Positions 1-64,000 of a stretch of DNA of 64,000 nt are shown here, one piece after another (within the stretch, counting starts at the first letter, position 1; each line of letters begins with the position of its first letter). The notes below the pieces were generated by a model, which worked only from the letters and a program-made list of their open reading frames with translations, searched no databases and was not told where the DNA came from. Made by a program: the position numbers and the translations under genes. Source of the stretch: Chlorobiota bacterium (GTDB taxonomy: Bacteria > Bacteroidota > Ignavibacteria > OLB7). The stretch lies in assembly GCA_016788565.1 (NCBI GenBank), contig JAEUSP010000045.1, positions 1 to 64,000 of the forward strand. The letters run 5' to 3'.

Positions 1-111
1 TACACAACGAAGGAGAAATTCCGGGAAGCGATACTGAATTTCTTCAAGAACATCGGGAACTACCGGACAGAGTTAGAAAGTCTTCTAACCCTGAATTTCC
101 ACATACCCTAA
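1..111 (+). pseudogene. IS630-type transposase, C-terminal fragment
   Basis: The window opens inside a reading frame whose last 36 residues run to a TAA at 109-111. They include FREAILNFFKNIG and end in LTLNFHIP. This helical tail resembles the C-terminus of IS630/Tc1-like DDE transposases. The rest lies outside the window, so it may be intact upstream. It borders the accessory debris that follows. The family call rests on a short tail only. Confidence 0.55.
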
Positions 112-149
112 TCCTTGCAATCCAATCTGGTTTGAGTATAATCACCATA

Positions 150-776
150 ATGTACTTGATCCTGATCTTGCTATTTCAGGGTTGTAATGGCACTCCAGAT
201 AAAACAATATCGGATTCTCCTCCGAAACCAACTACTCAGCTATCGGAATCAAAAGGTATCGAGGTCGAATTCGATACTACGAATTATAATGCTTTGAAAA
301 AAAATAACCCATATTTCAATGATTTTTTATATAAACAACGATTAATTGTTTTAAAGAAAAATAAACCTGGTTTTGAAATGATATTTAGAAAAAAAACAAA
401 AGAATATGTGTTTAAGCAAAGGGTCACTTATTTAGGAAATATCACAACCTCTAATGGAGTAGTATTAAAGTTTGTTAGTTCTGTTAATTATACTTATTAT
501 TCTGATAATATTCGTTGCTTTAGCCAATTACGCATTTATAATAGTAACAATTATGAAATAGGTGCATATTTTTTCTTTTGCTATGAAGCGATCTCTTCTT
601 ATATCGAAAAATCGAATGTGGTGTTAACCAATCCTACTCCTAACTGTAATGTAAAGTCAAGAATTGATTTTTATAATGGTATTCCGTCAATGATATCTGT
701 GCATTGTGCTGAAATTAACAACGAATTAGATGGTGAAGGCTTCCCATTCTCATACTCTACAAACTATTATCAATAA
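150..776 (+). CDS. AT-rich orphan lipoprotein, function unknown
   Basis: A 208-residue protein from ATG 150; a TTG at 132 would add six residues. The N-terminus is a short hydrophobic stretch ending LLFQGC, which reads as a weak lipobox, so it is probably exported and lipidated. The rest is rich in Asn, Tyr and Lys, with no domain I recognise. The DNA is far more AT-rich than almost everything else here and no Shine-Dalgarno is visible. It sits between an IS630-type transposase tail and an Rhs fragment, so recent transfer is likely. Orphan proteins beside Rhs fragments are sometimes immunity or cargo proteins, but nothing here proves that. Confidence 0.6.
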   Translation: MYLILILLFQGCNGTPDKTISDSPPKPTTQLSESKGIEVEFDTTNYNALKKNNPYFNDFLYKQRLIVLKKNKPGFEMIFRKKTKEYVFKQRVTYLGNITTSNGVVLKFVSSVNYTYYSDNIRCFSQLRIYNSNNYEIGAYFFFCYEAISSYIEKSNVVLTNPTPNCNVKSRIDFYNGIPSMISVHCAEINNELDGEGFPFSYSTNYYQ

Positions 777-795
777 ATATTATTTTACGGCATGA

Positions 796-1110
796 CACCA
801 ACCTAACCGCAGCCAACGCTACGTTCGCAACCGCGTTAGCTACACCATCACCGAAGCGAACATCGGAACGTTTTACAGCTACGACCCGCACGGGAATGTG
901 GAGTGGATGGCAAGCCATTTGCCGGGGCTTGGAATGAACTTCGTGGGGTACGAGTACGACCTAATCGGCGGAAAAATGCTTCGGGTGTTGTACGATTCAG
1001 GAATGGGGGATATGTTCGCCCACCGGTATCGGTACGATGAAGACGGATGTTGTCAATGGCCTGAAATCGCTGGGTTAGGGTTGCGTGAAGATGACCAGCG
1101 TTTTTTTTAG
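796..1110 (+). pseudogene. Rhs/YD-repeat protein fragment
   Basis: Open frame after a TGA at 793-795, with YD-repeat signatures in order: RYVRNRVSYT, FYSYDPHGNVEW, YEYDLIGGKML and RYRYDEDG. These belong to the repeat shell of Rhs/YD proteins, large secreted toxin carriers. Only about 90 residues remain. There is no start codon in a sensible place, and the frame runs into an IS3 remnant from about 1066, where the tail (CCQWPEIAGLG onward) stops looking Rhs-like. It is best read as a decayed internal piece cut at both ends. The exact junction cannot be fixed by eye. Confidence 0.7.
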
Positions 1111-1434
1111 AATCTCCCGTTCGCGCTTGAGTGATTCGACCTCACGTTGCAGCTGCCGGAGTTGTTCTTGCTCTGCGGTGCGGTTGCCATGGCCACGGAA
1201 GGCCTCGGTAGGATTGGCTCGGGATTCCGAGCGCCATCGGTCAAGCGTCTTGATAGCGATGCCGAGGTCATCAGCGACCTGTCGTCGTGTTTTCTTGGCT
1301 TCATCCAGCATTCGAAGTGCTTCGAGCTTAAACTCTTTGGTAAACGTCCTGCGTTGTTGTCCCATGCGTAGTGCCTCCTGATGGTTGTAAAATACCCACT
1401 TATCTCCTTCTCCACTTTTTCGGGGGAGGTCCAA
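1066..1434 (-). mobile_element. IS3-family insertion sequence remnant (left end plus orfA)
   Basis: Read on the minus strand, the outer end near 1433 starts TGGACCTCCCCCGAAAAAGT, which resembles the left inverted repeat of IS3-family elements. A good Shine-Dalgarno (AGGAGG) and orfA follow. No orfB or second inverted repeat exists on the other side, where Rhs sequence begins, so the element is truncated. The 1066 boundary is approximate. Confidence 0.65.
1075..1365 (-). CDS. IS3-family transposase OrfA
   Basis: A 96-residue protein from ATG 1365, chosen because AGGAGG lies about 8 nt upstream. It starts MGQQRRTFTKEFKLEALRML, the helix-turn-helix DNA-binding region of IS3 OrfA. A leucine-zipper-like coiled coil follows (EQLRQLQREVESLKRE), ending in ILKKTLVIF. 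Eight A residues near the 3' end match the slippery site used for the -1 frameshift into OrfB, but OrfB is absent. With only OrfA left the element should not transpose by itself. Confidence 0.75.
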   Translation of the reverse strand: MGQQRRTFTKEFKLEALRMLDEAKKTRRQVADDLGIAIKTLDRWRSESRANPTEAFRGHGNRTAEQEQLRQLQREVESLKREREILKKTLVIFTQP

Positions 1435-1748
1435 TACATACTGCTGCTTGCCTCACATCCGTCGGGTGGGAGAGCGAGCCAAAGCCGAGAAGGAACCGAA
1501 GAGGGGGAATGTGAGGTGGCACGCAATCTCCGCGCTGAAGCACGGAGCAATTCCTAAGAGAAGCCACTACCAACTAATGACTAATGACTAATGACTAATG
1601 ACCACTGACCACTGACCACTGACCACAGAAACCAAACCCGAATCAAAACAACCGACCTCCGCCCCCCCCCCTCTTGCACACCCCGCCCGATAAGGCTAAG
1701 TTCCTTCCGCTAACTGTCGGTATGCTCTTCGTTCACAGGGGGTGATCC
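1435..1748. repeat. Intergenic region with heptamer tandem array (1571-1626)
   Basis: No gene is supported here. 1571-1626 is a degenerate tandem array of CTAATGA units passing into CACTGAC units. A run of nine C follows around 1662-1672. It belongs to the same short-repeat class seen in the SUF locus. The remainder shows no clear promoter, although the downstream peptidase gene must start from this region. Confidence 0.7.
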
Positions 1749-3155
1749 ATGAACCAACCTTTCCGATGCTGCTGCCAATCGCTGTTTCCGGTCCTTCTTC
1801 TTCACACAACCGCTTCCATGAGCCAACCGAACCCCACGATTGGGGAACCACACGATTACCACGCCATTGCCCGCCGCATCACCGATATGGCGCTGGCCGA
1901 CGGGCGTTCGTACGGGATGCTTCATCAGTTTTGCACAACAATCGGCCACCGGCTAAGCGGTTCGCCGCAAGCCGCGCAAGCTGTTGAGTGGGGCCGGCAA
2001 GCAATGATTGAGTCGGGATTGGAGCGGGTGCATCTGCAACCTGTGCTAGTCCCACACTGGGAACGAGGCGGGGCAGAAACGGTGATATTGATTGCCGACG
2101 GCAAAGCCGAACAGCTTCGCGGATTGGCTCTGGGGGGAAGCGTTGCAACCCCACCGGAAGGGATCACTGCCGGGGTGATAGAGGTTCGCAGCATCGCCGA
2201 AGTTGCTGGCTTGGGGGAACGCGCCCGTGGGAACATCATCTTCTTCAACCGCCCGATGGATCCCAAGCTCATCAACACGTTTGATGCGTACAGTGGCGCG
2301 GTGGATCAGCGGGTGAACGGCCCGGTGGCCGCAGCTCGGGCTGGCGCGGTTGCGGTTCTGGTCCGCTCCATCACCACCGCAATGGACACGATCCCCCACA
2401 CCGGAATGCTTCGCTACAACGACAGCGTCACAAAAATTCCGGCGGTGGCAATCAGCACGGTGGATGCCGAGCATCTTAGCCAGACTCTGCGCCACCATCC
2501 CAACGCCTGCGTCACCATCAAAACCAACTGCCGCACCCTTCCCGATGCGGAATCGCACAACGTGATTGGCCAGCTAACCGGAACCGAAAAACCGGACGAG
2601 ACTGTGGTGATTGGCGGCCACTTAGATAGCTGGGATGTTGGCCACGGCGCGCACGACGACGGCGCAGGATGTGTGCAAGCAATCGAGGCGTTGCGGCTGC
2701 TGAAGGCCCTTGGATTGCGCCCCAAACGGACCATCCGCGCAGTGTTGTGGATGAACGAAGAAAACGGCTTACGCGGCGGAATTGCCTACGCCGACAGCGT
2801 GACGAAGCATGGCCCCCGCCACATTGCCGCCATTGAAAGCGACCGCGGAGGGTTTGCTCCGCGCGGCTTCTACGTGGAAGCAGATATGCCAACGGTTGAG
2901 CGGGTTGCGCGGTGGGCAGAGTATTTCAGGAACATGGGGGCCGAGCGGTTTGTGTACGGCGGTGGCGGCGCAGATATTGGCCCGCTGAAAGCTCACGGAG
3001 TTTTGAACATTGGGCTGAACGTGGAATCGCACCGCTACTTCGACTATCACCACGCCGCCAGCGATACGTTCGCACAGGTAAACCGCCGCGAGCTTGAACT
3101 TGGCGCAGCCGCCCTGGCACTGCTGGCATGGCTGATTGCTGAGGAGGGGTTGTGA
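1749..3155 (+). CDS. M28-family zinc metallopeptidase with PA domain
   Basis: A 468-residue protein resembling carboxypeptidase Q / M28 aminopeptidases, which use two zinc ions to remove amino acids or dipeptides. A protease-associated (PA) insert lies around residues 110-240. The catalytic core follows, with GGHLDSWDVGHGAHDDGAG (His and Asp zinc ligands) and MNEENGLRG (catalytic and ligand Glu pair). A late VESHRYFDYHH segment supplies the last His. The first 23 residues are weakly hydrophobic and could be a poor signal peptide; an alternative start is ATG 1818 (MSQPNPTIGE). If exported it would work in the periplasm on peptide scavenging. It stands alone, with repeat DNA on both sides. Confidence 0.85.
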   Translation: MNQPFRCCCQSLFPVLLLHTTASMSQPNPTIGEPHDYHAIARRITDMALADGRSYGMLHQFCTTIGHRLSGSPQAAQAVEWGRQAMIESGLERVHLQPVLVPHWERGGAETVILIADGKAEQLRGLALGGSVATPPEGITAGVIEVRSIAEVAGLGERARGNIIFFNRPMDPKLINTFDAYSGAVDQRVNGPVAAARAGAVAVLVRSITTAMDTIPHTGMLRYNDSVTKIPAVAISTVDAEHLSQTLRHHPNACVTIKTNCRTLPDAESHNVIGQLTGTEKPDETVVIGGHLDSWDVGHGAHDDGAGCVQAIEALRLLKALGLRPKRTIRAVLWMNEENGLRGGIAYADSVTKHGPRHIAAIESDRGGFAPRGFYVEADMPTVERVARWAEYFRNMGAERFVYGGGGADIGPLKAHGVLNIGLNVESHRYFDYHHAASDTFAQVNRRELELGAAALALLAWLIAEEGL

Positions 3156-3584
3156 GGGGTGTGGTCATGGAGCCTTGTTCTGAGGGATCATCTCCACGTA
3201 GCGTGCAAAGTATGAGCGGAGCCAACGGAATGTAGATTTCGCCGATTCCCCACCTACTGGTTTTCTCGATGCGCCAAGAGAGTTCACGCAAAGACGCAAA
3301 GCAAAGCCACGCAAAGGGCGCGAAGAAGACCGAAGCCAAGAAGGACCGAAGGCAAGGAAAACCAAATGGAGAAGCCGCAGGTGCTCCACCGGAAATCGTC
3401 CCCGCTCATGCTGAGCTACGTCGAAGTATGCACGGAGCCAGCGGAATGTTGGAATGTCGAATCTTGGAGTTTTCACCGAACGCAGCCTTCCGCTTGCGCT
3501 GAGCCTCGTCCGTCCGTCCCCCGACTGGCCGGGGTAAACAGGGAATGACAATGGAGGTGTTTTCGCAAACCATCCCCCCCCACC
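3156..3584. repeat. Intergenic region with REP-like palindrome and partial MITE
   Basis: Lies between two converging genes. A REP-like palindrome copy is at 3400-3446 and a partial one near 3208-3230. At 3541-3572 GGGAATGACA followed by TTTTCGCAAACCA resembles the right half of the 116-bp MITE found at 22169 and 29126. Short reading frames through it translate the repeats and are not genes. Confidence 0.6.
3400..3446. repeat. REP-like palindromic repeat
   Basis: Core CCGCTCATGCTGAGC then a TACGTCGAAGTATG arm closing with a GGAGCCA tail. Arms CCGCTCAT and ATG(A/C)xCGG can pair. Related copies lie at 7573, 8548, 10303, 14514 and 37213, in both orientations and always between genes. Confidence 0.75.
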
Positions 3585-5780
3585 TCATCGCACAATAAAT
3601 CCATCATCAACATCATCCGGGTTCAGAACGGTGACGATTGTTGGGAGGCCGTCGGGGCTGTTTGCGGCAAGCAGCATCCCTTGCGATTGCTGCCCCATCA
3701 GCGTGGCTGGCTTCAGGTTTGCCACCACCACGATTTTCTTCCCCACCAATTCTTCCGGCTGATAGACCTTCCCGATCCCCGCCAAAATCTGCCGTTCAAG
3801 GTCGCCAATTCTGATCTGTAATTTCAGCAGTTTTTCCGATTTCTTCACCCGTTCGGCAGCCAGCACCGTTGCAACCCGAAGGTCCAACTTCATCACGTCG
3901 TCAATCGTGACCTCCGGCTTTAACTCAACATGGATCGGCTCCTTTTCTGCTTCGGCAGCCGCCGCGCCGCCACCGCCAAGTTTGGCGACCTGTTCTTCCA
4001 CAACGCTATCCTCCACTTTGTTGAACAGAATGACAGGCTCCGCAATCGGCGCGCCGGTGGCAAGGGTCAGCGTTCCGGCGGAATACCACGCGGTTTCGGT
4101 TGGTGGAAGTTTCAGCAGTGCAAACATTGAGTCGGAAGTGAACGGGATGATTGGCCGGAACAGCACCGCCAACGAACGCACCACCTGCAAGCAGATATTC
4201 AGCGAGGTTGCCGTGCGCGCTGGGTTATCCTTGCGGGTTTTCCAGGGTTCCGAATCGTTGAAATACTTGTTGGCGGCGCGGGCAACGTTCATTGTTTCCA
4301 GCGCGGCATCGCGGAACCGGAAATTGGAGTAGAGTTGGGCGATGCGATGCGGGGCGCGGGCAAGGGCCACCAACATCACCGCGTCGTTGTGGGTGAAGTA
4401 GTTCAGATATTTCGTGGCAAGCTCTTCGATTGCTTCCTGGTCGCCCCGGCCATCGTTGGAAATCCGGCGAAGGTCCTCGTTCAGCAATGCCAGAAGGTCC
4501 GCTTCCTTTGCGGAATCAGCAGCAAGCGGCGGGACGGCTCCATCGAAATAGCGTGCGGTAAACTGCAACGTCCGGTTGACGAAGTTCCCCAAGATGTCGG
4601 CAAGCTCGTTGTTGGTTTTGGCCTGGTACTCGCGCCAGGTGAAATCAGCATCCTTGTTTTCCGGCAAACTGGAGGCAATGGTGTATCGAAGCGGGTCGGG
4701 GGGGAATTCGGCCAAATAATCTTGCAGGTCAATCCCCCATTTCCGCGACTTGCTGAATTTGTTTCCTTCAAGGTTCAGGAAATTGCAGGCCGGGACGTTG
4801 TCGGGAAGAACGTACTGGCCTCGCTGCTGGTCGTTCCACCCCATCAGCATTGCCGGGAACATCAGCGTGTGGAACCAGATGTTATCCTTGCCGATGAACG
4901 CAACGTAGCGGGTGTCGGGGGACTGCCACCAACGCTGTCCCCCTTCGGCATCGCCGCGCTTGTTCATCAGCACTTTGGTGTTGGTGATGTAGCCGAACGG
5001 AGCATCGAACCAGACGTACAGTTTTTTGCCTTCGTAGCCTGGCAGTGGGACATCAATTCCCCAGGGCAAATCGCGGGTGATGGCGCGGTCGCCCAAGCCC
5101 TGTTTCAGCCAGCTTCGGGATTGCTGAAGAACGTGGTCGCGCCAATCGTGGCTGTGGCGTTCCACGTACTGCTCAAGCCGTTGCTGGAACTTGCCGAGCG
5201 AGAAATAGAAATGGCGCGTCGTCCGCTTTTCCGGAGTTTTTCCGGTGAGTTTGCTGACCGGATTTTTCAGCTCGGTTTGGTTGTAGGTGCTTGAGCAGTT
5301 GTCGCACTGGTCGCCGCGTGCCCCTTCGGCTCCGCACACCGGGCACGTCCCCTCCACGTAGCGGTCGGGAAGGAACATGGCGGCTTCGGGGTCATAGAAC
5401 TGCTCCTCATCTTTTTCAACAAGGTAGCCTTGCTGGTGCAATGCCAGAAAGAAATCCTGTGCTGTGGCGTGATGCTCCTGCCATGTTGTTCGCCCGTACA
5501 TATCGAAGGCGATGCCAAGCCCGAAAAATGCAATGGAGTTGGCAGTGTGGTATTTATCAACAACCTGCTGTGGGGTGATCCCTTCTTCCTCGGCGGTAAT
5601 CATGATTGCCACACCATGCTCGTCCGATCCTGAAATGTGAATTACTTCCTGGCCGGTTGCGCGAAGGAAACGGGTGTAAATATCAGCAGGAAGGTACGCG
5701 CCAGCAACGTGGCCAAGATGAATATATCCATTGGCGTAGGGCAACGCGCTGGTGATAAGGGTTCGTTTGAATGAGGCCAT
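3585..5780 (-). CDS. metG: Methionyl-tRNA synthetase
   Basis: A 731-residue class I aminoacyl-tRNA synthetase that charges tRNA-Met with methionine using ATP in the cytoplasm. HLGH at 21-24 is the HIGH motif and KFSKS at 341-345 the KMSKS loop. Cys146, 149, 159 and 162 form the zinc knuckle of the long MetG type. A C-terminal EMAP/tRNA-binding domain covers roughly 625-731 (DLRVATVLAAERV), giving the usual homodimer form. An acidic, Ala/Gly-rich linker precedes it. It begins 17 bp after the CNNM/CBS gene stops and is probably co-transcribed with it. Confidence 0.97.
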   Translation of the reverse strand: MASFKRTLITSALPYANGYIHLGHVAGAYLPADIYTRFLRATGQEVIHISGSDEHGVAIMITAEEEGITPQQVVDKYHTANSIAFFGLGIAFDMYGRTTWQEHHATAQDFFLALHQQGYLVEKDEEQFYDPEAAMFLPDRYVEGTCPVCGAEGARGDQCDNCSSTYNQTELKNPVSKLTGKTPEKRTTRHFYFSLGKFQQRLEQYVERHSHDWRDHVLQQSRSWLKQGLGDRAITRDLPWGIDVPLPGYEGKKLYVWFDAPFGYITNTKVLMNKRGDAEGGQRWWQSPDTRYVAFIGKDNIWFHTLMFPAMLMGWNDQQRGQYVLPDNVPACNFLNLEGNKFSKSRKWGIDLQDYLAEFPPDPLRYTIASSLPENKDADFTWREYQAKTNNELADILGNFVNRTLQFTARYFDGAVPPLAADSAKEADLLALLNEDLRRISNDGRGDQEAIEELATKYLNYFTHNDAVMLVALARAPHRIAQLYSNFRFRDAALETMNVARAANKYFNDSEPWKTRKDNPARTATSLNICLQVVRSLAVLFRPIIPFTSDSMFALLKLPPTETAWYSAGTLTLATGAPIAEPVILFNKVEDSVVEEQVAKLGGGGAAAAEAEKEPIHVELKPEVTIDDVMKLDLRVATVLAAERVKKSEKLLKLQIRIGDLERQILAGIGKVYQPEELVGKKIVVVANLKPATLMGQQSQGMLLAANSPDGLPTIVTVLNPDDVDDGFIVR

Positions 5781-5797
5781 AGGTTGATACTTCTCAA

Positions 5798-7150
5798 TTA
5801 TGCTTCTTCTGGTGGGAAGGCATCTAAGCCGTTGAAACGGCTGTCGCGGTTTAGGTCTTCGATTTTTACTTGCACCACGCGGCGGTTGTGGGTTTTGACG
5901 ACGGTCATCCGCACGGCATCACGCTCGAACGATTCGTTCTCTTGCGGGATATGCCCAAACCATTTATTCACCAAGCCGCCAATGGTGGTGTAATCTTCAC
6001 CTTCCGGCAGCACAAAGCCCTCAATGTGTTCGTTCACGTCGCTGATGGTCATGCCGGCCACCACCATGTACTCACCCTCGCCAATCGCTTCCACGCCGGT
6101 GGCTTCTTCGTCGTACTCATCCTGGATTTCGCCAACAAGCTCTTCCAAGATATCCTCCATCGTCACCAGCCCTGCGGTTCCGGCGAACTCATCCACCACA
6201 ATCGCAAGCTGGATTTTTTTCCGTTGGAACTCCCGCAGCAGCTCGTAAATCGGCTTGGTATCGGGGACGAAGTATGGCGTGCGAAGCAAGTCTTGCAGAA
6301 TAATCAGGTTGCTGTGCTCCATCAGGGTAATCAAGTCCTTGGAGTAGATGATGCCGATGATGTTATCAATGGAGTCTTCATAGACTGGCATCCGGGTGTA
6401 GCCTTCTTCCAGCACAAATTTGATGATCTCATCCTGCGGTGACTCGATGTTGATCGCGGCGATGTTCACGCGGGGGACCATCACCTCGCGGATGATTTTC
6501 TCGCGGAACTCAAACACGTTTTCAATCAACTCATGCTCGCTTTCTTCCAGCGCGCCCCCTTCCCTGCCTTGCTCCAGCAGCAGCCGTAGTTCCTCGCCGC
6601 TGTGGTAGTGGCCCGATTCGTTGGCGGGCTGAATGCCAAAGGCCCGAAGCAGCAAGTTTGCTGTCCCGTTCAACACGCTGATTGCAGGTTTTAGCAGGAG
6701 GTAGAAGAAGCGGAGCGGGTAGGCAATGGCCAGGGTGGTTTGCTCGGAACGTTGGATGGCCAACGATTTTGGCGCAAGTTCACCGAAGACGATATGCAGG
6801 AAGGTGATAACGATGAACGCAACCGGAAGAGCGATTTTGTGGGCAAACTCAGGGTTCGGCTCAAGGCCAACAATCGCCATAAAACCGATAATCAGCTTGC
6901 TGACCACTGGCTCGCCAACCCACCCCAACCCCAGCGAGGCCAGGGTGATGCCAAGCTGAGTGGCCGATAGATATTCATCAAGATGAAGCAGCAGACGTTG
7001 AGCCATCTTGGCAACTTTGCTTCCGGTTTGCACCTTCAGCTCAATCTGCGAAGCGCGCACTTTCACGATGGCGAATTCGGCAGCCACAAAGAACGCGTTG
7101 GCAAGCACCAGCACAATGGTAATCAGTAGTCCTATAAACGGGTCATCCAT
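5798..7150 (-). CDS. CNNM/CBS-domain membrane protein (HlyC/CorC family)
   Basis: A 450-residue integral membrane protein. Residues 1-200 are the CNNM (DUF21) region with about four hydrophobic helices. A pair of CBS domains follows at about 215-335 (MVPRVNIAAI, TRMPVYEDSIDNIIG, LAIVVDEFAGTAGLV), then the CorC/HlyC C-terminal domain (about 350-435). Family members are linked to magnesium or cobalt efflux; the haemolysin label is historical. It is first in a likely two-gene unit with metG. On the minus strand, TATCTTCG at 7248-7255 is a candidate -7 promoter element about 100 nt upstream. Confidence 0.93.
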   Translation of the reverse strand: MDDPFIGLLITIVLVLANAFFVAAEFAIVKVRASQIELKVQTGSKVAKMAQRLLLHLDEYLSATQLGITLASLGLGWVGEPVVSKLIIGFMAIVGLEPNPEFAHKIALPVAFIVITFLHIVFGELAPKSLAIQRSEQTTLAIAYPLRFFYLLLKPAISVLNGTANLLLRAFGIQPANESGHYHSGEELRLLLEQGREGGALEESEHELIENVFEFREKIIREVMVPRVNIAAINIESPQDEIIKFVLEEGYTRMPVYEDSIDNIIGIIYSKDLITLMEHSNLIILQDLLRTPYFVPDTKPIYELLREFQRKKIQLAIVVDEFAGTAGLVTMEDILEELVGEIQDEYDEEATGVEAIGEGEYMVVAGMTISDVNEHIEGFVLPEGEDYTTIGGLVNKWFGHIPQENESFERDAVRMTVVKTHNRRVVQVKIEDLNRDSRFNGLDAFPPEEA

Positions 7151-7304
7151 GAAGGATAGGGAAGCCTCCCCCTGTTAGTGAAACAAACAACGCACCACAG
7201 CCGCCAATCGTTGGCCGCAATGATGCTTGGCCAGATGAAACACAGGCCGAAGATAGTACCCTTTCCCCACGTAGCACAAACGGGGGGGCAAGGTTTCATC
7301 AAAT

Positions 7305-7346
7305 AAAAAAAGCGACGGGATAGAGGCTCGTCGCTTTTTTGTTTTT
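7305..7346 (-). terminator. Rho-independent terminator after tRNA-Lys
   Basis: Inverted repeat AAAAAAGCGACG ... CGTCGCTTTTTT with an 11-nt loop. Read in the tRNA direction it starts right after the CCA and ends in a U-run, so it should end the tRNA transcript before the CNNM/CBS gene. Confidence 0.85.
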
Positions 7347-7422
7347 TGGTGCTCCCTGCCGGACTCGAACCGGCGACCCACTGATTAAGAGTCAGTTGCT
7401 CTACCAACTGAGCTAAGGAAGC
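7347..7422 (-). tRNA. tRNA-Lys (anticodon CTT)
   Basis: Read on the minus strand, 76 nt from GCTTCCT to an encoded CCA. The acceptor stem pairs GCTTCCT with AGGGAGC (one G-U), with discriminator A. The D-arm is AGCTCAGTTGGTAGAGCA. The anticodon stem ACTGA/TCAGT closes loop CTCTTAA, giving anticodon CTT, which decodes AAG. The T-arm has GGTTCGAGTCC. All hallmarks are present and CCA is genomically encoded. It is a single tRNA with its own terminator. Confidence 0.98.
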
Positions 7423-7749
7423 GCGGCAAATATGCGCCTACGCCACCGATAGCACAACAGGATTTTTTGCAAGAAAAACGTTCGTTACAAGGGGATGGAG
7501 TGCGAAGGGGATGTCGAATGTCAAATTGAAGAGTGAAGAATGGTAGCTGTTGGAGTTTCCACCGAACCTCACCTCCGCTCATGCTGAGCTTGTCGAAGCC
7601 GTCGAAGTATGAGTGGAGCCAATAACGATTAGGTTGCTGCAAACTCCTTTCCTTTGAGTATCACCGATTTCATTACAGATCAGGCCTGTGTTGTACCGAT
7701 TGAGTACAGCATAGGCCTGATCCTTTTTTCGCATTTCTAATTCGCTTAC
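7423..7749. other. Intergenic region between cmk and tRNA-Lys
   Basis: Contains a REP-like palindrome (7573-7621), in which the GTCGAAG segment is duplicated, and a long hairpin (7677-7729) described separately. The tRNA promoter must lie near 7425-7480, but no confident element could be picked. No open frame here looks real. Confidence 0.6.
7677..7729. terminator. Strong hairpin downstream of cmk
   Basis: GATCAGGCCTGTGTTGTAC pairs with GTACAGCATAGGCCTGATC around a 7-nt loop, with one or two internal mismatches. On the plus strand a CTTTTTT run follows. On the minus strand, downstream of cmk, the hairpin is preceded by six A and lacks a good U-run. It probably terminates cmk, or read the other way could be the end of an unseen small RNA. 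Confidence 0.6.
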
Positions 7750-8460
7750 TCACCCCGGCAAGCTCACGGGTTCTTCCTCCCCGCTCCGCTCTTTCACCAG
7801 TTCCAACACTCTTTCCACTTGTTGCTGGATGGTCAGCCCCGAGGTGTCAATCTCAATCGCATCGTCGGCTTTGCGCAGCGGGCTGTGGTGGCGGGTGCTG
7901 TCCTGGCGGTCGCGTTCGGCAAGCTCGGTGGCAAGGTTATCCAACTCTATCTCTGCCCCCTGGTGCTGAAGCTCAACATGGCGGCGGGCGGCGCGTGCAT
8001 CCAAGTTTGCCACCATGAAAATTTTCAGGTCGGCGTTGGGGAACACCATGGTTCCAATGTCGCGCCCATCCATCACCACTCCACCTTGCTCCCCCATCCG
8101 CTGCTGCAACTCCACAACCGGCGTGCGCACCCCGGCATAGCTGCTAACAAGCGAGACATTCCGCGTCACCTCCGGGGTCCGAATCTGCTGCCAGACATCT
8201 TCGCCGTTGAGCAGAGTATGAAGAGCGCCGCTATCGGGATCGCGCAGGAAGCTGATCTGAAGGTTCCGGGCCAGCGCACTCACCGCACTGTCATCGGCGG
8301 GGTCAATTCCGTTGCGAAGCACCGCAAGCGTGACGGCACGGTACATTGCGCCGGTGTCAATGTAGGTGTAGCCAAGCCGTTCGGCAACCAGCCGCGCAGT
8401 GGTGCTTTTTCCGCTGGCGGCGGGGCCGTCAATGGCGATAACAAGAGTACGGTTGGGCAT
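7750..8460 (-). CDS. cmk: Cytidylate (CMP/dCMP) kinase
   Basis: A 236-residue P-loop kinase that phosphorylates CMP and dCMP with ATP in pyrimidine nucleotide metabolism. The start was placed at ATG 8460 (MPNRTLVIAIDGPAASGKST), because the P-loop lies at the usual distance from it. The long in-frame extension upstream is not expected in the family. DTGAMYRAVTLAVL and MDGRDIGTMVFPNADLKIF are typical of Cmk, as is the ARAARRHVELQ lid region. A REP-like palindrome lies just upstream. Confidence 0.95.
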   Translation of the reverse strand: MPNRTLVIAIDGPAASGKSTTARLVAERLGYTYIDTGAMYRAVTLAVLRNGIDPADDSAVSALARNLQISFLRDPDSGALHTLLNGEDVWQQIRTPEVTRNVSLVSSYAGVRTPVVELQQRMGEQGGVVMDGRDIGTMVFPNADLKIFMVANLDARAARRHVELQHQGAEIELDNLATELAERDRQDSTRHHSPLRKADDAIEIDTSGLTIQQQVERVLELVKERSGEEEPVSLPG

Positions 8461-8547
8461 GAGGATCGTGAGGCAATCTGGAAAAAATGGAACTCTTCTC
8501 AAGTGAGTGTGCGACGGAGGGAAACGGTAGATGGGAGCTTCTTGGTT

Positions 8548-8594
8548 CGGTGGCTCCGCTCATACTTCGACGTGGCTCAGCATGAGCGGGGACG
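8548..8594. repeat. REP-like palindromic repeat
   Basis: Copy in inverted orientation: GGTGGCTCCGCTCATACTTC then GACGTGGCTCAGCATGAGCG. It lies between cmk and the haem-binding protein gene and may affect the end of the upstream mRNA. Confidence 0.75.
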
Positions 8595-8647
8595 ATGTTC
8601 AGTGGATTTTGCACATTCACCATCAATGAACCAAAAATGATATTGCC

Positions 8648-9217
8648 TTAACGGTGATGCTCAGGGATGAACTCCCGTTTTTCTTCCATCTTTATCAGTG
8701 CCGCACTTTTTTTCGGCATCGCTGCGGAATCCATTGACGTTGGGCTTGGCGCAGCCGGGGCCGTAAGTTGGCGGCGGGCGTAGTCCACCCACTCTTTCAG
8801 TGTGGCTACGTCCTGGTTGCTGAGTGCGGCATCGCCGTGCATGATGAGATAAATCGGCAACGGCATCCCCCCTTTCTGAACTTCTTCGGCAAGTTCTTCC
8901 AGCTTGTGATCTCGTTTCTCGGCGGGGCGCGTTAGCCAGGTGGAAAAATTGAGATGCTTCCGCCCGTCTTCAACGTCGCTGGCCAAAAGCCAGGAGACCG
9001 GGGCAATGTTGCTGTACCAGGGCCATACGGTTTCGTTCGAGTGACAATCGTTGCAGGAGCGGCGAAGGATTTGCTCCACTTTGGGGGTCATTGTTGGGTC
9101 ACTCCAGATGCTTTGGCCGGCGATACTGGCGGGGTTATCGAGGTCGGGACGGATGAATTGGATGATGACAAATGCTGCAAGCAGAGCAATGCCGATCCAC
9201 TTAAGAGCTTTTTTCAT
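8648..9217 (-). CDS. Haem-binding domain protein (CxxCH), membrane-anchored
   Basis: A 189-residue protein from ATG 9217 (MKKALKWIGIALLAAFVIIQ), chosen because it gives an immediate N-terminal membrane anchor. Cys-Asn-Asp-Cys-His (RRSCNDCHSNETVWPWYSN) is a c-type haem attachment site in the context of the Haem_bd (DUF1924-like) family found in Bacteroidota. It probably faces the periplasm and carries or senses haem. The start overlaps the end of the upstream metal permease gene by 17 bp, so they are likely co-transcribed. The last 30 residues are low complexity. Confidence 0.85.
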   Translation of the reverse strand: MKKALKWIGIALLAAFVIIQFIRPDLDNPASIAGQSIWSDPTMTPKVEQILRRSCNDCHSNETVWPWYSNIAPVSWLLASDVEDGRKHLNFSTWLTRPAEKRDHKLEELAEEVQKGGMPLPIYLIMHGDAALSNQDVATLKEWVDYARRQLTAPAAPSPTSMDSAAMPKKSAALIKMEEKREFIPEHHR

Positions 9218-10112
9218 GCTGGTTGCTGATAAGTTGTGAAACTGGAAAGAATGCTGGATTTCCGGCTCCCGCTCTTCGGCTGCTGATGGCCAATGCCAGC
9301 GCGAATTGCCCCCCAGCAACCACAGCCATTGCCCCCGCTATCGAGCCATCCAGAACGGCTGCAAGATAGTAACCGCCAACCGCCGAAAGAACCCCCGAAG
9401 CCACCGAAAGCACAAGCATTCGTTTCAATCGGTCAGTGAGCAGATAGGCGGTGGCGGCCGGGGCAATCAGCATTGCCACCACCAAAATGGCCCCCACCGA
9501 CTCGAACGAAGCAACGGTGGTCAGCGACACCATCCCAACCAACGCGTAGTGCCACAGCGCGGTGGAAATCCCCAGCGAAGCGGCCAACGCGGGATCGAAC
9601 GAAACAAGTTTCAGCTGCCGGAAGAAGAGCATCACAAACAAAAGATTCAGCAGAAAAATGCTTCCCACCACCCACACCGCACGTGGCCCCAGGCTTGCGC
9701 CGCTTCCGGTGGTGATGACATCCAGCGGGACGTAGGCTATCTCACCATACAGCACGCAATCCTGATCCAGGTCCACCGCGCCGGCAAACAGCGAAATCAG
9801 GATCACTCCCACGGCAAACAGCCAGGTGAAGGTGATGCCGATCGAGGCATCCTGTTGCAGCTTACCGTTGCGGTGAAGCGCTTCGATCATCACCGAGGCG
9901 GCAACGCCAATGGCCCCGGCACCAATCAGCATCGGCAGCGGTGCGCGGCTTCCGGTTAGGAAGAATGCAATGGCAATCCCGGGAAGCACGGCGTGGCTGA
10001 TGGCATCACCCAGCATCGCCATTTTCCGCAACACCAGGAACGAACCAACCAACGCACAAGCCCCAGCCGCCAGCGCGCCAGTGAGAATTATCCAGAATGC
10101 GTTAAAGTCCAT
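9201..10112 (-). CDS. Metal ABC transporter permease (ZnuB/MntB family)
   Basis: A 303-residue integral membrane permease with about eight helices, from ATG 10112 (MDFNAFWIILTGALAAGACA). The longer open frame upstream only translates repeat DNA. MLGDAISHAVLPGIA and the ASFESVGAILVVAMLIAPAA segment are signatures of the ABC-3 permease family for Mn, Zn or Fe. Unlike the neighbouring permease it has no C-terminal sensor domain. Together they could form a heterodimeric channel, as in TroCD/MtsBC-type systems with two permeases. It is separated from the rest of the operon by about 420 bp of repeats. Confidence 0.9.
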   Translation of the reverse strand: MDFNAFWIILTGALAAGACALVGSFLVLRKMAMLGDAISHAVLPGIAIAFFLTGSRAPLPMLIGAGAIGVAASVMIEALHRNGKLQQDASIGITFTWLFAVGVILISLFAGAVDLDQDCVLYGEIAYVPLDVITTGSGASLGPRAVWVVGSIFLLNLLFVMLFFRQLKLVSFDPALAASLGISTALWHYALVGMVSLTTVASFESVGAILVVAMLIAPAATAYLLTDRLKRMLVLSVASGVLSAVGGYYLAAVLDGSIAGAMAVVAGGQFALALAISSRRAGAGNPAFFPVSQLISNQHEKSS

Positions 10113-10531
10113 GATTGAGAAGAGTGAAGAGTGAAATGTGAAGAGTGAAAGAAGAACAACGGCCCCCGACCTCCGATCCCCGACCTCCGATCCCCGACTC
10201 CCGACCTCCGATCCCCGACTCCCGACCTCCGATCCCCGACCTCCGACCTCCGATCCCCGACCTCCGATCCCCGACCTCCGATCCCCGACTCCCGAATCCA
10301 GCCCTCCGCTCATGCTGAGCCCCGTCGAAGTATGCGTGGAGCCACCGAACCTCGAACCCGCGCCCCCCTGCTTCGCTCTGGCGAGCTTCGCGTCCCCCCA
10401 AGTCTGGTGGGAAAAAGAGTGAAGAGTGAAATGTGAAGAGTGAAAGAAGAAGAACGGCCCCCGACCTCCGATCCCCTGCCTCCGATCCCCGACCTCCGAT
10501 CCCCGCTCCCCGACCTCCGATTCCCGCCCCC
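10113..10531. repeat. Repeat-filled gap inside the metal-uptake locus
   Basis: Two tandem arrays of CCGACCTCCGATCC-type units (about 10163-10297 and 10457-10532). Each is flanked by a 9-mer array of GTGAAGAGT type (10125-10155, 10415-10450), with a REP-like palindrome (10303-10349) between. The layout looks like a duplicated block. The arrays translate in one frame into GIGGRGSEVGDRR-type peptides, which explains the long false N-terminal extension of the permease frame. No gene is supported here. Confidence 0.8.
10303..10349. repeat. REP-like palindromic repeat
   Basis: CCTCCGCTCATGCTGAGCCC followed by CGTCGAAGTATGCGTGGAGC. It sits between two octamer arrays. One of at least six clear copies in the window. 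Confidence 0.75.
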
Positions 10532-11386
10532 CTACCACGCCATCACCCGAAACGACACCCCTGCGCCAACAAAAAAATCTTCGGCAGCCTCCGTTAGGCC
10601 AACGCCGGCGGCGGCATCCAGTTGAAGGTTTTCGTGCAGACCCCAGGTAAGGCCGCCATCCAGTGTGTGCTGCGGCGCGCCGTGAGGCGAAAGTGTTCCG
10701 AACAGCTCCAGAAAACCACCGACCGATTCGGCAAGATCACTTCCCACCACCAGTGTGTAGATACCATCGGGGGGGGTGCCAGCATCGTTCCACTCGGCAC
10801 CCAGATTGTAGCCCAAACTCACCGTCTGGCTCAGCGAATGGCTAAGGGTGAAACGGAAATCGGGGATCACATGGCTGGGCTGAAATGCTTCGCTTCCGGC
10901 AGGGAGAGTTGCGTGAAAAATCAAGGAGGTTTCCGGCAGTGCCCCAGCTTCTTCAGCAATGCCAATTTTCACCCCAACAGCAAGCGCGTCCAGCCCTTTC
11001 AGCGATTCCGAAAACGGCTCTTCTGTTTGCCCCACCCTCTGCTTCCCCTCCGATTTCTCCATCACGTATCCAGTTTCCAGCCGAAGCTCCAGCCGCTCCA
11101 GCAAGCCAACGCGAACAAGCGTTGAACCAATGCCGATGTTCCGCAGAGTAAGCGAAGTAATGCCAGCACTTGGGGAATCACCGAACGCATCATTCCCGGC
11201 ACTGACCCCAGTTTCAATCTGAACCATCCCTTTCGGGATCACCCACGACGACTCCGTTTGGTCGGGCCGGTCGGTGGACATTTCTTGGGCGTAGGCCGTG
11301 GGCGATTCGGCAATCAACACGGCAGCAACGGGGAACAGTTTTGGCAGAATTTTTGGCAACATGTTTGGCAGCATGAAGTTCATCAT
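10532..11386 (-). CDS. Outer-membrane beta-barrel protein (MetA-pathway-type transporter fold)
   Basis: A 284-residue exported protein. After a signal peptide ending ...PTAYAQE comes STDRPDQTESSWVIPKGMVQ, the N-terminal signature of the family annotated as putative MetA pathway of phenol degradation / transporter. The rest is alternating beta strands ending in FRVMAW, consistent with an outer-membrane barrel. The start ATG 11386 overlaps the TGA of the upstream permease (ATGATGA), so translation is probably coupled. The position inside a metal ABC operon suggests an outer-membrane metal channel (inference). The 3' end runs into repeat DNA. Confidence 0.75.
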   Translation of the reverse strand: MMNFMLPNMLPKILPKLFPVAAVLIAESPTAYAQEMSTDRPDQTESSWVIPKGMVQIETGVSAGNDAFGDSPSAGITSLTLRNIGIGSTLVRVGLLERLELRLETGYVMEKSEGKQRVGQTEEPFSESLKGLDALAVGVKIGIAEEAGALPETSLIFHATLPAGSEAFQPSHVIPDFRFTLSHSLSQTVSLGYNLGAEWNDAGTPPDGIYTLVVGSDLAESVGGFLELFGTLSPHGAPQHTLDGGLTWGLHENLQLDAAAGVGLTEAAEDFFVGAGVSFRVMAW

Positions 11387-12678
11387 CGGTATGGGATTGC
11401 GCGTTGGTGTGGGTCGCTGGAGGGGCGGTTCAGCAATGCCTCCAGCTGCAACTCCAATTCTGGAGTGAGAACGTGTTCGATTGACTCGGCGTCGTCGTGG
11501 ACGTGGTCCGGGGCAATGCTCACCTGTTCGGTCAGATAGACCTCCCACAAGCGGTGCAACCGCGTCACTCTGCGCCCTTGCTTCTCCCCTTCTTGCGTCA
11601 GTTTCCATCCCCCCTGGGCCTGCTCAATAAACCCGCTACGGCGCAGCAACCCCAGCCCACGCACGGCTTGCGGCGTGGGGATTCGGCGGCGGCTGGCAAC
11701 ATCGGCAGCGGTGCGGATGCTGAACATCCCCCCTTGCTCCTCACCAAGTTGATAGAGGGTTTTCAGGATATTTTCTTCCAACGTCTTGCGGCTGTTGCGG
11801 CGGCTGCGCAGAATCCGAGCAACCACCCCACGGCGCGGTGCGGCAAGCAGTGAGATCAAAAAAATCAGTGTGCCGGCGGTGACAATCCAAGGGCCGGTGG
11901 GCATTCGCGGGGCAACGTAGCTGACGAACGCGCCGCCGTAGCCAGCAACCGCGCCAAAGATGGAGGCCAGCAGAAGCATCACCGTTAGGCGGTCGGTCCA
12001 GTAGCGGGCGGCGGCGGCGGGGGTAATCAACATTGCGGCCATCAGCACCACCCCAACGGCTTGGATTCCGACAACAACCGCAAGCACCAGCATGGTGGTC
12101 ATGGCAAGCTCCAGCCCACGCACTGGAAGCCCGATGGAGCGGGCAAAGTCGGGATTGAAGGAGATTGCTTTGAACTCCTTGTGGAGCAACGCCAGCCCCA
12201 GCACCAGCCCCAAGCTGACCGCACCGAACACCACCACATCCCCCGTCACCAGCGATGCCGCTTGGCCGAACAGAAATTTATCCAGCCCGGCTTGGTCGGC
12301 GGCTCCACTTTTTTGGATTCGGGTCAGCAGCAAAATTCCCAGGCCGAAGAAGACGCTCAGGACGATTCCAATGGCGGCATCTTCGCGAATTTTGGAGCGG
12401 CGCACAATGGCATCCATCGCCACCATGCTCAGCCAGCCGGCAATGGCCGCGCCGATCAGAAAGACCGCCGGATTTTTTGTTCCGGTGAGCATGAACGCCA
12501 CCGCAACGCCTGGCAGCGCGGCGTGGGCAACGGCATCCCCCACCAGCGAACGCTTGCGAAGAAAAGCAAAGCACCCAATGGCCGCCGCACCGATCCCCAA
12601 CAGCACCGTTCCCAACACCACAACGCGGATGTTGTAGTGGCGAAGCAGGAAAAAATCCAGCAGGTCAGATTCGCTCAC
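11383..12678 (-). CDS. Metal ABC transporter permease fused to DtxR-like sensor domain
   Basis: A 431-residue fusion. Residues 1-280 are an ABC-3 family permease ([20 protein letters not shown] and [20 protein letters not shown]). After an Arg-rich linker (280-300), residues 300-372 form a winged helix ([19 protein letters not shown], then [10 protein letters not shown]). Residues 373-431 match the metal-binding dimerisation domain of DtxR/MntR ([35 protein letters not shown]). The tail thus looks like a cytoplasmic metal sensor that could gate uptake or bind DNA from the membrane; either role is inference. It overlaps the ATPase gene by 4 bp and the next gene by ATGA, indicating one operon. 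Confidence 0.9.
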
Positions 12679-13523
12679 AGCGGGTCCCGCTCCTTCCGTT
12701 GTTGGTCGCGGATAAGGTCGGCAACTTCTGTCAGTAGGCTTAGCCGTCCGCCGTAGGTTTTTTGCAGAAGGCCGTTGGTGAAGGTGGTTTCCATCGGGCC
12801 GAAGGCAACCAACCTCATGTTCAGCAGCAACACCCAGTCGAAATAATCTTGGACGGTTTGCAGGTCGTGGTGAACAACGATGACGGTTTTTCCGGAGGCG
12901 CGCATCTGGCGGAGCAGCTCGACAATGGCGGCTTCGGTGGCGGCATCAACCCCGGCGAACGGTTCGTCCATCAGGTAGAGTTCGGCATCTTGGGCAAGGG
13001 CGCGCGCAAGGAACACCCGCTGCTGCTGGCCACCGGAAAGCTGCGAAATCTGACGGTGAGCAAACCCCTCCATCCCCACGTTCTGCAAGGCTTCATGGGC
13101 GGCTTCAACATCGGCACGGCGGGGACGTTGGAACAACCGCAGGCGACCGTAGCGGCCCATCAGGACAACATCAAGCGCGTCGGTGGGGAAGTCCCAATCC
13201 ACGGTGGTGCGCTGCGGAACGTAGGCCACACGCTGGCGCGATTCGGCAAGGTCCTGGCCAAAAAACCGGACGTAACCGCTGGCCGTGGGGATCAGCCCCA
13301 TTGCGGCTTTAATCAGGGTTGATTTCCCCGCTCCGTTCGGCCCCACCACGGCAATCAGCTTCCCTTCCGGCACGGTGAAATCAATATCCCACAGCACCGG
13401 GCGGCGGTTGTAGCTTACGGTGAGGTCGTGAATTTCCAGTGGCGAGATTGCCGTTGGTGATGTTGTCATCACCCCGTTTTCTTTTCCGTTTTGATTGCCG
13501 TTCTTCATTCCATCCCCCTCCAT
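12675..13523 (-). CDS. Metal ABC transporter ATP-binding protein
   Basis: A 282-residue ABC ATPase driving import of a transition metal through the adjacent permeases. Walker A is [10 protein letters not shown], the signature is [10 protein letters not shown], and Walker B is [14 protein letters not shown], followed by the switch His in VIVVHHDL. The [20 protein letters not shown] segment is typical of ZnuC/MntB-like ATPases. The first 18 residues (Asn/Gly/Lys-rich) are not conserved in such proteins, so ATG 13508 or 13469 are alternative starts. It stops 4 bp into the permease gene and begins 6 bp after the lipoprotein gene. Confidence 0.93.
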
Positions 13524-13529
13524 CTGTTG

Positions 13530-14441
13530 TTATTTCAGCGCGTTGACGATGATGTTGACGTTGGCGGAAACCATGCCGATGTAGGTTCCTTCTGGGGTTC
13601 CTTTGGCCCCCATCGCATCGGAAAAAAGCTGGCCGCCAATGGTCACATTTTTCCCCTTTGCTTTCACCCCCTCCACCACCGCTTCAATGGAGCGGCGCGG
13701 GACGCTGGACTCCACAAACACCGCCTTGATGTTGCGCCCGGCAATCATCTGCACCAACGCCTGAACATCGGCCAGGCCGTACTCGCTAACGGTGCTGATT
13801 CCTTGCAGCCCGTGCACCTCAATCCCGTAGGCTTGCCCGAAGTAGCCAAAAGCGTCGTGGGCGGTAATCAGCACACGTTGCCCCTGTGGGATGGTGGCGA
13901 TGTGGCCACGCACCCAAGCATCTAAGGAGTCAAGTTGGCCCAGGTAGCGTTCGGCGCGCTGGCGGTAGGCGGCGGCATTGGCGGTGTCCTTTGCTTGCAG
14001 TGTTTCAGCAATTTTTCTTACGCCCCCCTCCCACAATTTCACATCGAACCAGATATGGGGATCGTGGTTGCCGTTGAACTCCGGCGGGGTCCGAAGTTTG
14101 GCTTGATCTACTCCATCGGCCACGGCCACCACTGGTTTTGTGCGGGCAAGTTTTTCCAGCACCTCCACCATTTTCCCTTCCAAGTGAAGGCCGTTGTAGA
14201 AGACGATATCAGCTTCGGTCAGAAGCGAAAGGTCCTGCTGGGAAGCCTTGTAGAGGTGGGGATCAACGCCGGGTCCCATCAGCGCGGTGACGGTGGCGGA
14301 ATCGCCGACGATGTTCCGAACAGCGTCTTCAATCATGCCGGTGGTGGTCACGATTCGGAGTTTCTGTGGCTGGGAAGTATCCCCACCACCACACCCGGCA
14401 AGCAGCAGTAGGCCAAGAAGAAGAAGAAAATGGAGTTTCAT
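13530..14441 (-). CDS. Metal ABC transporter substrate-binding lipoprotein (TroA/MntC-like)
   Basis: A 303-residue cluster A-I binding protein, starting at ATG 14441 to give a clean lipoprotein signal (LLLLAGC, Cys17). Candidate metal ligands are His62 (PHLYKAS), His129 (DPHIWFD) and the later Glu/Asp pair in GISTVSEYGLADVQ. The His-rich loop usual in zinc-specific ZnuA is absent, which favours manganese or iron. It captures the metal in the periplasm and hands it to the permeases. It is first of a tight gene run (gaps of 6, -4 and -4 bp) transcribed away from the DtxR-type regulator locus. Confidence 0.92.
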   Translation of the reverse strand: MKLHFLLLLGLLLLAGCGGGDTSQPQKLRIVTTTGMIEDAVRNIVGDSATVTALMGPGVDPHLYKASQQDLSLLTEADIVFYNGLHLEGKMVEVLEKLARTKPVVAVADGVDQAKLRTPPEFNGNHDPHIWFDVKLWEGGVRKIAETLQAKDTANAAAYRQRAERYLGQLDSLDAWVRGHIATIPQGQRVLITAHDAFGYFGQAYGIEVHGLQGISTVSEYGLADVQALVQMIAGRNIKAVFVESSVPRRSIEAVVEGVKAKGKNVTIGGQLFSDAMGAKGTPEGTYIGMVSANVNIIVNALK

Positions 14442-14513
14442 TTGTTGGTATTGAAATGGTTGTTGATGATTGTGCGTTGTTTTGCCTTGCTCCACTCGCT
14501 GCTTCGCCGTTCG

Positions 14514-14560
14514 GTGGCTCCGCTCATACTTCGACGGGGCTCAGCATGAGCGGGGACGCG
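14514..14560. repeat. REP-like palindromic repeat
   Basis: GGTGGCTCCGCTCATACTTC then GACGGGGCTCAGCATGAGCG, in the same orientation as the copy at 8548. It separates the cREC gene from the metal transporter operon and occupies most of that 159-bp gap. Confidence 0.75.
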
Positions 14561-14600
14561 ATTCGGAGACAACTCCAAAATTTGGCATTCGGCATTCCAC

Positions 14601-15074
14601 TTACTTGAAACGGATGGAGCGGAAGTACTCCTTCAGCCGAACAGAAAGCGATTTTCTTCGATGCCGGATTCGGTGGGTTCGCACTTCAAGCAACTCCTCA
14701 AGTGCCCGGTAAAACTGGCTTGAACCAAAGGGGGCTTGCTCAACCCGATGCCCCAACTGTTGGAGTTCGAAGAACATGGTGGTGGCGGCAACCGGGTTCA
14801 TGGTGTGGACGATGAACGCCCCGGCTGGCAAGCCCTTTGTTCGTATCCACCGCACCACCTCCATCCCCGTGTCGTGGCGGCTGCTGTCCACGAAGGTCTC
14901 CCCCCCCAAATCGTGATCCAGCAGCACCAGATCGAAACGCCCGCTGGCCAGGGCTTCGATGCACTCGTCGGCGGTTTCCACGACGGTCAGATCGAAGTCA
15001 TTCCGGGCGACTTGCTCCCGAAAGGTTGCGATGCGGCGGTGGTCATCATCCAAAAAGAGTATCCGTTTTTTCAC
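14601..15074 (-). CDS. Stand-alone receiver-like protein of the cREC type
   Basis: A 157-residue protein with a receiver (CheY-like) fold. It has the acidic triplet Asp9-11 (ILFLDDDHRR), then LVLLDHDLGG (Asp53, Asp55), a TGMEVVRWI helix and FIVHTMNPVAATTM (His90). The HDLGG and VH-MNP motifs are those of the cREC branch (cyclic-phosphate processing receiver domain), predicted from comparative genomics to act on RNA ends rather than as phosphorelay output; no biochemistry is claimed here. Its ATG lies in the stop of the DtxR-type regulator gene (4-bp overlap), so the two are co-translated. The basic tail (RTHRIRHRRKSLSVRLK) could bind nucleic acid. Confidence 0.75.
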   Translation of the reverse strand: MKKRILFLDDDHRRIATFREQVARNDFDLTVVETADECIEALASGRFDLVLLDHDLGGETFVDSSRHDTGMEVVRWIRTKGLPAGAFIVHTMNPVAATTMFFELQQLGHRVEQAPFGSSQFYRALEELLEVRTHRIRHRRKSLSVRLKEYFRSIRFK

Positions 15075-15766
15075 CCCTTCCCTCCAGTTTTTTTCTTGGC
15101 GGAACGTGCCGGAGCCAGCTGGACAAAAACGCTTTCGGCCAGCTTGGCCGAGATGACCGATTCGCGCCCGTCGGCAGTTAGGCGGACGGAGCCATCGAAC
15201 TGGATGCGTTCGATTGCCTTGATGTGGGAACCGAGCGAAAGGCCAACCATCACGGCATACCGAAGCAGTTCGGGGAACTCATCGCTCACCCGTTGCACCG
15301 TCCCTTCCTCCCCCGGCTGAAGCTGGCCGATGGGGGTGAGTGTTCGGACGGAGACGACCCCATCGCGTGTGGGGATTGGGTCGCCGTGGGGGTCGTGTTG
15401 TGGGTGGCCCAGGAACTCATCCAAGCGGTCGGTAAGTTCATCGGAGCGGATATGCTCAAGTTGGTCGGCAAGGTCGTGGACTTCATCCCACGCAAAACGC
15501 AAGTGTTGGATCAGGAACACCTCCCACAGTCGGTGGCGGCGGGTGATACGGGTGGCAATCGCCAAACCAGATTTGGTGAGCGTCACCCCTTTGTACTTCT
15601 GGTAGCTGACAAGGCCAAGCTCATCCAGCTTCCGCAGCATATCGGTAACGGCTGCCGAGGTGACGTTCAGCTCCTTTGCCAGCGCAGCGTTGGTGGCTTT
15701 CAGGTCACGGTTTTCCAGCTTGTACAGCGAGCGGAGATAATCTTCGGTAGTTGGGTTAATGTTCAT
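15071..15766 (-). CDS. DtxR/MntR-family metal-dependent repressor
   Basis: A 231-residue regulator from ATG 15766. Residues 1-70 are a winged helix (LNVTSAAVTDMLRKLDELGL). Residues 71-135 are the dimerisation and metal-binding domain (RRHRLWEVFLIQH, then DEVHDLADQLEHI and HPQHDPHGDPIP). Residues 145-225 form an SH3/FeoA-like domain, as in IdeR/SirR-type members. With bound Mn or Fe it should repress metal-uptake genes such as the adjacent ABC operon. A candidate autoregulatory palindrome lies at its start (15768-15781). Metal specificity cannot be set by eye. Confidence 0.92.
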   Translation of the reverse strand: MNINPTTEDYLRSLYKLENRDLKATNAALAKELNVTSAAVTDMLRKLDELGLVSYQKYKGVTLTKSGLAIATRITRRHRLWEVFLIQHLRFAWDEVHDLADQLEHIRSDELTDRLDEFLGHPQHDPHGDPIPTRDGVVSVRTLTPIGQLQPGEEGTVQRVSDEFPELLRYAVMVGLSLGSHIKAIERIQFDGSVRLTADGRESVISAKLAESVFVQLAPARSAKKKTGGKG

Positions 15767-15767
15767 G

Positions 15768-15816
15768 TTAAGTGTGCTTAAAGTGCAAAGATAGGAAATG
15801 GCAAACCTGATGTCAA
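15768..15816 (-). promoter_or_regulatory. Promoter and candidate operator of the DtxR-type regulator gene
   Basis: On the minus strand a TTG (15814-15816) lies 20 nt before TATCTTTG (15793-15786), matching the Bacteroidota -33/-7 pattern. Just downstream, TTAAGTGTGCTTAA (15768-15781) is an interrupted palindrome TTAAG-N4-CTTAA that would cover the transcription start. The leader would be only about 12 nt. The position fits an autoregulatory site for the regulator (inference). Confidence 0.6.
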
Positions 15817-15885
15817 GCATGGGGGGATTTTTTGTTTGGGGAAGGAAGATGAGAAGGTCAGGTGGGTTGCGGTTATTGAATGCTT

Positions 15886-15913
15886 GTTGCCTCATTCATT
15901 TGAATGAGGCAAC
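15886..15913. terminator. 13-bp perfect hairpin after the restriction-modification genes
   Basis: GTTGCCTCATTCA and TGAATGAGGCAAC form a perfect 13-bp stem with a minimal loop. It lies 36 bp beyond the stop of the methyltransferase gene, between it and the DtxR-type regulator locus. No long U-run follows in either direction, so it may be a stability hairpin as much as a terminator. Confidence 0.6.
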
Positions 15914-15949
15914 AGCAAGGGAATGTGGTGGTGGGGGAATCCGGTAGCG

Positions 15950-17473
15950 TTACTGGAGAGCCAAGACCATCTGCTGGGTAGCCGCTCCATACTCAACCCG
16001 TTGGCGTTCGGTAAGTGAGGGAAGATCGGATGAGCGATAGCCAAGCACTTGGGCAAGTTTTTCAAGGCTAAGAGTATTCAGCAGCCCGGCTGTTATTGGG
16101 CGTTTAGCATCCCAGAAGATTTGTGCCAGAAGAAACTCCTGTGCTGCTTGGCTATCCAGAAGTTGTAGCAGTAATTCGCTCTCTTCCCGCGAGCGGCAAG
16201 GGAAGAAGTAGCAGGTATCATCAAACAGCACCGGCTGGTTTTGGAAGGGTGGCACGATGCAGAATGTTAGGCGTTTGTATAACCCTGAAATCGCTACTTT
16301 CCAGGGGGCAAATGAGTAGGGACCAACACCAAACATTGAGAAACGAGGGCGGTTTTTATAGATGGAGCTTTTCCGCCGATCCAGCAATTCTCCATTCTTC
16401 AACAGATACTGCCATGCTAACGGAGCCTGGGTACAAAGTCGTTCTGGCGTATCACTGATGGAGCGTTGCGTCAGCAGTAGGTATCGGCTTGGAAGCCGTT
16501 GCGCTGCAAGGTCCGAGCTTTTCATTAACGGGAACAGCACGTGGGGTTCCACCACAACCACCTCATCTGCGCCATTCACAAAGGTGCCGTTATCGTGTTG
16601 TACTTCAAACACCCGGCTGCAATCATGCTTCACCCCCGAGCGCCATCCAGATAATCCTTTGTCGGCCAGAGTTCCCCACTGCTCATGCAGCCGAACATCG
16701 GCAATCAACCGACCACTGCGCAGGCCAAATGTTCGTGTTGGAGAGTGCGATTCTAACGAGGCATACTCAGCACATTCTTGGCAAGAAGCCGTTGTGCCGA
16801 TCTGAAGGATGAACAAGCACGCATCAACCGCAGCACCAAAATATCGCTGGGCATCAATGTGGTACATTCTTGCTGATTCCACAGGAATTTCCTGTTCCCA
16901 ACTGTTCATCAGCACTTTCCTTGCCACCGAGGTTTTGCAGAGCACAGCAATCATTCCGCCATCTTGCAACAACCACCGAACTTGCTGGCGCAACATCCAC
17001 TCCGAAATATCAAAATTGCTGCTGCCGGTAATGGCATCAATACCACGCAGCGAATCTGAGTTTGTTTTCTGCGGAGTGTTTGTGCTACCGATAGCTCCCA
17101 GTCCAGCAGTTGTCACCCAGGGGGGATTGCCGATAACAAGCAACGGGCGGGGAAGCGTGGCAAGGATTGGCGGCCAATCCGTTGCGAAGTAATCGGCCTG
17201 TTCGATACTCACCCTTCCTTCAAAGGGAACCAACTGCATGGCTTGCCGTGCAGATTCCACATATTCCGCATTAATATCTACCCCTTGAATCACCCCGGCC
17301 GCCGGAAACGCCTGCGATGCTGCCTGAAGGAACCCTCCCACACCGCACGTTGGCTCAAGAATAGATGCGGGCTGAAACCCTGTGGAGGCAACAACACGGC
17401 AAACCTCGATTGCCAACTCTATTGGAGTTTGGAAGTCACCGTACTCTATTTGATTTTTTCGACGTGTGGTCAT
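15950..17473 (-). CDS. Type II N6-adenine DNA methyltransferase
   Basis: A 507-residue modification enzyme of the M.TaqI/Eco57I-like (gamma) group. YGDFQTP (11-17) is the characteristic X motif, ILEPTCGVGGFLQ (38-50) is motif I (SAM binding), and GNPPWV (115-120) is catalytic motif IV. The C-terminal half should hold the target-recognition region. It methylates adenine in the site cut by its partner, protecting host DNA. Its start overlaps the endonuclease stop by 4 bp. The pair is lower in GC than the flanking core genes, as expected for a mobile restriction-modification cassette. Confidence 0.88.
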   Translation of the reverse strand: MTTRRKNQIEYGDFQTPIELAIEVCRVVASTGFQPASILEPTCGVGGFLQAASQAFPAAGVIQGVDINAEYVESARQAMQLVPFEGRVSIEQADYFATDWPPILATLPRPLLVIGNPPWVTTAGLGAIGSTNTPQKTNSDSLRGIDAITGSSNFDISEWMLRQQVRWLLQDGGMIAVLCKTSVARKVLMNSWEQEIPVESARMYHIDAQRYFGAAVDACLFILQIGTTASCQECAEYASLESHSPTRTFGLRSGRLIADVRLHEQWGTLADKGLSGWRSGVKHDCSRVFEVQHDNGTFVNGADEVVVVEPHVLFPLMKSSDLAAQRLPSRYLLLTQRSISDTPERLCTQAPLAWQYLLKNGELLDRRKSSIYKNRPRFSMFGVGPYSFAPWKVAISGLYKRLTFCIVPPFQNQPVLFDDTCYFFPCRSREESELLLQLLDSQAAQEFLLAQIFWDAKRPITAGLLNTLSLEKLAQVLGYRSSDLPSLTERQRVEYGAATQQMVLALQ

Positions 17474-18123
17474 ATCAGTTTCTCAATACCAGCGATGCTT
17501 CCAGCTTGTTCAATCACTCTTCCATATTGCAATCGCCATTGTAAAGCATTCGAGATGGTCAGATATCCAAGCTGGGGTGGATGGGCGATGACCTCATCTA
17601 CAATGCTCCACGCTCCAATCTCATCAACTGGCAGCATCCGCTCCTGTAAAAATGCAAACAGGTCGTCCCGATTGCCGTTGTTTTCAAGAATGCGCAAGAT
17701 GCCTGAAGTTGTTTGATAATCAGCCGTCCGGTGTTGCTCAACAAAGATGGTATGCAGAATGTGCAAACACCCCGTTTTGCTATGATGGTCGTCCGTTTTG
17801 TCGTAGGCAAAAATTAATATTCCATACCCAAGCCCGTAGATTTTTTGACGTGCAGATGTGAATGGGCAGGAGGATTGCGGCTGCCGGATGCTTGTCACTT
17901 TCATATCTACACCTACCGAAGGAAAGTCTATCCCCTTTGCTGAATTCCCTTCCTCGAACTGATACTGTTGGCGCAAATATGCCCGGAAGGAGTGCTCCAG
18001 ATAGGTGCCAATCGCTTTCCCATCGGTCACGCCAAATAGCTGTGCTTCATGCAACGATGATTGCCGATTAGCAAAATCCGTTGCTCCTGATTTCAATGCT
18101 TCTATGTCAAGTTGTCGTTTCAT
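17470..18123 (-). CDS. Type II restriction endonuclease (PD-(D/E)xK-like)
   Basis: A 217-residue protein immediately upstream of, and overlapping by 4 bp, the adenine methyltransferase; this context is the main reason for the call. Sequence support is Glu43 (GTYLEHSF) and GIDFPSVGVDMKVTS (Asp66, Asp73-x-Lys75), which fits a PD-(D/E)xK active site. The target is unknown and I do not recognise a named isoschizomer family. Endonuclease-first order with translational coupling is notable, because the methylase must protect DNA before cleavage activity builds up. Confidence 0.75.
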   Translation of the reverse strand: MKRQLDIEALKSGATDFANRQSSLHEAQLFGVTDGKAIGTYLEHSFRAYLRQQYQFEEGNSAKGIDFPSVGVDMKVTSIRQPQSSCPFTSARQKIYGLGYGILIFAYDKTDDHHSKTGCLHILHTIFVEQHRTADYQTTSGILRILENNGNRDDLFAFLQERMLPVDEIGAWSIVDEVIAHPPQLGYLTISNALQWRLQYGRVIEQAGSIAGIEKLI

Positions 18124-18230
18124 ACGTTCCCCGAAACTACCATTCCCCTGCTAACCGTCATCCCAACTGCCCCGATCCTGTAAGATGTTTTTGCCAACGC
18201 CCGTTCGTACAATCTTATTCTTGACTTTTT

Positions 18231-18262
18231 TGTACAGATTTAGGTAGGTTGCGCCCGGTTCA
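18231..18262 (+). promoter_or_regulatory. Candidate suf promoter
   Basis: TTGACT at 18231 is followed, after about 20 nt, by TAGGTTGC at 18254-18261, a near match to the TTG / TAnnTTTG pattern. It lies about 40 nt before sufB in the 175-bp divergent region shared with the restriction-modification genes. No IscR-like palindrome is evident. Confidence 0.4.
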
Positions 18263-18298
18263 AAAAATCTCTTCAACGATCATCATACGAAGCACGCG

Positions 18299-19738
18299 AT
18301 GAGCACCGATCTGGAAACCATCCAGCACGTTACCGAAAGCGAGTACAAGTACGGATTCGCAACCGACATTGATACCGAAGCGGTCCCGCCGGGGCTGAAT
18401 GAGGATGTCGTCCGCTTGATCTCCGCAAAAAAAGGGGAACCAGAATGGTTGCTTCAGTGGCGGCTGAAAGCCTTCCGCCATTGGCAAAAAATGGAGGAAC
18501 CCACCTGGCACAACGTCCACTACCCACCGATTGATTACCAATCCATCATCTACTTTGCTGCCCCAAAGAAAAAAGCAAAAAGCCTTGATGAGGTTGATCC
18601 AGAGTTGCTGGAGATGTACGAAAAATTGGGCATCCCACTGAACGAACGCGAAGCCCTTGCCGGCGTGGCGGTGGATGCTGTGCTGGACAGCATGTCGGTT
18701 GCCACAACCTACAAGGATAAGCTGGCCGAAAAAGGGATCATCTTCTGCTCCTTCAGCGAGGCCGTCCGCGAACACCCCGAACTTGTGCGGCAATATCTTG
18801 GCTCGGTGGTCCCCCACACCGATAACTACTTCGCAGCGCTGAACTCCGCCGTGTTCAGCGATGGCTCCTTTGTGTTTATCCCCAAAGGGGTTCGCTGCCC
18901 AATGGAGCTTTCCACCTACTTCCGAATCAACGCGCAGAACACCGGCCAGTTTGAGCGGACCCTGATTGTTGCCGAGGATGGAGCCTACGTCAGCTACCTT
19001 GAAGGCTGCACCGCCCCCATGCGCGACGAAAACCAACTGCACGCTGCGGTGGTGGAACTGGTGGCGATGGAGCGCGCAACCATCAAATACTCCACCGTCC
19101 AGAACTGGTACCCGGGCGATAAGGAGGGGCGCGGCGGCATCTACAACTTCGTCACCAAACGGGGGATTTGCGCCGGGCGCGCCAGCAAAATTAGCTGGAC
19201 CCAAGTGGAGACCGGGTCGGCAATCACCTGGAAATATCCCAGCTGCATTTTGAAAGGGGATGACTCCATCGGTGAGTTCTACTCGGTAGCCGTCACCAAA
19301 AACTACCAGCAGGCCGACACCGGAACCAAGATGATCCACATCGGCAAGAACACCCGCTCCACCATTGTCAGCAAAGGGATTTCCGCCGGGTTCGGCCAGA
19401 ACACCTACCGCGGCCAAGTGAAAGTTGCCAAAGGTGCCGACAACGCCCGCAACTACTCACAGTGTGATTCCATGCTGATTGGCGACCGCTGCGGCGCGCA
19501 CACCTTCCCCTACCTTGAGGTCAGCAACCCAACCGCGCAACTGGAGCACGAGGCTTCCACCTCCAAAATTGGCGAGGATCAAATTTTTTACTGCAACCAG
19601 CGGGGCATCAGCACCGAGGACGCAGTCTCGATGATCGTCAACGGTTTCTGCAAGGAAGTTTTCCGCGAACTACCGATGGAGTTCGCCGTGGAAGCGCAGA
19701 AATTGTTGGCGGTGAGTTTGGAAGGGAGCGTTGGCTAA
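18299..19738 (+). CDS. sufB: SUF Fe-S scaffold complex subunit SufB
   Basis: A 479-residue protein of normal SufB length. With SufC and SufD it forms the BC2D scaffold where Fe-S clusters are built and passed to target proteins. Clear family stretches are [60 protein letters not shown] and [17 protein letters not shown], the last holding the Cys-Gly-Ala-His near the SufD interface. It is first in the suf cluster, followed 73 bp later by sufC. A long antisense frame over it is a shadow. Confidence 0.97.
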
Positions 19739-19811
19739 GCCCGCACAGCAACGCGCAGTAGCAACGCAGGACAGCAAAAATTTCACAATAGCAGAATAGA
19801 GTAACCAACGA

Positions 19812-20594
19812 ATGTCACAACAACCGATTCTTGAGATTCGCGACCTTCGCGCAAGCGTGGAAGGGAAAGAGATTTTGAAAGGGATCAACCTGACGGTGAA
19901 CCCCGGCGAAGTTCACGCCATTATGGGACCGAACGGCTCTGGCAAAAGCACACTTGCACAAGTCCTTGCCGGGCATAAAGCCTACGAAGTCACCGGCGGC
20001 GAAGCACTGCTGCATGGCAACGATCTTCTGGAAATGGACCCCGAAGAACGCGCCCGCGAAGGGGTGTTCCTGGCGTTCCAATATCCGGTTGAGCTTCCCG
20101 GGGTGAACAGCACCTACTTCCTGAAAGCCGCCGTGAACGCTGTGCGGAAACACCGTGGCGAAGAGGAGTTGGATGCCGCCGATTTCCTTGCGCTGGTCCG
20201 CCAAAAAATGAAAGTCCTGGACGTTGGCGAAGCCTTGCTGAAACGCTCGGTGAACGAAGGCTTCAGCGGTGGCGAGAAGAAGCGGAACGAAATTTTCCAG
20301 ATGGCCGTGCTGGAACCAACCTTGGCAATCCTTGATGAAACCGATTCCGGCCTTGACATTGACGCGCTTCGCGTGGTGGCCGACGGCGTAAACAAACTGC
20401 GCGGCTCCGAAAACGGAATGGTGCTGGTCACACACTACCAACGCCTGCTGGAGTACATCGTCCCCGATGTTGTTCATGTGCTGTACAACGGGCGGATCAT
20501 CAAATCTGGCGGAAAGGAGCTGGCGTTGGAACTGGAAGAACACGGCTACGACTGGGTGAAAGAACACGCCGAAGAAGTGGGGGTGGGTCAGTAG
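19812..20594 (+). CDS. sufC: SUF ABC-type ATPase SufC
   Basis: A 260-residue cytosolic ABC ATPase of the SufBCD complex. Walker A is MGPNGSGKSTLAQVL, the SufC-specific signature is GFSGGEKKRNEIFQM, and Walker B is LAILDETDSGLDIDALRVV. The switch His is in LVTHYQRLLEYI. It energises conformational change in SufB-SufD during cluster assembly. It is followed by a 180-bp gap of heptamer repeats before sufD rather than a tight junction. Confidence 0.97.
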   Translation: MSQQPILEIRDLRASVEGKEILKGINLTVNPGEVHAIMGPNGSGKSTLAQVLAGHKAYEVTGGEALLHGNDLLEMDPEERAREGVFLAFQYPVELPGVNSTYFLKAAVNAVRKHRGEEELDAADFLALVRQKMKVLDVGEALLKRSVNEGFSGGEKKRNEIFQMAVLEPTLAILDETDSGLDIDALRVVADGVNKLRGSENGMVLVTHYQRLLEYIVPDVVHVLYNGRIIKSGGKELALELEEHGYDWVKEHAEEVGVGQ

Positions 20595-20774
20595 TCAGTG
20601 GATAGTGGTTAGTGGTTAATTGCAATGAAGAAAGGCTTGGTCATTAGTCATTAGTCCTTGGCGAAGAAAGCATCTCCGATCTTCTTCCTTGACCAAGCAC
20701 TAATTACCAATTACCAATTACTTTCCATCAACTGCTCCCTGCCCCCCGATCCCTAAAACTCAATTCCTGAAACT
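20595..20774. repeat. Short-repeat array between sufC and sufD
   Basis: Degenerate 7-mers of AGTCAGT/AGTGGTT type (about 20590-20625), GTCATTA units (20640-20656) and ATTACCA units (20702-20722). These fill most of the gap. No promoter or gene is apparent. Confidence 0.7.
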
Positions 20775-22097
20775 ATGCATTCAACAACAGAATCATTTCA
20801 AAAAAATTTCGCGCTGTTTGAACACAGTTTGAATGGTGAGTCGGAGCTTCCGCTGCACCAGCTTCGGCGGCGTTCTCTGGAGCGTTTCAGCACGCTGGGC
20901 TTCCCCACCACACGCGATGAAGATTGGCGGTTCACGAACATCGCGCCGTTGGCCGCAACTCAGTTCCGCCCCATTCTGGTTTCGGAACCACACAGCATCA
21001 CCCCGGCGCAAGTTGCCGCAGCCGGATATGCTGGACAATCGGGGCAACGGTTGGTGTTTGTCAACGGCCATTTTGCGCCCGGGCTAAGCCAGCTTGGTGA
21101 AGTTGGAAATGGGGCAACGGTAAGCAACCTTGCCGCAGCTATCAAGGCCGATGCCGCCGCAGTTGAGCAGTTCATCGAATCGCTTCCGGCAACAAAGCCG
21201 GATACGTTTGCTGCGCTGAACACCGCGTTTATCCGTGATGGAGTCTTCATCTCCGTTCCCAGCGGCATTATCATCGAACAACCGATTCACCTGCTGTTCA
21301 TCGGCGTAGCCACATCGGAAGCGACGGTGGCGCACCTGCGGAATCTTATCAGCGTTGGCGAAAATGCACAGGCAACGATTATCGAGGAGTACGTGAGCAT
21401 CGGCGGCGGCGGCAACCACGCCACCTTCACCAACCCCGTAACCCAGATTGCCGCCGCCCCAAACGCCACGGTGAACCACTACCGAATTCAGCACGAGCAG
21501 GAGTTGGGTTTCCACATTGGAACATTCCACGCTACGCTTGATCGCGCCAGCACCGTCAACTCCATCACCTTCACGCTGGGGAGCGCGATTGTTCGGAACA
21601 ACACCAGCGCGGTGCTGGCCGGCCCCGGCGCACACTGCACGATGGATGGAGTCTATCTGGCCAACGAAACTCAGTTGGTTGATAACCACACAACGCTGGA
21701 TCACGCCGCGCCGAACTGCACCAGCCACGAACTGTACAAAGGGGTGCTGAACGACCGCGGGCGTGGCGTGTTCAGCGGGCGAATCATCGTGCGGCAGGAT
21801 GCGCAGAAAACCGACTCGAAGCAATCGAACCGGAACCTGCTTCTTTCCGACACGGCAATCATTGACAGCAAGCCGCAGTTGGAAATTTTTGCCGACGACG
21901 TGAAATGCACCCACGGCGCAACCATCGGCCAGCTTTCCGATGAATCCTTGTTCTACCTGCGCGCACGTGGCATTGGCCTTGCCGAAGCCCGCGCAATCCT
22001 GACCTACGCCTTTGCTGAAGAAGTGGTGGAGCATATCGCCATTCCCGAACTTCGCGACTATCTGGAAACCTTGCTGAACACACGGTTAGAGCATTGA
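20775..22097 (+). CDS. sufD: SUF Fe-S scaffold complex subunit SufD
   Basis: A 440-residue SufD. It pairs with SufB and two SufC to form the cluster assembly scaffold, and is linked to iron acquisition. The conserved C-terminal core is present: VDNHTTLDHAAPNCTSHELY, KGVLNDRGRGVFSGRIIV, QKTDSKQSNRNLLLSDTAII and the SufD His in DDVKCTHGATIGQLSDESLF, then YLRARGIGLAEARAILTYAF. The N-terminal region is shorter and more variable, as usual. It lies between two repeat-filled gaps. Confidence 0.96.
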   Translation: MHSTTESFQKNFALFEHSLNGESELPLHQLRRRSLERFSTLGFPTTRDEDWRFTNIAPLAATQFRPILVSEPHSITPAQVAAAGYAGQSGQRLVFVNGHFAPGLSQLGEVGNGATVSNLAAAIKADAAAVEQFIESLPATKPDTFAALNTAFIRDGVFISVPSGIIIEQPIHLLFIGVATSEATVAHLRNLISVGENAQATIIEEYVSIGGGGNHATFTNPVTQIAAAPNATVNHYRIQHEQELGFHIGTFHATLDRASTVNSITFTLGSAIVRNNTSAVLAGPGAHCTMDGVYLANETQLVDNHTTLDHAAPNCTSHELYKGVLNDRGRGVFSGRIIVRQDAQKTDSKQSNRNLLLSDTAIIDSKPQLEIFADDVKCTHGATIGQLSDESLFYLRARGIGLAEARAILTYAFAEEVVEHIAIPELRDYLETLLNTRLEH

Positions 22098-22366
22098 ACT
22101 TGGTGATTGGTGATTGGTGATTGGTAATTAGTGATTGGTAAGTCGGCTCAAAATCCCCTCTCCCCTACTATACTCGGCGCAAATTGGTTTGCGGAATTCT
22201 GCTCAGCCAGGTGTGGTATGGATTCCCGCTTTCGCGGGAATGACAGTGATTAAGTTTTTCGCAAACCACTCTGTTCGGAGTATAATGACCAATGACCAAT
22301 GACTAATGACCAATGACCGCCTTTCCTTGCAACTGACCACAAACAACTGACAACTGACCATACTCC
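22098..22366. repeat. Repeat-filled gap between sufD and sufS
   Basis: Holds a GATTGGT heptamer array (22101-22140), the 116-bp MITE (22169-22284) and a second heptamer array of AATGACC type (22283-22320) that passes into ACAACTGACC units before sufS. No gene. Confidence 0.75.
22169..22284. mobile_element. MITE-like 116-bp inverted-repeat element, copy 1
   Basis: Ends TATACTCGG... and ...CGGAGTATA, with imperfect terminal inverted repeats of about 30 bp that include GGTTTGCG/CGCAAACC. The centre is the palindrome ATTCCCGCTTTCGCGGGAAT. A second copy of identical length lies at 29126-29241. It has no coding capacity, so any movement would need a transposase in trans. Confidence 0.8.
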
Positions 22367-23605
22367 ATGCTCACCGCCGAACTTGCTCCGCTTGATGTTG
22401 AAACCCTGCGCCAGGATTTCCCAATTCTGGGGCGTGTGGTGCGTGGCAAGCCGTTGGTCTATTTAGACAACGCAGCAACCACGCAAAAACCGCAGCAGGT
22501 GATTGATGCCATCAGCCGCTACTACTCCGAAACGAACTCCAACGTTCACCGCGGCGTGCATTATTTAAGCGAGCAAGCAACGCTTCAGTATGAGGGGGCG
22601 CGGCGGCGGGTTGCCAAATTTCTGAACGCCGAAAGCGCGCACGAAATCATCTTCACACGCGGCACAACCGAAGCGATCAACCTTGTGGCCGCCAGCTTCG
22701 GACGGAAGTTTTTGCGTGAAGGAGATGAGGTGATCCTCACAGAAATGGAGCATCACTCCAACATCGTCCCCTGGCAGATGGCCTGCGACGCAAGCGGCGC
22801 AACCCTTCGCGTTGTCCCAATCAACGACGAGGGTGAGTTGCTGATGGATCAGTTCCGCCAGATGCTGAACCCGCGAACCAAGCTGGTTGCGGCTGTGCAT
22901 CTATCGAACGCGCTGGGGACCATCAATCCGGCAGCAGAGATTATTGAGCTTGCCCACGCCGCTGGGGCGCGTGTGCTGATTGATGGCGCGCAAGCCGTAA
23001 GCCACCTGCCGGTGGATGTCCGGGCGTTAGATGCCGATTTCTACGTCTTCAGCGGCCACAAAATTTTTGGCCCAACGGGGATTGGAGTGCTGTACGGAAA
23101 AACTGAGTTGCTGGAATCCATGCCCCCCTATCAAGGTGGTGGCGATATGATCCGCTCCGTCAGTTTCCAGCGGACAACCTACAACGACATCCCCTACAAG
23201 TTCGAAGCCGGAACGCCCCACATTGCCGGGGCAATCGGCCTTGCCGCAGCGTTGGATTATGTTGAAGGGGTTGGGCTGGAGCGGATTGCAGCGTGGGAAC
23301 ATGAGCTGTTGGAGTACGGGACAGAACTGCTTCAGAACATTCCCGGGCTGCGGCTGATTGGGACCGCACGGCAGAAATCGAGCGTCCTGTCGTTCGTTTT
23401 GGAAAGCGCGCACCCGCACGACATCGGCACAATCATTGATAGCCAGGGGGTGGCAATCCGCACCGGGCATCATTGCGCCGAGCCGGTGATGCACCGATTT
23501 GGTGTGCCAGCAACGGCGCGAGCCTCGGTGGCTTTCTACAACACACGCCAGGAGCTTGAGGTTCTGGCAAGCGCAATTCACAACGTCAACCAATTGTTTT
23601 CCTGA
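22367..23605 (+). CDS. sufS: Cysteine desulfurase SufS
   Basis: A 412-residue PLP enzyme converting cysteine to alanine and an enzyme-bound persulfide, the sulfur source for clusters. The PLP lysine is Lys232 (FSGHKIFGPTG), a ligand His lies in TEMEHHSNIVPWQ, and the persulfide Cys is Cys370 (RTGHHCAEPVMHRF), as in group II (SufS/CsdA) enzymes. The stop overlaps the sufU start (TGATG), the tightest coupling in the locus, matching the known SufS-SufU sulfur relay. Confidence 0.97.
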   Translation: MLTAELAPLDVETLRQDFPILGRVVRGKPLVYLDNAATTQKPQQVIDAISRYYSETNSNVHRGVHYLSEQATLQYEGARRRVAKFLNAESAHEIIFTRGTTEAINLVAASFGRKFLREGDEVILTEMEHHSNIVPWQMACDASGATLRVVPINDEGELLMDQFRQMLNPRTKLVAAVHLSNALGTINPAAEIIELAHAAGARVLIDGAQAVSHLPVDVRALDADFYVFSGHKIFGPTGIGVLYGKTELLESMPPYQGGGDMIRSVSFQRTTYNDIPYKFEAGTPHIAGAIGLAAALDYVEGVGLERIAAWEHELLEYGTELLQNIPGLRLIGTARQKSSVLSFVLESAHPHDIGTIIDSQGVAIRTGHHCAEPVMHRFGVPATARASVAFYNTRQELEVLASAIHNVNQLFS

Positions 23606-24060
23606 TGAACGACCTGCGTGATCTGTACCAAGAGATCATCCTGGACCACAACCGGAACCCGCGCAACTTCCGGAAAATTGAGGGCGCGACCGTCACCCTT
23701 GAAGGGCACAACCCGCTGTGTGGCGACCGCTACACCATCTACCTGCTGTTGGATGACGACATCGTGAAGGACATCAGTTTCACCGGGGCCGGGTGCGCAA
23801 TCAGCAAGGCTTCGGCATCGGTGATGACGGCGATGCTAAAAGGGAAAACCCGCGCCGAAGCCGAAGCACTGTTTCAGCAATTCCACGAAGTAGCAACCGG
23901 CCACGCCCCCATCGGCAACGCGCAGTTGGAGTCGCTGGGGAAGCTGGGGGTGTTTGCCGGAGTGCGTGAGTTCCCGATGCGGGTGAAATGCGCCACCCTT
24001 GCTTGGCACACCATGCACAACGGCTTAGAAGGAAAACATGAGGGGGCAACAACGGAGTAG
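23605..24060 (+). CDS. sufU: SufU zinc-dependent sulfurtransferase
   Basis: A 151-residue SufU/IscU-fold protein that takes sulfur from SufS and passes it to SufBCD. Cys39, Asp41, Cys64 and Cys129 match the zinc site of SufU, and the family insertion before the last Cys (GKLGVFAGVREFPMRVKC) is present. This separates it from scaffold IscU. It starts within the sufS stop codon. The C-terminal tail is short and acidic. Confidence 0.95.
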   Translation: MNDLRDLYQEIILDHNRNPRNFRKIEGATVTLEGHNPLCGDRYTIYLLLDDDIVKDISFTGAGCAISKASASVMTAMLKGKTRAEAEALFQQFHEVATGHAPIGNAQLESLGKLGVFAGVREFPMRVKCATLAWHTMHNGLEGKHEGATTE

Positions 24061-24163
24061 CCACCCCAACAACCGGAACCTGATTCCCGACAGAAGTCAT
24101 TAGTCATTAGTCCGAAGCCTGATTACCGACAACCGATCCCCGACAACCGATTCCCGATTCCCG
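24061..24163. repeat. Repeat-filled gap between sufU and sufT
   Basis: Contains GTCATTA units (24101-24114) and an array of CCGACAACCGATCC type (24119-24163). The array runs into the sufT start, so that the ATG itself forms part of a CCCGATG unit. There is no Shine-Dalgarno. Confidence 0.7.
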
Positions 24164-24574
24164 ATGCCTGACACTGAAACATTAACTCCATCAACCTCGC
24201 CCGAGCAGCCGCAGCCGGTTGCTCCGACTCCGGCTCCAGTTCCGGCAACGCTCAATCTTGCGTTTGATTCCGACCAGATCAAGCAGCTGGTGATTGATGT
24301 GCTGCGAACGGTCTATGACCCAGAAATCCCCGTTGATATTTATGAGCTTGGCTTGATCTACGACATCAGCGTGGAGCCGCCGGGGAACGTCCATGTGTTG
24401 ATGACGCTAACAGCCCCCGCCTGCCCAGTTGCAGGAAGCCTTCCGGGGGAAGTGGAAGAAAAATTGATGGATACTCCAGGCATCAGCAACGCCACGGTAG
24501 AGCTTACATGGGAGCCACCGTGGGATCGCGACTTGATGTCGGAAGAAGCAAAATTGACGTTGGGGCTGTGGTGA
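24164..24574 (+). CDS. sufT: SufT-like MIP18/DUF59 Fe-S assembly protein
   Basis: A 136-residue protein with a Pro-rich N-terminus (1-35) and a DUF59/MIP18 domain: IDVLRTVYDPEIPVDIYELG, VLMTLTAPACPVAGSLP and VELTWEPPWDRDLMSEEAK. SufT-type proteins help Fe-S maturation under high cluster demand. The single Cys in TAPACPVAG is the conserved one. The start ATG overlaps a tandem repeat and lacks an evident ribosome site, so a start further in cannot be excluded, although no nearby in-frame ATG precedes the domain. Confidence 0.9.
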   Translation: MPDTETLTPSTSPEQPQPVAPTPAPVPATLNLAFDSDQIKQLVIDVLRTVYDPEIPVDIYELGLIYDISVEPPGNVHVLMTLTAPACPVAGSLPGEVEEKLMDTPGISNATVELTWEPPWDRDLMSEEAKLTLGLW

Positions 24575-24759
24575 AAAAAATGAAGTCATTGGTCAGTTGT
24601 TAGTTGTCAGTGGTCATTAGCCTGATTACCGATCCCCGACAACCGATCCCCGACAACCGATCCCCGACAACCGATCCCCGATCCCCGACAACCGATCCCT
24701 GATTCCCGACAACCGATCCCCGATAACCGATTCCCGACTCCCGATTCCCGACGACCGAC
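24575..24759. repeat. Tandem octamer array upstream of the Rrf2 regulator gene
   Basis: A heptamer stretch (24582-24618, GTCAGTTGTTAGTT-like) is followed by about 135 bp of CCGATCCCCGACAA units (24622-24757) reaching to within three bases of the next ATG. It contains no obvious promoter or ribosome site. Confidence 0.8.
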
Positions 24760-25242
24760 ATGAAATTCAGCACTCAGGAAGAATACGGCATACGCTGCTT
24801 GCTCCGAATCGCCCGCGCGGGGGCCGGGGCCGGCTTGACCATTCCTGAAATCAGCCAAGCTGAAGGGCTGTCGGATGCGAACGTGGCAAAGCTGCTGCGG
24901 ATTTTACGGCTTGGTGGCTTTGTGGAGGCAACCCGTGGGCGTGTGGGGGGATACTCACTGGCGCGCCGGCCAGCGGATATTTCCATCTCGGAGGTGCTTC
25001 ACGTTCTTGGCGGGAAATTGGTGGAGGAGGATTTCTGCGAAGCCTTCAGCGGCGGAAGTGGGAAGCTGTGTGTCCACGCTATTGATTGCACCATCTTCTC
25101 CCTTTGGGAAACCATCCAACACGCTGTGGATCAGGCACTAAGCCGGGTCACGCTGCATGATATGATCCCCCACACCCCCGAAGACCTTCAGCCGCATCAC
25201 AGCTCCTTCCTCCCGACGCTGCCAACCATTGCTGCTCCATAA
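24760..25242 (+). CDS. Rrf2-family Fe-S-type regulator (IscR/SufR-like)
   Basis: A 160-residue Rrf2 winged-helix regulator (MKFSTQEEYGIRCLLRIARA; recognition helix around DANVAKLLRILRLGG; wing RGRVGGYSLARR). Cys93, Cys104 and Cys110 could ligate a [2Fe-2S] cluster, though the spacing CX10CX5C is wider than the CX5CX5C of IscR. It is probably the local sensor of cluster status controlling suf. It sits last in the cluster, and its gene is preceded by a tandem repeat array instead of a visible ribosome site. Confidence 0.9.
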   Translation: MKFSTQEEYGIRCLLRIARAGAGAGLTIPEISQAEGLSDANVAKLLRILRLGGFVEATRGRVGGYSLARRPADISISEVLHVLGGKLVEEDFCEAFSGGSGKLCVHAIDCTIFSLWETIQHAVDQALSRVTLHDMIPHTPEDLQPHHSSFLPTLPTIAAP

Positions 25243-25317
25243 CTGGCGGCTCTCCTCCCCCTCTCTCCTTTTTCGCAACTCACCCCATCAACGTTCAACT
25301 TCCAACTTCCAACCATC

Positions 25318-25935
25318 ATGTCACTGTTCAGCAGAACGCCCGCAGAAGCATCACAGCCGAACCGCTACGGATTACAGAAACTGCCCCCCGGACAGATGTA
25401 CACCACGAAATTTCCGGTGATGACCTACGGCCCCACGCCAATCATCGAAACGGAGGTGTGGCAGTTAGCTATTGGAGGGTTGGTGACTGAAAAGAAGGTC
25501 TGGAGTTGGGAGGAGTTCATGGGGCTTCCGCAAACAACAATGGTTGCCGACTTCCACTGCGTCACCCACTGGTCACGGTTTGATGATGAATGGACTGGGG
25601 TGATGTTCCGCGATTTCTACGAAGCCATCCGCCACCTTCTTTCCCCCAACGTCACCCACGTGCTGCAACGCGCCTACGGCGGATACACCACCAACCTTCC
25701 GCTGGATTGGATGCTGAACGAAGATGTGATGCTTGCCCACACCTTCAACGGCCACCCCCTTCCGCCGGAGCATGGCGGGCCGGCCCGGGTCTTCACCCCA
25801 AAGCGCTACGCCTGGAAGGGTGCCAAATGGATCCACACGCTCGATTTTCTTGAGCATGACCAACCAGGGTTCTGGGAACAAAACGGATACAGCAACACCG
25901 CCAATCCGTGGAGCGAGGAACGGTATTGGGAGTAG
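25318..25935 (+). CDS. Sulfite-oxidase-like molybdopterin oxidoreductase
   Basis: A 205-residue single-domain protein of the sulfite oxidase / YuiH-like group. Cys81 in VADFHCVTHWSRFD would be the molybdenum ligand; RAYGGYTTNLPLDW and KRYAWKGAKWIHTLDF are cofactor-binding regions of the family. There is no signal peptide or haem domain, so it is probably cytoplasmic. The substrate is unknown. Its cofactor would need moaA, which lies in this window. It begins 75 bp after the Rrf2 gene. Confidence 0.88.
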   Translation: MSLFSRTPAEASQPNRYGLQKLPPGQMYTTKFPVMTYGPTPIIETEVWQLAIGGLVTEKKVWSWEEFMGLPQTTMVADFHCVTHWSRFDDEWTGVMFRDFYEAIRHLLSPNVTHVLQRAYGGYTTNLPLDWMLNEDVMLAHTFNGHPLPPEHGGPARVFTPKRYAWKGAKWIHTLDFLEHDQPGFWEQNGYSNTANPWSEERYWE

Positions 25936-26097
25936 CGGAAGGCATCATCCCAAAAGCCTTCTCAGATTTATTCCCCCCTATCGTTACTTTTCTTGGGAGT
26001 TGCCCCTCTCCTACTTTGGAAGCAAAAAAAACCTACCGCTGCTTCCGCACAACACGTCGGCAATAACCATTCTTCCATAACCACAAGGAACTTCTGA

Positions 26098-26982
26098 ATG
26101 TTGAACCGCATTCTTCCCTACGCGGGCGCGCTACTGCTGGCATTGGGTGTTGTTGTTGGTTGCTCGGAAAACAGCATTACCGAGCCAACCACCTCTACCT
26201 CCACCGATCCTTACTACGTTCTACGCCCCGACGCTTCTGCGATGAACGACCTGAGTGAGCTTCCCTCGCTTGAGGCTTTGATTACTGGAAGTGGCGAACT
26301 TACCGCGCCAAACGGAGCACCGCCCGACACCGGTATCCGCCCAGGCGGCGGGAAAGACGGACGCGACACCGGCGTGAAGCCACCAAAAGACCCACGCAAC
26401 CCGCGCGACACCGGAGTGAAGCCACCAAAAGACCCACGCAACCCGCGTGACACCGGAGTGAAGCCGCCAAAAGACCCACGCAACCCGCGCGACACCGGCG
26501 TGAAACCGCCGCGGGACCCGCGTGACACCGGAGTAAAACCGCCAAAAGACCCGCGTGACACAGGCGTGAAGCCGCCAAAAGGCCCGGGTGATTATGGCCG
26601 ACTGAACATGGATAGCTACCGCCGGATTATCAAGCAATTGCAGCTAAGCCCCGAACAAGATTCGGCTGTACGCATCTGCTTCGAGGGCTACCGCCGCTGC
26701 GTGGGGGATGCCGCGAAAACCTACGGCGCAGCACGCCAAGCCTTGAAAAAGCAATTCGACATTGCCATGCGCGAACTCCGCTCGCAGCCAAAAGGGGCCG
26801 ACCGTGATGCCGCGCTGAAGGGGCTTCGCGACAAGTACATTGCGGACGTTACGGCGCTGAACGCTGGCTACGATGCGCAAACCAAAGATTGCCAAACCAG
26901 TTTTGAAAGCTGCGTGGCAAGCAACCTTACGCCCGACCAGCTTACCCGCTGGACCACACTGCTGGGAACAATCAAACGATAA
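26098..26982 (+). CDS. Proline-rich repeat lipoprotein
   Basis: A 294-residue lipoprotein with signal ending VVVGC (Cys22). Six DTGVKPP repeats start at residues 90, 104, 118, 132, 143 and 154: three 14-residue units then three 11-residue ones, all Lys/Arg/Asp/Pro-rich. This stretch should be an extended spacer. The C-terminal domain (170-294) is helical with two Cys pairs spaced CX6C (194/201 and 265/272), suggesting a disulfide-clamped hairpin, and LSPEQ/LTPDQ motifs loosely recall Spy/CpxP-like proteins. Function unknown. A strong terminator follows. Confidence 0.85.
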   Translation: MLNRILPYAGALLLALGVVVGCSENSITEPTTSTSTDPYYVLRPDASAMNDLSELPSLEALITGSGELTAPNGAPPDTGIRPGGGKDGRDTGVKPPKDPRNPRDTGVKPPKDPRNPRDTGVKPPKDPRNPRDTGVKPPRDPRDTGVKPPKDPRDTGVKPPKGPGDYGRLNMDSYRRIIKQLQLSPEQDSAVRICFEGYRRCVGDAAKTYGAARQALKKQFDIAMRELRSQPKGADRDAALKGLRDKYIADVTALNAGYDAQTKDCQTSFESCVASNLTPDQLTRWTTLLGTIKR

Positions 26983-27005
26983 TCTCTTGAAGGGGGTTGA
27001 AATAG

Positions 27006-27047
27006 CTGAGGTGGAAATCAGTGATGATTTCCACCTCAGTTTTTTTG
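27006..27047 (+). terminator. Rho-independent terminator
   Basis: Perfect 15-bp stem CTGAGGTGGAAATCA / TGATTTCCACCTCAG with a 4-nt loop, followed by eight T. It ends the repeat-lipoprotein transcript and faces the converging gene that stops at 27079. Confidence 0.95.
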
Positions 27048-27078
27048 TTGATTTTTTTCGCCACACTTGCCAGCAACT

Positions 27079-27552
27079 CTACATCTGCATAATTGCTTCG
27101 GCATCCAGCATGATGCTTTTCAGGATTTGCGAGGCCATTGCTTGGTTGGTGGCCTTCTCGAACTGCTTCAGTTTCAGCTCCATCTGCCCTATCAGCCGTT
27201 CCAACTCGCTACTCCGTTTCATCCCTTTCTGAACTCCATTCTGGTAGCTGTTGCGAAGCAGTCCGATAAGCCCTTTCACTTTTGGCGGATCGGGCTGCGG
27301 GTCGAAGCCTTGCGCATCGCCGGGGCGAATCGGTCCGGCTGGAGGATCGGGTTGTGGGTTGAACCCTTTTATCACCCCAGGATTCAGGAACGGCTGGATT
27401 GTTTCCATCAACTCCTTTGTGGCTTTCTGGACTGCCGGAAGGTAGCCTTCCCCCGCTATCACGTTCGGCGCGCCAACGCCAAGTCCCAGAATCATCGCGG
27501 CTGCGATTGTCCAAACTGTCCGTTTCACTGCCGGTTTCATGCTTGCTTTCAT
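27079..27552 (-). CDS. Secreted protein with two GF(N/D)PQPDPP motifs
   Basis: A 157-residue protein from ATG 27552 (MKASMKPAVKRTVW), chosen because it places a signal peptide at 1-34 (MILGLGVGAPNVIAG). Two near-identical nonamers, GFNPQPDPP (63-71) and GFDPQPDPP (82-90), are separated by a Pro/Gly linker. The C-terminal half is helical (SELERLIGQMELKLKQFEKA). I know of no function. It stands alone between the repeat-lipoprotein terminator and the PFK gene. Confidence 0.75.
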   Translation of the reverse strand: MKASMKPAVKRTVWTIAAAMILGLGVGAPNVIAGEGYLPAVQKATKELMETIQPFLNPGVIKGFNPQPDPPAGPIRPGDAQGFDPQPDPPKVKGLIGLLRNSYQNGVQKGMKRSSELERLIGQMELKLKQFEKATNQAMASQILKSIMLDAEAIMQM

Positions 27553-27755
27553 GGTTGCTCTCCTTGCTTGAATATGGTTGAGTTCGTTGTGTTCACCGCG
27601 ACGTGTGATCAGTGTTGCTATCAAGGTAGTGGCCGTGGCTTGCTGTTGGGGTGAAATCAGTTTCCGGAAGTGGCAATTTTTGATTTGGTTGGGGAAACCG
27701 CTTGCTTACAATGCCGCTGCCAAACTTTCACACGGCACATTGCACCTTCCCTCCC

Positions 27756-27763
27756 TATTTTCG
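27756..27763 (+). promoter_or_regulatory. Candidate -7 element before the PFK gene
   Basis: TATTTTCG, a variant of TAnnTTTG, lies about 65 nt before the ATG. No convincing -33 partner was seen. Confidence 0.35.
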
Positions 27764-27827
27764 CCCACAACAGACAAACCCTTTCCCCTTCCCAAATAAC
27801 ATTCCAGAGTAAGGAGCACATCAACCC

Positions 27828-28994
27828 ATGAAGATTGGCATTCTAACCGGCGGTGGCGATGTTCCGGGGCTGAACCCCTGCATTAAAGCCGCAGTATTCC
27901 GTGCGATTGATGAAGGCTACGAAGTGGTGGGTATCCGCCGCGGGTGGCGTGGGCTGCTTCACTACAATCCCAACGATCCCGCCACCCACGCCGCCAACAT
28001 CATCCCGCTGGATAAGCAAACCGTCCGCACGATTGACCGCACCGGCGGCACGTTTCTGCACACCAGCCGCACCAACCCCAGCAACGTGAAGTTTGCGGAA
28101 GAACCGGAATTCCTCCGCGACCCAAACCACATGGCCGAGGAAGCCCACGACCCGCGCCCGCGAGACTTCACGCCACACGTCCTCAACAATCTAGAGCATC
28201 TGGGGATCAACGTCCTGATCCCCATCGGCGGCGACGACACCCTGAGTTATGGCGAACGGCTGCACCGCGAAGGCTTCCCAGTGGTTGCAATTCCCAAGAC
28301 CATGGATAACGACGTGTACGGGACTGACTACTGCATCGGGTTTGGGACGGCGGTGACACGGAGCGTCCAGTTCATTAACCAGCTACGCACCAGCACCGGA
28401 TCGCACGAGCGGATTGCGGTGATTGAGCTGTTTGGCCGCAACTCCGGCGAAACCAGCCTTATCAGCTCCTACCTTGCCGGCGTGGATCGCGCCCTGATCT
28501 CCGAAGTCCCGTTCGACCCCGAACGCCTTGCCGAACAGGTCCTGCGCGACAAGCGGAGCAACCCCAGCAACTACGCCATGGTCACCGTCAGCGAAGGGGC
28601 ACACATGATTGGTGGGAAAGTGGTGGAGTACGGCGAGCAAGATGCCTACGGACACAGGAAGTTGGGGGGGATTGGCCAGATGATCGGCGAGGCGTTAAAG
28701 AAACTGACCGGGGAGAACATCATCCTTCAGCAAGTGGCCTACCTGATGCGCTCCGGCGCGCCCGACGCGCTGGACCTGATGGTGGCAACAAACTTCGCCA
28801 ACATGGCCGTTGATCTGATTAAAAACGGGGCGCGTGGCCGGATGGTGGCACTGCGCGATGGCGTTTATACTCACATTCCCATGAGCGCGATTGCCAGCGG
28901 GCTGAAGCGGGTGGATGTTGATGAACTGTACGACGCAACCGAGTACCGCCCAAAAGTCCGCAACGTGATCGGCAAGCCGATGTTCCTCTACTAA
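27828..28994 (+). CDS. 6-phosphofructokinase, probably PPi-dependent
   Basis: A 388-residue PfkA-fold enzyme that phosphorylates fructose 6-phosphate in glycolysis. Near the phosphoryl-donor site it reads [10 protein letters not shown] (134-138, Asp where ATP enzymes have Gly) and PKTMDND (156-162, Lys where ATP enzymes have Gly). This pair is the known signature of pyrophosphate-using PFKs. The reaction would then be reversible and save ATP. A membrane pyrophosphatase gene in the same window also makes PPi part of the energy budget. A good Shine-Dalgarno (AAGGAG) precedes the ATG. Confidence 0.88.
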
Positions 28995-29125
28995 TCATCA
29001 TGGCTCATCTACTGTGAGTGTGCAAACTATGATCCGAGCTACCGAACATCGTCCCCGCTTATGCAGAGCCACCGAAACGAGAAGCAACCGATTCCCTACC
29101 TCCCGATTCGCAGGCTCACTTGAGA

Positions 29126-29241
29126 TATACTCGGATGAAATTGGTTTGCGAAACTCTACTCAGCTAGGTGTGGTATGGATTCCCGCTTTCGCGGGAATGA
29201 CAACAACTAGATTTTTCGCAAACCATTTTGTTCGGAGTATA
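29126..29241. mobile_element. MITE-like 116-bp inverted-repeat element, copy 2
   Basis: Same length and structure as the copy at 22169-22284: TATACTCGG end, GGTTTGCG, CAGCTAGGTGTGGTATGGAT, a central ATTCCCGC/GCGGGAAT palindrome, then CGCAAACC and CGGAGTATA. The two copies differ at scattered positions, so neither is a very recent duplicate. It lies 41 bp upstream of cinA. Confidence 0.8.
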
Positions 29242-29282
29242 ATCCCCCATTGTTAACCGACTCCCAGCAACCGATCCCCAAC

Positions 29283-30515
29283 ATGACCTGCTCCATTCTC
29301 TCAATCGGCGATGAGCTTCTGATTGGCCAAGTGGTAAACACCAACGCATCGTGGCTGGGCGACCAGCTAACTTCGCTTGGCATCACCGTGGCGGCCATCA
29401 TCAACATTGGCGACGAGCGTGCGCTGATCCGTCGCGAAATTGAACGGCTGGCTTCCACCAGCGATCTGCTGATGATCAGCGGCGGGCTTGGCCCCACCCA
29501 CGATGACCTTACCCGCGAAGCAATCTGCGACCTGCTTGGCTGCCAGCTTCGGATTGATGAAACGCAGCTGCGCCGGATTGAGCTGCGGTTTGCCGAACGG
29601 GGATTGCAACTGAACGAACGGAGCATCCGCCAAGCCGAAATCCCCGATGCCTGCCGCACGTTAGCCAACAACTACGGCAGCGCGCCGGGGCTGGCTTTCA
29701 CGCTGGGCGGCTGCCGTGCCTACGCGCTCCCGGGCGTGCCGACGGAGTTGAAAGGAATTTTTGATGATGAGATCATCCCAGAAATCGCCCCCAAAACCAG
29801 CAGCATTGACCGCCAAACATTTTTAATTTTTGGCATCGCCGAATCGGCACTGGCCGACCGATTGCAAGAACTGAACGCGCTGTTGGGCGATGGCCTTACG
29901 CTGGCCTACCTGCCCGGGCTTGGCGGCATTCGGCTGCGCGCCATGCGGAACGGTGACGTGAACCACGCCCAGGAACGATTCAAGAAATTGGTGCTGGGGA
30001 TTGAGGCGTTGGCAGCGCAATGGATCATCAGCAACCGCGACGAAACAATGGCCGAGGCAGTGGGAAGATTGCTGAAACAACGCGGGCTAACTCTATCGGT
30101 GGCCGAATCCTGCACCGGTGGGATGATTGGGATGCTGCTAACGGAAGTCCCCGGCAGCAGCGATTACTTTTTGGGAGGAGTAATCAGCTACGCCAACAGC
30201 CTGAAGCAAGAATTGTTAGGCGTTGCCGAAAGCGACCTTCAACAGCACGGAGCAGTTAGCCAGCAGGTGGCCGTTGCCCTGGCAGAGGGCGTGCGCCAAC
30301 GCACCGGAAGCGACCTTGCCGTTGCCGTCACAGGGATTGCCGGACCCGGCGGCGGCAGCCCCGAAAAACCGGTGGGAACCGTCTGGATTGCAGCGGTGAG
30401 CGGCACGCAAACCATCGTCGAACGTTTCCAACTTGGACGCGAGCGTGGCATCGTCCGGACCCGCGCCGCAAACCTTGCGCTGGGGCTGGTGAGGAAATTG
30501 GTGGTGGAGGAGTGA
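29283..30515 (+). CDS. cinA: CinA-like nicotinamide-nucleotide amidase
   Basis: A 410-residue two-domain protein. The N-terminal MoCF/COG1058 domain (1-170: SIGDELLIGQVVNTNASWLG, MISGGLGPTHDDLTREAI) is an ADP-ribose pyrophosphatase-type domain. The C-terminal CinA/PncC domain (about 255-410: LSVAESCTGGMIGMLLTEVP, VTGIAGPGGGSPEKPVGTVW) deamidates NMN in pyridine nucleotide recycling. The start ATG 29283 follows a short repeat (AACCGATCCCCAAC) with no ribosome site; the in-frame TTG at 29250 just outside the MITE is unlikely. Confidence 0.95.
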   Translation: MTCSILSIGDELLIGQVVNTNASWLGDQLTSLGITVAAIINIGDERALIRREIERLASTSDLLMISGGLGPTHDDLTREAICDLLGCQLRIDETQLRRIELRFAERGLQLNERSIRQAEIPDACRTLANNYGSAPGLAFTLGGCRAYALPGVPTELKGIFDDEIIPEIAPKTSSIDRQTFLIFGIAESALADRLQELNALLGDGLTLAYLPGLGGIRLRAMRNGDVNHAQERFKKLVLGIEALAAQWIISNRDETMAEAVGRLLKQRGLTLSVAESCTGGMIGMLLTEVPGSSDYFLGGVISYANSLKQELLGVAESDLQQHGAVSQQVAVALAEGVRQRTGSDLAVAVTGIAGPGGGSPEKPVGTVWIAAVSGTQTIVERFQLGRERGIVRTRAANLALGLVRKLVVEE

Positions 30516-30591
30516 GGAAGGGAATGCCAGAGAAGTCAAGGCTAACCTCCCGTAGCATTTATTCAAAAACAACCATCTAAAACCAACCATC

Positions 30592-31371
30592 ATGTCCCCA
30601 GAAAATATCCAACACCTTGCTGCCATTGTTGATGGCGCGGCAATGAACCGCACCGAGATTGACCAGATTGCAGCCACACAACCAGACCTGACAATGGAGG
30701 TTGCCTACCACATCCAAGCGGCTTCGGTGAAGCGGCGGCTGGAGCGCGGGGAGCGGCTGATCGGAATGAAAATGGGGCTGACAAGCCGCGCGAAAATGGA
30801 GCAAATGGGGGTCCACGAACCAATTTTTGGAAGGCTAACAAGCACCATGCTGTTGAGCAACGGCGCCACTGTTGAACACTCTACTTTGATCCATCCACGG
30901 ATCGAGCCGGAGGTGGCGTTTCTTCTGGAGCGTGACCTTACCGGCCCGGTGACACCCGCCGAAGCACTTCAAGCGGTTGGCGGTGTTTGCGCCGCGTTAG
31001 AGGTGATTGACAGCCGCTACCGCGACTTCAAGTTCACCCTTCCCGACGTTGTTGCCGATAACACCTCGGCGGTGCTGTTTGTGCTGGGGGATGTGGTGAA
31101 GCCACCGCACGCAGTGAACCTGGGGAACTTGGGGATCGTGATGGAGATTAACGGAACGCCTGTGGAGATTGGCTCGAGCGCGGCAATTCTGGATCACCCG
31201 GCGCGCTCGCTGGCGGCGTTGGCAACCATGATGGCGCGCCGTGGCGAATCGCTGAAAGCTGGCCAGATTGTGCTGGCCGGCGGGGCAACCGCAGCCGTGG
31301 CAATCAAACCCGGCGACCACATCCGCGCGTTGGTTGATGAGCTTGGCGTGGCCGAACTGCGGATGATCTAA
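30592..31371 (+). CDS. 2-keto-4-pentenoate hydratase / 4-oxalocrotonate decarboxylase family
   Basis: A 259-residue member of the FAA-hydrolase superfamily. IGMKMGLTSRAKMEQMGVHE and HPRIEPEVAFLLERDL (the metal-binding Glu-x-Glu) match MhpD/DmpE/DmpH-type enzymes that act on 2-hydroxymuconate breakdown products in aromatic catabolism. Whether it hydrates or decarboxylates cannot be told by eye. No other aromatic-degradation genes are near, so its pathway here is open. It lies between cinA and the convergent moaA, with a gap of 11 bp to moaA. Confidence 0.85.
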   Translation: MSPENIQHLAAIVDGAAMNRTEIDQIAATQPDLTMEVAYHIQAASVKRRLERGERLIGMKMGLTSRAKMEQMGVHEPIFGRLTSTMLLSNGATVEHSTLIHPRIEPEVAFLLERDLTGPVTPAEALQAVGGVCAALEVIDSRYRDFKFTLPDVVADNTSAVLFVLGDVVKPPHAVNLGNLGIVMEINGTPVEIGSSAAILDHPARSLAALATMMARRGESLKAGQIVLAGGATAAVAIKPGDHIRALVDELGVAELRMI

Positions 31372-31382
31372 CGCCCCCAAGC

Positions 31383-32381
31383 TCACCCCCCAATCTGAAT
31401 CATCACCCGGACTCCATGCCCGGCAAGCTCGTCGGCGGGAAGATGCTCCTTCGGTTTTGCGCCAACGGCTTGCTGGAACAATTCTTGGATGGCCCCATCA
31501 CCCCCGCCGCCGCGAATCACTTGGCGAAGATCAAACTCCACCGGGGAATGGAGGCAGGGCATCACCTTCCCTTCCGCCGTCAGCCGCAGCCGCGAGCAAC
31601 CGCTGCAAAACGGCTGCGACATGGAGGCAATCACCCCAACGGTCCCCTGATATTGTTGGCCAGTTTCGCGGCTGCTCAAACGAAAATCACGGCTGATGGG
31701 GGAAGGATCATCGGGGATACGAGCAAGGTGATACTCCCCCTCCAGAATCGCCACGATCTCCGCCATTGGAACGCACTTGTCAACGGCCCAATCATTTCCG
31801 GCAAAGGGCATAAACTCAATAAACCGCACGGCCACCGGGTGCTTGGCAGCAAATCGGGCAAACTCCAGAATCTCATCATCGTTCACCCCCCGCATCACCA
31901 CGGCATTGATTTTCAGATTGCGATACCCGGCCTGCAACGCGGCATCAATGCCATCAAGCACGTCGGGCAAGGAATCGCGGCGGGTGAGTTCGCGGAAACG
32001 TTCGGGGCGGAAGGTGTCAAGGGAGATGTTGATGCTATCCACTGCGTTGCTGATTGCCGGCAACGTGCGGCGAAGCAACACCCCGTTGGTGGTAATCCCC
32101 AGCGTCCGCAGCCCTGGAATCTGCTTCAGCGAAACCAGCAGCTTCTCGATGCCAACCCGAACCAACGGCTCCCCTCCTGTCACCCTAATTTTCTCAATTC
32201 CCATTCCCACGGCCACGCGGGCAACGCGAAGAATTTCCTCAAAGCTGAGTATCTCCTCCCGTTTCTGCCAGACCATCTCCTCCACCGGCATGCAGTAGGC
32301 GCAGCGCAAGTTGCAGCGATCCGTCACCGAGATGCGGAGATAGGTGTGTTGGCGGCCGTAGCGGTCGGTTAGAAGATTCAT
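31383..32381 (-). CDS. moaA: GTP 3',8-cyclase MoaA
   Basis: A 332-residue radical SAM enzyme catalysing the first step of molybdenum cofactor synthesis. The start was set at ATG 32381 (MNLLTDRYGRQHTYLRISVT). Cys23, Cys27 and Cys30 (CNLRCAYC) bind the radical SAM cluster; the C-terminal CSGCSRLRLTAEGKVMPC supplies the second cluster. The protein ends in Gly-Gly, the tail needed by MoaA. No other moa or moe genes are adjacent. It should serve the molybdoenzyme at 25318. Confidence 0.96.
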   Translation of the reverse strand: MNLLTDRYGRQHTYLRISVTDRCNLRCAYCMPVEEMVWQKREEILSFEEILRVARVAVGMGIEKIRVTGGEPLVRVGIEKLLVSLKQIPGLRTLGITTNGVLLRRTLPAISNAVDSINISLDTFRPERFRELTRRDSLPDVLDGIDAALQAGYRNLKINAVVMRGVNDDEILEFARFAAKHPVAVRFIEFMPFAGNDWAVDKCVPMAEIVAILEGEYHLARIPDDPSPISRDFRLSSRETGQQYQGTVGVIASMSQPFCSGCSRLRLTAEGKVMPCLHSPVEFDLRQVIRGGGGDGAIQELFQQAVGAKPKEHLPADELAGHGVRVMIQIGG

Positions 32382-32491
32382 GGCGGAGGTAAAAATACTT
32401 TCATCGGGCGACGCAGCCAACGGAATATCTTCACCAACCTGTCAGTGTGGATGAATCGTTGAACCTGAACGAACCAAACCTGAACAACACA

Positions 32492-32947
32492 ATGACCAGA
32501 AAACCACACACCACCAACCGGGTGTTTATCGGGCGGTTGCCAAGCGGCGTGGACCTTGTGGGGGCAATCACCAAAATTGCGAACGAAGAAGAGATTACCG
32601 TTGGCACTGTGGCCGTGCATGGCTTGGTGCAACGTGCGGTGCTCACCATCCAGAACCAGGAATCAAAACTGAGTGAGCGGGTTGAGCGTGATGGAGGGCT
32701 GGAGATTGCCGCCATGAGCGGGACAATCTCGCAGTTCAAAGGCCGCTCGCTGGCACGGCTGAACGGAGTGTTGGCAACCCGCGATGGCGCGCTAATTGGC
32801 GGAACCGTTGCGCTGGGAACGCTGGTCCACGCCTGCGAGGTTGTGATCACCGAACTGCATGGGGCCACCCTCTCGCGCGATTTCGACATGGAGACTGGCC
32901 TGCCACTGTGGAAAGCTGCCTCGCTGTTACTCAGCCCTGGTGAGTAG
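32492..32947 (+). CDS. PPC/DUF296-domain protein
   Basis: A 151-residue single PPC (DUF296) domain with family segments RVFIGRLPSGVDLVGAITKI, GTVAVHGLVQRAVL and a trimer-core stretch around GGTVALGTLVHACEVVITEL. Bacterial relatives form trimers of unknown function; the plant versions carry AT-hooks, which are absent here. ATG 32492 is preferred over GTG 32447, because TATCTTCA near 32432 could be a promoter element that would otherwise lie too close to the start. Confidence 0.8.
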   Translation: MTRKPHTTNRVFIGRLPSGVDLVGAITKIANEEEITVGTVAVHGLVQRAVLTIQNQESKLSERVERDGGLEIAAMSGTISQFKGRSLARLNGVLATRDGALIGGTVALGTLVHACEVVITELHGATLSRDFDMETGLPLWKAASLLLSPGE

Positions 32948-33066
32948 ATGAAGTTTTCATAACATCACCCCACCCCTTTCCCGAATTTGGCGCAATTTGG
33001 CCGTTTTTCAACTAACTCAGCTTCCCTCACCACTTGCCTACTGCGGCTCCAGCAGCACTATCGTTG

Positions 33067-33074
33067 TACCTTTG
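33067..33074 (+). promoter_or_regulatory. Candidate pstS -7 promoter element
   Basis: TACCTTTG fits TAnnTTTG exactly and lies 47 nt before the pstS ATG. No PhoB-box-like direct repeats were evident. Confidence 0.5.
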
Positions 33075-33121
33075 TGGCCGAAGTAGTATTCAATTCATCA
33101 ACAAATCAAAGGGATTCTACG

Positions 33122-33988
33122 ATGACATCATTGCTGAGCAAAGGGATCATACTTTCAACTGTCGCGCTGATAGCAGTGGGCTGCGGGGGGGCTGAAAGGA
33201 AGGAGAAGAAGCAGGAGAGCAAGAAGCAAGTAATCACCCAAAAAGGATCGGACACCATGATCCTGCTTGGGCAGCAGTGGGCCGAAAAATTTGGCGCGGC
33301 GAACCCAGATATCCAAGTGCAAGTAACCGGCGGCGGCTCTGGAACAGGAATCAGTTCGCTGATTAACGGGACCACCGACCTCTGCAATTCCTCGCGCCCG
33401 ATGAAAGCCCAGGAGAAGGAGCAGATCAAGCAGAAATTTGGAGCGGACCCTGTGGAGATTCCTGTGGCAAAGGACGCGCTATCAATTTATGTGAACGACG
33501 CAAGCAAAATTGAGTCGCTGACGCTGGAGCAACTCTACGGTATCTACACCGGCAAGATCGCCAACTGGAACCAGGTTGGCGGTGGCGATGCAAAGATCAT
33601 TTTGTATGGCCGCGAGAACAGTTCGGGCACGTATGAGTATTTCAAAGATCACGTTCTGAAGAAAGAAGATTTTGCGCCGGAAACGCAGACACTTTCCGGA
33701 ACCGCCGCAGTGGTGAACGCCGTCAGCAAGGACCCGAACGGGATTGGATACGGCGGCGCGGCGTTCAGCAAAGGGATTCGCGAGGTGAAAGTTGCCGGCC
33801 CCGATGGCAACCCAGTCCCGCCAACAAAGGAGAACGTCTATGCCGGAACCTACCCGCTTGCGCGCGACCTTTACATCTACCTGCACGAACAACCAACGGG
33901 GGGCATCAAACAATACATTGACTGGATTTTAGGGCCGGAAGGGCAAGCCGTGGTGACGAACGTGGGCTACTACCCCATCAAGCAGTAG
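33122..33988 (+). CDS. pstS: Phosphate-binding lipoprotein PstS
   Basis: A 288-residue periplasmic phosphate-binding protein, starting at ATG 33122 so that LIAVGC is the lipobox. A Lys-rich linker (ERKEKKQESKKQ) separates the lipid anchor from the binding domain. Phosphate-site motifs are TQKGSDTM, TGGGSGTGISSLINGTTDLC, SSRPMK and GRENSSGTYEYF. The permease and ATPase genes (pstCAB) are not next to it; a strong terminator follows at once, so it is transcribed alone. Confidence 0.93.
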   Translation: MTSLLSKGIILSTVALIAVGCGGAERKEKKQESKKQVITQKGSDTMILLGQQWAEKFGAANPDIQVQVTGGGSGTGISSLINGTTDLCNSSRPMKAQEKEQIKQKFGADPVEIPVAKDALSIYVNDASKIESLTLEQLYGIYTGKIANWNQVGGGDAKIILYGRENSSGTYEYFKDHVLKKEDFAPETQTLSGTAAVVNAVSKDPNGIGYGGAAFSKGIREVKVAGPDGNPVPPTKENVYAGTYPLARDLYIYLHEQPTGGIKQYIDWILGPEGQAVVTNVGYYPIKQ

Positions 33989-34010
33989 CACGGCATTTTG
34001 GTGCAAGTCC

Positions 34011-34069
34011 CCAGCGGGCGTTGGATACCTTGTAGTATCCAACGCCCGCTGGTTTGTAGATATTTTTTT
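34011..34069 (+). terminator. Rho-independent terminator after pstS
   Basis: An 18-bp perfect stem, CCAGCGGGCGTTGGATAC pairing with GTATCCAACGCCCGCTGG, with a 6-nt loop. TTTG and, 10 nt on, a run of eight T follow. It separates pstS from the MFS gene. Confidence 0.85.
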
Positions 34070-34168
34070 GTCATTTTTCAGACAACCGAACCACCCAAGC
34101 CCACTATCTTCGCAGCGGCTTCGCAGCCACTTCCCCTTTTCAACACACAACACACAAGAAGGCAACCC

Positions 34169-35407
34169 ATGCACCGCACAGCGGCTTGGTCGCGCGATAT
34201 TTTTGCTTGGACCCTGTTCGATTTTGCCAACACTGGCTTTTATGTGGTGATGATCAGCGTCGTCTTCCCCGCATTTTTTAACGACGTGATTGCTGGCGGG
34301 AACGAAGCCTACTGGGGGCGCGCCATCAGTGCCTCGATGCTGATAACCGCGCTGATTGGCCCGCTGCTTGGCTCGATGGCCGATGCCACAAACCGGAAGA
34401 AACTCTATCTGGGTCTGTTCACCACCGCGTGCGTTGTTGCCACCGCCGCCATGTACGGAACCGGCCCCGGCACGCTGATGCTGGCCGTCAGCCTGCTGAT
34501 TGTGGCGAACATCGGGTTTGAAGGTGGGACCATTTTCTACGATGCCTTCCTTCCCGAAATCACCACGCCGGAACATTACAGCCGCGTTTCCGGCTACGGG
34601 TTTGCCATGGGCTATCTTGGCTCGCTGGTGATTCTTGGGATTATCCTCCCCATCCTCAGTGCCGAAGAGCGAACCATTGATGATGTTCGGCTCACCTTCA
34701 TCATCGCTGCCGGTTTTTTCGCGCTCTTCTCCCTTCCCCTTTTCTTCCGGCTAACGGAGCACCGCCGCGCAATCCCCAACGAAGACCGGTTGCTGCTTGT
34801 TGGCTACCGCCGGCTTCGCCAGACGTTCACGCATATCCGCCACTACCAGGGGGTGCGGCGGTTTTTGCTGGCCTTTTTTGTGTATAACGACAGCATCCTG
34901 ACGGTGATCGCGTTCGCTTCGATTTATGGATCGGAGACGTTGAAGCTGGAGATGACGGAGCTGATTATGTTCTTCATGGTGGTGCAGGTAACGGCGATTG
35001 TGGGATCGCTGCTGTTTGGGCGAATCACCGCCAACATCGGTGCGCGCCAAGCGATTATCATCACCCTGTTCATCTGGCTGGGGATCACGATTGCTGCGTT
35101 TTTGGTGGACTCCAAAACCGGATTTTTTGTGATTGGTGGCGTGGCCGGCATCGCGCTGGGTTCGTCGCAATCGTGCAGCCGGACCTTGATGGCGTTGCTT
35201 ACTCCATCCGACAAAAAAACGGAGTTCTTTGGTTTCTACGACGGCTTTTTTGGGAAGGCTTCGGCCACCCTGGGGCCCCTGATTTACGGCGAAGCAGCAT
35301 CGGCCTACGGCCAGCGGCCAGCAATGCTGATTGTTGCAGTGCTGTTCTTAGTTGGCATCGCGCTGATGTTCCGCGTGCCAGATGTGCGGCCAGAAATTGC
35401 TGAGTAA
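34169..35407 (+). CDS. MFS transporter, Atg22/UMF1-like
   Basis: A 412-residue protein with about 12 hydrophobic helices, starting at ATG 34169. MHRTAAWSRDIFAWTLFDFA is the signature N-terminus of the Atg22-like MFS family, related to vacuolar amino-acid effluxers in fungi. GPLLGSMADATNRKKLYL is the MFS loop 2-3 motif, and TIFYDAFLPEITTPEHYSRV is also typical. The substrate in bacteria is unknown. TATCTTCG at 34105-34112 is a candidate promoter element 57 nt upstream. Confidence 0.88.
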   Translation: MHRTAAWSRDIFAWTLFDFANTGFYVVMISVVFPAFFNDVIAGGNEAYWGRAISASMLITALIGPLLGSMADATNRKKLYLGLFTTACVVATAAMYGTGPGTLMLAVSLLIVANIGFEGGTIFYDAFLPEITTPEHYSRVSGYGFAMGYLGSLVILGIILPILSAEERTIDDVRLTFIIAAGFFALFSLPLFFRLTEHRRAIPNEDRLLLVGYRRLRQTFTHIRHYQGVRRFLLAFFVYNDSILTVIAFASIYGSETLKLEMTELIMFFMVVQVTAIVGSLLFGRITANIGARQAIIITLFIWLGITIAAFLVDSKTGFFVIGGVAGIALGSSQSCSRTLMALLTPSDKKTEFFGFYDGFFGKASATLGPLIYGEAASAYGQRPAMLIVAVLFLVGIALMFRVPDVRPEIAE

Positions 35408-35591
35408 GCACACCGGCTCATCTCAAATTTGCGTGCGAAGGGAGAGTTGGTAGGTGAAAGTTCGGTGGATTTGCTGATACTGCACACACCAACTCTATCT
35501 GAGCCAACCTCTCTTTCTCTTCCCTCTGTGACCTCTGTGTCTCTGTGGTTCTTTCCCCTCTTCGCTTCTGAAAAAATGAGGAGCCAAAAAC

Positions 35592-37103
35592 TCACCCCCA
35601 CCCTCCTGCAAACGGGTCATGCAATGCTTGCAGCCCAAGCCACAGATAATTGGAGATTGGCGGAATCGCGCTGGCGATGTTGGCCAGCAACAGCAAAGCC
35701 GCAACCACAACACGCCAACGCCCGATTGGAGCACTTGAGAAAAATAGAGGTTGGTGATCCCCCGCCGGAGTGAGTTTGCGCCGGTAGCCAGCAATCGCAA
35801 TTCTTCCCCCCACGGCCCACATTGCAATCAGGGCAATCGCCCCCATCCACGCAATCCACTGGTATCCACCATCGGCCAACACCGCCAGCAACCATGGGCG
35901 TGTGGTGAAGAGTATCCCCCAGGGCAAGCCGGCAAGAAGCATCACCCCAGCAAGCAGCAGATGCCCCTCCACCCTTCCGGTTCGCCCAACCGATTGAAGC
36001 TGAGTAAGCCGCAGTGGTGTTCCGTTGTTGTTTTCCGGCAGCAACAGCAGCAGCGCAATCGTTGCGGTGGCAACCCCAAACAACATCTGCAGAACGTACG
36101 GGCTTCCATCCCCCTGGAACGGAAGAATGGGAAGGAAGATGAAGGCGATAGAGGCGGTGACAAGATGCGCCAGCATTGCCGACAGCCGTTGCTCGCGAAG
36201 CATTGCCGCAACGGAAAGCAGCATCACCATCACCGTTAGCCCGCCAACGAAAGGCTGCCAATGTAAGTCCGGCAGCTGCATGGGCCAGGCTCTGCCAAGC
36301 AATCGAATCACCCCAACCAGAACCCCTACCGGAACCAACAGAAGAAGGAACATCCGCGCCGAGCGTGAGGCCAAGTCGGGAAGGTGCGGGACCGAGGTGA
36401 ACGAAGGGAACAGCCCGCCACGCAGGGCAATTCCCACCAGCAGAAGAAGGTTTCCGGCAACAAACGGCAGCACCGGAATTGGCGCGCTATTCTGGGCGGT
36501 GGCAATGTTGTTGATGGTGGCGTAGTTGGTTGCGCTGGTGAAGGAAAGAATGAAGCCAATCCCCAACAACATTGCAGGGGTTCCCGCCGCGCTCAATATC
36601 ACGTTCGAACGCCTACTTCCCCCTTCGGCCTGAAGCAACTTCCATGTGGAAATCCCAACCAGTTCCAGCCCCGCAAACAGCGTCAGCAGATCGTCGGCAC
36701 CGACGGCCAACCACAGCCCCAGCAAGCCGCTGCACTGAAAAATGGAGGAAGGGGAAGGGCGCGCGTTTCCGGTAAGCCAGCGGGAAAGTTCGGCACCAAG
36801 CAGCGGGATCAGAAGGGTGAGTTTCATTGCCACCACAAGCCCATCAATCACCACCATGCCGTAGCCAAGCGGCTGGCCGGGACCCTGGAACAACCACTCG
36901 GCCTTGAAGGCGTTATCGGCCAGCGGAAGTTGGAGCAACAGAACCAACGCCCCAGCAACCAGATACCCCACCGCCAGCACCGCCGGAAGCCTTGTTGCGA
37001 AGGCTTCGCGGCGGGCAACAATCGCCCCGGCAACAAAGGTTGCAATCAGCAGAAACTCTGGCAGGAAGCCGTAGAGGCTGAAGAGGAATTGGGAGGAGAT
37101 CAT
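35592..37103 (-). CDS. Divergent NuoN-like antiporter-type membrane subunit
   Basis: A 503-residue membrane protein with about 14 helices, from ATG 37103 (MISSQFLFSLYGFLPEFLLI). Residue pattern and size fit complex I subunit N. FAGLELVGISTWKLLQ keeps the conserved Glu of helix 5. However the channel segment usually reading FKxxxxPFHxWxPDVY is here LRGGLFPSFTSVPHLPD, so the key Lys is Arg and the His/Trp/Tyr are gone. It is last in a minus-strand cluster with J- and K-like genes and a secreted protein. It may be a degraded duplicate or a repurposed channel. Confidence 0.7.
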   Translation of the reverse strand: MISSQFLFSLYGFLPEFLLIATFVAGAIVARREAFATRLPAVLAVGYLVAGALVLLLQLPLADNAFKAEWLFQGPGQPLGYGMVVIDGLVVAMKLTLLIPLLGAELSRWLTGNARPSPSSIFQCSGLLGLWLAVGADDLLTLFAGLELVGISTWKLLQAEGGSRRSNVILSAAGTPAMLLGIGFILSFTSATNYATINNIATAQNSAPIPVLPFVAGNLLLLVGIALRGGLFPSFTSVPHLPDLASRSARMFLLLLVPVGVLVGVIRLLGRAWPMQLPDLHWQPFVGGLTVMVMLLSVAAMLREQRLSAMLAHLVTASIAFIFLPILPFQGDGSPYVLQMLFGVATATIALLLLLPENNNGTPLRLTQLQSVGRTGRVEGHLLLAGVMLLAGLPWGILFTTRPWLLAVLADGGYQWIAWMGAIALIAMWAVGGRIAIAGYRRKLTPAGDHQPLFFSSAPIGRWRVVVAALLLLANIASAIPPISNYLWLGLQALHDPFAGGWG

Positions 37104-37465
37104 CTGGGGGGAAATCAGTGAAAAGTATGAGCCGAGACACTGAAATGTCGAATGCCGAATGTCGAATGTCGAATCAAGAATGAAGAGTTTTGGAGTACTC
37201 TTCGAAGCCAGCCCTCCGCTCATGCTGAGCTACGTCGAAGTATGAGCGGAGCCACCGAATTTCGCGCCCCCCTGCTTCGCTGCAAGCAGCTTCGTCTCCC
37301 CCCAAGTTTGGGAGGAAGAGGGGGAAGTTCCATCACTCTGTCCGATATCCTCACTGCCACATGCGAGATCGCTTCGTCGAAGACTCCTCGCGATGACAGC
37401 AGGTAATTTCGGGAGAACCATCCAACCATTCATTGCTCACTTGGCACTGCTGGCAACTTCTCCCA
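37104..37465. repeat. Intergenic repeats between the N-like and secreted-protein genes
   Basis: Contains a GAATGTC octamer array (37143-37175) and a REP-like palindrome (37213-37258). A stretch at 37262-37325, including CCCCCCTGCTTCGCT and AGTTTGGGAGGAAGA, is similar to sequence next to the palindrome at 10303. No gene is supported. Confidence 0.65.
37213..37258. repeat. REP-like palindromic repeat (best copy)
   Basis: CCTCCGCTCATGCTGAGCTA then CGTCGAAGTATGAGCGGAGC, giving a clean CCGCTCAT/ATGAGCGG stem. It is used here as the type copy for the family. Confidence 0.8.
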
Positions 37466-38266
37466 TCACTTGCTGGAAGCTGGGGTTTCCGGTTTTATCC
37501 GTTGCTGTTGAAGCTCGGCTGGGGTTGGAGCTTGCTGGGGGGCAACATTCATTGGCTGGGCGTACAGAACCAGCACGCGGGGATAGGCCTTCACAATATC
37601 CATCGGTTCCTCCCCTTTGAACGGAGCCAGCGGCTTCCCTTTCACCTGCATGCAATGGAACACCAGCGGAGTTTTCTTGCCGATCACGAACGGAGCAACG
37701 TTTACCGCGTAGCTTACTCCACCCCCCCAACGGTTGGTGTCAATGGTGAACGGTGCGGGCCGCAGCAACTCATCGGTTCCGAAACGGAAGATGAAATGGG
37801 TGGGCTGGTTGGTTTGGGCATACACGCGGATCAGCTTCGGTTTTGGGCCGGAAACTTTGTCCATGTACGGAAGCGTGTTGGTCCCTTCGGGAAGTTGTTG
37901 CTGCAACACGTTCAGCCAGTTGTAGGTCCCTTTCAGCGCGCCGCTCTCCCACTCTTCCACCACGTAGTTAATCTGGAACACCTGCCCGGCGGCCCCGCTA
38001 ATCGGGAACTTGTAGGTCTCGATTCCCAACGCGCTGAAGGCGTTGCGGATATCTACCAAGTCCATCTGCTGCGCAATTTTTGTGGCCGCCGGCTTGGCAG
38101 ATTTTGTTGCTGGTTTCGCCGGCTGCATCCCCTTCCCTGATTGGGGCGCAACCGGTTTTGGCGTGGTGGTTTTTGGCGCGGGCGCGGCCCCGCGTGGTTG
38201 CTGCGCCAGCAGTGTTCCGCTGCCAACAAGCAGCGTGAAGGCCAGTGTCAGAAAGGACGTTTTCAT
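37466..38266 (-). CDS. Secreted protein of unknown function in the Nuo-like cluster
   Basis: A 266-residue protein. ATG 38266 (MKTSFLTLAFTLLVGSGTLL) gives a signal peptide cleaved after AQ; the long frame upstream is not coding. Residues 23-70 are Ala/Pro/Lys-rich and probably flexible. The folded part (70-250) has beta-rich stretches such as FRFGTDELLRPAPF and PLVFHCMQVKGKPLAPF. I recognise no family. It lies between the K-like and N-like genes on the same strand, so a role outside the membrane linked to that module is possible but unproven. Confidence 0.7.
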   Translation of the reverse strand: MKTSFLTLAFTLLVGSGTLLAQQPRGAAPAPKTTTPKPVAPQSGKGMQPAKPATKSAKPAATKIAQQMDLVDIRNAFSALGIETYKFPISGAAGQVFQINYVVEEWESGALKGTYNWLNVLQQQLPEGTNTLPYMDKVSGPKPKLIRVYAQTNQPTHFIFRFGTDELLRPAPFTIDTNRWGGGVSYAVNVAPFVIGKKTPLVFHCMQVKGKPLAPFKGEEPMDIVKAYPRVLVLYAQPMNVAPQQAPTPAELQQQRIKPETPASSK

Positions 38267-38373
38267 TTTTTGTTTTTGGTTGGTTTGGTTGGTTTGGTTG
38301 GAATGTGACACGGGGAGCAAGAAACATTTGGCAAGGGCTATCCGGGGCTTTATCAACGATTCTTTCAGGGACT

Positions 38374-38652
38374 CTATCCGCCAGTTTCCGAGAAGTGACG
38401 CGGGGAAGTGCGTGGCGCAACAGCTTGCCGAAACAGCCTGAGCCCCACCACAAGCAACACCCCCAACGGCACCCCAAACCAGACGTTGGAAGGAATCTGG
38501 GTGGCATAGGTCTGGAGCAGTACTCCCACCGCGCCAACCACCATCAGGGTTTGCCCAAGCAGAAGCTGCGGGGTGTTGCGCCGCAGAATCGCACAACAGC
38601 CGCCAACAATCACCAAGCTGAGGGAAAGGAATAGCACCGGAGAATCGGTCAT
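38374..38652 (-). CDS. Degenerate NuoK-like subunit
   Basis: A 92-residue membrane protein. LVIVGGCCAILRRNTPQLLL and LMVVGAVGVLL align well with the first two helices of complex I subunit K. The conserved proton-path Glu of helix 2 is Gln (LLGQTLMVVG instead of LIGLEIMINA), and the Glu of helix 3 is not found. The C-terminus is Arg/Ser-rich. Proton pumping in the classical way therefore looks unlikely. The start overlaps the J-like gene stop by 4 bp (ATGA). Confidence 0.7.
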   Translation of the reverse strand: MTDSPVLFLSLSLVIVGGCCAILRRNTPQLLLGQTLMVVGAVGVLLQTYATQIPSNVWFGVPLGVLLVVGLRLFRQAVAPRTSPRHFSETGG

Positions 38653-39203
38653 GGCAGCGTGTGGCGGTTTGGTTGGTGAGCAACATCATCGGCAGATACT
38701 GATCCTTGCTGGGGGGGAACCGTGACTTTGCACACAACAACAGCAACAGCCGCAACAACCCACAGCAGAAGCATATCAGCATCGAAAAGACGCAATGGGG
38801 TAGCCGATGTTCCTTGCTCCGTTGCGGCTGGCACGCTCTGTTGCTGAGCAATCCCACCGATTCCGTCCATGCTGCCAACAACCGCCAGCAACGCTCCGCC
38901 AACAACTCCGCAAAAAAGCCCGGCAGCAAGAATTTTTCCCCACGAGTGAGTTCCGTTGGGGAAGGCTTTGGGCTTGCGTGGGGTACGCCATTCGGTGCCA
39001 GCAATCGCCACCGCAACCACCACCAGCGCAAGTAGAGGCGTGGCCATATCCAACAACATCAGTGCAATAAGTCCCGCACCCGCAACTGGTGCAGCAACTG
39101 TCACAGCAATCGCTGAGCCACGCCCCCGGTAGCCAACAGCAACAAGAGCCGCCGGAGCAATCGTCAGCGTGGCAATGCCCCAGGATAGAGCCTCGTTTCC
39201 CAT
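38649..39203 (-). CDS. NuoJ-like membrane protein
   Basis: A 184-residue protein with about five hydrophobic segments. Position directly before, and 4-bp overlap with, a NuoK-like gene is the main reason for the J call, since J-K order is universal in complex I operons. The sequence (LIALMLLDMATPLLALVVVA) has the helix 2-3 layout of NuoJ but lacks its conserved Tyr-x-Gly-Ala. A soluble loop around TEWRTPRKPKAFPNGTHSWG and a Ser/Gln-rich C-terminus are extra. It is first of the module. Confidence 0.5.
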   Translation of the reverse strand: MGNEALSWGIATLTIAPAALVAVGYRGRGSAIAVTVAAPVAGAGLIALMLLDMATPLLALVVVAVAIAGTEWRTPRKPKAFPNGTHSWGKILAAGLFCGVVGGALLAVVGSMDGIGGIAQQQSVPAATEQGTSATPLRLFDADMLLLWVVAAVAVVVCKVTVPPQQGSVSADDVAHQPNRHTLP

Positions 39204-39239
39204 CTGGATGTTGCTCAGATATTGGTGGCTTCGGCTATT

Positions 39240-39458
39240 TTATAGCCCAGCCAACTTCTCCTTAAAATGGCGATAGGCAAAGAAGAGTGCGACAGTGGCC
39301 ACAAGCTCAATCAACCCGGCAACCAAGAACCAAACTCTGTCGAAGTCATCCGATGGAGCCGTAAGCAGATAAAGCACGATGAACACAATGGCTGCCACCA
39401 GATTGAAAACAGCCATAATCAGGAAACCGGAAGCGGCATTGGTTGGTTGTGAGGTCAT
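39240..39458 (-). CDS. Small two-helix membrane protein
   Basis: A 72-residue protein with two transmembrane helices (FLIMAVFNLVAAIVFIVLYL and VWFLVAGLIELVATVALFFA) and a basic C-terminal tail. No recognised family. It is 36 bp upstream of the J-like gene on the same strand and may head that transcript. TATCTTCG at 39560-39567 (minus strand) is a candidate -7 element about 100 nt upstream. Confidence 0.6.
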   Translation of the reverse strand: MTSQPTNAASGFLIMAVFNLVAAIVFIVLYLLTAPSDDFDRVWFLVAGLIELVATVALFFAYRHFKEKLAGL

Positions 39459-39630
39459 TGCTGTGAACGGTTGAATGCTTCGGCGCGGCAGTTGCTACCG
39501 CAGTTGCCAACATGGCATTCCGAACACCACGTCAGGTACGCGCCCCATGTTGGCCGTTGCGAAGATAGTTCAAAACAGCCCGTTTGCTGGTAAGTGTATG
39601 AAGCAAAAAACAAGAAGCATTGCCCCAATA

Positions 39631-39671
39631 GCAAAACGGCCCAACCACCAGTTGGTGATTGAGCCGTTTGC
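39631..39671 (-). terminator. Terminator after rpsA
   Basis: Read on the minus strand, GCAAACGGCTCAATCACC pairs with GGTGGTTGGGCCGTTTTGC through an imperfect stem of about 18 bp. It starts 19 nt after the rpsA stop. The following tract is U-poor. Confidence 0.65.
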
Positions 39672-39690
39672 AAATATCTGCCTAATCTGT

Positions 39691-41595
39691 TTAGGCTTGG
39701 TTCTCTTCGCTGACCACTGCATCGGCAGTGGCTTCCGGTGCTGCGGTTTCGGGCGCAACAGTTTCGGATGCTGGCACCTCTGCTGGTGCTTCAGCGATCA
39801 CCTCTGCTGGTGCTTCGGCCACTGGTGCAGCCACGGCGGCAACGTCATCGGCACTCATCCCAGCCGGTTCCGACTGTGGGACCGGATGCTGGCGATAGTA
39901 GTCGGCTTGCTGTTCTTGGCTGCGGTTTTTCAGAGCCTCCACTGCCGAAAGGGTGATCCGTTTGGACTCCTTATCGAACTCAATAACCTTCAGCGGAAGC
40001 TGGTCGCCAACGCGGAAGAATTGGGCGATATTTTTCACCGGAGCCGAAGCAAGCTGGGAAGTTGGAACAAAGCCATCCACCCCTTGCGGAAGCTCGATCA
40101 CCACCCCTTTGTCAATAATCCGAACGATGGTTCCTTCGGTTTCGCTGCCAACGGAGTAATCGCCGGCGAACTCATCCCAGGGGTTCATGTTCAACTGCTT
40201 GTGGCCCAAGCTGATGCGGCGTTGGTCGGGTTCCACACCAAGCACAATCACATCAAGCTCCTGCCCTTTTTTCAGCACTTCCCCTGGGTGGCGAAGTTTT
40301 TTGGTCCAGCTTAGGTCGCTGATGTGAACAAGTCCATCCACGCCTGGCTCAAGCTCGACAAACACCCCAAAGTTGGCAAGATTCCGAACCGCCCCTTTGT
40401 GGATGGAGCCGATTGGATATTTCTGCATCAGCTCGCTCCACGGGTCTGGCTCAAGCTGCTTCATTCCCAACGAAATTTTCTTGTCGTCCTTGTCAATGTT
40501 CAGCACCTGCACCTCCACATTTTGGCCCAACGAGACCACTTGTGATGGATGCTTCACGTGCTGGGTCCAGGACATTTCGGAGATGTGGATCAAGCCTTCG
40601 ATGCCACGCTCGATTTCGATGAATGCGCCGTAATCGGTAAGCGACACCACCTTGCCGGTGATCTTGCTGCCAACGGCGATTTTCTCATCAATCTGCTCCC
40701 ACGGGTGGGCGGTCAGTTGCTTCAAGCCAAGCGAGATGCGGCGGCGTTCTTCGTCGAAATCCAGAACCACAACTTTGATCGTCTCATCCAGCTTCACAAC
40801 CTCGGACGGATGATTGACGCGGCCCCATGATAGGTCGGTGATATGCACCAAGCCATCCACGCCGCCAAGGTCCACAAACACACCGAAGTCGGTGATTGCC
40901 TTGACGATACCTTCCAGCACCAAACCTTTTTCCAGCTTGGCAAGAATTTCCTGGCGTTGTCCGGCAAGGTTTTCTTCCAGAAGAACCTTGTGCGAGACCA
41001 CAACATTTTCGTTCGGATGGTTGACTTTCACCACACGCACGTCAAGTTCGCGGCCCAGCAGTGCGTCGAAATCGCGCACGGGGCGAACATCCACTTGCGA
41101 GCCGGGAAGGAAGGCATCAAGCCCCAAAAGATCAACAACCAACCCGCCTTTAATGCGGCGGCTGACCTTCGCTTTCAAGACATCTTGGTTTTCGTACGAC
41201 TTCATAATCCGATCCCAGATTCGCATGAAGTCGGCGCGTTTGCGGCTCAGCAGAAGTTTGCCGTCGGTATCCTCCACTTTTTCAAGATAGACCTCAACCT
41301 CATCGCCAGCTTTCAGCCCTTCGATGTTTGCGAACTCACTCCGTGGCACAATGCCTTCCGATTTAAAGCCGATATCAATCGAGACTTCGTCATCGTTCAC
41401 CAGCACCACACGGCCTGTGATGATCTCATGTTCGGTAAGATCGCCGAGTGTGCCTTCGTACATCTTCATCATGTCGCTGTACTCAGTATTTGAGTAATCG
41501 CTGTGGCGACGGAAGCGTGCCTCGTTCCGCTTTGCATTGAAGCTTTGGCGCAAGGTCTTTTTCTGGTCTTTCCCGTTCTGTGTGGATTCAGCCAT
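39691..41595 (-). CDS. rpsA: 30S ribosomal protein S1
   Basis: A 634-residue protein with six S1 (OB-fold) repeats. The last four have the clear pattern GxVxxxxxFGxFVxL..[13 protein letters not shown] (for example [20 protein letters not shown] and [20 protein letters not shown]). It binds mRNA and delivers it to the 30S subunit. ATG 41595 is preferred over 41610, because GGAAGG lies about 8 nt before it. A 50-residue Ala/Glu/Pro-rich tail extends past the last domain. A candidate promoter lies about 390 nt upstream, implying a long leader. Confidence 0.96.
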
Positions 41596-42113
41596 GATTG
41601 TGCCTTCCATGTGGTACTTACCCCTGAAACTTCCAACCCCTGGCGTAGCATGGGTTGTGGAAGCGTTGCAGTGACGCGGTTCGCTTGCCAGATGGTTCCG
41701 CTGCCGGGCTGCCGGTTGGTTGAACGGCCATGAGACGTGTGGCTATTCTGCGGCGGCGGAATCTGCTGCGTGCGTTTGCTGCAAGTCCCCGATTCGCCAG
41801 CCGGTGCGTCCCAGCACAGGCATCAGCGAGAGGCGGGTAACGAAAGTGATTAACGTTGATGTTGGATTGTTGAATATCCGGCAGCCGGTGCCGCTGCGTG
41901 AAAGAACAGTGTATTGAAAAACGCTGCGTTCAAGAACCGCGACACCTACCTTCCAGCACCTATTGGTGCAAGGAAAAAGCCTGCAAAGATAGGCCATCGG
42001 TGGTTCGGTTTGCAACCCCGCCAGCAAGGGAAATCCCGCAAAGCGGGGCTGGCGAACGCACTTTTACGTTTTCTCCCCGCAAACACGGCTTCATCTTCAG
42101 CGATCTTGCCACC
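41596..42113. other. Divergent region with probable long rpsA leader
   Basis: Separates rpsA (minus) from the SDR gene (plus). A good Bacteroidota-type promoter at 41983-42015 faces rpsA, leaving about 380 nt of untranslated leader. Frames seen here on either strand have no family resemblance or coding character. A regulatory RNA structure is possible but I could not define one. Confidence 0.5.
41983..42015 (-). promoter_or_regulatory. Candidate rpsA promoter (-33/-7 type)
   Basis: On the minus strand TTG (42015-42013) is followed after 21 nt by TATCTTTGC (41991-41983). This is the same -7 element as before the DtxR-type regulator gene. Confidence 0.55.
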
Positions 42114-42884
42114 ATGCTACATCAACGCATTATTCTAACCGGGGCCAGTAGTGGGATTGGAGCGATGATGGCAAGGGAATACGGGAAACAGGGATGCCGA
42201 TTGCTGCTGGTTGCACGGCGCGACCAGCAGTTGGAATCCACGGCGGCAGAGGTTGTTGCCGCCGGTGGCCAAGCCCAAATTCTTGTGGCCGACGTCGCAG
42301 CCCCAGAAACCGCCGCAACTGTCGTGAAACTGGCGATGGAAACCTGGGAAGGGATTGATCTGGTGATTGCAAACGCTGGGGTCAGCAACCCGCAATGGTT
42401 CGATTCCTTCGATGCCGCCGATGCCGAGCGGACGATGCAGGTGAACTACTTCAGCGTTGTGCGGATGTTGGAGGCGGTGATCCCGGTTTTTCGCAACCAG
42501 GGGAGCGGGACGTTCGTGGCGGTCAGCTCGCTGGCGGGATACCGTGGGATGCCCGGCTCGGGGCCGTACAACGCCAGCAAATCCGCCGTCACCACGCTGA
42601 TGCAAAGCCTACGGACAGAAGTTGTGGGAACACCGATCAAGCTGCTGACCATCAGCCCCGGATTTATCCGCACCCCGATGACCGACAAAAACGAGTTCTA
42701 CATGCCATTTTTGTTGGAGCCAGAGCAGGGGGCGCGGCGAATCATGCAAGCAATTGCCCGTGGGAAATCGGAGTACCGCTTCCCCACGCGGCTTAGCATC
42801 GGGGTGCGGCTGTTGCAGTGGATGCCGAACTGGTTGTTCGACCGCCTGATGAAGCGATTACGCCCACGGGAATCGAAGGGATAA
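42114..42884 (+). CDS. Short-chain dehydrogenase/reductase
   Basis: A 256-residue classical SDR from ATG 42114. ILTGASSGIGAMMAREYGKQ is the NAD(P)-binding TGxxxGIG motif, VIANAGVSNP the NAG motif, and the catalytic Ser-Tyr-Lys are in VAVSSLAGYRG and GPYNASKSAV. ARRD after strand 2 favours NADP. The C-terminus (LLQWMPNWLFDRLMKRLRP) is amphipathic and may contact membrane. Substrate unknown. Upstream in-frame codons are not coding-like. Confidence 0.9.
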   Translation: MLHQRIILTGASSGIGAMMAREYGKQGCRLLLVARRDQQLESTAAEVVAAGGQAQILVADVAAPETAATVVKLAMETWEGIDLVIANAGVSNPQWFDSFDAADAERTMQVNYFSVVRMLEAVIPVFRNQGSGTFVAVSSLAGYRGMPGSGPYNASKSAVTTLMQSLRTEVVGTPIKLLTISPGFIRTPMTDKNEFYMPFLLEPEQGARRIMQAIARGKSEYRFPTRLSIGVRLLQWMPNWLFDRLMKRLRPRESKG

Positions 42885-42923
42885 CAACAGCCAAGTACCG
42901 CTTTGCTCACTCTCCCCCACTGC

Positions 42924-43640
42924 CTACTCCCGCTCCCACGCCGATTTTCGTTGCAATGCGGCTTGGTGGCGGGGGCGCAACCGCCGGCGTTCCAGAATTT
43001 TGGAGAGTTGCAGGGCCACATTTTCAAGCCCGGAAAATGGATAGTGAGGGATTCGGTTGGCATTGCACCAAGCCGCCAATTTTCCTTTGGCAAAAACGAT
43101 GTCCGCGTGTTCGGCAGGGCAATGGTCGCTTATCCCGTCGCCAATGTAGATAATCCGGGCATCGGGATGAGCCAGCCGAAGCAGCACATTCCGTTTGCAG
43201 GTGGCCGTGAAGCATTCGCACCCTTCGGTTGCGTGCGGAAAACTGACGGTCATCCCACCATCTGGGGTGAGTTCTGCGTGGTTGCAAAAAATCTCCACCT
43301 CGGTTATCCCGTGTAATTCCAAGAAACGATGGATGTACAGATCGAACCCATCGCTAACAATGGTGAACGGAATAGAATGATTGCGAGCAACAGCAAGCAG
43401 CGACTGGAACCCAGCATCAATCGGAATTGTTCGCAGAAAATCGCCCAATAATTCGTGAGTAATTGGCTGGGTGAGGTGTTGTGCCATTTTCTGCCAATAC
43501 TCACGCACTGGAAGTATTCCCGCGATCATTTGCGCATTCCACGGCTCGTGCTGGCCAAACCGCTGGAACAGTTCCCACCCAATATCCTGGCCGCTGATCG
43601 TGCCGTCGAAATCACAGAAGATGTGGCATTGGTATAGCAT
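42924..43640 (-). CDS. HAD-family phosphatase, MtnX/SerB-like
   Basis: A 238-residue HAD phosphatase. The nucleophile motif is FCDFDGTISGQDIG, motif II is FTIVSDGFDLYI, and motif III/IV is IIYIGDGISDHCPAEHADIV. The overall pattern fits the MtnX-like group (enol-phosphate phosphatase of methionine salvage) or a SerB-like enzyme; no other salvage genes are near. CNHAELTPDGGMTVSFPH is typical of MtnX-type proteins. It converges on the SDR gene with a 39-bp gap. Confidence 0.85.
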   Translation of the reverse strand: MLYQCHIFCDFDGTISGQDIGWELFQRFGQHEPWNAQMIAGILPVREYWQKMAQHLTQPITHELLGDFLRTIPIDAGFQSLLAVARNHSIPFTIVSDGFDLYIHRFLELHGITEVEIFCNHAELTPDGGMTVSFPHATEGCECFTATCKRNVLLRLAHPDARIIYIGDGISDHCPAEHADIVFAKGKLAAWCNANRIPHYPFSGLENVALQLSKILERRRLRPRHQAALQRKSAWERE

Positions 43641-43740
43641 AGGTTGCGTTCGCTGTTAACATGGAGGTATGAGGAGTGGAACTGCTGAACCGCCGTGCAA
43701 GCCAATCCCGCACAGAGCATCGTGCCCGGTGCCCTTGCAG

Positions 43741-44118
43741 CTAATCCTGCATTACCTCCATTTCTGCCACGCGGTCGTCCTTGTTGAATTTAATCGCTAA
43801 ATAATTAGGCCCCGGAAGCAAGCCGCGGCCGTGGCCTAAAGTGTACATCACCTGATAGCCGTAGGAGGTGAAATAGCTTTGTGGTTCAGCCTCCCCTAAT
43901 AATTCCAGCACCTGATTGCGCGAACGACCGTTCAGCAGACCTTGATCCAGCAAATCATTCACCATTGCAAGGCGTTCGTTGCTGGCTCTATTTCCAGCAA
44001 CTTTTTTCCAAGTTTCGCTACGAAATGGCGCGTCGGGAACTGTGGAACGGGAGGCGAAAAATCCGCCAATCGCTGCGGCCAGAATAATGCCAGAAATAGC
44101 AAGCACGCGGTTGTTCAT
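43741..44118 (-). CDS. SmpA/OmlA-like exported small protein
   Basis: A 125-residue protein from ATG 44118 with an N-terminal hydrophobic segment (VLAISGIILAAAIGGFFASR), either a signal or a membrane anchor. SNERLAMVNDLLDQGLLNGR and SRNQVLELLGEAEPQSYF have the pattern of SmpA/BamE-like domains (helix, then xxVxxLLGxP). The remainder is beta (YQVMYTLGHGRGLLPGPNYL). An outer-membrane or envelope role is likely but unspecific. Confidence 0.65.
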   Translation of the reverse strand: MNNRVLAISGIILAAAIGGFFASRSTVPDAPFRSETWKKVAGNRASNERLAMVNDLLDQGLLNGRSRNQVLELLGEAEPQSYFTSYGYQVMYTLGHGRGLLPGPNYLAIKFNKDDRVAEMEVMQD

Positions 44119-44259
44119 GCTGAGGCTCCTTAATGTTGAGTTGATAGGATCAGGACTGCTGCACAAGATTCGGTGTGCAGAGGAATGAGAACGAACATAA
44201 GGACTCCAAGCGCAACTAAAACACCCTGAGTTGGGGGTTGTAGAAGAAAAAAATTGGCT

Positions 44260-44823
44260 TTATACTTTCTCCAATGCTTTGTGCGGTTCTGGTGGAAATT
44301 CAACGCGGACTGCATCCCCAGGGCAAATTTCGCCGCCAGTAAGGACAATCCCCATGATTCCAGCTTTGCGAATTAAATCTCCATTTGGGCTACGGTCAAG
44401 AAGGGCGGACATCAGGCCGAGTTGGAAATTATCCAACTGAACACAAGGATTCCGCAGCCCCGTTATTTCCACCACCGCGTTTGCGCCCAGATGCAAGCGC
44501 GTTTTTGTGGGAAGCGCAAGCAGGTCAATGCCCTGCGTGGTGATGTTTTCACCAATTTCTCCCGGATTTACAACAAATCCTTTGCTGCGCAACTCATCAA
44601 GCAGTTCAGAATGGATCAAATGAACCTGCCGCAAATTTGGTTGGGTGGGGTCGGCAGCTACGCGGGAGCGGTGCTTTACTGTCACCCCGTGGTGAGCGTC
44701 CCCTTCCACCCCCAGCCCTTCCAATAACTGAATCTGCTGTTGCGGCTGCTTGCTGAACTGATGTTCTTGGCAACGGCATACGGCAACGACAATTCCGTTT
44801 TTTACTCCATTTTCTTTTTCCAT
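44260..44823 (-). CDS. MOSC-domain protein
   Basis: A 187-residue MOSC domain: GLGVEGDAHHGVTVKHRSRV, VNPGEIGENITTQGIDL, and the conserved Cys in EITGLRNPCVQLDNF. MOSC proteins carry sulfur or act in molybdenum-cofactor-linked chemistry, and stand-alone members are often detoxifying reductases of N-hydroxylated substrates. The start lies one base from the stop of the Uma2-type gene, so the two are co-transcribed. ILTGGEICPGDAVRVE closes the fold. Confidence 0.88.
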   Translation of the reverse strand: MEKENGVKNGIVVAVCRCQEHQFSKQPQQQIQLLEGLGVEGDAHHGVTVKHRSRVAADPTQPNLRQVHLIHSELLDELRSKGFVVNPGEIGENITTQGIDLLALPTKTRLHLGANAVVEITGLRNPCVQLDNFQLGLMSALLDRSPNGDLIRKAGIMGIVLTGGEICPGDAVRVEFPPEPHKALEKV

Positions 44824-45414
44824 TTATTGCCCGGAAAAAATAGATTTGATATTCACACTAAATCCTTCCAGAACCTCCGATTTCACACGCCCACGCCCCA
44901 CCGCCGATGAACGCAAATCGTACTCACCCTCCGCATTCAATCCCAGCACTTCCACCGACCGGTTGGCTGGATCAACCAACCAGTATTCTTTCACCCCATG
45001 CTTCCGGTATATTTTTAGCTTGCTGTGGCGGTCGCGGGTGATGGAGGTTGGTGAAATAATCTCAACAATTACATCCGGTGCGCCAAACACGCCACGCTCC
45101 TGGCAAATATCCAACCGATCTTTGTGAATAAACACCAAATCCGGCTGCACAACCTCTCTCGCGCTCAGGATCACATCAACCGGCGCGTGCAACAACTTCC
45201 CTAATTGATGATGCCGTTTGGCATAACCAAACATCCTAAAAAAAAGAGAGGAGGAAACTGATTGATGTCCTAACCCCGGTGCTGGTGCCATGCATAATTC
45301 TCCGTTGATGATTTCATAACGGTGTTCATCATCTAATTTCAGATAATCCTTGTAAGTCCAGCGGCCATCCACTGCTGGTGGCAGGGGGGCTGGACGGGAG
45401 AGCGTTGCTGGCAT
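44824..45414 (-). CDS. Uma2-family (DUF820) putative endonuclease
   Basis: A 196-residue Uma2 protein starting at ATG 45414 (MPATLSRPAP). The PD-(D/E)xK-like core is VVQPDLVFIHKDRLD, then GAPDVIVEIISPTS and HSKLKIYRKHGVKEYWLVDP. YEIINGELCMAPAPGLGHQS is the family N-terminal block. Such genes are abundant in cyanobacteria and FCB genomes and their function is unclear. It is first of a likely pair with the MOSC gene. Confidence 0.9.
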   Translation of the reverse strand: MPATLSRPAPLPPAVDGRWTYKDYLKLDDEHRYEIINGELCMAPAPGLGHQSVSSSLFFRMFGYAKRHHQLGKLLHAPVDVILSAREVVQPDLVFIHKDRLDICQERGVFGAPDVIVEIISPTSITRDRHSKLKIYRKHGVKEYWLVDPANRSVEVLGLNAEGEYDLRSSAVGRGRVKSEVLEGFSVNIKSIFSGQ

Positions 45415-45534
45415 CTTGGTTCCCTTGTTAGCAAAATTGAGTGGATAGGCGCGCACATTTGTGTTCGCCCACCACTCAACAACGGATTGCACCGCGGTGA
45501 ATTGCACGCCATGTTGCATGGCCCTGCGGTTCTG

Positions 45535-47394
45535 TCACACCACTGCGGCCAGCTCGGGTTGTGGAAGCTCGCTGGCGGTTGCGGCTTTGCCATCGCCGTT
45601 GATATCGGGGAGATCATCGCTTACTTCTGGCAATGGCGTTGTCGTTGTTTTGATATTTTTTTTGCCATTTTCTTTGGTCGCTGGCTTGGCCGTTTTTTTT
45701 GCTGATGATGTTGTTGTTTTGGCAAGCACTCCCCCCTTTTTCACCGATTTCTTCTTCTCTGCTTTTGCCGATTCATCACGGCAGGTTAGCGCGGCTTTCA
45801 CAAACGCTTTGAACAGCGGGTGAGGTTCCACCAACCGCGATTTTAATTCGGGGTGGAACTGGCAACCAACAAACCACGGGTGGTCGGCAATTTCCACCAT
45901 TTCCACCAATTTTCCATCGGGGGAAACACCGCTCAAAATTAATCCATTTGCCGCAAGCGTTTCGCGGAAATTGTTGTTCACCTCATACCGATGCCGGTGC
46001 CGTTCGCTGATGAACTGGTCGCGGTACGCAGCCAACGCACGTGTTTTTTTGCTGAGGATGCAGGGGTACGCCCCAAGCCGCATCGTCCCCCCTTTTTCTT
46101 TCACATTTTTTTGATCCAGCATCAGGTCAATCACGCTGTTGGGGCCTTTGCTGAACTCGCTGGAATTTGCATCGCTGATGCCGCAGACGTTGCGGGCGAA
46201 CTCAATCACCGCGCACTGCATCCCCAAGCAAATTCCAAAAAATGGAATTTTGGATTCCCGCACATGCTGAATTGCTTTGATTTTTCCTTCCACCCCACGC
46301 GAACCAAAACCGGGGGCAACCAGCAATCCATCAATTCCTTTTAATGCGTTTTTCACATCGGCTGGGGTGTGAAGGTTTTCGCTGTCAATCCACTGCAATT
46401 CAACATGAGTGTTGTTAGCGGCCCCGGCATGGACGAACGCCTCGATAATTGATTTGTAGGCATCCTGATATTGGGTGTATTTGCCGCACAGCCCAATCGT
46501 CACGGTTCCGTTGTTGGGGTGCTTAATCCGGCGGACGTAGTTGGACCAAACTTTCAGGTCGGCTGGCGGGGCCTCGATTCCCAATTTCCGCAGCACAATG
46601 TCATCAAGCCCCTGGTGGGCGTAAATCAGGGGGACTTCGTAGATGGTGCTGGCATCGCGCCCCTCGATCACCGCGTCGCGCTCCACGTTACAGAACAGGG
46701 CGATTTTTTCCCGAATATCTTTCAATAACCGGTGTTCCGAGCGACAAACCAAAATATCTGGCTGGATACCGATCTCCAACAGCGTCTTCACCGAGTGCTG
46801 CGTTGGCTTGGTTTTCAGCTCGCCAGCAGCTTTGATGTAGGGGACGTAGGTGAGGTGGATATGAAGCACGTTCCCACGCAGTTTTTGATCTAACTGGCGG
46901 GTGGCTTCAAGGAAGGGGAGCGACTCGATGTCGCCAACGGTTCCGCCGATTTCAATCAGGATGATGTCGTATTTCTCGGCAAGCGCGGTCATCCGGCGGG
47001 CGATTTCGTCGGTGATGTGCGGGATCACCTGCACGGTTTTCCCCAAGTAATCCCCCCGCCGCTCCTTGCTGATGACCTCGAAATAGACTTGCCCGGTGGT
47101 GGTGTTGTTTTTCTGAGCCATGGATTGGTTCAGGAACCGTTCGTAGTGGCCTAAGTCCAGGTCGGTTTCGGCTCCGTCGTCGGTGACGTAAACCTCGCCA
47201 TGCTGATACGGCGACATGGTGCCGGGATCCACATTGAGGTACGGGTCGAATTTCTGAATCGTCACCCGCAGGCCACGCTGTTTCAGCAGCAACGCAAGCG
47301 ATGCCGAGGTGATCCCCTTCCCCAGCGACGACAGGACACCGCCGGTGATGAAGATGAATTTTGCTTTGTTCGTGTTGGTACTGGTGTTGCTCAT
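45535..47394 (-). CDS. pyrG: CTP synthase with C-terminal extension
   Basis: A 619-residue enzyme making CTP from UTP, ATP and glutamine. The start was set at ATG 47394 ([20 protein letters not shown]). The synthase domain has [15 protein letters not shown] and [20 protein letters not shown]; the glutaminase domain has the Cys nucleophile in [16 protein letters not shown] and the His-Glu in [16 protein letters not shown]. About 75 Lys/Ala/Thr-rich residues ([12 protein letters not shown] onward) extend beyond the usual ~540-residue end and look disordered. A 426-bp divergent gap separates it from sbcD. Confidence 0.96.
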
Positions 47395-47820
47395 CGGTAG
47401 AACGTGGCCACCGTAACGTGGCTCAAAAGGAAGTGGTTGACCGGAAGAATAGCAACAGCAACGCCCCGGTGTTCGCCGAATTGCACTGCTTCGGGGATAG
47501 GGAGTTGTGAGTTGGTTGCCGTTGCGGGGGCGCAACTTAGCGAAAGTTCCAAAACAGCATAACCTGGGGATGGAAGAAGCCGGAAAGCCAAACAACAGCA
47601 GGGATGAAAAACTCCGAAATTTCAACAGAATCATCAATTTTTCGATCAAGACTTCAGAGTGTGACGAGCCGGCGTGGCTGGCTGGAAGCCAAGCTCATCT
47701 TCACGGAAAAACGGGGAAATGGCTTGGCAAAACCTTGTGGAACGCTATCTTGCCGCACGTTTTCCCGAAGCAGTATCAGCCCCAATCGCTACCATCTACT
47801 TCCAACATCAGCCACAACCG
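47395..47820. other. Divergent intergenic region pyrG/sbcD
   Basis: Expected to hold promoters for both genes. I found no confident -33/-7 pair and no repeat family. Small frames across it are not coding-like. Confidence 0.4.
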
Positions 47821-49056
47821 ATGCGAATTCTTCACACAGCCGACTGGCACTTGGGCCTACGCCTGAACGGACGCTACCGCCACGATGAGCAAGAAGCAGT
47901 GCTGGACGAACTCTGCCGCATTGCCGACGACCAGCAGATTGATGCAGTGGTGATTGCCGGCGATGTGTTCGACACCTACAACCCGCCAACCGAGTCGGAA
48001 TCGCTGTTTTACCGGACGATGACCCGATTAAGCAATGGTGGCCGCCGTGCGATTATCGTGATTGCCGGCAACCACGACAGCCCCGACCATCTGGTGGCCA
48101 CCGACCCCTACGCCCGCGGGCTTGGCATCGTCACCGTTGGCCACCCGAAGGATGCGCCACTACTGTTCGATGGTGGAACCGAGCGGGTGAGTTGCCTTCA
48201 GACGGCCCCCTCCTTCGTCCGGCTGCGAACCCCGCGCAACGGCCAGATTCTTTCGGTGCTCGCGCTCCCCTACCCTTCCGAATCACGACTGCGCGAGGTG
48301 CTAACCCGCGACATCAGCGACGAAGAAACGGCAATGGCCGACTACAACCGAAGGATCAAGGAGTTCATGGAGGAGACCGCGCGGCTGTTTGCCGATGGCG
48401 GCGCAAACATCATCACCAGCCATTTGTTCGTTGGCGGCGGGATGGAGTCGGACTCGGAGCGGCAAATTCAGGTGGGAGGGGCGTATGTGGTGGATCGCCA
48501 AAGTTTTCCGGCATCTGCCGGGTATGTTGCCCTGGGGCATCTTCACCGCCCACAAGAACAGTGCGGCCAGGATGAGCTTCCGGTGCGGTACTCTGGTTCC
48601 ATCCTTCAGTACAGCATGAGCGAGGCCGGGCAGGAGAAATCGGTGACGGTGGTGGAGTTCGGAAGCGATGGCCGCGCCAGCTATCACACAATCCCGCTCA
48701 CAGCCGGGCGGACGTTGCTCCGCATCCATGTTGAAAGCGTTGCCGAGTTGGAGGCCAAACTTGCCGAAGCCGACCCGCAATCATGGATAGATATTGTGCT
48801 CAGGCTTCAGGAGCCGTTGAACGCCGATTACGGCCGCCAGCTGCGGGCTGCCCATCCCAACATCCTCGGCTTTATTCCGCAGTACCAACTGGGCGATGCC
48901 GACCCGCAAGCGATCAGCATCGGCAGCCTTGCGCCGCAGGAGCAGTTCCGCCGGTTTGTGGAGCAAGCGCACGGCGAGCCGGTGAGCGATGAGGTGATGA
49001 AGCTGTTTCTGGAGTTGGTGGGGACTGAGCCGGGCGATAGCCTCGGTGAAGAGTAG
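47821..49056 (+). CDS. sbcD: Exonuclease subunit SbcD (Mre11-like)
   Basis: A 411-residue calcineurin-like nuclease from ATG 47821 (MRILHTADWHLGLRLNGRYR). Metal-site motifs are HTADWHLG, VIAGDVFD, IAGNHDS and GYVALGHLHRPQ. With the SMC-like ATPase SbcC it would open DNA hairpins and trim ends. No sbcC follows: the next gene is a pyrophosphatase, so the partner must be elsewhere or the protein acts alone. The C-terminal capping domain is complete. Confidence 0.92.
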   Translation: MRILHTADWHLGLRLNGRYRHDEQEAVLDELCRIADDQQIDAVVIAGDVFDTYNPPTESESLFYRTMTRLSNGGRRAIIVIAGNHDSPDHLVATDPYARGLGIVTVGHPKDAPLLFDGGTERVSCLQTAPSFVRLRTPRNGQILSVLALPYPSESRLREVLTRDISDEETAMADYNRRIKEFMEETARLFADGGANIITSHLFVGGGMESDSERQIQVGGAYVVDRQSFPASAGYVALGHLHRPQEQCGQDELPVRYSGSILQYSMSEAGQEKSVTVVEFGSDGRASYHTIPLTAGRTLLRIHVESVAELEAKLAEADPQSWIDIVLRLQEPLNADYGRQLRAAHPNILGFIPQYQLGDADPQAISIGSLAPQEQFRRFVEQAHGEPVSDEVMKLFLELVGTEPGDSLGEE

Positions 49057-49163
49057 CCACCAGGGCAACTTCTGCGGTGGAGGTTGGAGTTGGGAAACAG
49101 GCTCGGATAACAAAAATGGCATCTTTCCTTCGCCAAACTGTTCCTCAATTGGTCTGGCGGGTG

Positions 49164-49172
49164 TATCTTCGC
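49164..49172 (+). promoter_or_regulatory. Candidate -7 element before the pyrophosphatase gene
   Basis: TATCTTCGC lies about 130 nt before the predicted start. It matches the recurrent -7-like word, but no -33 partner at normal spacing is visible. Confidence 0.35.
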
Positions 49173-49300
49173 CGCTTGTCAGGCCACTCCGTTCTGCAAT
49201 GGAGCAATTCCAGGCTTGGCAAACTTCCAAAACGTAGCACACAATTAACGGAATGCGGGGCACACCCCGCATAGACCTTTCCTTATCATTAACCGCAGAA

Positions 49301-51811
49301 ATGACGATGCGATTCGTTGCTGCAAACGAACAATCCAACCAATGCCAGGCCCCGGCACGGCGGCCGCTGTTTAGCCGCCTGCTGCCGCTGATTGCCCTGG
49401 CGATGACGGCTCTATCATCGGTGCCACTGCTGGCGCAAGAGCACAAACCCGGTGGCGAAGCCAACCTTCAGCTTCCCGCGCTGGATGCCGTAACGTTTAT
49501 GGGCGTTGATGGCCACACCCTTCTGATGGGGGGGATTCTGGTCAGCGTGCTGGGCCTGCTGTTCGGCCTTTCCATCTTCTCGCAAGTGCGGAACCTTCCG
49601 GTTCACAAGGCGATGTTAGAGGTTTCCGAACTGATCTACGAAACCTGCAAAACCTACTTGGTGACGCAGGGGAAGTTCATCATGATTTTGTGGGTGTTTA
49701 TCGGCTCCATCATCGCCGTCTATTTTGGCGCGTTGCTCGAGTTCCCGTTCCAGCGGGTGGCGATTATCCTCCTCTTCAGCCTTATCGGCATTGCCGGAAG
49801 CTACGCGGTGGCGTGGTTCGGCATCCGAATGAACACGTTTGCGAACTCACGCACTGCCTTTGCCAGCTTGGGCGGAAAACCGTTCCCAGCCTACGCCATC
49901 CCGCTGAAAGCTGGCATGAGCATCGGGATGCTGCTGATCTCGGTGGAGCTTCTGCTGATGCTGGGAATCTTGCTGTTTATCCCGGGTGAGTACGCCGGCT
50001 CCTGCTTTATCGGCTTCGCAATCGGCGAATCGCTTGGCGCGGCGGCACTGCGTATCGCCGGCGGTATCTTCACCAAAATTGCCGACATCGGTTCGGACCT
50101 GATGAAGATCGTCTTCAAAATCAAAGAAGACGATGCCCGTAACCCAGGCGTGATTGCCGACTGCGTTGGCGATAACGCTGGCGACTCGGTTGGCCCATCG
50201 GCCGACGGGTTCGAGACCTACGGCGTTACCGGCGTGGCCTTGATCTCCTTCATCCTGCTTGCGGTGAAGGACCCAACAATCCAGATTCAACTGCTTGTCT
50301 GGATTTTTGTGATGCGTATCGTGATGGTGATCGCTTCGGCACTCAGCTACTTCCTGAACGAAGCCGCCGCCAAAGCCAAATACCGCAACGCCGACAAAAT
50401 GAATTTCGAGAAGCCGCTCACCAACTTGGTCTGGCTTACCTCCATCGTGTCGGTTATCCTGACCTACGTGGTCTCTTCTTTGATTATCCCAGACTTGGGG
50501 GGGAACAGCTCACTCTGGTGGCAGCTTTCCACGGTTATCACCTGCGGAACCCTTGCTGGGGCAATCATTCCTGAATTGGTGAAAGTCTTCACCAGCACCG
50601 AATCGCGCCACGTTCGCGAAGTCGTCACCTCCAGTAGGGAAGGTGGGGCATCGCTGAATATCCTTTCCGGCTTGGTTGCTGGCAACTTCAGCAGCTACTG
50701 GCTGGGAATTACGGTGATCTTCCTGATGGGCATTGCCTACTGGGTAAGCATGAGCATCCCAGCAATCAATCCTGCCGACCCGAACGCTGGCGGCATGATG
50801 TTGGCCCCTGCGGTGTTTGCCTTCGGCCTTGTGGCGTTCGGATTTTTGGGAATGGGACCGGTGACCATCGCCGTTGATAGCTACGGCCCAGTGACCGACA
50901 ACGCCCAATCGGTGTTTGAACTTTCGGTGATTGAGACGATACCGAACATCAATGCCGAAATCAAACGTGACTTTGGGTTCGAGCCGAATTTTGAGAAAGC
51001 CAAGGAGTTCTTGGAAGAGAACGACGGCGCGGGGAACACCTTCAAAGCCACGGCAAAACCGGTGCTGATTGGAACCGCCGTGGTGGGCGCAACCACCATG
51101 ATTTTCTCGATCATCGTGGCCCTGACACACGGCCTAACCGTCGGCTTGGAAAATCTTTCACTGCTCCACCCACCATTCTTCCTGGGCTTGATTGCCGGCG
51201 GCGCAATGATCTACTGGTTCACCGGGGCCTCCATGCAGGCCGTGACCACCGGAGCCTACCGTGCGGTTGAGTTCATCAAACAGAACATCAAGCTGGAAGG
51301 GGTTGAGAAAGCATCGGTGGAGGATTCCAAAAAAGTGGTGGAAATCTGCACGCAGTACGCCCAGAAAGGGATGTTCAACATCTTCCTCGGGGTGTTCTTC
51401 GGCACGTTAGCATTTGCGTTCTACGAGCCGTACTTCTTCATCGGCTACTTGGTTTCCACGGCGTTGTTTGGTCTGTTCCAAGCGATCTTCATGGCCAACG
51501 CCGGTGGCGCGTGGGACAATGCCAAGAAGGTTGTTGAGACTGAGTTGAAAGCCAAAGGGACACCGCTGCACGATGCCACGGTTGTTGGCGATACCGTCGG
51601 CGATCCGTTCAAGGATACTTCGTCGGTGGCGTTGAACCCGGTTATCAAGTTTGCCACGCTGTTCGGATTGTTGGCGGTGGAGCTTGCCGTCAGCATGTCG
51701 GCAAACAATGCCACAACCGTTCGGTACTTGGCCGCCGTGTTCTTTGTTATCAGCGCGTTCTTCGTCTGGAAGAGCTTCTACGGAATGCGGATTCAGGTGC
51801 AGAAAGCGTAA
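49301..51811 (+). CDS. hppA: Membrane-bound proton-translocating pyrophosphatase
   Basis: An 836-residue M-PPase with about 16 helices plus a cleavable-looking N-terminus (LLPLIALAMTALSSVPLLAQ). It hydrolyses PPi and pumps ions. Substrate-site motifs are DDARNPGVIADCVGDNAGDS with GPSADGFETYG, and VVGDTVGDPFKDTSSVALNP. GNTFKATAK has Lys where potassium-dependent enzymes have Ala, which points to a potassium-independent, proton-pumping type. Two substitutions stand out: Cys for Asn in ADCVGDN, and GPSADG where GMAADL is usual. ATG 49253 is an alternative start. A terminator follows. Confidence 0.95.
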   Translation: MTMRFVAANEQSNQCQAPARRPLFSRLLPLIALAMTALSSVPLLAQEHKPGGEANLQLPALDAVTFMGVDGHTLLMGGILVSVLGLLFGLSIFSQVRNLPVHKAMLEVSELIYETCKTYLVTQGKFIMILWVFIGSIIAVYFGALLEFPFQRVAIILLFSLIGIAGSYAVAWFGIRMNTFANSRTAFASLGGKPFPAYAIPLKAGMSIGMLLISVELLLMLGILLFIPGEYAGSCFIGFAIGESLGAAALRIAGGIFTKIADIGSDLMKIVFKIKEDDARNPGVIADCVGDNAGDSVGPSADGFETYGVTGVALISFILLAVKDPTIQIQLLVWIFVMRIVMVIASALSYFLNEAAAKAKYRNADKMNFEKPLTNLVWLTSIVSVILTYVVSSLIIPDLGGNSSLWWQLSTVITCGTLAGAIIPELVKVFTSTESRHVREVVTSSREGGASLNILSGLVAGNFSSYWLGITVIFLMGIAYWVSMSIPAINPADPNAGGMMLAPAVFAFGLVAFGFLGMGPVTIAVDSYGPVTDNAQSVFELSVIETIPNINAEIKRDFGFEPNFEKAKEFLEENDGAGNTFKATAKPVLIGTAVVGATTMIFSIIVALTHGLTVGLENLSLLHPPFFLGLIAGGAMIYWFTGASMQAVTTGAYRAVEFIKQNIKLEGVEKASVEDSKKVVEICTQYAQKGMFNIFLGVFFGTLAFAFYEPYFFIGYLVSTALFGLFQAIFMANAGGAWDNAKKVVETELKAKGTPLHDATVVGDTVGDPFKDTSSVALNPVIKFATLFGLLAVELAVSMSANNATTVRYLAAVFFVISAFFVWKSFYGMRIQVQKA

Positions 51812-51832
51812 TCGGCACACAGAGCTTCAAGC

Positions 51833-51870
51833 AAAAAGCCGCCTTAGCAATCCAGCTAAGGCGGCTTTTT
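51833..51870 (+). terminator. Rho-independent terminator after hppA
   Basis: AAAAAGCCGCCTTAGC pairs with GCTAAGGCGGCTTTTT around a short loop. It lies 22 bp after the stop codon and ends in T5. Confidence 0.93.
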
Positions 51871-51915
51871 CGTAATCGCTTTCAACACACAACCATCACT
51901 GAAGGAAGCCGTGCA

Positions 51916-52449
51916 ATGACCACACCTCAACAAGCAATGACGTTGATTATTATTGGGGTGATGTTCCACTTACTTTCATGCAATCAGCAACCAAAGGGCA
52001 ACGCCATGAACGACGCATCAGCAAACATCCAACAACGTATCGAGCAGAACAAGGGACTTGTTCGCAAGTGGATTTTGGAGGGGTGGAACAACAATCGGAA
52101 CCAAGAAATTGTTGCCGAAATTTTTGCCAGCAACTGGGCCGATGGCAACCCAGCATTTCCTAACCAACCGAAAGGGATTGAAGGAGCCATGTACTATGTC
52201 AATGCTTACCGCTCGGTATTCCCAGATATTCAATTCACCATCACCCATATCATCGCCCAGGAAGATTACGTCTGCTTCCGGTTCCTTGCTGAAGCCACTC
52301 ACAGAGGGGAGTTGATGGGAATACCAGCAACGGGCAAAAAGGTAAACGTATCGGGCATTGTGATCCACCGGATTGAAAACGGAAAATTTGCCGAATCATG
52401 GAACGAGGTTGATCTGTTGGGGGTGAAAGAGCAGTTGTTGGCGAAGTAA
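51916..52449 (+). CDS. SnoaL-like ester cyclase-type lipoprotein
   Basis: A 177-residue protein. FHLLSCNQQ near residue 22 could be a lipobox. Residues 35-177 are a SnoaL-like (NTF2-fold) domain: GLVRKWILEGWNNNRNQEIV, EIFASNWADGN, AYRSVFPDIQFTITHIIAQE, and EATHRGELMGIPATGKKVNV with SGIVIHRIENGKFAESWNEV. The family is broad and the substrate cannot be read. GAAGGAAG lies just before the start. It is followed by another small lipoprotein gene on the same strand. Confidence 0.85.
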   Translation: MTTPQQAMTLIIIGVMFHLLSCNQQPKGNAMNDASANIQQRIEQNKGLVRKWILEGWNNNRNQEIVAEIFASNWADGNPAFPNQPKGIEGAMYYVNAYRSVFPDIQFTITHIIAQEDYVCFRFLAEATHRGELMGIPATGKKVNVSGIVIHRIENGKFAESWNEVDLLGVKEQLLAK

Positions 52450-52515
52450 TGCTGACCAACATCACGATGGCACCATAGTTGAGCAATGGGCAGCATCACG
52501 ATTGGAGAATTCCAG

Positions 52516-52944
52516 ATGAAGATGCCGTTACTATATCTGCTCTGTTGCTGCGCCTGCGCGTTGTTCACACTGAACTGCGCCACAATTTTTCAAGATCGAA
52601 CTGACCAGGTTCCAGTAGTGGGGCCGGAAGAGCCGTTGCTTATTCAGCATAACGGGAGGACGTTAGCGATTCACCGACGTGAGGATAAATCACGCTACGT
52701 GGAGCTACCGCGAAAACACCCTCTGCTTCTGACGGTTCGTTATCGTGGAATATGGGATACGTTGGTGCTTGAACCAACCGGGCAAATTGGCTGGTTGCTT
52801 GCCTCATCCCCGCTATTTTTTGCTCTGGGGCCAATGGTGGATGTCACCACCGGAAGCTGGAAAACGTTCGGCAAAGCAAAAATTTACTACGGCACAACCG
52901 ACACAGCCGAGAGGAAGTATCGCAGGCTAAAGACCTGTCGTTGA
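52516..52944 (+). CDS. Small lipoprotein of unknown function
   Basis: A 142-residue protein from ATG 52516 (MKMPLLYLLCCCACALFTLN). The lipobox Cys is probably in FTLNCATIF. The C-terminal part has a long hydrophobic segment (GWLLASSPLFFALGPMVDV) which may be a membrane hairpin. The CATIF start and the overall layout recall small FCB lipoproteins whose genes are often linked to envelope stress, but I cannot name a function. Confidence 0.65.
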   Translation: MKMPLLYLLCCCACALFTLNCATIFQDRTDQVPVVGPEEPLLIQHNGRTLAIHRREDKSRYVELPRKHPLLLTVRYRGIWDTLVLEPTGQIGWLLASSPLFFALGPMVDVTTGSWKTFGKAKIYYGTTDTAERKYRRLKTCR

Positions 52945-53001
52945 TCCCGACTCAGTCGGGGCGCCTACCAGATATTGCCTCGGTTAATTCTACTGAAGTA
53001 C

Positions 53002-55629
53002 CTACCCACCACTGTACAGCCCGCGAATTCCTTCTTGCAAATAACTTAGCGTTGCCCCGGCTTCCCCACTGCTTACCACCAGCACCAACAGCAGCAACGC
53101 TATCCCGCCGATTGCATAGCCATACACCTTCAGCGGGCGAACGTCATAAACCACCGCCGCGCCACGCAACACACGGTACAGCATCCAAACCAGCACACCG
53201 ATCATCACCGAGAAGGCGATGATTCCCGCGCCCGGGGCTTCCAGCAGGCGGTACAGCACCATTGCCACCGGAATCAGCAGCAGCACCGGAAGCGCGCCCC
53301 AAATGGCGATGATATAGGCATCCCCAAAGAAAATCCGGTTGCGGACAAATGCCGCGCACAACCGAATCAGCACCGCAACCACCAGAAGCAACACAAAGAA
53401 GAACATGGTGAAGGAGATCATGGAAAGCACCGGCCGCCAGATAATCCAGTTCAAAAATTCCTTCAGCGAATCGCTGGTGATGATGGCCGTCAGCACAACA
53501 TCGAAGCCTTCTTCCATCCGGTAGTAGTAGCAAAGCGAGCTTGCAATCACCGCAAACGTGACGGCAATCACCAAGCCCAGCACTGTGGTTTGGAAACTGC
53601 TCAAAATCCGCTGGTCGCGGATGTCGGCAAAAAAGTTGTACGGGCGAAGCAACGCTCGGAAAACGTTCTCGCGGAACCGCCGCGAGCTGTTAATCAGCAG
53701 TAAAAAGAGGATGGCGCAAACAAACCCCGCCGCAATAAACGGGATTGTTGACGGGGCCACATACTCACCAATCGGAACGTCGGGCGTTTTTTGGTCGGTA
53801 TATAACGCCGTCAGCATCAGCGCGCCTTGCCGAAGGTCGCGGCCAAGCCCGTACAGGCCGCAGGTTGCCAAGTACTGCTCGCTGTTGTTTGCCGTCAGCA
53901 ATGGGCGGTCGGTGCGGTAATCGTTGTAAGCCCAGTAGATACCGCCGGCCAATCCCGATTGCCCAATCAGCCCGTAGATGTCGCTGATATATTTCGCCTG
54001 TGCTTCAATGGAAATCGGGTCGCTGTAGCCGCCGTGGTTCTCAAGCTGAACAAATTTCCCGTAGGCCAGCAACAGCAGTGGGCGTTCCTTGTTTAGCTCT
54101 GCCAGCACCACTTTCACTTTCTGGGTTAGTTGTGGGATATCAACATCGAAGGCGTTGATTCCGGGGATGTCACACAGCTTCCGAAGCTCGGGCGTGGCCC
54201 ATCCCGATGCCGAGAAACTGAGCAAACGGTGATCCAGCGAATCAACCACTTTGCGGATGTCGCGCAGCAATGCCAACGCCCCTTCATCTCCATCGGGAAT
54301 GGTTGCGTTCAGCCCCCAAGCCGCCACGCAGGTGTATTTCCCCCCCTGCTCGATGGCAAACCGCATCCGATCCACCACGCGCTTGTGATAGCTTTCGCTG
54401 CTGAACAGTGATGAGGGCGGGGTTCCGCTTGGAGCATCAATCATCGCCATGATTCCGAACTCATCGCACAACTGCAACAGGTACGGGTGCGGAACTCCAT
54501 CGGGGAAACGAATCAAGTTCACCCCCATATCCTTGATAGACTGCATGTCGCGCCGCATCTGCTCGTAACTGAGCGAGGCTCCGTTCTCCTTCACATCCTC
54601 CAAGTAGGCAATCCCCTTCATCGGGATTGGCTGCCCGTTCAGAAATATTTGATTCCCACGGCTTTCAAGCATGCGGAATCCAACGTCTAAAACCTGCTCA
54701 TCCACCAATGCCCCTTTGTAGCGAATCTGGACCACAGCATCGTACAGATTTGGAGAGCCAGGCGCCCACAACGCAGGATTGGTGACGGTAATGGGAATGT
54801 CCACCATCGCCGTCCGTTTGGTTTCCAACGTGAAGGCTTGCGCGCCGCGCCCCACCTCGGTTGGGGGAATGGTATCGTTTCCGGAAGGGCTACGAAGTAT
54901 CACCCCCAGTTCGAACTCAGCTTTGTCATCGGGAAGGGTCACGGTGGTGGGGAGGCTGTCGCTGGTGCTGGTGATGTTCATCCCCCGAATCGCCCCGCTC
55001 ACCACCCGAACCCGGAATTTTGCGGCTCCGTTTCCACCGCTAAGTGTGGTTTGGAACCGTGCATCATCCACCCAAACGCGGGGAACGCCCACCAACACGA
55101 TGTCGCGAAAAATCCCGCCGTAGGTGCGGCTTCCCAAAAACAACTTTCGCCCGGGGACGGTGCTGGTGTAGCCCAGGTGGTTGGCAACATCAATCTGGAT
55201 GGTGTTGTTCCCGCTTAACTTCACCTCATCGGGAACCATGATCGAGAAGGGCATCCCGGTTTCGTGCTGCGCCACAAACTGGCCGTTGATGGTGATGGTG
55301 GCCTGGTACTGAATCCCCAAACAGACCAATTTCCAGCGGTAGTTTTTCAGCATCTCGGCTGGTATCTGGAAGGAGCGTTTGAAGGAGATTTCCCCGGGGT
55401 CAAGGTAGCTGCTGGGGATGGTGACGTTCCCCCACTCATCCCCCCCGTCCTCGCTGAACTGCCACGCGCCGTTCAGCGGAATCAGGGTGCGGGTTGGCGA
55501 GCCAAGCAACCCCTGAAGCAAGCTGTTATCGGGGTTTGTTGGTGCAGCAAGGAACCCCTCGGGGGTTTGCGCCGAAGCGATAACAGCCGCAGTGCACAGG
55601 CTAAGAACTGCAAGAAGAAACGTTCTCAC
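53002..55629 (-). CDS. GH2-fold pseudo-glycosidase fused to a six-helix membrane domain
   Basis: An 875-residue protein with signal peptide 1-20. Residues 45-190 are a GH2 sugar-binding jelly roll (LNGAWQFSEDGGDEWGNVTI, YGGIFRDIVLVG), 190-320 an Ig-like sandwich and 325-600 a TIM barrel (FLNGQPIPMKGIAYLEDVKE, MGVNLIRFPDGVPHPYLLQL). The acid/base site, normally W-S-x-G-N-E, reads WGLNATIP at 438-445, and the nucleophile site, normally S-E-Y/F-G, reads LLAYGK at 520-525, so both Glu are missing. Residues 626-855 hold six membrane helices preceded by a Yip1-like LRPYNFFADIRD. It may bind a glycan rather than cleave it. Confidence 0.85.
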   Translation of the reverse strand: MRTFLLAVLSLCTAAVIASAQTPEGFLAAPTNPDNSLLQGLLGSPTRTLIPLNGAWQFSEDGGDEWGNVTIPSSYLDPGEISFKRSFQIPAEMLKNYRWKLVCLGIQYQATITINGQFVAQHETGMPFSIMVPDEVKLSGNNTIQIDVANHLGYTSTVPGRKLFLGSRTYGGIFRDIVLVGVPRVWVDDARFQTTLSGGNGAAKFRVRVVSGAIRGMNITSTSDSLPTTVTLPDDKAEFELGVILRSPSGNDTIPPTEVGRGAQAFTLETKRTAMVDIPITVTNPALWAPGSPNLYDAVVQIRYKGALVDEQVLDVGFRMLESRGNQIFLNGQPIPMKGIAYLEDVKENGASLSYEQMRRDMQSIKDMGVNLIRFPDGVPHPYLLQLCDEFGIMAMIDAPSGTPPSSLFSSESYHKRVVDRMRFAIEQGGKYTCVAAWGLNATIPDGDEGALALLRDIRKVVDSLDHRLLSFSASGWATPELRKLCDIPGINAFDVDIPQLTQKVKVVLAELNKERPLLLLAYGKFVQLENHGGYSDPISIEAQAKYISDIYGLIGQSGLAGGIYWAYNDYRTDRPLLTANNSEQYLATCGLYGLGRDLRQGALMLTALYTDQKTPDVPIGEYVAPSTIPFIAAGFVCAILFLLLINSSRRFRENVFRALLRPYNFFADIRDQRILSSFQTTVLGLVIAVTFAVIASSLCYYYRMEEGFDVVLTAIITSDSLKEFLNWIIWRPVLSMISFTMFFFVLLLVVAVLIRLCAAFVRNRIFFGDAYIIAIWGALPVLLLIPVAMVLYRLLEAPGAGIIAFSVMIGVLVWMLYRVLRGAAVVYDVRPLKVYGYAIGGIALLLLVLVVSSGEAGATLSYLQEGIRGLYSGG

Positions 55630-56065
55630 GAAGCGTAGTCGGGTTTAGGTAGATCAGCCGGCGAAGCGGCAGCATCCAATGACTGGTTTCAGGCCGAAGC
55701 AGCGTGTGCTTCCGGTAAGGGCGCAAAGATAAACCGTAAAGCGCAAAGGGGGAAAGATAAAGGGGGAAGAAGTGTAAAGCTGGAATGTCGAATGTCGAAT
55801 GCCGAATGTCGAATGAAGAAAGTTGCCGCCGAACTCATCTACCGACTTCCCGATCCCTGACCTCCGATCCCCGACTCCCGATCCCCAACTGCCGCCCTCC
55901 GATCCCCGATCCCTGACCTCCGATCCCCGACTCCCGATCCCCCGCACATTCCGAAGCATCTTCGCATGGAACAACACCAGTAAGTTGGGCGAAGTGGTGA
56001 CGGGCACTCACCACAAACTGTGGCCATCCAGAAACTTGGATGATTCGCCCAAAAGGAGCAACACC
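55630..56065. repeat. Intergenic region with two short-repeat arrays
   Basis: Holds a GAATGTC octamer array (55783-55815) and a CCGATCCCTGACCT-type array (about 55838-55942). On the minus strand TATCTTTGC at 55723-55731 is a candidate -7 element for the pseudo-glycosidase gene. A good Shine-Dalgarno (AAAAGGAG) precedes the next gene at 56066. Confidence 0.7.
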
Positions 56066-57313
56066 ATGAACGCTCAACAACCGAAACAACACCTTGTGAT
56101 TCTTGGCGCGGGGTTTGGCGCAATCAGCCTTGTGAAACGGATTGATCTGAAGCACTACCGCGTTACCGTTATCAGCCCACGCAACCACTTTCTGTTCACC
56201 CCACTGCTTCCCAGCACCACCGCCGGAAAAATTGAGTTTCGGAGCATCATCGAGCCGGTTCGCCGCACACGCAAAGGGATTGAGTTTGTGCAGGCCGAAG
56301 CCATCAGCCTTGATGCCGATTCACAAATTCTTGGCTGCCGCACGGTTGATAAAACCGCCGAGTTTCCGATCGCCTACGACAAACTGCTGATTGCCGTCGG
56401 AGCCTGGAACAACACCTACGGAATCCCCGGCGTGAAGGAGAACGCAATGTTCCTGAAGGAGCTTACCGATGCCCGCAATATCCGCGAGCGGGTGACGTGG
56501 TGCTTGGAGCGCGCCGATGTGCCGGGCATCACCCCAGAAGAACGCCGCCGGTTACTCCATTTTGTGGTGGTTGGCGGCGGCCCAACCGGGGTCGAATTCG
56601 CCGCCGAGCTGGATGATTTATTCAACGAGGAAGTGGCCAAACTCTACCCCCACCTACAAGATGATGTGGCAATCACACTGGTGGAGGGGGGGAAATCGCT
56701 GCTGAACTCCTTCGATCAAGGCCTTCGCGATTACACAGCGCGGCGGTTCCAGGGGGAAGGAATTGGCCTCCGGTTCCAAGCGCGAGTGAAAGAAGTGCAG
56801 CCTGGGAAATTGATCTTGGAAGATGACTCAACAATAGAAGCTGAGGTGATTGTCTGGTCCACCGGGTTTGCTCCGGCTGGGTTTGTGCAGGGGTTATCGT
56901 TGGCGAAGGAGCGCGCTGGGCGGATACTTACCGATGAGTTCATGCGGATTCCCGATCATCCCGAAATCTATGCGATTGGCGACTGCGCCACGCCAGCAAC
57001 CACAACGCTTCCGCAAACCGCGCAGGTCGCAATGCAGCAGGGGAAATATCTGGCCCGCTTGCTGAACCAGGTAGCACGCGGAAAGGAAAGCAAGCCGTTT
57101 GCGTTCAATAATTTGGGGATGCTTGCCTACATCGGCGATAACCGCGCCCTTGCCGACATCCCCAAAGCCAAACTGCGGTGGCGGGGGATACTCACCTACA
57201 TTTTCTGGCGTTCGGCTTATCTCACCCGGTTGGTGAGCCTTAAAAACAAGGTGCTGGTGCTGTTCGATTGGTTCAAGGCGTGGGTGTTTGGTAGGGATTT
57301 GAGCAGGTTTTAG
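56066..57313 (+). CDS. Type II NADH dehydrogenase (NDH-2)
   Basis: A 415-residue FAD-dependent oxidoreductase from ATG 56066, set by AAAAGGAG 8 nt upstream. The FAD site is HLVILGAGFGAISLVKRI, followed by NHFLFTPLLPSTTAGKIEFR. The NADH site is FVVVGGGPTGVEFAAELDDL, and YAIGDCATPATTTLPQTAQV is the second FAD segment. It passes electrons from NADH to quinone without pumping protons. The C-terminal tail (FWRSAYLTRLVSLKNKVLVL) is an amphipathic membrane anchor. A good terminator follows. Confidence 0.93.
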   Translation: MNAQQPKQHLVILGAGFGAISLVKRIDLKHYRVTVISPRNHFLFTPLLPSTTAGKIEFRSIIEPVRRTRKGIEFVQAEAISLDADSQILGCRTVDKTAEFPIAYDKLLIAVGAWNNTYGIPGVKENAMFLKELTDARNIRERVTWCLERADVPGITPEERRRLLHFVVVGGGPTGVEFAAELDDLFNEEVAKLYPHLQDDVAITLVEGGKSLLNSFDQGLRDYTARRFQGEGIGLRFQARVKEVQPGKLILEDDSTIEAEVIVWSTGFAPAGFVQGLSLAKERAGRILTDEFMRIPDHPEIYAIGDCATPATTTLPQTAQVAMQQGKYLARLLNQVARGKESKPFAFNNLGMLAYIGDNRALADIPKAKLRWRGILTYIFWRSAYLTRLVSLKNKVLVLFDWFKAWVFGRDLSRF

Positions 57314-57383
57314 GGGAATGCCGAGTGTCGAATGCAGGGTGGGCAGTATGAAGTGCCGCAGCTTTGCTGTAAGCATAAACAAG

Positions 57384-57418
57384 AACCCGCCAGAAACATC
57401 TGCTTCTGGCGGGTTTTT
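57384..57418 (+). terminator. Rho-independent terminator after NDH-2
   Basis: AACCCGCCAGAA pairs with TTCTGGCGGGTT around a 9-nt loop, followed by TTT. It lies 70 bp after the NDH-2 stop. Confidence 0.9.
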
Positions 57419-57441
57419 CTGTTCATCGTGCAAGGCCACTC

Positions 57442-57494
57442 TACGCTGCTTCCAGCCCCGGTTTCAGCTTGGCTTGCTTGCGGGCGCGGCGGCG
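57442..57494. repeat. 53-bp perfect copy of the RND gene 3' end
   Basis: From TACGCTGCTTCCAGCC to GGGCGCGGCGGCG this stretch is identical to 59489-59541, which encodes the last residues of the RND transporter (KQAKLKPGLEAA and stop, minus strand). The two copies flank the 2-kb segment holding the T9SS cargo gene as direct repeats. Confidence 0.9.
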
Positions 57495-57694
57495 GTGATA
57501 GAATGTTTGTTCTATACTGCCCTCACCCCCATTCAATTTGCGCCGCATTGTGGATGCCTACTTCTGCAACCATGGCAAGTAGCTTCATCTCTTTCGTGCT
57601 TTGTATTTTACCCCTCGCTTTACTCACTCTCGCTTTTGTTACATCAAGCTAACAACACGTCGAAAAAATAGCACTCAACAATCCTCTTAACATC

Positions 57695-59347
57695 ATGAAC
57701 ACTCATTGCCTTGCCACATCGATTTTTGCGTTTTTTTTTCTCTCTGTTGTATTCCTTCCCCAAGTCTCCATTGCTCAGCGTTGGGAATTTGCAAGGGTGC
57801 TGCAAGCACAACAGACGTGCAATCTTGCCAAGATTGAGATCGGGAAAAACAATCAGCTGCTGATTGTGGGAGACGCAACCGGGGAGATTCCTTTTGCTGG
57901 TGGTACGTTAGGGAACGACGGCATTGACTCGGCGTATGGCCTGTTGCTGTGCACAGATACAGTAGGGGTTGATCGCTGGGGGCGTTGGTTCCGCCATGTA
58001 TTTCCGCATGATGTGGCAGTAGATGCCAAAGGGAATATCATCGTACTTGCAATTCTTCAGGGGACCGCTACGATTGATGGGCAGCAATTCACCAGCACAG
58101 GAAAACGGTATGATTTACTGTTGATGAAATTTGACACTGCCGGAAAACTATTATGGGGAAAAGTTGGTGGTAGCAACCAAGCCGACGACATACCTCATGT
58201 TGTCGTGAATCCTGATGGCCTGATTGCTGTGGTTGCCGAGTGTTATGGCCCAGCAACCTTCGGCTCGCTTGTGTCGAAGTTCCGTGGGGGGCGTGACTGT
58301 GTAGTCTTCGGTTTTTCCCAGGATGGCACCGAGCGTTGGGTAGTTACCATTGGCAGTACCGAGAAGGATAACGTGTTGGGCATCACTATGAACCAAGCTG
58401 GTGAAAGCTATATTCTTGGAAAGATTGCTGATTCCACATGGGTTGAAGATTCCCTTACCATTTCTGAATCCAATCACAATAATTACCGCGAACCATTTAT
58501 TTGCCGAATTACTCCACAAGGAGAAGTTGACTGGTTTAAGCGTTTTAACATTGGCTACGTAGACAATATGAACCTGATTGAAGAAAATGGAGTACTTCAT
58601 GCAGTATTTCAATTTACTAGCACCATTACTCTGGATACGTTCAGCTTTACTTCGATTGGTACTTCAGGGCTTGTTGTGGTTGAGATGGAGCGAAGCGGCG
58701 CAATTAGAAAAATTGCGTTATCAATCACTTCGCCACAAAGCTGTATCGCTACTAATTTATTTCGCAGGCAAGGCGAGTCATTCATCGTGGCTTCATTTGG
58801 CGATAGGGTATTTACCGGGAGTGACTCCGTTGTTTTAGGAAATATTTTGTGGATTAACACCATAATTATCGGTGGCGAATCGCTGGCCGCTCCACGATTT
58901 ACCACGACCGGTGGGGGCAATGGTTTTGATTACCCCCAAGATGCTGCAATGCTTCCAAGCGGCAAAATCATTTGCCTGGGGTTATTGCAAGGAACCAAAG
59001 CAACGTTCGGCGAATTCAATTTTAATTTTCCGAAGCCAACCCAGCGTGGATTGTTGGCCATTTTTAATCCCGAAACCACGCCAACTGCTGTTCCACCTGC
59101 AACAACAGAACGCCGCGAACCAACCATACTTCAGCACTCTAGTAGCCTACTCTTGAGCGTGTCAGAGCAATTCACCACATGTTCGTTAGGGCTGTTTGCT
59201 TTAGATGGGATTCAATTGGCTTCACAAAAAGCAAGCGCAGCCTCATCTGCTCAATTACCCTTGGAAGGTCTTCCTTCTGGGGGTTATTTGCTTGAAATAA
59301 TGATTGATGGATATAGATTTTCAAAAAGGATTGTAGTGGTACGGTGA
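57695..59347 (+). CDS. Secreted beta-propeller-like protein with T9SS C-terminal tail
   Basis: A 550-residue protein with signal peptide 1-28 (FFFLSVVFLPQVSIAQ). Residues 30-460 hold recurring blade-like units (AYGLLLCTDTVGVDRWGRWF, DLLLMKFDTAGKLLWGKVGG, DCVVFGFSQDGTERWVVTIG, PFICRITPQGEVDWFKRFNI), as in SBBP-type propellers. The last 80 residues (SLGLFALDGIQLA ... LPSGGYLLEIMIDGYRFSKR) match a Por/type A secretion sorting domain, so it should leave through T9SS. Its DNA is clearly lower in GC than both neighbours. Binding partner unknown. Confidence 0.8.
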   Translation: MNTHCLATSIFAFFFLSVVFLPQVSIAQRWEFARVLQAQQTCNLAKIEIGKNNQLLIVGDATGEIPFAGGTLGNDGIDSAYGLLLCTDTVGVDRWGRWFRHVFPHDVAVDAKGNIIVLAILQGTATIDGQQFTSTGKRYDLLLMKFDTAGKLLWGKVGGSNQADDIPHVVVNPDGLIAVVAECYGPATFGSLVSKFRGGRDCVVFGFSQDGTERWVVTIGSTEKDNVLGITMNQAGESYILGKIADSTWVEDSLTISESNHNNYREPFICRITPQGEVDWFKRFNIGYVDNMNLIEENGVLHAVFQFTSTITLDTFSFTSIGTSGLVVVEMERSGAIRKIALSITSPQSCIATNLFRRQGESFIVASFGDRVFTGSDSVVLGNILWINTIIIGGESLAAPRFTTTGGGNGFDYPQDAAMLPSGKIICLGLLQGTKATFGEFNFNFPKPTQRGLLAIFNPETTPTAVPPATTERREPTILQHSSSLLLSVSEQFTTCSLGLFALDGIQLASQKASAASSAQLPLEGLPSGGYLLEIMIDGYRFSKRIVVVR

Positions 59348-59427
59348 ATTCCCAATTATGGGTGCCTATTTATCAACCCCATTGCACCGATATTGAGGCA
59401 TAAGAAAGGTACTTCAACAAATAGAAC

Positions 59428-59467
59428 AAGGCACCTCAAACAGGGTTGTTTGAGGTGCCTTGTTTTT
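59428..59467. terminator. Bidirectional terminator
   Basis: CAAGGCACCTCAAAC pairs with GTTTGAGGTGCCTTG; T5 follows on the plus strand. It lies between the converging T9SS cargo and RND genes and could serve both. Confidence 0.9.
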
Positions 59468-59487
59468 CAGGCTTTTACTCTTCCTGA

Positions 59488-62400
59488 TTACGCTGCTTCC
59501 AGCCCCGGTTTCAGCTTGGCTTGCTTGCGGGCGCGGCGGCGAGCTTTGCGGGCGCGCAGCTTGCTTTGAATTCCCGCAAAGCCCCAGTAAATCACCGGAA
59601 CCACAATCAGCGTCAGGAACATTGAGCTGGTGAGGCCACCAACCAATGCCCACGCTAATCCCGACTTCCACTCGGCACCGGCGGCGGTCGAGAGGGCAAT
59701 GGGAAGCATACCGAAGATCATCGTCAGCGTGGTCATCAGGATTGGGCGCAGACGCTCGCGCCCGGCTTCCATCAACGCTTCCTTGATGCTCTTCCCTTCC
59801 TCGCGCGCTTTGTTGGTGAAGTCCACCAGAAGGATAGCGTTCTTCCCAACAAGCCCAATCAACATGATGACCCCAAGCATCGAGAAAATACTCATGCTGC
59901 GCCCAGCCAACGCCAACGCCCAAAACGCTCCGATCAGTGCTAACGGAATGGAGAAGAGCACCACAAACGGATAGAGGTAGGAGTTGTAGAGCGCGACCAT
60001 AATCAGGTACATGAACATGATGCCAACCAAGAAGGCAATCCCCATGTTGCCGAACGAATCTTGCTGGTTGCGCAAGTCGCCGTCGTAGCCCAAGGTGACA
60101 CCGGCGGGGAATTTGTAGGTGGCAATCGCGGCTTGGAAATCAGCCCCGATATTCCCCACAGGCCGCCCAACGGCTTGCGCAAAAATCGTCACCGCGCTGT
60201 TGCGGTCCTTCCGTTGCAGCTTGGTTGGGCCGGTGGATTGCTCCACATCGGCAAACTGCTTCAGCATCACTTGCTCGCCGCGGCGATTCATAAAGGTGAT
60301 GCTCTCCACATCACTGGTGCGCGAGCGGTCGAACTCGTCAAGGCGGATGTTGATGTCGTACTCATCGGTTCCCACGCGGAAGCGTGCATCGTTGTCGCCG
60401 TTCAACGCAACCCGCAGCGCACCGCCAACCTCGGCGATTGTTAGGCCCAACGCGGCCATCTTTTCGCGGTCAATTTTCACTTGCGTTTCTGGCTTCCCGT
60501 CTTCCACCGACAAGCGGATGTCGGCGGTTCCCTGAATCTTCCGAAGGATATTGGCAAAATAGCTTGCCGTTGCCTCGACACTATCTAGATTTTGACCGGA
60601 GACAATGATCTGGACCGGCGTTTGGTTGGCCGTGCCGAAGATGCCGATTGGGTTCACACGAACCTTCACCCCAGGGATAGAAAGCGCGTAGGATTTGATT
60701 GCTTCGCCAATTTCATCGGTGCTTTTCACCCGCTCCTTCTTGGGAACCAACGCCACGTTGATCTCCGACGAATTGTTCGACGATTGCCCCAGCAACCCTT
60801 CGCTGGAAACACCAACGTTGCTGTAGGTGGTCTTCACTTCCGGCATCGCCATGATGAACCGCTCCACCTGCATGGTGGTTTGGTTGGTGGCATCCAACGA
60901 ATTTCCCGGCGGCGTCTCCACCGTCACGGTGAACTCGCCACGATCCGACTGGGTGATGAACTCGAACCCAACAAAGCCGCCAGCAACCCCCATGGAATAC
61001 AGCAGCACCAGCACCCCACCCAACACCATAAAGCCATGCGATTTCTTGGCGATTGTCCATGCAAGCACACGCAGGTACAAGTCGCGAAGACGGTCATAGA
61101 GACTCTCGAACCACAACCCGAACCGCCCCATCAAGCTCCCTTTCGTTAAATGCTCCAGCTTGCTGATACGGCTTGCCAGCACCGGCGTGATGGTGAAGGA
61201 AACGAACAGGCTCATCAGCGTCGAAGCAACAACCACAATGGCGAACTCGCGCATGATGTTGCCAACCAAACCGGAAATCAACGACAGCGGAAGGAAGACC
61301 ACAACGTCCACCAGGGTGATGGAAAGTGCAGTGAAGCCGATCTCGTTTCGTCCATTTAACGCGGCGGTTCGGCTATCCTGCCCCATCTCAAGGTGGCGGT
61401 AGATATTCTCCAGCACCACAATCGAATCATCCACCAGAATACCCACCACCAGCGACAACCCCAGCAACGTCATCAGGTTCAGGCTGAAGCCGAAAACCCA
61501 CATCACAATGAAGGTGGCAACAAACGATGCCGGAATCGCCACCAGAACGATGAAGGAGTTGCGGATGCTATGCAGGAAGACAAGCATCACCACGGCAACC
61601 AGAATAATGGCCAACATCAGGTCGAATTCGACAGCGTTGGCGGCTTCAATCGTGAAAGTGGAGCCATCCTGGGCAATCAGGAAGTTTACCCCTTTTGCTT
61701 TGTAGTCGTTCTGGATTGCCTCCACCTCCTTCCGCACGTTCTTGCTGACCTCGACGGCGTTAGCATCTGTCTGCTTTTGGATCAGCACGCCGATACTGGT
61801 TTTGCCGTTCAACCGACTGATGGTGGTGGCCTCCTTTGCGCCGTCGGCAACCTCGGCAATGTCGCCAAGTTTGATGTCGCCACCGGCCGGGGAACGTCCA
61901 ACAATCAACGCACGGATGTCTTCAATCGAGCCGAACTTCCCCGCCACGCGAACAACATACTGGCCATCGGTGTCCTCAATTTTTCCGGTTGGGAAATCAA
62001 GGTTCCCGGCTTTGATTGCCTGGGTGACCTGCATGATGGAAAGGCCGTAGGATTGCAGTTTATCGGCATCCACGTTCACCTGAATTTCGCGTTCTTCGCC
62101 ACCAACCAACGTAATCTGGCCAACGCCGGCGGCTTTGGATAGTCGTGGCTTGATCCGCTCCTTCATCTCCTGGTAAAATTCCCGTTCCGGCATGGTGCTG
62201 GTGGCACTCATGCGAAGCACCGGGATTTCATCCAACGCGAATTTGGTCAGGACTGGAGCCTTCACATCCTCGGGGAACCGGGCCACAATCTCGTTCACTT
62301 TCCGCTGCGCATCCTGCAAGGCAACATCTACTGTGGCCGATTGCTCGAACTCAATCGTGACAATCGAAACGCCTTCCAGCGAGGTTGCCCGAACCGATTT

Positions 62401-62631
62401 GATTTTATCAAGGCCGCTGACCGCATCCTCCACCGGCTTGCTGACAGAGGTTTCCACCTCGCTTGGTGCCGCCCCCGGATAGACCGTGGTGATGGTCACA
62501 AAGGGGTTGGAAATTTTGGGAAGCAGTTCGTACTTCAGCTGGGCAAAGCTGAGCAAGCCCAGCACACCAAGCACGGTAAAGATCACGACCACGAAGGTGG
62601 GTCGTTTTATTGCAAGTTCTGTTAGTGTCAT
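59488..62631 (-). CDS. RND-family efflux pump (AcrB/MdtB-like inner-membrane transporter)
   Basis: A 1047-residue proton-driven RND transporter with 12 helices and two large periplasmic loops. MTLTELAIKRPTFVVVIFTV is the typical start. Helix 4 has LLGLSLVVGILVDDSIVVLE with the paired Asp of the proton relay, and helix 10-11 has MLGVIMLIGLVGKNAILLVD. GAAPSEVETSVSKPVEDAVS is a conserved porter-domain block. It belongs to the hydrophobe/amphiphile (multidrug) class rather than the heavy-metal class. It lies downstream of the adaptor gene (42-bp gap) in an operon that begins outside the window. Confidence 0.95.
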   Translation of the reverse strand: MTLTELAIKRPTFVVVIFTVLGVLGLLSFAQLKYELLPKISNPFVTITTVYPGAAPSEVETSVSKPVEDAVSGLDKIKSVRATSLEGVSIVTIEFEQSATVDVALQDAQRKVNEIVARFPEDVKAPVLTKFALDEIPVLRMSATSTMPEREFYQEMKERIKPRLSKAAGVGQITLVGGEEREIQVNVDADKLQSYGLSIMQVTQAIKAGNLDFPTGKIEDTDGQYVVRVAGKFGSIEDIRALIVGRSPAGGDIKLGDIAEVADGAKEATTISRLNGKTSIGVLIQKQTDANAVEVSKNVRKEVEAIQNDYKAKGVNFLIAQDGSTFTIEAANAVEFDLMLAIILVAVVMLVFLHSIRNSFIVLVAIPASFVATFIVMWVFGFSLNLMTLLGLSLVVGILVDDSIVVLENIYRHLEMGQDSRTAALNGRNEIGFTALSITLVDVVVFLPLSLISGLVGNIMREFAIVVVASTLMSLFVSFTITPVLASRISKLEHLTKGSLMGRFGLWFESLYDRLRDLYLRVLAWTIAKKSHGFMVLGGVLVLLYSMGVAGGFVGFEFITQSDRGEFTVTVETPPGNSLDATNQTTMQVERFIMAMPEVKTTYSNVGVSSEGLLGQSSNNSSEINVALVPKKERVKSTDEIGEAIKSYALSIPGVKVRVNPIGIFGTANQTPVQIIVSGQNLDSVEATASYFANILRKIQGTADIRLSVEDGKPETQVKIDREKMAALGLTIAEVGGALRVALNGDNDARFRVGTDEYDINIRLDEFDRSRTSDVESITFMNRRGEQVMLKQFADVEQSTGPTKLQRKDRNSAVTIFAQAVGRPVGNIGADFQAAIATYKFPAGVTLGYDGDLRNQQDSFGNMGIAFLVGIMFMYLIMVALYNSYLYPFVVLFSIPLALIGAFWALALAGRSMSIFSMLGVIMLIGLVGKNAILLVDFTNKAREEGKSIKEALMEAGRERLRPILMTTLTMIFGMLPIALSTAAGAEWKSGLAWALVGGLTSSMFLTLIVVPVIYWGFAGIQSKLRARKARRRARKQAKLKPGLEAA

Positions 62632-62673
62632 GTTCTCTCTCTCTCACTCCTTTCGTTGTGGGGTTTGTGGGAA

Positions 62674-63735
62674 TTATTTCACCACTTGCACCTGCATCGA
62701 ATCGCGCAGGTTGTTTTGTCCGGTGCTGACCACTTGCTCCCCTTCTTTCAATCCCGATAGCACCTCGACATTGGTTCCAACTTCGCTGCCAAGCACAACA
62801 TCGCGCAGGCGAACGGTGGTGCCGTTCAGCACATAGACTTGTGCTTTTTTCACGCTGCCAATCACCGCGGCGCGTGGGATAACGACGCTGGTTCGTGATG
62901 GCAAGGAGGTGAAGCTGACCCGACCGAACATCCCGGCTTTCAGCGGATGATTACGGTTGTTCGGGATGGCAACCTCCACCGGATAGGTGTGGGCTTCATC
63001 AGCCTTGCCGATGATCGCTTTAATCCGCCCTTCCAGGGTAACACCGGGATAGACCTCGGTGGTGATGGCCACGGGGTCGCCCATTTTTAGGTTGAAGACA
63101 TCATTCTCCGGCACGTTGATGCGCAGCTTCAAATTGGCAAGGTCCACAATGGTCCCGAGCACTTGCCCTGGCTGAACCATCGAGCCAACCTCCACCGTTT
63201 TGGCGGTGACTGTGCCGGAGATTGGCGCGCTGATGCGGGCATCGCGAACCTGGCGTTGTGCGGCGGCAACCTGTGTTTCGGCAAGCTGGACGGCCCACTT
63301 GGCGTTGTCCAGCGTTTGGTCTGGCAGGGCGTTTTCGGTTTGCACCATCTGCACACGCTCGTATTCTTTTTTGGCTTTCTCCAAGCTGATCTCGGCTTGT
63401 TGCAGTGCGGTCCGTTTCAGCTCGTCGTCAATGGTGATCAGCAGGCTTCCGGCCCCTTTGGTTTGCCCAAGCTCCATGTTCACGGAACGGACGCGCCCCA
63501 TGATTTCGCTGGCGATATTGACTTCACGGCTGGCGATGATAGTCCCAACCAACGACAAGTCGCTGGATAGTTCTTGCGAGCCGACGGTTGCCACCGAAAC
63601 CGCAAACGGTTTTACGGTGACGTTTTTTGCTTTGGCTTCGCTTTGGGCCTTGTTGCTCATCAGCAGCGAGTAACCGCCATAGATTAGCAGGCCAACAATT
63701 AGCGATGTCACGACGATGGTGATGACTCGTTTCAT
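62674..63735 (-). CDS. RND periplasmic adaptor (membrane fusion protein)
   Basis: A 353-residue HlyD/AcrA-type adaptor from ATG 63735 (MKRVITIVVTSLIVGLLIYG), chosen for AGAGAGAAG just upstream. It has an N-terminal membrane anchor, a barrel-sandwich half (GTIIASREVNIASEIMGRVR), a coiled-coil hairpin (AEISLEKAKKEYERVQMVQT) and the second half-motif (RISAPISGTVTAKTVEVGSM). A beta-barrel follows. It bridges the RND pump and a TolC-type channel across the periplasm. Confidence 0.94.
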   Translation of the reverse strand: MKRVITIVVTSLIVGLLIYGGYSLLMSNKAQSEAKAKNVTVKPFAVSVATVGSQELSSDLSLVGTIIASREVNIASEIMGRVRSVNMELGQTKGAGSLLITIDDELKRTALQQAEISLEKAKKEYERVQMVQTENALPDQTLDNAKWAVQLAETQVAAAQRQVRDARISAPISGTVTAKTVEVGSMVQPGQVLGTIVDLANLKLRINVPENDVFNLKMGDPVAITTEVYPGVTLEGRIKAIIGKADEAHTYPVEVAIPNNRNHPLKAGMFGRVSFTSLPSRTSVVIPRAAVIGSVKKAQVYVLNGTTVRLRDVVLGSEVGTNVEVLSGLKEGEQVVSTGQNNLRDSMQVQVVK

Positions 63736-63833
63736 GGTCTTCTCTCTCACTCTCGGTTGCTTAACTCAGTTCTGAGTTGTTGATGGGTATGACTTGGTTC
63801 GCGTTATCGTGTGGTGTAGAAGGCTTGGTCAGA

Positions 63834-64000
63834 TTAATTCTGGCTGTACTTCACGTCGGTGCCGTCGCTGTTTAGTTGGTAGCGTTGGCCAAGGATTGCT
63901 TCCAGTTCGGCAAGTGCAACGTTGTAGTCGTTGATCGCTGTCATCTGGTTCCACTTGGATTGCGCCATGGCGATGTCGGCATCGTTAATCTGAAGCTGGG
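63834..64000 (-). CDS. TolC-family outer-membrane efflux protein, C-terminal part
   Basis: Only the last 55 residues are in the window; the gene continues past base 64000. QINDADIAMAQSKWNQMTAI and NDYNVALAELEAILGQRYQL match the last helices of TolC-family channels. Order on the minus strand is TolC, adaptor, pump, giving a complete tripartite system. The gap to the adaptor gene is 98 bp. Confidence 0.8.
   Translation of the reverse strand, partial: QLQINDADIAMAQSKWNQMTAINDYNVALAELEAILGQRYQLNSDGTDVKYSQN

Follow-up and report, generated by a model that had tools for sequence, protein, structure and literature searches.

A degenerate GH2 fold joined to a Yip1-like membrane domain in a protein family of Ignavibacteria, Kapabacteria, Kryptonia, and green sulfur bacteria

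Ignavibacteria, Kapabacteria, Kryptonia, and green sulfur bacteria share an undescribed, usually single-copy inner-membrane protein family that joins a GH2 fold to a Yip1-like membrane module. The member analyzed here is an 875-amino-acid protein encoded in a 64,000-nt stretch of DNA (the window). A near-universal membrane protein of a whole bacterial branch, standing before the well-studied smc, has apparently gone undescribed: a search of open-licence papers found neither the architecture nor the smc linkage described, and no comparable GH2 pseudoenzyme, which bears out the preliminary description, whose author knew of no family with this layout. We read the protein, with moderate confidence, as a housekeeping inner-membrane envelope protein in which a pseudoenzyme GH2 ectodomain sits on a Yip1-type membrane module. 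Its function is directly testable because green sulfur bacteria have the gene-smc pair and Chlorobaculum tepidum is genetically tractable; this species takes up DNA naturally, and PMC3842273 describes conjugation.

Protein layout and topology

The open reading frame at 53002-55629 (minus strand) was intact, without an internal stop, and its features were as follows.

53002..55629, minus strand: whole gene, signal peptide plus putative pseudo-GH2 plus Yip1-like six-helix membrane domain (GTG start, 875 aa)
55570..55629, minus strand: signal peptide, residues 1-20 (N-terminus hydrophobic over residues 1-23; helix 2-17 in the model)
55075..55497, minus strand: GH2 sugar-binding-like beta domain, residues 45-185 (weak Glyco_hydro_2_N/N2 matches; beta structure in the model)
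54676..55074, minus strand: GH2 immunoglobulin-like sandwich, residues 186-318 (PF00703; model)
53800..54675, minus strand: GH2 TIM barrel with degenerate pocket, residues 319-610 (PF02836; Foldseek, led by 5uj6, 8dhe, and 6ncw at E 1e-36 to 1e-38)
54301..54303, minus strand: Thr443, at the acid/base Glu position (WGLNATIP; alignment with GH2 enzymes)
54064..54066, minus strand: Ala522, at the nucleophile Glu position (LLAYGK; alignment with GH2 enzymes)
53686..53745, minus strand: TM1, residues 629-648, predicted to run from periplasm to cytosol (hydropathy, model, charge pattern)
53611..53682, minus strand: predicted cytosolic juxtamembrane motif RRFRENVFRALLRPYNFFADIRDQ, residues 650-673, highest conservation in the family (majority frequency)
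53056..53598, minus strand: TM2-TM6 of the Yip1-like membrane domain, residues 678-858 (PF04893; stand-alone model)

The N-terminal part had been described as following the GH2 domain order, and Pfam, the structure model, and Foldseek agree that the three-domain GH2 fold is present. Pfam matches of the whole protein were above cut-off for Glyco_hydro_2 (residues 262-319, E 2.8e-10) and Glyco_hydro_2_C (324-547, E 1.6e-10) and below it for the GH2 N-terminal models; NCBIfam and PDB searches also returned GH2, best with beta-glucuronidases and galactosidases. An AlphaFold2 model built from an alignment of 44 relatives (pLDDT 90.6, pTM 0.86) gave its best Foldseek matches with 5uj6, 8dhe, and 6ncw (also 6mvf), at E 1e-35 to 1e-38 and about 18-21% identity. 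The window protein shares the three-domain fold of these beta-glucuronidases and galactosidases but lacks their Glu pair, HYP histidine, and RHEDHP motif and has six fused membrane helices.

The six C-terminal helices proposed earlier were recovered by hydropathy and by the model (629-648, 678-702, 733-761, 768/780-797, 801-828, and 832-858), with a five-helix Yip1-type domain (TM2-TM6) following TM1. The charge pattern of the loops points to a periplasmic GH2 part and a cytosolic TM1-TM2 loop RRFRENVFRALLRPYNFFADIRDQR, consistent with a periplasm-facing protein tethered to the inner membrane, as had been suggested; we infer this topology.

The Yip1-like entry stands in part. A match was present at residues 659-851 (E 8.8e-5) and spanned the whole Yip1 profile (PF04893), a shared multi-helix membrane domain, but it was borderline, the whole protein reaching 22.9 bits against the 28.6 cut-off; both scores obtained for the window protein (22.9 or 26.8 bits) fall below that curated value. 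The membrane half searched alone gave E 5.5e-6, 30 of 41 family members matched Yip1 at E<=0.01, and stand-alone proteins of one family (f10) scored 31-33 bits, above the Pfam cut-off. Modeled alone, the membrane half reached pLDDT 89.4 and pTM 0.84; profile search found no PDB relatives of it, and its Foldseek matches all had E > 0.7.

Catalytic pocket

In an alignment with PDB GH2 enzymes and 13 GH2 proteins of related genomes, T443 takes the place of the acid/base Glu and A522 that of the nucleophile Glu, the pair that an active GH2 enzyme carries. The reported absence of both catalytic residues is thereby confirmed, and the loss extends further into the pocket: RHEDHP is replaced by YLEDVK, the HYP histidine is gone (the region reads PDGVPHPY), and the Asn preceding the acid/base Glu is also missing. 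The same alignment to PDB and local GH2 enzymes ruled out other Glu residues at the catalytic positions. On these grounds the GH2 fold of the window protein is predicted to be without hydrolase activity.

Among 133 aligned full-length relatives, 95 had neither Glu, 20 the acid/base residue only, 13 the nucleophile only, and 5 both; the homolog alignment called for in the preliminary description thus places the loss in most relatives. Both 443 and 522 vary freely, the latter among S, R, G, K, A, C, N, and other residues. The five with both residues (L007, L008, L096, L099, and L101) are Kryptonia-like, retain the rest of the pocket (RHEDHP, GHYP, EEIPVW, and SEYG or TEYG), and are nested within the family (support 80) in a tree of the GH2 part that was rooted on GH2 enzymes and built with the catalytic columns excluded. 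The earlier view of a nonenzyme suits the window protein, whose pocket is lost, but not this branch, which keeps the Glu pair and the whole pocket, may be active, and is probably a tethered enzyme. From the full pocket of these five, the simplest reading is that the ancestor was probably a membrane-tethered GH2 enzyme and that the pocket decayed in more than one branch; the number of Glu losses is uncertain because tree support is modest. The family offers a natural enzyme-to-pseudoenzyme series, from full pocket through one Glu and none to loss of the GH2 part with the anchor kept.

Distribution and conservation

A relative was present in 59 of 61 related genomes, nearly always in single copy. 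A survey of 395 phylum members found one full-length gene in nearly every genome sampled from the class, and most other sampled members of the phylum were without it. A GTDB genome scan gave 352 loci, of which 80 were kept, mostly from Ignavibacteria, Kapaibacterium, Kryptonia, Chlorobiota, or Bacteroidetes MAGs. Some of the out-of-class relatives were identified as green sulfur bacteria by the FMO bacteriochlorophyll protein that their genomes encode, among them all nine examined in f29, f44, and f56. The gene is not essential everywhere, since two f10 genomes (G022 and G058) lack it and retain smc; G196 lacks both genes, and an assembly gap could explain both absences. Loss within f10 (L068, L069, and L070) was stepwise, first of the GH2 half and then, in G022 and G058, of the whole gene. 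In a closed 2.2-Mb Kapabacteria-type genome (L067:6330-9118), the homolog is present as three overlapping frames (569, 418, and 177 aa), possibly through frameshift decay.

Comparison with the same-genus ortholog gave a dN/dS of 0.076 for the whole window gene, 0.077 for its degenerate TIM barrel, and 0.067 for its membrane part. These low values, with relatives almost everywhere and mostly as single full-length genes, rule out a lone decayed copy. In the family alignment, residues 650-673 (consensus FRExxxRxLLRPYNFFADIRD) stood out with a mean majority frequency of 0.73; the other domains ranged from 0.36 to 0.48. F652, R658, N665, D669, R671, D672, W777, and R819 are near-invariant, as are many positions within the GH2 part. 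The strongest constraint is on the cytosolic juxtamembrane motif and the membrane module.

Gene neighborhood

With smc called by a full TIGR02168 match, the family showed conserved genomic linkage to this gene: in 46 of 57 genomes, from 18 of 22 families, the next same-strand gene downstream was smc, with gaps mostly of -20 to +30 bases, and the pair was found in all 12 out-of-class relatives examined, green sulfur bacteria included. The window's own genome is an exception, as are three more of the five f1 genomes. In the window the gene is isolated, with a divergent NDH-2-like gene on one side and convergent small genes on the other; it has separated from the smc of this genome, which is on another contig. 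The Kapabacteria-like families f6, f14, f15, and f22 also lack the adjacency; their copies have SprA, HrcA/GrpE, or other genes alongside. At the Kapabacteria-like loci L035, L037, L043, L048, and L067 it is divergent from SprA (gliding/type 9 secretion), and at some of them hrcA and grpE follow it. In f10 the GH2 half is lost, and the stand-alone Yip1 protein is still encoded immediately upstream of smc. Seven out-of-class controls had different or no membrane neighbors (one an ABC permease-like gene), which argues against a generic membrane gene before smc throughout the phylum. The linkage is strong evidence of very long-lasting co-expression, at most; it does not prove interaction or shared function.

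Many class members carry the string smc-HAD-PEMT-lpxB-(DUF374)-lpxK, often with gatB-tpiA before it; no lipid A gene is adjacent in green sulfur bacteria, f2, or f10. At L044:14471-15046, the PEMT-family gene that lies between smc and lpxB bears a weak likeness to the lipid A 1-phosphate methyltransferase LmtA of Leptospira, its 52 bits falling short of the cut-off. No polysaccharide-utilization context was found in the 64,000-nt window or as a recurring neighborhood of relatives. The suggested glycan sensor gains no direct support from these surroundings, which consist of smc, lpxB/lpxK, and other housekeeping genes in place of a polysaccharide locus.

Proposed role and alternatives

That the gene so often adjoins smc may point to a core role in the cell envelope that had not been suspected. 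In the housekeeping reading, the signal peptide would export the protein and the six helices would anchor it in the inner membrane. The periplasmic GH2 fold, no longer hydrolyzing, would serve as a binding or scaffold ectodomain, like the inactive folds of Klotho and 4F2hc; its pocket could hold a ligand unrelated to glycans, or none. The functional core would be the Yip1-like module with the conserved basic TM1-TM2 motif, which may dock a cytosolic or membrane partner. A role in envelope growth or biogenesis in the cell cycle would be likely because the gene appears to have been co-expressed ancestrally with smc and, in many lineages, with genes of lipid A synthesis. The ligand, the partner, and the process are our guesses.

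Klotho (GH1-like) and 4F2hc/rBAT (GH13-like) are membrane-anchored GH folds that do not hydrolyze and act as binding or accessory ectodomains. An inactive GH fold, an anchor, and purifying selection also come together in the window protein, as judged from sequence only. Unlike it, Klotho and 4F2hc/rBAT belong to other GH clans, are animal proteins, and are single-pass; the comparison is an analogy of mechanism, with no homology claimed.

The membrane module could instead be an assembly or accessory factor of an envelope transporter or of the lipid A/LPS pathway, a role that we consider unlikely. The analogy is with YknW, a Yip1-family protein of Bacillus that modulates how the ABC transporter YknXYZ is assembled (PMC4887032) and the sole functionally described bacterial member of that family found in the literature. 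Many families favor such a role through the lpxB, lpxK, DUF374 acyltransferase-like, and PEMT/LmtA-like genes of the string, but these lipid A genes stand apart in green sulfur bacteria, f2, and f10, the family resembles Yip1 weakly in sequence, and the clan of Yip1 is broad. In contrast to Yip1 and YknW, the window family has an extra TM1, a cytosolic motif of its own, and a huge periplasmic ectodomain, and its neighbor is smc in place of a transporter.

The protein could also be a physical partner or membrane anchor of SMC. Its cytosolic TM1-TM2 motif would then draw the SMC complex to the inner membrane, and its pseudo-GH2 part would report the state of the envelope or peptidoglycan, coupling chromosome organization to wall growth. 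Several class-level groups share the adjacency, among them green sulfur bacteria, which have no lpxB/lpxK linkage; it persists where the membrane half alone remains, and the cytosolic motif has the highest conservation. We nevertheless judge this quite improbable, because several lineages retain both the gene and smc at separate places, smc occurs without the gene in two f10 genomes, and unrelated housekeeping genes such as tpiA and gatB also adjoin smc. The statement that a periplasmic pseudo-glycosidase on a Yip1-type module anchors or regulates the SMC complex from the inner membrane in the Chlorobi/Ignavibacteria lineage, coupling envelope state to chromosome organization, is one in which we likewise place little confidence.

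It is very unlikely that only the membrane protein matters and that the GH2 part it carries is a vestige undergoing slow erosion, with the smc adjacency historical. The pocket residues are variable, f10 lost the GH2 half and then, in some genera, the whole gene, and the gene is broken up into overlapping frames in one closed genome of Kapabacteria type; against this, the TIM barrel is under strong purifying selection when close relatives are compared, the domains are intact over class-scale distances, and many positions of the GH2 part are near-invariant. That the window protein is still an enzyme, through other residues or on an unusual substrate, is most improbable, since positions 522 and 443 vary freely, the HYP histidine and NE asparagine are gone, and no invariant alternative acid pair was seen at the pocket. 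In favor of activity are the RHEDHP, HYP, NE, and nucleophile Glu retained by Kryptonia-like members and the single Glu that 33 members still have.

Additional observations

The SMC protein of the window's own genome (L185:6250-10443, contig C137) carries an insertion of about 215 aa at the Walker A loop (GPNGCGK|C...VVHN|SN), which matches Intein_splicing (PF14890, E 3.7e-22) and is absent from the same-family SMC in L034. Within the window, positions 57695-59347 (plus strand) encode a secreted-looking protein of 550 aa with a very weak match to a type 9 secretion C-terminal sorting domain (E 0.062).
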